This document shows, piece by piece, positions 1-17,240 of a stretch of 17,240 bases of DNA. The DNA is from Lachnospiraceae bacterium UBA3645 (GTDB lineage: Bacteria; Bacillota; Clostridia; Lachnospirales; Lachnospiraceae), in contig DFKM01000169.1 of the NCBI GenBank assembly GCA_002373555.1, forward strand, positions 1 to 17,240, read 5' to 3'. A model generated the notes under the pieces. That model did no database searches and had not been told where the DNA came from. It worked only from the letters and a program-made list of their open reading frames with translations. Positions within the stretch are counted from its first letter, which is position 1, and each line of letters begins with the position of its first letter. The position numbers were made by a program, and so were the translations under genes.

Positions 1-94
1 GTCCCGGATCCGAAGCAATCTGAGGACCCTGTTTTCAGCCGGGAGCATGTCCATGGAGCGTGACTTGAAGGATTGTAATTCGGAAAGGAAGTCT

Positions 95-1783
95 ATGCTT
101 CTTAATCTGCATGTGAAAAACTTTGCGCTGATCGAGGAGGCGGACCTGGATCTCGGTTCCGGCCTGAACGTGCTGACCGGCGAGACCGGCGCCGGAAAGT
201 CTCTCCTGATCGACGCGGTCGGCGCTGCCCTCGGCGGACGATGCGGCAGCGACGTGATCCGGCACGGAGCTCCCTTTGCTTACACGGAGCTCGTTTTTGA
301 AGTGTCGGAAGAAGATAAGAAAGAACAGCTACACGCCATGGACATCAGCACGGAATATGACTGCATCGTCATTTCCAGAAAGATCCTCCCCGGCCGGAGC
401 GTTCATAAGATCAACGATGAGACCGTCACCTCCCAGAAAGTGCGCGCCGTAACCGCGCTCCTTCTGGACATGCACGGTCAGCATGAGCACCAGTCGCTCA
501 TCAGAAAAGAAAAGCAGCTCGCGATCCTGGATCAGTTCGGCGGCGCGGAGATCGAAAACGCGAAGGAACGCATGTCGAAAGCCTATACCGCATACCTGAA
601 TGCCAGGAAAACGCTGGAGAGCCTGACGATGGATCCGGAAGAACGCCGCCGCGAACTGGATTTCCTCTCCTATGAGATCTCCGAGATCGAAGAGGCGGGC
701 ATGAAGGACGGGGAACGCGAAGAGCTCGAACGGAAATACCGCAGGATGAACAATGCCAGGCGCATCGGCGAAGGACTCGCCGAAGCGGAAAGCTGCCTGA
801 CCTCCGGCGATCCTTCCGCCGAAGAACTTCTCTCCCGTGCCTCGAAGTGCATTTCCGGGATCGTCTCCATGGATGAAGGTGCGCAGCCGCTGTTGGAGAT
901 CCTTGCCCAGACGGAAGATCTGCTCTCGGAAGCAGTCAGGGAACTGGATTCTTATAAGGAAGAGCTCACCTTCGATCCCGAAGAATTCCGCGAGACGGAA
1001 GAGCGGCTGGATGAGCTGCACCGCATCCACAGCAAGTACGGCGAGACGTACGCAGATGTCATGACTGCGCTTTCCGAAAGGAAACGAAGAGAAGAGGAGC
1101 TTCTCGCAGCAGAAGACAAAAAGCTGGCGGCGGAAAAGGAATTTGCCGCGTGCGAAGAAGACCTGAGAGACTGTGCCGACGAACTGACAGGCCTGCGGAA
1201 ACGCCAGATCCCCATGCTGTCGGAGAGGCTGGCTTCCGCCATAAGGGAACTGAATTTCCCGTATGTGGAACTGTTCATCAGCCATGAGCTGAAAAATGCG
1301 CCCGCGCGGGACGGACAGGATGCCGTCGAATTTCTGATCTCCTTAAATGAAGGCGAAGAAGAAAAGCCGCTCGCTTCCGTTGCTTCCGGCGGTGAGCTTT
1401 CCCGGATCATGCTGGCGATCAAGGCGGTCCTTGCCGATAAGGACGAGATTCCCACGCTCATTTTCGATGAGATCGATACCGGCATCAGCGGCCGGACGGC
1501 ACAGAAAGTCTCCGAGAAGCTGTCGGAGATCGGCCGGTTCCGGCAGGTCATCTGCATTTCCCATCTGCCCCAGATCGCGGCAATGGCTGATCATCATTAT
1601 CTGATCGAGAAACAAAGCCGGGCGGGCAGCACGAGCACGCAGATCCGGACGCTCACGGAGAATGAGGCTGTCGATGAGCTCGCGAGGCTCCTGGGCGGAA
1701 CGGAGATCACGGAGGCGGTCTACCAGAATGCGCATGAGATGAAGCTGCTGGCGGGAAAAAAGAAGCGGACAGGATCCGTTTAA
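95..1783 (+). CDS. recN: DNA repair protein RecN
   Basis: RecN is an SMC-like ATPase acting early in double-strand break repair and recombination, in the cytoplasm on DNA. The 562-residue product has Walker A GETGAGKS at residues 29-36. A long coiled-coil-rich middle follows (about 150-380, many E/K/R/L heptads). The ABC signature ASGGELS starts near 430, Walker B LIFDEIDTG near 455-463, and a CISHLPQIAA switch-histidine region comes after it. The length is normal for the family. The frame is open further upstream with ATGs at 47 and 53, but AAGGAAG at 85-91 sits just before ATG 95 and the conserved N-terminus MLLNLHVKNFALI begins there, so 95 is chosen. In many Clostridia recN follows argR; the few bases upstream show no recognisable ArgR C-terminus. 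Family assignment is firm. Confidence 0.97.
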   Translation: MLLNLHVKNFALIEEADLDLGSGLNVLTGETGAGKSLLIDAVGAALGGRCGSDVIRHGAPFAYTELVFEVSEEDKKEQLHAMDISTEYDCIVISRKILPGRSVHKINDETVTSQKVRAVTALLLDMHGQHEHQSLIRKEKQLAILDQFGGAEIENAKERMSKAYTAYLNARKTLESLTMDPEERRRELDFLSYEISEIEEAGMKDGEREELERKYRRMNNARRIGEGLAEAESCLTSGDPSAEELLSRASKCISGIVSMDEGAQPLLEILAQTEDLLSEAVRELDSYKEELTFDPEEFRETEERLDELHRIHSKYGETYADVMTALSERKRREEELLAAEDKKLAAEKEFAACEEDLRDCADELTGLRKRQIPMLSERLASAIRELNFPYVELFISHELKNAPARDGQDAVEFLISLNEGEEEKPLASVASGGELSRIMLAIKAVLADKDEIPTLIFDEIDTGISGRTAQKVSEKLSEIGRFRQVICISHLPQIAAMADHHYLIEKQSRAGSTSTQIRTLTENEAVDELARLLGGTEITEAVYQNAHEMKLLAGKKKRTGSV

Positions 1784-1789
1784 GCAAGA

Positions 1790-1826
1790 CCGGACGGATG
1801 AAATGCGGCTGCATAAGTTCGTCCGG
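1790..1826 (+). terminator. Two-tier hairpin after recN, possible transcript end
   Basis: Seven Watson-Crick pairs (1790-1796 with 1820-1826) extend by three more including two G-U pairs. An inner ATGC-ggct-GCAT hairpin lies at 1803-1814. No T-run follows directly, so it is not a classical intrinsic terminator. It may be a weak terminator or an mRNA 3'-end structure. It lies between recN and the uraA promoter. Confidence 0.4.
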
Positions 1827-1831
1827 ATTCC

Positions 1832-1860
1832 TTGAATCTGCCCCTGTTTTGTGGTATCTT
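1832..1860 (+). promoter_or_regulatory. Sigma-A-type promoter for uraA-upp
   Basis: TTGAAT (1832-1837), a 17-base spacer, then TATCTT (1855-1860). Each hexamer matches the consensus at four of six positions with ideal spacing. Transcription would begin near 1867, giving a leader of about 65 bases before uraA. Confidence 0.6.
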
Positions 1861-1889
1861 ATTCAGGATGAAACTACATAAATGATTTG

Positions 1890-1912
1890 GCGGTGACGAA
1901 AGATGTCACCGC
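1890..1912 (+). promoter_or_regulatory. Perfect 8-bp leader hairpin ahead of uraA
   Basis: GCGGTGAC (1890-1897), loop GAAAGAT, then GTCACCGC (1905-1912). The stem ends just before the ribosome site AAAAGGAGA (1915-1923). No T-run follows, so it is not a terminator. No PyrR-binding consensus or antiterminator partner was seen. A role in initiation control or mRNA stability is inference. Confidence 0.55.
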
Positions 1913-1931
1913 GGGAAAAGGAGACAAATCT

Positions 1932-3323
1932 ATGAACGAAAACGGCAACATCAGGGATGCCAGGACGCTGGGCATGCCCAAGATGCTCCTGCTGGGTCTG
2001 CAGCACATGTTCGCCATGTTCGGAGCAACGATCCTCGTGCCGATCCTGGTCAACGGGTATTTCCACGGAGAAGGTCTTTCCATTCAGGTCACACTGTTAT
2101 TTGCCGGTTTAGGCACACTGTTCTTCCATCTCTGTTCGCGTTTTAAGGTTCCCGCTTTTCTGGGATCTTCCTTCGCATTCCTCGGTGGATTTGCTACAGT
2201 CGCAGAGCTTAAAACCGGCATTTTTGCGGATATGACCTACGGCGAGAAGCTCCCCTATGCCTGCGGCGGCATTGTGATCGCCGGCCTGTCCTATCTGATC
2301 CTTGCGCTGCTGATCAAGGTGGTCGGCGTGCATAAAGTCATGCGCTTCCTGCCCCCTGTCGTCACCGGCCCGATCATCATGTGCATCGGTCTCAGCCTGG
2401 CGCCTTCGGCAGTTTCCAACTGCGAGACCTGCTGGCCGCTGGCGCTCATCGCGCTCTGCACCGTTATCATATTCAATATCTGGGGCAAGGGGATGTGGAA
2501 GATCATCCCGATCCTGATGGGCGTTGTCGTTTCCTATATCTGCGCAGTCATCTTTAACGCGATGGGCATGACGGCTGCGGACGGGAGCCCGCTGCTCGAT
2601 TTTGCAAGCGTTGCATCTGCCAGCTTCGTCGGCCTGCCGCCGCTGCAGATCTGCAAGTTCGATCTTACGGCGATCCTCGTGATGGCACCGATCGCGCTGG
2701 CGACCATGATGGAGCATATCGGCGATATCTCCGCGATCTCCGCGACAGTCGGCGAGAACTTTATCGAAGATCCGGGACTTCACAGAACGATCATCGGCGA
2801 CGGGCTTGCCACGGCGATGTCCGCTTTCTTCGGCGGTCCCGCAAATACGACCTACGGCGAGAACACTGGTGTTCTGGAGCTGTCGCATGTGCATGATCCC
2901 AGAGTCATCCGCATCGCGGCGTATTTCGCGATCATTTTCAGCTTTATCCCGAAGATGGCAGGCGTCATCGGTACCTTGCCCTCCGCCATCATCGGCGGCA
3001 TCAGCTTCGTCCTCTACGGCATGATCTCCGCGATCGGCGTCCGGAATGTGGTCGAGAACCAGGTGGATTTCAAGAAATCCAGGAACCTGATCATCGCAGC
3101 CGTCATCCTGGTCTGCGGACTCGGATTCTCGAACGGCCTTACGTTCACTGTCGGCAGCGCGAACATCACCCTGACCGGTCTGGCTCTGGCTGCGATCTTC
3201 GGCATCCTGCTGAATGCGGTACTGCCCGGAAATGATTACGAATTCGGCAAGAACCCTGTTGGCGATATCCACCGCGGTATCGGAATCAATACATATCCTG
3301 AGAAGAAAGAAGGTAAAAAGTAA
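1932..3323 (+). CDS. uraA: Uracil permease (NCS2 / UraA family)
   Basis: This is a membrane symporter importing uracil for salvage. The 463-residue product is hydrophobic throughout, with many membrane segments, as expected of the 14-helix UraA fold. Substrate-site motifs are clear: the helix-8 TMMEHIGD segment with Glu261 (equivalent to the E. coli UraA glutamate), and [14 protein letters not shown] with Glu310. After EHIG this protein has Asp where E. coli has His. An in-frame ATG at 1887 lacks a ribosome site and would read through the leader hairpin; AAAAGGAGA at 1915-1923 decides for ATG 1932. The stop overlaps the upp start as TAATG, so the two genes are probably translationally coupled and together import and phosphoribosylate uracil. 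Xanthine permease is less likely given the adjacent upp. Confidence 0.94.
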
Positions 3324-3958
3324 TGTATCTTGACAATGTTAGCATCCTGGATCACCCGCTTCTTCAGCATAAGATCTCTCTCCTGCGCGACAAGAACACC
3401 GGCACGAACGAATTCCGCGCCATGGTCAGCGAGATCGCGATGCTCATGGGATTTGTAGCCTTAAGTGATCTTCCGACCAAGGAAGTCGAGATCGAGACAC
3501 CGCTGGAGACCTGCAGGACTCCCGTGATCGCAGGCAGAAAGCTCGCTGTCGTGCCGATCCTGCGTGCCGGCCTCGGCATGGTGGACGGCATCCTGAAGCT
3601 GGTCCCTTCGGCAAAGGTCGGTCATATCGGACTGTACAGAGACGAAGAGACCCATGAGCCGCACGAATATTACTGCAAGCTGCCGAGCCCGATCGAAGAA
3701 AGAACGATCGTGGTCACGGATCCCATGCTCGCGACCGGCGGATCCGCTGTCGCAGCAGTGAACTTCATCAAGCAGCACGGCGGAAAGAAGATCAAATTCC
3801 TCTGCATCATCGCTGCACCGGAAGGCCTGAAGAGACTGCATGAAGCCCATCCCGATATCCAGATCTATGTCGGACATCTGGACCGCGAGCTGAACGAGAA
3901 CGCCTACATCTGCCCGGGACTCGGCGATGCCGGCGACAGGATCTTCGGAACGAAATAA
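3323..3958 (+). CDS. upp: Uracil phosphoribosyltransferase
   Basis: It converts uracil plus PRPP to UMP and pyrophosphate in the cytoplasm, the committed step of uracil salvage. The 211-residue product is full length. The PRPP loop [13 protein letters not shown] spans about residues 130-142, with Asp133 and the glycines. PILRAGLGM lies near 78, and the C-terminal uracil-binding segment [17 protein letters not shown] closes the protein. The start ATG shares its A with the uraA stop codon, and no strong ribosome site other than purine-rich AAGAAAGAAGG precedes it, which fits translational coupling. A strong terminator follows, so uraA-upp forms a two-gene unit. Confidence 0.98.
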
Positions 3959-3964
3959 GTATAC

Positions 3965-3994
3965 AAAAAACCGCCTTTCAGAAAGGCGGTTTTT
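3965..3994. terminator. Bidirectional intrinsic terminator, upp / trpS
   Basis: CCGCCTTT (3971-3978), loop CAG, AAAGGCGG (3982-3989), flanked by six A on the left (3965-3970) and five T on the right (3990-3994). It therefore works as an intrinsic terminator for upp on the plus strand and for trpS, whose stop is at 4001-4003, on the minus strand. Confidence 0.93.
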
Positions 3995-4000
3995 GTGTGC

Positions 4001-5083
4001 TTATTTATATTTTGCTTCCGCTTCCGCGAGCCACTCGGGATCGGTAAAGTAGTTGATCTTCATGGCGCCGCGGACATTGTTCAGTGTCTGTGCCGCTGTC
4101 TTTTCCGCTGTCTCGCTGCCGGTCATCAGGATGTCACGTACATCGGAGAGCCGGCTCTCCCAGTAATGTCTTCTTTCCCGGATCGGGGCGAGCTCTTCGT
4201 TCATGACATTGTTCAGGAACTTCTTGACCTTCACATCGCCGAGGCCGCCGCGCTGGTAGTGGGCTTTCAGCTCATCAAGATTTGCGTATTCGGGCAGATA
4301 CTCTGCAAAGTACTCGTCCCGGCAGCAGGCATCCAGATAGGTGAACACGGTGTTCCCCTCGAGCTTTCCGGGATCGCTGACCTTCAGATGGTCGGGATCC
4401 GTGAACATGCTCATGACTTTTTTCCGTACATCCTCGGCCGGATCGGAGAGATAGATGCAGTTCCCGAGGGATTTGCTCATCTTGGCCTTTCCGTCCGTGC
4501 CGGGCAGGCGCATGCAGGCTTCATTGTCGGGAAGCAGGATGTCGGGCATCGTCAGCACTTCGCCGTAGGTCGTGTTGAATTTGTGCACGATCTCTCTGCA
4601 CTGCTCCAGCATGGGCGCCTGGTCTTCGCCGACAGGCACGGTCGTTGCATTGAAAGCAGTGATATCTGCCGCCTGGGAGATCGGATAGGTGAAGAAGCCG
4701 ACCGGAATGGAGGCATTGAAGCCGCGCATCTGGATCTCGCTCTTGACGGTAGGATTGCGCTGCAGTCTGGAAACCGTGACCAGATTGGCATAATAGAAGG
4801 TCAGTTCGGTCAGCTCCGGGATCATGGACTGGATGAACAGATTGGATTTTGCCGGATCCAGACCTACGGAAAGGTAATCGAGGGCGACCTCCATGATGTT
4901 CTGGCGCACTTTTTCGGGGTGCTCCGCATTGTCCGTGAGCGCCTGCGCATCGGCGATCATAATGAAGATCTTATCGTATTCGCCGCTGTTCTGCAGTTCG
5001 ACTCTTCTTTTTAAGGAACCCACATAATGTCCGAGATGAAGACGGCCGGTGGGACGGTCGCCGGTAAGTATGATTTTTGCCAT
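4001..5083 (-). CDS. trpS: Tryptophan--tRNA ligase
   Basis: This class Ic aminoacyl-tRNA synthetase charges tRNA-Trp in the cytoplasm. The 360-residue product carries the HIGH-equivalent HLGH at residues 16-19, in TGDRPTGRLHLGH, and KMSKS at 201-205 (GKAKMSKSLGN). GEDQAPMLEQCREI follows the expected tryptophan-binding region, and a helical anticodon domain ends the protein. It resembles the longer TrpRS form common in Clostridia. An ATG 18 bases upstream (5101) has no ribosome site; AAGGAG seven bases before ATG 5083 decides the start. It is transcribed alone from its own promoter (5132-5160) and ends at the bidirectional terminator. The leader of about 40 bases is too short for a T-box. Confidence 0.97.
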   Translation of the reverse strand: MAKIILTGDRPTGRLHLGHYVGSLKRRVELQNSGEYDKIFIMIADAQALTDNAEHPEKVRQNIMEVALDYLSVGLDPAKSNLFIQSMIPELTELTFYYANLVTVSRLQRNPTVKSEIQMRGFNASIPVGFFTYPISQAADITAFNATTVPVGEDQAPMLEQCREIVHKFNTTYGEVLTMPDILLPDNEACMRLPGTDGKAKMSKSLGNCIYLSDPAEDVRKKVMSMFTDPDHLKVSDPGKLEGNTVFTYLDACCRDEYFAEYLPEYANLDELKAHYQRGGLGDVKVKKFLNNVMNEELAPIRERRHYWESRLSDVRDILMTGSETAEKTAAQTLNNVRGAMKINYFTDPEWLAEAEAKYK

Positions 5084-5131
5084 TTTTCTGCTCCTTGTCA
5101 TAGGACGGCTGATAAAGCCGATATCTTAAAC

Positions 5132-5160
5132 ATCATAAATGATAGAGCCCAAAAGGTCAA
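5132..5160 (-). promoter_or_regulatory. Sigma-A-type promoter for trpS
   Basis: Read on the minus strand: TTGACC (5160-5155), exactly 17 bases, then TATGAT (5137-5132). Each hexamer has five of six consensus bases, making it one of the best promoter matches in the window. The predicted start is near 5125, about 42 bases before the trpS ATG. Confidence 0.78.
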
Positions 5161-5250
5161 GGAGGCAGAAGGCGTGGATACATTCGGAAAACCTGCATAC
5201 GAAATATGAAATTCGGAGGAATCAGAACGGGATTTTAACGTCCGGAACCC

Positions 5251-5279
5251 TTGCCCGGGAATGATATCTATGGTATAGT
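5251..5279 (+). promoter_or_regulatory. Sigma-A-type promoter for the NSS transporter
   Basis: TTGCCC (5251-5256), a 17-base spacer, TATAGT (5274-5279). Transcription is predicted to start around 5286-5288, so the RNA would begin at, or within a base or two of, the first strand of the pseudoknot at 5287. This strengthens the view that the folded element is the designed 5' end of the mRNA. Confidence 0.68.
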
Positions 5280-5286
5280 TTTGCTC

Positions 5287-5335
5287 TGACACCGTTCAGG
5301 CGGCCGGCGGTGTCAAATGAGGATCCACCGGCCGC
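5287..5335 (+). promoter_or_regulatory. H-type pseudoknot (or paired-hairpin switch) in NSS leader
   Basis: Stem 1 pairs TGACACCG (5287-5294) with CGGTGTCA (5308-5315), eight perfect pairs. Stem 2 pairs GCGGCCGG (5300-5307) with CCGGCCGC (5328-5335), eight perfect all-GC pairs. The strands interlock in the order S1-S2-S1-S2 with loops of 5, 0 and 12 bases, the geometry of a coaxially stacked H-type pseudoknot. If a pseudoknot does not form, the two stems compete as alternative hairpins; a bulged version pairing GGTG (5309-5312) with CACC (5326-5329) is also possible. There is no T-run after it, so control by termination is unlikely; the ribosome site is downstream at 5347-5353. I do not recognise it as a named riboswitch class. 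Confidence 0.65.
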
Positions 5336-5360
5336 GTTCAGTATATTTAGGAGTTGCAAC

Positions 5361-6749
5361 ATGAGTAAGAAAAGAGAATCGTTTTCCGGATCCATCGGAT
5401 TCGTGCTTGCTGCAGCCGGCAGCGCTGTCGGTCTCGGCAATATCTGGAGATTTCCGTTCCTGGCAGCCAGAGACGGCGGAGGCCTGTTCCTGGTCATCTA
5501 TCTGGTGCTGGCACTGACCTTCGGCTTCACGCTTCTGACGGCAGAGGTCGTGATCGGCAGAAACACAAAGAGCAGTCCGCTGACGGCTTACGGAAAGCTC
5601 AGCAAACGCTTTGGCTGGGTCGGCGCGATTGCGAGCATCGTGCCCTTCATGATCCTTCCCTATTACTGCGTAATCGGCGGATGGGTACTGAAGTATTTCC
5701 TGATCTTCCTGTCCGGCTATGGCCTGGATGCCGCGCAGGACGGCTATTTCGGTAGTTTCATTACTGCCCAGTATGAGCCGATCGTGATGCTGGTCATCTT
5801 CCTCGGGATCTGCGCTTTCATTATTTATAAAGGCGTTGCTTCCGGTATCGAACAGTATTCCAAGATCCTGATGCCGGTCCTGATCCTGCTGGTCATCGGC
5901 ATTTCCGTCTTTGCGCTGACGCTCAAATCCACCGATGCGAACGGCAATACCGTCACGGCCCTGCAGGGCATGAAGGTCTATCTGATCCCTTCCTTTGAGG
6001 GGGTTACCTTCAAAAAGTTCCTGCTGATCGTCATGGATGCCGCGGGACAGCTGTTCTACAGCCTGTCGATCGCCATGGGCATCATGGTCGCCTACGGATC
6101 CTATGTGCCGGATGAAGCCAATCTGGTGCAGTCCATCAACCGCATCGAGATCTTTGATACGGCGGTGGCGTTCCTGGCCGGCGTGATGATTATTCCTGCT
6201 GTATTTGTCTTCATGGGACCTGACGGCATGGCTGCCGGTCCGTCCCTGATGTTCGTATCGCTGCCGAAGGTCTTCGCGGCCATGGGCGGTGCCGGACGCG
6301 TGATCGGAACACTGTTCTTTGCAATGGTGCTCTTTGCTGCCGTGACCAGTGCCATGTCCGTACTGGAAGCCGTTGTTTCCGGACTGATCGATCACTTTAA
6401 GCTGTCCCGTACGAAGGGTACGATCCTGGAGTCGGCGATCGCACTGGCGCTCGGCATCCTTGTCTGTCTCGGCTACAATTTATTCTATTTTGAACTGACG
6501 CTGCCGAACGGTGCGGTCGGACAGATCCTGGATATCATGGACTACATTTCCAACTATGTGCTCATGCCGGTCGTATCGATCGCGACATGTATCCTGGTCG
6601 GCTGGGTGCTGAAACCCGAATTTGCCTTTAAGGAAGCCGGAAAGAACGGCGAGGAGCTTGGAAGAAAGGGCCTGTTCACGCTGATGATCAAATTCGTCGC
6701 GCCGGTCATCCTGTCGGTCCTCCTGCTGATGTCGCTGGGCATCCTGTAA
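5361..6749 (+). CDS. Sodium:neurotransmitter-symporter-family amino-acid transporter
   Basis: This is a Na+-coupled amino-acid importer of the LeuT/MhsT family in the cytoplasmic membrane. The 462-residue product has the family's helix-1 signature GSAVGLGNIWRFPF at about 20-33, with Asn27 and Arg30 at the same numbers as in LeuT, followed by DGGGLF. Helix 8 carries VTSAMS near 328-333, fitting the second sodium site. I count 11 membrane segments, like the bacterial 11-helix members rather than the 12-helix LeuT. The frame extends upstream to 5310, but TTAGGAG at 5347-5353 and the conserved N-terminus choose ATG 5361. The substrate is not readable from sequence. The divergent trpS makes tryptophan or another aromatic amino acid a reasonable guess, no more. 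It stands alone between its promoter and a terminator. Confidence 0.93.
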   Translation: MSKKRESFSGSIGFVLAAAGSAVGLGNIWRFPFLAARDGGGLFLVIYLVLALTFGFTLLTAEVVIGRNTKSSPLTAYGKLSKRFGWVGAIASIVPFMILPYYCVIGGWVLKYFLIFLSGYGLDAAQDGYFGSFITAQYEPIVMLVIFLGICAFIIYKGVASGIEQYSKILMPVLILLVIGISVFALTLKSTDANGNTVTALQGMKVYLIPSFEGVTFKKFLLIVMDAAGQLFYSLSIAMGIMVAYGSYVPDEANLVQSINRIEIFDTAVAFLAGVMIIPAVFVFMGPDGMAAGPSLMFVSLPKVFAAMGGAGRVIGTLFFAMVLFAAVTSAMSVLEAVVSGLIDHFKLSRTKGTILESAIALALGILVCLGYNLFYFELTLPNGAVGQILDIMDYISNYVLMPVVSIATCILVGWVLKPEFAFKEAGKNGEELGRKGLFTLMIKFVAPVILSVLLLMSLGIL

Positions 6750-6759
6750 GAATTGAAAC

Positions 6760-6790
6760 AAACGGCTCTTGATAAAAGAGCCGTTTTGTT
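6760..6790 (+). terminator. Intrinsic terminator of the NSS transporter
   Basis: An 11-bp stem: AAACGGCTCTT (6760-6770) pairs with AAGAGCCGTTT (6776-6786) across a five-base loop. TGTTTTAT follows. It begins ten bases after the stop codon. Confidence 0.92.
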
Positions 6791-6860
6791 TTATATTCAT
6801 ATAATCTGAAACAGTATCTGAAATTGTTTTTTGACGATTACCCATAGCAGGAGAATATAA

Positions 6861-7004
6861 ATGGTCATTAATTTTGAAGAGGAACTCGCAAAGTTCCGTC
6901 CGAGCAAGGAAGTGGAAGAGGCGGAGGACGCCATTGTCAATATGAATCTGAAGGATATGACGGACATCATGCTGGAGATCCTGAAGGAAAAGGAGCGTCA
7001 TTAA
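6861..7004 (+). CDS. Small acidic 47-residue protein of unknown function
   Basis: ATG 6861 follows AGCAGGAGAA (6847-6856), a good ribosome site, and the frame runs 47 codons to TAA 7002-7004. The protein starts MVINFEEELAKFRPS and ends EILKEKERH. It is highly charged, rich in Glu and Lys, with no Cys or Trp, no membrane segment and no signal peptide. It is probably helical in two parts (around 2-12 and 16-46). Its stop overlaps the start of the next gene as TAATG, so it is very likely co-translated with the zinc-ribbon/TPR protein and may bind it; that is inference. I do not recognise a family. The codon character matches its neighbours, which together with the ribosome site and coupling supports a real gene. 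Confidence 0.8.
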   Translation: MVINFEEELAKFRPSKEVEEAEDAIVNMNLKDMTDIMLEILKEKERH

Positions 7005-8575
7005 TGTATTGTTATAAGTGCGGCAGCCGTCTCGGCTCCGGGCGTTACTGTCTGCGCTGCGGAGCGGATGTCGGAGAATATAAAAAGATCATCCGCCTGT
7101 CGAACAGTTATTATAATGCGGGCCTTGAAAAGGCACGCCTGCGGGACCTGACCGGGGCAGCGCAGATGCTCGGCTTCTGCCTGAAGCTGAATAAGAATCA
7201 TACCGAAGCGCGGAATCTTCTCGGGCTGATCTATTATGAAACGGGCGAAGTGACGGAAGCGCTCTGCCAGTGGGTCATCAGCAAGAACCTGAAGATGAAC
7301 GATAACCCGGCGGACAAATGGCTCTCGGCGCTCCGGGATGACAAGAATCATCTGGACGATATGAACCAGGCGGTCAAGAAATACAATCAGGCCCTGGCCA
7401 ATACCAAAAGCGGAAGCTCGGATCTGGCCGTTGTTTCGCTGAAGAGACTGGTCAGGCAGTATCCGAATTTTATCCGCGCGCATCAGCTGCTGGCGCTGAT
7501 CTACATTCACGATCATTCCTATTCCAAGGCAGGCAAGGTGCTGCGGGCCGCGCTGAAGGTCGATGCAGGCAATGCGCTCTGCCTGAAATATCAGAATGCG
7601 ATCAAAGGGAAACTCGGCAAGAGCGGACCCGAGGCCAGAGAGCGCATCCAGAATGAGATCGCAAGGAAGGCGGCGATCGGCAATACGGATCCGGAAGAAG
7701 ATGTGATCGTACCTGAGTACAATGCGAAGGACGGCAGGATCCGCACGATGTGGGCCGTGCTTGCGGGCGCTGCCGCGGCGCTCTGCATGTATCAGTTCGT
7801 GATCATGCCGGCAATGAACCGGAATACCAATGTGCGTGCGAATCAGGAGATCGCCGCCTATGACAGCAAGCTTTCCGACAAGTCGCTGGAAGTCACGAAT
7901 CTGGAGAACCAGATCTCCGATATGCAGGTCGAGCAGCAGAATATGGAAGCGAGGATCGCGCAGCTGACAGGCGATGACGGTCTTTCCCAGCAGTATGATT
8001 CCATGCTGTATCTGCTGAAGATGTATATGAACCGCGAGAACGGGAATGTGGATGAACTCGTGGAAGCCTATCAGCGCATCGATGAGGATCTGGTGGACTC
8101 GGACATCTATCATGAGATGTACGATCTCGTCAAGCAGTACGTGACCGTGGACCGGATCTCCGGCGTCTATAAGGAAGCCAAGCAGCTGTATGACGATAAT
8201 TACTACAAGAAAGCGATCCCCGAATTCGAGCGCGTGCTGGCGCTGAATCCGGATTATGTCGATGCGATCTATTATCTGGCGAAATGCTATGAAAAACGTG
8301 ACGATGCATCATCCGCGATGAAGTATTATCAGCAGATCGTTGACCGCTTCCCTTCCAGCGATTATGTGGATGAAGCGACCAGAAAGGTGGACGCAGCCCA
8401 GGCACAGCAGCGGGAGGAGCAGCTGGATGAAGCCGAGGCAGCGGCTGTCGGTGATGACAATGCGGATGCGGAAGCGAATGCAGACGACGCGGAGAATGCC
8501 GATAATGCCGGCGATGCAGATCATGCGGACGAGGCGGATGAGCAGGATCAGAATGACGATGAGAACGGAGACTGA
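7004..8575 (+). CDS. Zinc-ribbon, TPR and coiled-coil membrane protein
   Basis: Function unknown. The 523-residue product opens with a zinc ribbon, Cys3/Cys6 and Cys16/Cys19 (CYKCG, CLRCG). TPR-like helices follow at about 36-96 and 140-200, with the pattern of Tyr/Ala/Leu/Gly and terminal Pro/Asn. A single membrane segment lies at about 249-268, preceded by KDGRIR. A coiled coil spans about 279-324 and further TPR units about 388-448. The last 50 or so residues are a low-complexity tail of Asp, Glu, Asn and Ala. The positive side of the membrane segment predicts the zinc ribbon inside the cell and the coiled coil, second TPR block and acid tail outside. It is coupled to the 47-residue gene by TAATG and is followed two bases later by rsmF, so the three are probably co-transcribed. 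A scaffold role is inference. Confidence 0.88.
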   Translation: MYCYKCGSRLGSGRYCLRCGADVGEYKKIIRLSNSYYNAGLEKARLRDLTGAAQMLGFCLKLNKNHTEARNLLGLIYYETGEVTEALCQWVISKNLKMNDNPADKWLSALRDDKNHLDDMNQAVKKYNQALANTKSGSSDLAVVSLKRLVRQYPNFIRAHQLLALIYIHDHSYSKAGKVLRAALKVDAGNALCLKYQNAIKGKLGKSGPEARERIQNEIARKAAIGNTDPEEDVIVPEYNAKDGRIRTMWAVLAGAAAALCMYQFVIMPAMNRNTNVRANQEIAAYDSKLSDKSLEVTNLENQISDMQVEQQNMEARIAQLTGDDGLSQQYDSMLYLLKMYMNRENGNVDELVEAYQRIDEDLVDSDIYHEMYDLVKQYVTVDRISGVYKEAKQLYDDNYYKKAIPEFERVLALNPDYVDAIYYLAKCYEKRDDASSAMKYYQQIVDRFPSSDYVDEATRKVDAAQAQQREEQLDEAEAAAVGDDNADAEANADDAENADNAGDADHADEADEQDQNDDENGD

Positions 8576-8577
8576 GC

Positions 8578-10029
8578 ATGCCTGAAACAAAGGAAAGCTT
8601 CGGCTGGCCGGCAGAGCTCCTTCTGCGGATGCAGGAGCTGCTGGGCGATGCTTCTTATGAGGATTACAGGGAGAGTCTGTCAGAAAAAGGCTGGCAGGCT
8701 CTCCGTTTTAATGGGATAAAGACAGGATGCGGCGAACAGCTGACCGGACAGCTGCGGAACGCAGTGATCCCGTGCAGCACACAGCAGGTCCCCTGGGAGG
8801 AAAACGCCTGGTATTATGAACTGCCGGATACGCCGGGCAAAACGGTCTGGCATGATATCGGCCTCTTTTATATTCAGGAGCCTTCCGCCATGATCCCCGT
8901 GCCGCAGATGGGCGTTCAGCCCGGAGAACGCGTGCTGGATCTTTGCGCGGCGCCGGGCGGAAAAACGGCGCAGATCGCGCAGCGGCTATCGGGAAACGGC
9001 CTGCTGGTTTCAAATGAGCCTTATCCGGAACGTGCACTCGTGCTGTCCCAGAATGCCGAGCGGCTCGGGATCCGGAATGTCGTTGTGACCAATGAAATGC
9101 CGGACCGTCTGCTGGCTCATTTCGGTGTATTTTTCGACCGGATCCTGGTGGACGCCCCCTGCTCCGGAGAGGGCATGATGCGCAGACACCCCGAAGTCCG
9201 GGGCGAATGGACCTCCGGCGTCAATGCAATGTGCGCTGCAAGGCAGAGAGATATACTGGCCTGCGCCGCAGGTATGCTGAAGCCTGGCGGCACGATCATT
9301 TATTCCACCTGCACATTCGCGCCGGAAGAAAACGAAGGTACGATCGCGGAATTCCTTTCCGACCATCCGGATTTCACGCTGGAAAGCCTTGACATTCCGG
9401 GAAGTACGCCGGGATATCGCTGCGCAGCGCATCCGGAATACCCCATGGAGAAGACCGTACGGATCTGGCCGCATCTTGTCCGGGGCGAAGGACATTTCGT
9501 TGCACGGCTGAAAAAAACCGGTTCCGCAGAAGAGGTGTCGGAGATGCGCCGCGGCAGAAAAAAAGACCGCAGCAGCGGTCCGGACAAGGCCTCTTATCAA
9601 CAGCTCTGCGCTGCATGGGAGTCGCTCTTTGACACGGAAAAGATGCCTGTGCCCGCAAAGGACAGGCTCGTCTGTTTCGGAGATACGATCTGGCTTCCGC
9701 CGGAAGGAATGAGAGATCCCGCAGGGCTGAAGATCCGGCGATGCGGGCTGGAGATCGGCGCCGTGAAGAAGGGCCGCGTAAGCTTTTCCCACGCGCTGGC
9801 AATGGCGTGCACACCGGAGGAAGTGGGAAATGTGTATGCCATGTCCGCAGAGGAGACGCTGAAGTGGATGAACGGGGAAACGATCCCGTATGCCGGAGAA
9901 AAAGGCTGTGTGCTCATGACGGTATCCGGCTTCCCTGCAGGATTCGGAACGTGCGACGGAAGGCAGATCAAGAATCACTATCCGAAAGGCCTGCGCAGAC
10001 GTTACGATCCTTCCTTTGCCTTACTGTAG
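8578..10029 (+). CDS. rsmF: RsmF-family 16S rRNA m5C methyltransferase
   Basis: It methylates cytosine C5 in the decoding region of 16S rRNA using S-adenosylmethionine. E. coli RsmF modifies C1407, while Gram-positive and Thermus relatives act at C1400/C1404/C1407, so the exact target here is open. The 483-residue product has the SAM motif LDLCAAPGGKT (120-130), DAPCSGEGM with Cys195 (motif IV), and YSTCT with Cys245, the expected nucleophile (motif VI). The final 110-130 residues, around KIRRCGLEIGAVKKGRVSFS, fit the RsmF C-terminal PUA-like domain, which separates it from RsmB. GGAG at 8565-8568 lies inside the previous gene and ATG 8578 starts two bases after that gene's stop. Its 3' end overlaps the convergent xre gene by 28 bases with no terminator between them. 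Confidence 0.94.
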   Translation: MPETKESFGWPAELLLRMQELLGDASYEDYRESLSEKGWQALRFNGIKTGCGEQLTGQLRNAVIPCSTQQVPWEENAWYYELPDTPGKTVWHDIGLFYIQEPSAMIPVPQMGVQPGERVLDLCAAPGGKTAQIAQRLSGNGLLVSNEPYPERALVLSQNAERLGIRNVVVTNEMPDRLLAHFGVFFDRILVDAPCSGEGMMRRHPEVRGEWTSGVNAMCAARQRDILACAAGMLKPGGTIIYSTCTFAPEENEGTIAEFLSDHPDFTLESLDIPGSTPGYRCAAHPEYPMEKTVRIWPHLVRGEGHFVARLKKTGSAEEVSEMRRGRKKDRSSGPDKASYQQLCAAWESLFDTEKMPVPAKDRLVCFGDTIWLPPEGMRDPAGLKIRRCGLEIGAVKKGRVSFSHALAMACTPEEVGNVYAMSAEETLKWMNGETIPYAGEKGCVLMTVSGFPAGFGTCDGRQIKNHYPKGLRRRYDPSFALL

Positions 10030-10331
10030 GTGCTTTCCGTCAGGAGCTCCTGATAGATGTATTCGCGGCCGGATCGGTCGAGCATCCTGTAAAGCGACAG
10101 GATCTTCTCTTCGTCCGGGGAACAGGCCGGGACAGGCCGGGACAGATCCGCGAAGAGGATCTCATCGATGCCGACATTCATGGCTTTTGAGAAACGAAGA
10201 AGGAATCGGGAGGAGGGCAGCACTTCGCCCCGCTCCACCCTTCCGTAGTTCTTTCTGGAGATATGCATCAGATCCGCTGCCTGCTGCTGTGAAAGCCCGT
10301 TTCTTTTTCTGATATGAAGTATTCTGTTCAT
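10002..10331 (-). CDS. XRE-family HTH transcriptional regulator
   Basis: This is a 109-residue cytoplasmic DNA-binding protein. Residues about 3-58 form a Cro/C1-type helix-turn-helix: IRKRNGLSQQQAADLMHIS, then RKNYGRVERGEVLPS as the recognition and following helices, then FLLRFSKAMNVGIDEIL. The C-terminal 45 residues (SPDEEKILSLYRMLDRSGRE) form a short helical segment common in Clostridial XRE proteins and probably used for dimerisation. The start ATG has only a modest ribosome site (AGGACAGGGA). It has its own extended -10 promoter at 10415-10423 and a folded leader. It is divergent from purA, with operator-like repeats between them, so autoregulation and perhaps control of purA are plausible but unproven. 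Its last 28 bases overlap the rsmF 3' end. Confidence 0.9.
   Translation of the reverse strand: MNRILHIRKRNGLSQQQAADLMHISRKNYGRVERGEVLPSSRFLLRFSKAMNVGIDEILFADLSRPVPACSPDEEKILSLYRMLDRSGREYIYQELLTESTYSKAKEGS
10122..10145. repeat. 2.4-copy 10-bp tandem repeat inside xre
   Basis: ACAGGCCGGG occurs at 10122-10131 and again at 10132-10141, followed by ACAG. It lies in the part of xre that encodes the linker after the DNA-binding domain (SRPVPAC). The unit is not a multiple of three, so a gain or loss of one copy would shift the frame. Confidence 0.7.
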
Positions 10332-10352
10332 GGTCCCTGTCCTGCTGTCGTT

Positions 10353-10403
10353 CCGGATGCCGTTTGGAGCTTTCCGGGCTCCTCATATACAGGCGGTATC
10401 CGG
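10353..10403 (-). promoter_or_regulatory. Folded 5' leader of xre
   Basis: On the minus-strand RNA, CCGGATACCG (10403-10394) pairs with CGGCATCCGG (10362-10353), ten positions with one A-C mismatch. Inside it, GGAGC (10382-10378) pairs with GCTCC (10370-10366), leaving an asymmetric internal loop of 11 and 3 bases. The structure begins about five bases after the predicted transcription start and ends about 20 bases before the ATG. There is no T-run. Confidence 0.5.
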
Positions 10404-10414
10404 TTTTGGGAATC

Positions 10415-10423
10415 ATTATAGCA
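10415..10423 (-). promoter_or_regulatory. Extended -10 promoter for xre
   Basis: Minus-strand TGCTATAAT (10423-10415) joins a perfect TATAAT to the TGN extension. Only a weak -35 (TGTTCA, 10442-10437, spacer 16) is present, as is usual for extended -10 promoters. The predicted start is near 10408, giving a leader of about 77 bases. Confidence 0.65.
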
Positions 10424-10452
10424 GACTGCCCGGAAATGAACAGAAACTATTC

Positions 10453-10494
10453 GTGACAATTTTTGCGACAAAAAGTGATTGACAGATCGTGTCA
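10453..10494. promoter_or_regulatory. Operator-like TGACA repeats between xre and purA
   Basis: GTGACA (10453-10458), GCGACA (10465-10470) and TTGACA (10479-10484) recur at 12- and 14-base steps. The last forms an inverted repeat, TGACA-GATCG-TGTCA (10480-10494). They lie upstream of both divergent promoters, a natural place for an XRE dimer site. Binding is inference. Confidence 0.4.
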
Positions 10495-10520
10495 TCTTTC
10501 GCGCTGCGCTCAGACGGTAC

Positions 10521-10549
10521 TTGATTTTGAAACGTCGATAGGGTATATT
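10521..10549 (+). promoter_or_regulatory. Sigma-A-type promoter for purA
   Basis: TTGATT (10521-10526), a 17-base spacer, TATATT (10544-10549). The predicted start is near 10556, about 50 bases before the purA ATG. Confidence 0.7.
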
Positions 10550-10563
10550 GTAGCAGGAAAACG

Positions 10564-10599
10564 GAAGGAAGAGCGGTCCTTCAGTGGATCAGGCAAGGA
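10564..10599 (+). promoter_or_regulatory. Competing hairpins over the purA ribosome site
   Basis: GAAGGA (10564-10569) pairs with TCCTTC (10577-10582). The same TCCTT can instead pair with AAGGA (10595-10599), part of the purA ribosome site AAGGAGG. This would be a small on/off arrangement, but the stems are short (six and five pairs) and could be chance in purine-rich sequence. Confidence 0.3.
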
Positions 10600-10606
10600 G
10601 GTTTAT

Positions 10607-11881
10607 ATGGTTCGTGCGATAGTAGGCGCCAACTGGGGCGATGAAGGAAAAGGCAAGATCACGGATATGCTTGCGGAGAGATCCGATATAGTCATCCGTT
10701 TTCAGGGCGGCAGCAATGCCGGACATACGATCATCAACGATTACGGCCGGTTCGCGCTGCATCTGCTTCCTTCGGGCGTGTTTTACGGTCATATCACGAA
10801 TATCATCGGAAACGGCGTTGCACTGAATGTTCCTTATCTGATGAAGGAACTGAAGGCACTGACAGAGGCAGGAGTTCCCGCACCGAAGATCATGGTGTCG
10901 GACAGAGCACAGCTCCTGATGCCTTATCATATCCTATTTGACGTCTGCGAAGAGGAACGGCTTGCGGGAAAGGCTTTCGGATCCACGCATTCCGGCATGG
11001 CGCCTTTCTATTCCGATAAATTTGCCAAGATCGGCATTCAGGTGAACGAGCTTTTTGACGATGCGATCCTTTCCGACAGAGTCGACAAGATCATCACGCT
11101 CAAGAACGTCATGCTCGAGAACCTTTATCATAAGGAACCGCTGAAGAAAGAGGAGATCATGGAGGAGCTCCACAGCTACCGCGACATGATCGCTCCTTAT
11201 GCGGCGGATGTTTCCGCTTATCTGCATCAGGCGATCAAAGACGGGAAGAACATTCTGCTCGAGGGCCAGCTGGGATCGATGAAGGATCCGGATCACGGTA
11301 TTTATCCGATGGTCACCTCCTCCTCTACGCTCGCAGCGTACGGCGCGATCGGCGCAGGTATTCCTCCCTATGAAATTCAGAATATTACTGCGGTCGTCAA
11401 GGCCTATTCCAGTGCGGTCGGCGGCGGTGCATTCGTGTCCGAGATCTTCGGCGAGGAAGCGGAAGAGCTCAGAAAGCGCGGCGGCGACAAGGGTGAATAC
11501 GGTGCCACCACAGGCAGGCCCAGAAGAGTCGGCTGGTTCGATGCGGTCGCGAGCCGCTACGGATGCCGGATCCAGGGCGCTACGGAGGCGGTGCTGACGA
11601 TCGTCGATGCGCTCGGCTATCTTGACGAGATCCCGATCTGCACCGGCTATGAGATCGACGGCGAAGTGACGAAGGACTTCCCGGCTGCATCCAAGCTGGA
11701 AAAGGCAAAGCCCGTATGGGAAGTGATGCCCGGCTGGAAATGCGATATCCGGGGCATCAGGGAATACAGTCAGCTGCCTGAGAACTGCAGGAAATACATC
11801 GAGAGGATCGAAGAGGAACTTCAGGTGCCGCTTAAGATGATCAGCAACGGCCCGGGAAGAGATGAAATTATTATAAGATGA
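10607..11881 (+). CDS. purA: Adenylosuccinate synthetase
   Basis: It joins IMP and aspartate using GTP to make adenylosuccinate, the first step from IMP to AMP, in the cytoplasm. The 424-residue product has the N-terminal loop GANWGDEGKGK (7-17) with Asp12, and GGSNAGHT with His40, both matching the catalytic residues of E. coli PurA. The C-terminal half has TTGRPRRVGWFDA, the family's IMP/GTP-site signature. The first loop reads ANWGDEG rather than the commoner QWGDEG, as in other Clostridia. An upstream in-frame ATG at 10463 lies before the promoter; AAGGAGG at 10595-10601 decides for ATG 10607. It is a single-gene unit with its own promoter and terminator, divergent from an XRE regulator. 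No PurR box was recognised. Confidence 0.97.
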   Translation: MVRAIVGANWGDEGKGKITDMLAERSDIVIRFQGGSNAGHTIINDYGRFALHLLPSGVFYGHITNIIGNGVALNVPYLMKELKALTEAGVPAPKIMVSDRAQLLMPYHILFDVCEEERLAGKAFGSTHSGMAPFYSDKFAKIGIQVNELFDDAILSDRVDKIITLKNVMLENLYHKEPLKKEEIMEELHSYRDMIAPYAADVSAYLHQAIKDGKNILLEGQLGSMKDPDHGIYPMVTSSSTLAAYGAIGAGIPPYEIQNITAVVKAYSSAVGGGAFVSEIFGEEAEELRKRGGDKGEYGATTGRPRRVGWFDAVASRYGCRIQGATEAVLTIVDALGYLDEIPICTGYEIDGEVTKDFPAASKLEKAKPVWEVMPGWKCDIRGIREYSQLPENCRKYIERIEEELQVPLKMISNGPGRDEIIIR

Positions 11882-11884
11882 TGC

Positions 11885-11909
11885 AAAAGGGAACCGATGG
11901 TTCCCTTTT
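11885..11909 (+). terminator. Intrinsic terminator of purA
   Basis: AAAAGGGAACC (11885-11895), loop GAT, GGTTCCCTTTT (11899-11909). This is an 11-bp perfect stem whose T-run forms part of the stem. It begins four bases after the stop codon. Confidence 0.85.
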
Positions 11910-11976
11910 ACAATGTCCTGTTCTGCCAATTCGTTAAAGTTGTGTGAACTCTATGGCGTGATCATCTTCTTTAGGC

Positions 11977-11982
11977 TATACT
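11977..11982 (+). promoter_or_regulatory. Candidate -10 for the fmt operon
   Basis: TATACT at 11977-11982, with only a poor -35 match (TGGCGT, 11954-11959, 17-base spacer). It lies between the purA terminator and fmt, where a promoter is needed because no other is evident. Confidence 0.4.
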
Positions 11983-12019
11983 TATGAAGAATCCGAATGC
12001 AGGACCGAAAGGAGAACAT

Positions 12020-12940
12020 ATGAAAGCAGTATTCATGGGAACACCGGATTTTTCCGTGCCCGTTCTGAAAGCAATGCAGGAAGGCGGCATCGAGATCGCT
12101 GCGGTCTATACGCAGCCGGACCGCCCGAAGGGCAGAAAGAAGACGCTGACCATGTCTCCCGTGAAGGAAGCGGCGCTTGCCTGCGGTCTGCGGGTGATCC
12201 AGCCGGAGCGGCTGCGGGAAGAAGCTGTCATAGAGGAACTGCGGGAGATCGCGCCGGACGTGATCGTCGTGGTCGCTTTCGGACAGATCCTGCCGAAGGC
12301 AGTTCTGCAGATCCCGCCGCTCGGATGCGTGAATGTGCATGCATCCCTGCTTCCGGAGTACAGAGGCGCGGCGCCGATCCAGCAGTCGGTCCTGGACGGA
12401 AAGACGGAGACCGGCGTCACCACGATGCTGATGGATGAAGGCCTGGATACGGGCGATATCCTTCTGCAGAAAAAGATCCCGATCGCAGACGATGAGACAG
12501 GCGGCAGCCTGTTTGACAAACTCTCCGTGCTCGGCGCGGAGACCCTGATGGAGACGCTCGCCGGTCTGGCCTCCGGCAGTATAAAGCCTGTGCCGCAGCC
12601 GGAAGGCGGTTCCTATGTGGGCATGCTGAAAAAGGAAATGGGCCGGATGGATTTCTCCCTGCCGGCAGAGGTCCTGGAGCGGAGAGTGCGGGGATTGTAC
12701 CCCTGGCCCGGTGCCTATACCGAGAGGAACGGAAAACGGCTGAAGATCACCGGCGCGTCTGTTTCCGGCGGAAATGCCGCGCCCGGCACCATCGTCCGCG
12801 TAACGAAAAACGGCTTCGGGATCGGGACGGGAGACGGGATCCTGATGATCGAACGCCTCCAGCCGGAAGGAAAAAAGGAAATGTCCGCAGCCGAGTATCT
12901 GCGCGGGTATCCGGTCTGCGAGGGCGAACAGCTTAGATAG
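12020..12940 (+). CDS. fmt: Methionyl-tRNA formyltransferase
   Basis: It transfers a formyl group from 10-formyl-tetrahydrofolate to initiator Met-tRNA, enabling bacterial translation initiation. The 306-residue product begins MKAVFMGTPDFSVPVLKA. It has the folate-site segment NVHASLLPEYRGAAPIQ, with Asn105 and His107, and Asp143 in GLDTGDI, the Asn-His-Asp catalytic set of the family (E. coli 106/108/144). The C-terminal tRNA-binding domain (about 205-306) is complete. AAAGGAG (12008-12014) decides for ATG 12020 over an in-frame ATG at 11984. It begins the run through prkC. In many Clostridia def and priA sit just upstream; here purA and a terminator do. Confidence 0.97.
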   Translation: MKAVFMGTPDFSVPVLKAMQEGGIEIAAVYTQPDRPKGRKKTLTMSPVKEAALACGLRVIQPERLREEAVIEELREIAPDVIVVVAFGQILPKAVLQIPPLGCVNVHASLLPEYRGAAPIQQSVLDGKTETGVTTMLMDEGLDTGDILLQKKIPIADDETGGSLFDKLSVLGAETLMETLAGLASGSIKPVPQPEGGSYVGMLKKEMGRMDFSLPAEVLERRVRGLYPWPGAYTERNGKRLKITGASVSGGNAAPGTIVRVTKNGFGIGTGDGILMIERLQPEGKKEMSAAEYLRGYPVCEGEQLR

Positions 12941-12976
12941 TCTGAAAAGCAGACAGCAAAAGGAAAGGAGCACAGC

Positions 12977-13681
12977 ATGGGTTATTATTACGGTTACGGT
13001 ATGGACTGGACCTATCTGCTGGTCATTATCGGCGCTGTCATATCCATGATCGCGTCATCGAGAGTCAATTCGGAATTCAGGAAATATTCGCGCGTTGCGA
13101 GCCGGAGCGGACTGACCGGCGCACAGGCTGCGATGGAGCTTCTGCATTCGCAGGGCATTTATGATGTCAGCGTACAGCATATAGCAGGGAATCTGACGGA
13201 TCATTTTGATCCGAGAAACAAGACGGTCAGCCTTTCGGATCCGGTCTATAATTCCACGAGCCTGGCTGCGATCGGCGTTGCGGCACATGAGTGCGGACAC
13301 GCCATGCAGCATGACAAGGGATATGCGCCGCTGGCGATCCGCAGCGCGCTCGTGCCGGTGGCGAACATCGGCTCCACGCTTTCCTGGCCGCTCATCATCA
13401 TCGGACTGCTGATCGGCGGATCGGCCAGCACTTTCCTGATCAATCTCGGGATCATCTTCTTCATGGGCGCACTTCTGTTCCAGATCGTGACGCTCCCCGT
13501 CGAATTCGACGCTTCCGCGCGGGCCCTCCGGCTGCTGCAGTCGACCGGCATGATGGCGCAGGATGAAGTGTCGGGATCCAGGAAGGTACTGAAGGCTGCG
13601 GCACTTACGTATGTTGCCGCCGTGGCTGCGTCGATTCTGCAGCTGCTGAGACTGATCGCGATCGCGAACCGCAGGAGATAA
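12977..13681 (+). CDS. yugP: YugP-type membrane zinc metallopeptidase
   Basis: This is a membrane-embedded metallopeptidase of the neutral zinc peptidase type 2 family (B. subtilis YugP), whose substrate is unknown. The 234-residue product has a Tyr/Gly-rich N-terminus and a membrane segment at about 10-27. The zinc motif HECGH (104-108) supplies two histidine ligands and the catalytic Glu105. Two membrane segments follow at about 135-175, then VEFDAS with Glu176 as a likely third ligand, and a last membrane segment at about 207-228. The ribosome site AAAGGAG (12964-12970) is strong. It lies 36 bases after fmt and two bases before rsmB, its usual place in Clostridia; whether it works with translation genes is unknown. 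Confidence 0.9.
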   Translation: MGYYYGYGMDWTYLLVIIGAVISMIASSRVNSEFRKYSRVASRSGLTGAQAAMELLHSQGIYDVSVQHIAGNLTDHFDPRNKTVSLSDPVYNSTSLAAIGVAAHECGHAMQHDKGYAPLAIRSALVPVANIGSTLSWPLIIIGLLIGGSASTFLINLGIIFFMGALLFQIVTLPVEFDASARALRLLQSTGMMAQDEVSGSRKVLKAAALTYVAAVAASILQLLRLIAIANRRR

Positions 13682-13683
13682 GC

Positions 13684-15003
13684 ATGATGATGACTGCCAG
13701 AGATGCGGCACTTTCCATACTTGTAAAGCTCGAGGAGGGCGAAAAGATCGGGGATCTTCTGAATGCCCTTCCGGAGGCACAACCGTATTTGAAAAGCGAG
13801 GATATCCGGCTGGTCAGAAGGCTGGTCAAAGGCACCAAAGAGGAGCAGCTTTATCTGGACTGGCTGATCGGCCAGGTCGCGAGTCTTCCGCCCGACCGGA
13901 TGAAGCCCGCGATCCGGAATGCGCTCCGCATGGGTTTTTATCAGAAAGAGTTCATGGATCGGGTCCCGGCCCGCGCTGCCATCTACGAGACAGTGGCAGC
14001 GGTCAAGAAGACCAGACAGAAAAGCCTTGCCGGTTTTGTCAACGGCGTGCTGCGTTCCGCTTATCGGAAGACGGACTGGCTGCCGGTTCCCGAACATATC
14101 CGGTACGGCCTTCCGGAATGGATGATGAAGCTGTTCGTGAAGGAATACGGAGAAGCGGATACCGCCAGGATGGCAGCCGCTTTTAAAGGACCGCAGAAGG
14201 TCTATGTCCGCTTCCGGGGAAATCCTTCCCTGGACGGACAGCGCGTCGAAATGCTGAAAGCCTCCGGCGTGGATGCGGAAGCCGCGCCCTTCCCGGAGAG
14301 AGCCTATGCCATCTCGGGAAGCGACGATCTGAGAAGCCTGCCGCTGTTTGCTTCCGGCGGTATGACAGTACAGGACATTTCTTCCATGCTGGTCGGACAG
14401 ATCGCCGGGCAGCTTGGCGGCAGTACCGTGCTGGATGTGTGTGCGGCGCCGGGCGGCAAGAGCCTTTACATCGCGGATGTCCTGCCGGACGCGATGATCC
14501 TGTCGTGCGATAAATCAGACAGCAAATGCGCGCTCATCACGGAGAATACAGCCCGTGCCGGCGCATCAAATATCAAAGTCATCTGCCAGGATGCCGCTTC
14601 CTTTGTTCCCGAATGGGAGGAGGCCATGGATATCGTGATCGCGGATCTTCCCTGCTCCGGACTCGGGGTGCTCGGAAGAAAACCGGATATCAAGTACAAT
14701 GCCTCTCCGGGGGAGATCACGCAGCTCGCGAAGCTTCAGCAGGAGATTTTGGATAACGTAAAGAGATATGTCAGGCCCGGCGGTGTGCTGATCTACAGCA
14801 CCTGTACCCTGACGAAAGAAGAAAATGAAGGCGGCAGAGACTATATCCTTTCGCATTCCGCCCTTGTTCCGGAGGATATCCGGCGGCTGCTTCCGGCGGC
14901 GTTAACGTCCCGGGAGACCGCACGGGACGGTTATATCAGGCTGCTGCCGGGCATCGATCCGTGCGACGGCTTCTTCATCTCGGTATTCAGAAAGAAGATA
15001 TAA
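13684..15003 (+). CDS. rsmB: 16S rRNA (cytosine-967-C5)-methyltransferase RsmB
   Basis: It makes m5C967 (E. coli numbering) in 16S rRNA using S-adenosylmethionine. The 439-residue product has the NusB-like RNA-binding domain expected at its N-terminus (about 3-125, ARDAALSILVKLEEGEK). The methyltransferase domain has LDVCAAPGGKS (250-260), ADLPCSGLGVLGRKPD with Cys324, and YSTCT with Cys374, the two-cysteine mechanism of the NOL1/NOP2/Sun family. The NusB-like domain separates it from the RsmF paralogue at 8578-10029. GGAG at 13674-13677 lies inside the preceding gene; three consecutive ATGs occur and the first is chosen. Its stop overlaps the rlmN start as TAATG. Confidence 0.96.
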   Translation: MMMTARDAALSILVKLEEGEKIGDLLNALPEAQPYLKSEDIRLVRRLVKGTKEEQLYLDWLIGQVASLPPDRMKPAIRNALRMGFYQKEFMDRVPARAAIYETVAAVKKTRQKSLAGFVNGVLRSAYRKTDWLPVPEHIRYGLPEWMMKLFVKEYGEADTARMAAAFKGPQKVYVRFRGNPSLDGQRVEMLKASGVDAEAAPFPERAYAISGSDDLRSLPLFASGGMTVQDISSMLVGQIAGQLGGSTVLDVCAAPGGKSLYIADVLPDAMILSCDKSDSKCALITENTARAGASNIKVICQDAASFVPEWEEAMDIVIADLPCSGLGVLGRKPDIKYNASPGEITQLAKLQQEILDNVKRYVRPGGVLIYSTCTLTKEENEGGRDYILSHSALVPEDIRRLLPAALTSRETARDGYIRLLPGIDPCDGFFISVFRKKI

Positions 15004-16067
15004 TGGATAATGAAAAGATTCTTACGCCTGCCGGAAAAACGGATATCGCTTCGCTTTATCTTTCCGAGATAAAGGAACTGCTTTCCGCAGCCGGAGAGCC
15101 TGCCTACAGAGCAGGACAGATCTATCAGTGGATACATGAAAAAAGAGCGGCATCGTTTGACGAGATGACGAACCTGCCGGCATCCCTTCGCCGGAAGCTT
15201 GCGGAGACCGCCTGGCTCCCGGAACTGACGGTGGCGGCGCACCAGATCTCGAAAGCGGACGGCACGCAGAAATTCGCCTTCGGGATGCATGACGGACAGA
15301 TCATCGAGAGCGTTTTCATGCCGTATAAGCACGGCAATTCCGTATGCGTCTCGTCCCAGGCCGGATGCCGGATGGGATGCCATTTCTGCGCTTCGACGAT
15401 CGGCGGGCTCATCAGGAACCTGACCGCTTCGGAGATCCTGTCCCAGGTATACAGTATCGAACGGATTACAAAGGAACGGGTCAGCAATGTCGTTGTCATG
15501 GGAACGGGCGAACCGTTAGACAATTTCGACCAGGTGGTGCGTTTTATCCGGCTCGTTTCCGATACCGGGGCCGGAGGGATCAGCCAGCGGTCGATCAGCG
15601 TATCGACCTGCGGTCTGGTGCCGATGATCGACCGGCTTGCGGAAGAAAAGCTCCAGATCACACTGGCACTTTCCCTCCATGCACCGGAGGATGCGCTGCG
15701 GCGCACCATGATGCCGGTCGCGAACCGGTATACGATCGAAGAGACGCTCGCCGCCTGTGACCGGTATTTTGATGCGACCGGGCGGAGAGTCAGCTATGAG
15801 TATGCGCTCATTGCCGGCGTCAATGACACGCCGGAGATGGCGGACCGGCTGATCCGGCTCCTTGCGGGCAGGAACTGTCATGTCAATCTGATTCCGGTGA
15901 ACCCGGTGCGGGAGAGAAGTTACAGAAGGAGCAGCCGCGTGCATTCCGAGGAATTCAAAATTCGACTTGAAAAGTCCGGAATTAATGCTACTATTAGGAG
16001 AGGTATGGGCGCAGATATCGACAGCGCCTGCGGCCAGTTAAGAAGACGCGTACAGGAAAATGCATAG
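15003..16067 (+). CDS. rlmN: 23S rRNA m2A2503 / tRNA m2A37 methyltransferase RlmN
   Basis: This radical-SAM enzyme adds a C2 methyl to A2503 of 23S rRNA and, in E. coli, to A37 of some tRNAs. The 354-residue product has the CX3CX2C iron-sulfur motif at Cys122, Cys126 and Cys129 (CRMGCHFCAS). The two mechanistic cysteines are also present: Cys115 in the conserved CVSSQAGC and Cys343 near the C-terminus (DSACGQL). GTGEPLDNFD, the SAM-binding glycine/glutamate region, and SLHAPED follow the RlmN pattern; Cfr-type resistance is less likely given the housekeeping context. The start shares an A with the rsmB stop, and an earlier in-frame ATG (14961) lies inside rsmB without a ribosome site. Confidence 0.97.
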   Translation: MDNEKILTPAGKTDIASLYLSEIKELLSAAGEPAYRAGQIYQWIHEKRAASFDEMTNLPASLRRKLAETAWLPELTVAAHQISKADGTQKFAFGMHDGQIIESVFMPYKHGNSVCVSSQAGCRMGCHFCASTIGGLIRNLTASEILSQVYSIERITKERVSNVVVMGTGEPLDNFDQVVRFIRLVSDTGAGGISQRSISVSTCGLVPMIDRLAEEKLQITLALSLHAPEDALRRTMMPVANRYTIEETLAACDRYFDATGRRVSYEYALIAGVNDTPEMADRLIRLLAGRNCHVNLIPVNPVRERSYRRSSRVHSEEFKIRLEKSGINATIRRGMGADIDSACGQLRRRVQENA

Positions 16068-16083
16068 GAAGGGAGGGAGTACT

Positions 16084-16827
16084 GTGAAAAGCTGTGCACT
16101 GACCGATGTCGGTCAGATCAGAAAGAACAATCAGGATTTTGTGTTCGCACAGGATACACCGCTCGGCAGTCTCCCGGATTTCTATATGGTCGCCGACGGG
16201 ATGGGCGGACACCAGGGCGGCGGCTTTGCTTCACGCTATACGGTGGAGCGGATGGTCGAGCTGATCGGTGCGGACACCGGAGGGGATCCGATCCCGGCCT
16301 TCAGCAGGGCGATACAGGAAGTCAACAGCGAACTGTATCAGAAAGCCTGCACCTTTGATGACCTGCACGGCATGGGCACCACGCTTGTCTGCGCTGTCAT
16401 TGAGGACGGCATCCTGTATGTTGCGAATATCGGCGACAGCCGTCTGTACATGATCGGGGATGAGATCCGGCAGATCACGAAGGACCATTCCTGGGTGGAG
16501 GAAATGGTCGCCAAAGGCAGGATCGAACGCGACAGCGAGCTGTTCATCCAGAATAAGAACGTGATTACGAGAGCGGTAGGGGTAAGAGATTCCGTGACCG
16601 CCGATTTTTTTGAAGTAACTCTGGAACCGGGATGCCGGATCCTTTTGTGCTCAGACGGGCTGTCGAACATGGTAAAGGATGAGGAGATCCGGGAGATCGT
16701 AAAGACGAGCGGCACATGTCAGGAAGCGGTTCTGATGCTTCTGCAGGAGGGTAACCGCCGCGGGGGACAGGATAATATATCCATTGTGGTGATAGACCCT
16801 GAAACGGGAGAAGGAAAAACATGCTGA
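16084..16827 (+). CDS. prpC: PP2C-type Ser/Thr protein phosphatase (PrpC/Stp)
   Basis: It removes phosphates from proteins phosphorylated by the adjacent kinase, using Mn/Mg, in the cytoplasm. The 247-residue product has all PP2C metal-site motifs: RKNNQD (Asp18), VADGMGGHQGG (Asp38), NIGDSRLY, SDGLSNMV (Asp191) and GGQDNIS (Asp230-Asn231). The start is a GTG at 16084, chosen because AAGGGAGGG (16069-16077) precedes it and the family's N-terminus (KSCALTDVGQIRKNNQD) begins there. An ATG at 16060 overlaps rlmN and has a poorly spaced site. It ends seven bases inside the kinase gene, a strong sign of coupling. No membrane segment. Confidence 0.95.
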   Translation: MKSCALTDVGQIRKNNQDFVFAQDTPLGSLPDFYMVADGMGGHQGGGFASRYTVERMVELIGADTGGDPIPAFSRAIQEVNSELYQKACTFDDLHGMGTTLVCAVIEDGILYVANIGDSRLYMIGDEIRQITKDHSWVEEMVAKGRIERDSELFIQNKNVITRAVGVRDSVTADFFEVTLEPGCRILLCSDGLSNMVKDEEIREIVKTSGTCQEAVLMLLQEGNRRGGQDNISIVVIDPETGEGKTC

Positions 16828-17240
16828 GAGCCGGAACATTTTTAGGAAACAGATATGAGATCATAAGCCGCATCGGTTCGGGCGGCATGTCGGATGTCTA
16901 CAAGGCAACAGACTTAAAGCTCAACCGTGCGGTCGCGATAAAAGTACTGAAGTCGGAATTTTCAAGCGAGAAGAACTTTGTCAGCAAATTCCGCATGGAG
17001 GCCCAGTCCGCGGCCGGACTCGCGCATCCGAATATCGTGAATGTCTACGATGTCGGAGAGGACAGGGGCGTTCATTATATTGTCATGGAACTGGTAGAGG
17101 GCATTACCCTGAAGAAATACATCGAGCGCAAGAAAAAGCTCGAGATCAGGGAATCCATCGAAGTTGCCATGCAGGTGGCGAGAGGCATCGAGGCGGCGCA
17201 CAAGCAGCACATTATCCACCGCGATATCAAGCCGCAGAAC
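16821..17240 (+). CDS. prkC: PrkC-type Ser/Thr protein kinase, 5' part only
   Basis: The frame opens at ATG 16821, inside the last codons of prpC, and is still open at the window end, so only 140 residues are visible. They form the N-terminal half of a Hanks-type kinase: glycine loop IGSGGMSDVYKA (18-29), catalytic Lys41 in AVAIKVLK, the C-helix Glu in FRMEAQSAAGLAHPN, hinge VMELVEG, and the catalytic loop HRDIKPQN (133-140) with Asp135 and Asn140. The order next to prpC is that of bacterial PrkC/Stk1 receptors, which normally continue with a membrane segment and extracellular PASTA repeats; those lie beyond the window and are not seen. AAGGAAAAAC precedes the ATG as the ribosome site. Confidence 0.95.
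   Translation, partial: MLRAGTFLGNRYEIISRIGSGGMSDVYKATDLKLNRAVAIKVLKSEFSSEKNFVSKFRMEAQSAAGLAHPNIVNVYDVGEDRGVHYIVMELVEGITLKKYIERKKKLEIRESIEVAMQVARGIEAAHKQHIIHRDIKPQN

Follow-up and report, generated by a model that had tools for sequence, protein, structure and literature searches.

A candidate lineage-specific H-type pseudoknot at the predicted 5′ end of a Lachnospiraceae transporter mRNA

Described leader structures and the transporter locus

The stabilisers of the ompA and papA mRNAs of E. coli and of the aprE leader of B. subtilis are stable 5′-end structures that leave the ribosome site free downstream, an arrangement that the leader described here would share. They are, however, simple hairpins, whereas in the present leader two stems interlock and, given the predicted start, hardly any 5′ overhang would remain; the stabilising effect of this leader is one that we infer. 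For B. subtilis, a review (PMC3997798) describes hairpins at the 5′ end, or close to it, as able to stabilise long stretches downstream, and reports that the pyrophosphohydrolase RppH requires at least two unpaired 5′ nucleotides. Compact H-type folds also occur in the 5′ leaders of preQ1-I riboswitches, where they act as aptamers (PMC10622847). The preQ1-I fold has a short P1 and a P2 of mixed pairs, whereas in the window (the whole 17,240-nt stretch of DNA analysed here) both stems have 8 bp, the loop letters are not conserved, and Rfam gives no match. The preQ1 type III knot includes the Shine–Dalgarno sequence, whereas the window knot does not.

SAM-II and other pseudoknotted Rfam riboswitches share the general H-type topology. 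An earlier note on this DNA had asked for an Rfam search, and no family matches: at gathering score, the window and 20 of 110 loci of NSS-family transporter genes gave no leader match, and at E values up to 10 the stretch 5080–5400 gave neither SAM-II nor any of the others, only a frameshift element (E 9.7). T-box leaders of amino-acid genes resemble the present one in setting: the downstream gene probably encodes an amino-acid transporter, and an aminoacyl-tRNA synthetase gene lies next to it. A T-box was rejected because no Rfam T-box reached gathering score in the window or the 20 of 110 loci and no terminator was found. Among the literature matches listed, none names a pseudoknot leader of an NSS gene.

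The gene behind the leader (5361..6749, plus strand) encodes a sodium-dependent transporter of the NSS family (SNF/LeuT fold) of 462 residues, which scores 97.9 bits against NF037979 (cut-off 50). The best solved relative of the protein is 4us3 (E 1.4e-58), which we take to be MhsT, a hydrophobic amino-acid transporter. For comparison, 110 NSS loci were fetched (30 and 80), of which 108 contain the gene start; L012 and L028, where it is missing, were dropped. L001 is the window itself, L003 and L061 lie on the same contig, and so do L004 and L062. The window belongs to a Lachnospiraceae genus shared with genomes G003, which holds L003/L061, and G004, which holds L002.

Divergent from the transporter gene lies trpS (4001..5083, minus strand; TIGR00233 over cut-off), which encodes tryptophan–tRNA ligase. 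In a survey in which at least 900 nt of upstream sequence were present in 101 of the 108 loci, trpS adjoined the NSS gene only in the three genomes that carry the pseudoknot described below (4 of 110 fetched loci, two of them being one contig). The trpS leader has a small hairpin of its own, CGGCTTTATCAGCCG, near its predicted start (window 5106–5120, minus strand), and the G004 trpS leader keeps a hairpin at that place with a different loop. On the transporter side, positions 5317–5364 hold a 15-codon open reading frame (MRIHRPRSVYLGVAT) whose TGA overlaps the NSS start codon as ATGA; the frame is probably accidental. An attenuation leader peptide was rejected at this frame, which lacks Trp codons, shares the reading frame of the NSS gene in L002, and has its ATG changed to ATA in L061.

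Geometry and placement of the pseudoknot

On direct reading, the plus strand at 5287–5335 contains two interlocked perfect stems of 8 bp each, with the stems, loops and coordinates exactly as the earlier note had drawn them. Stem 1 pairs TGACACCG (5287..5294) with CGGTGTCA (5308..5315), and stem 2 pairs GCGGCCGG (5300..5307) with CCGGCCGC (5328..5335). Loop 1, TTCAG (5295..5299, 5 nt), crosses stem 2, loop 3, AATGAGGATCCA (5316..5327, 12 nt), crosses stem 1, and the junction between the stems is 0 nt. This is the H-type pattern, in which the loop of a first stem pairs downstream within one continuous RNA, and it is present as sequence potential in three genomes.

The window knot is beyond chance. 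An exact scan of both strands over 17,240 nt returned 5287–5335 as both the sole 8+8 and the sole 7+7 Watson–Crick H-type knot, whereas dinucleotide shuffles of the window (n = 40) held on average 10.5 knots per window at 5+5, 0.83 at 6+6 and 0.025 at 7+7. In a genus background of 769,841 nt, scanned with looser loop limits, there were 81 knots at 6+6, 9 at 7+7 and 0 at 8+8; this background consists of 40 stretches of G000 (the genome of the window) and G004, leaves out the contig of the window, and includes the G004 NSS leader, whose stem 2 has fewer than 7 Watson–Crick pairs. For the 82-nt leader of the window, the stacking score of the knot was reached by 0 of 300 shuffles.

The knot also has a fixed place relative to the predicted signals of the gene. 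A predicted promoter of sigma-70 type, TTGCCC-17-TATAGT (5251..5279, plus strand), is the only plus-strand promoter match within 5081–5400; a TG precedes its −10 hexamer, and the hexamers and most spacer letters are kept in L002 and L061. Stem 1 starts 8 nt past the TATAGT hexamer in both the window and L002, and we infer that +1 falls at the first stem-1 pair or within one base of it. The Shine–Dalgarno sequence GGAG (5350..5353, plus strand) follows the end of the knot by 14 nt (15 nt in L002), and the distance from the knot to the ATG at 5361 is 25 nt (26 nt in L002), such that the spacings to the −10 hexamer, the Shine–Dalgarno sequence and the start codon are constant within 1 nt in two lineages. 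No terminator-like site was found after the promoter within 5081–5400. The placement of the knot at the predicted start of the mRNA, proposed in the earlier note, is thus borne out, as is its observation that the ribosome site lies outside both stems with no terminator downstream.

In nested ensembles, the bases of the Shine–Dalgarno sequence have unpaired probabilities of 0.30–0.83, and the best nested folds of the window and of L002 have no pairing of this sequence in common. A Shine–Dalgarno switch was dropped as a candidate: in L002 the nested fold engages the GCAGGAG region with 5′ leader sequence, whereas the best fold of the window leaves this region open.

Pairing and substitution among relatives

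The NSS orthologs of G004 (L002) and G003 (L003/L061), with protein identities of 95% and 94%, share the promoter and carry a homologous knot written in other letters. The layout of their leaders is TGATGCG-GCTGCC-GCGGCC-CGG-CGCATCG-15 nt-GGCCGT, and this knot is the best H-type fold of each leader, matched by 2 of 300 shuffles in L002 and by 0 of 300 in L061. When the 108 NSS leaders were ranked by an H-type scan blind to the pairing of the window, the three knot-bearing genomes occupied the top four rows. The scan that recovered L002 and L061 allowed a junction of up to 4 nt, a loop 1 of up to 9 nt and a weaker energy cut, limits that were loosened after L002 had been read; a stricter scan, limited to a junction of at most 1 nt and a loop 1 of at most 8 nt, found the knot in the window only and nothing in L002 or L061. 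Shuffle tests covered six leaders, and among the others L074, an unrelated leader with a terminator-like hairpin, beat all 300 shuffles, L006 was matched by 31 of 300, and L062 was without a knot. The ortholog in G006 (L004/L062), whose protein is 83% identical, has a shorter leader and no knot. The orthologs of G002 and G005 begin beyond the contig end, and their leaders lie outside the comparison.

When stem 1 of the window is compared with L002/L061, three pairs have two-sided compensatory changes, one has changed on one side, three are identical and one no longer forms. Of the stem-2 pairs, six are identical, one has gone from G–C to G–U and one is broken; 7 of 8 positions are still paired in the relatives, and there is no covariation among the 3 sequences. 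Compensatory changes in both stems, the test that the earlier note had set for its proposal, are thus found in stem 1 and not in stem 2. Over both stems, 91.7% of positions are paired, compared with 27.7–50.0% when the alignment is slid by 1–3 columns. Shuffling letters among the three sequences, a weak control with so few rows, gave as many double changes in 20 of 500 trials and as high a paired percentage in 6. Of the trials in which 20 substitutions were placed at random among the 49 sites, 0.17% kept 14 or more of the 16 pairs and also gave three or more double changes (p ~0.002); for stem 1 alone, with 13 substitutions placed at random, p was 0.007. Because G003 and G004 lie close together, these figures amount to effectively one independent comparison across one deep split.

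The rate of change differs along the element. Compared with L002, the window has substitutions at 4 of 5 positions in loop 1, 5 of 12 in loop 3 (9 of 17 for the loops jointly) and 8 of 16 in stem 1; in the NSS gene, 117 of 246 fourfold-degenerate sites differ (0.48). Stem 2 is the slowest-changing part of 5287–5335, with 3 of 16 positions substituted (one of 8 in its 5′ strand, two of 8 in its 3′ strand). The junction has grown from 0 to 3 nt and the length of loop 3 has also altered, all between species with transporters that are 95% identical. An exception to this drift is the start of loop 3, where AATGAG is kept in L002 and reads AATAAG in L061; these letters could make minor-groove contacts on stem 1 or could be a binding site. 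Since the loops and stem 1 drift at a rate near that of fourfold sites and the pairing is kept, selection appears to act on pairing more than on letters. The leader element is real and is probably a selected RNA feature rather than a product of chance, and to that extent the reading in the earlier note gains support from the pairing kept at the homologous place in two relatives.

Strong matches to R1, a covariance model of stem 1, came from 3 of the 11 genus genomes (E 1.3e-14 or better) and always lay at the NSS leader; the model was built from 3 sequences, these same three leaders, and their matches hold by construction. Elsewhere in the 11 genomes R1 returned only background, with a best other match of E 0.0099. 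In 299 family genomes, which were searched with stricter filters than the genus and with at most 18 candidates scored per genome, 35 genomes had a match at E ≤ 0.1 among the matches listed, compared with about 30 expected by chance; this search was led by the window itself, and the best other match listed had E 9.3e-4. The upstream stretches of six further NSS genes provided four usable leaders and no convincing knot: L220, L223 and L227 have none, and the best in L222 reaches −15.7, scored without shuffles (L221 was masked and L226 was not anchorable, and both fall outside this result). The knot is thus most likely lineage-specific.

Two of these paralog loci, L220 (G000:C47) and L222 (G004:C17), have a terminator-like hairpin (ACCGGTTCT...AGAACCGG) followed by a T run about 10–42 nt before the start of the second NSS paralog, as anchored. 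Lying directly before the ribosome site, it is possibly an attenuation structure or the terminator of the upstream gene.

Alternative readings and a role at the 5′ end

We tentatively favour a reading in which a lineage-specific, structure-conserved H-type pseudoknot at the 5′ end of the transporter mRNA would act mainly as a physical cap. A quite different account has no RNA element and takes stem 1 for a DNA operator, the inverted repeat TGACACCG-N13-CGGTGTCA at the start site, serving a local repressor. An inverted repeat at +1 is a typical operator feature, and one of 67 predicted leaders carries TAGCACTC-N9-GAGTGCTA, which is presumably the CIRCE operator, at that place. Here, however, the arms have changed symmetrically at 3 of 8 positions between close species, and the repeat TGACACC-N13-17-GGTGTCA is found only at the window site in 11 genus genomes (G000 is 63% complete), with no further copy of the window form that might belong to a multi-site operator. 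The L002 form matches two other places, in G001 and G002, both inside open frames (549 and 262 codons). As it also leaves stem 2 unexplained, we consider an operator highly improbable. It is very unlikely, too, that the pairings are the functionless outcome of chance or decay in a GC-rich intergenic stretch. That the knot was lost or never present in G006, that there is one deep comparison, and that the scan was relaxed once L002 had been read would all fit such an origin, but the expectation of 0.025 for 7+7 knots per window and the recovery of the knot at the homologous place in two more genomes (L002 differs from the window at 20 of 49 positions) speak against it.

A serious rival to the knot is a leader that forms alternative ordinary hairpins (stem 1, or a longer one at 5300–5335), in which case the overlap of the stems would be meaningless. 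In the window, a nested hairpin at 5300–5336 reaches −23.8 kcal/mol, with 0 of 200 shuffles as good (z −4.51), and another at 5286–5319 containing stem 1 reaches −14.8 (3 of 200 as good). The knot of the window, at −24.6 (−28.0 with coaxial stacking), is about level with its best nested fold at −26.6, and in L002 the nested fold beats the knot (−19.7 vs −13.5); these are rough estimates in which the knot energies use approximate stacking values and an approximate knot penalty. Covariation confined to stem 1 would also suit hairpins. Yet stems 1 and 2 exclude each other in one molecule unless they are knotted, and L002 and L061 keep both, with the letters of stem 2 changing slowest. The nested folds of L002 and L061 are, moreover, no better than those of shuffles (z +1.05 and +0.81), whereas their knots are better. 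Ordinary hairpins therefore seem to us unlikely, and the knot would be the main fold. Equally to be weighed is a sensory leader in which the knot, as a riboswitch or protein-binding site, would respond to an amino acid by altering mRNA decay or the access of ribosomes. The obvious candidate is tryptophan, given the neighbouring trpS, which is divergent in exactly the three knot genomes; the type of transporter gene, the aptamer role of H-type knots in other leaders, the AATGAG conserved in loop 3 and an ATG spacing held at 25–26 nt are also in keeping with a sensor. An aptamer, however, is expected to hold its loop letters at such a short distance, and here, AATGAG excepted, the loop and junction letters that might form a binding pocket have changed. 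Nor is there a sign of the expression platform of a riboswitch: the leader has no terminator, the Shine–Dalgarno sequence is outside both stems, and the window and L002 share no pairing of it. Given further that Rfam has no match, that no additional copy in the genus rises above background, and that the 299 family genomes show about as many matches as chance predicts, the metabolite- or protein-sensing leader put forward in the earlier note does not find support, and we consider it improbable.

Near-neutral change in the loops and stem 1, the absence of a terminator within 5081–5400, and a Shine–Dalgarno sequence 14–15 nt downstream instead favour a sequence-tolerant protector over a ligand sensor. 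Rather than a new class of riboswitch, the element is most likely a structural one at the 5′ terminus of the mRNA. In the cap that we tentatively favour, the first nucleotides would be paired in the knot, such that RppH and the 5′–3′ exonuclease RNase J would get no grip on the end, and ribosome binding would stay possible because the knot stops short of the Shine–Dalgarno sequence. Drifting letters, a fixed place at the predicted transcript start and a clear ribosome site are together best read as a mechanical 5′ end, with a presumed effect on the life of the mRNA. Several observations weigh against such a cap: the conserved AATGAG in loop 3 would not be needed by a pure cap, the G006 ortholog does without a knot, and stem 1 of L002, taken as an isolated hairpin, does not stand out from shuffles (78 of 200 as good).

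Decay enzymes against which a 5′ cap would guard are present in the genus: among four genomes, RNase Y is over cut-off in all four and the RNase J-type family TIGR00649 in three, the missing one being G003, which is 75% complete. Of 67 predicted leaders, 16, including the NSS leader of G004, have a stem at the 5′ terminus, compared with 7.9 in shuffles but with 12 of 67 in upstream controls, and a genome-wide excess of such stems in the genus is unproven. In a smaller set of 32 promoter-led leaders, mean z is −1.18 compared with −0.64 for controls, with 6 and 3, respectively, below −2. The window stretch 5286–5330 has a z of −0.71 against letter shuffles.

Exonuclease-resistant pseudoknots in viral RNAs offer a mechanical logic to which that of a knot cap may be likened. 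By analogy, the knot might cap the mRNA at its very first nucleotide, withstand both pyrophosphate removal and RNase J, and possibly be opened by an amino acid or protein through the AAURAG of loop 3, although we regard this as quite unlikely. If a cap role is correct, an H-type leader pseudoknot need not be a sensor, and a 5′-terminal knot would be a compact, sequence-tolerant means to a longer mRNA life in Firmicutes. Kept pairing with free loop letters would be the mark of such a mechanical part, and topology alone would not suffice for naming riboswitches.

Several structures in other loci may be mentioned. L006 and L074, which encode transporters that are 70% and 67% identical, have terminator-like hairpins with T runs shortly after promoter-like sequence in the last 100 nt before the NSS gene. 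The Clostridiales-1 RNA of Rfam (RF01699) lies beside the NSS gene in 3 of 20 scanned loci (L002:2993–3158, plus strand; L071:3797–3955, plus strand; L076:1715–1843, minus strand) and was not found in the window. In G004 (contig C81), the promoter-led leaders at L183:211 and L183:13082, some 13 kb from each other, each have a long hairpin at the predicted start, AAAGACGTCTTTTGT.../...GGCGTCTTT, which is almost identical in the two.
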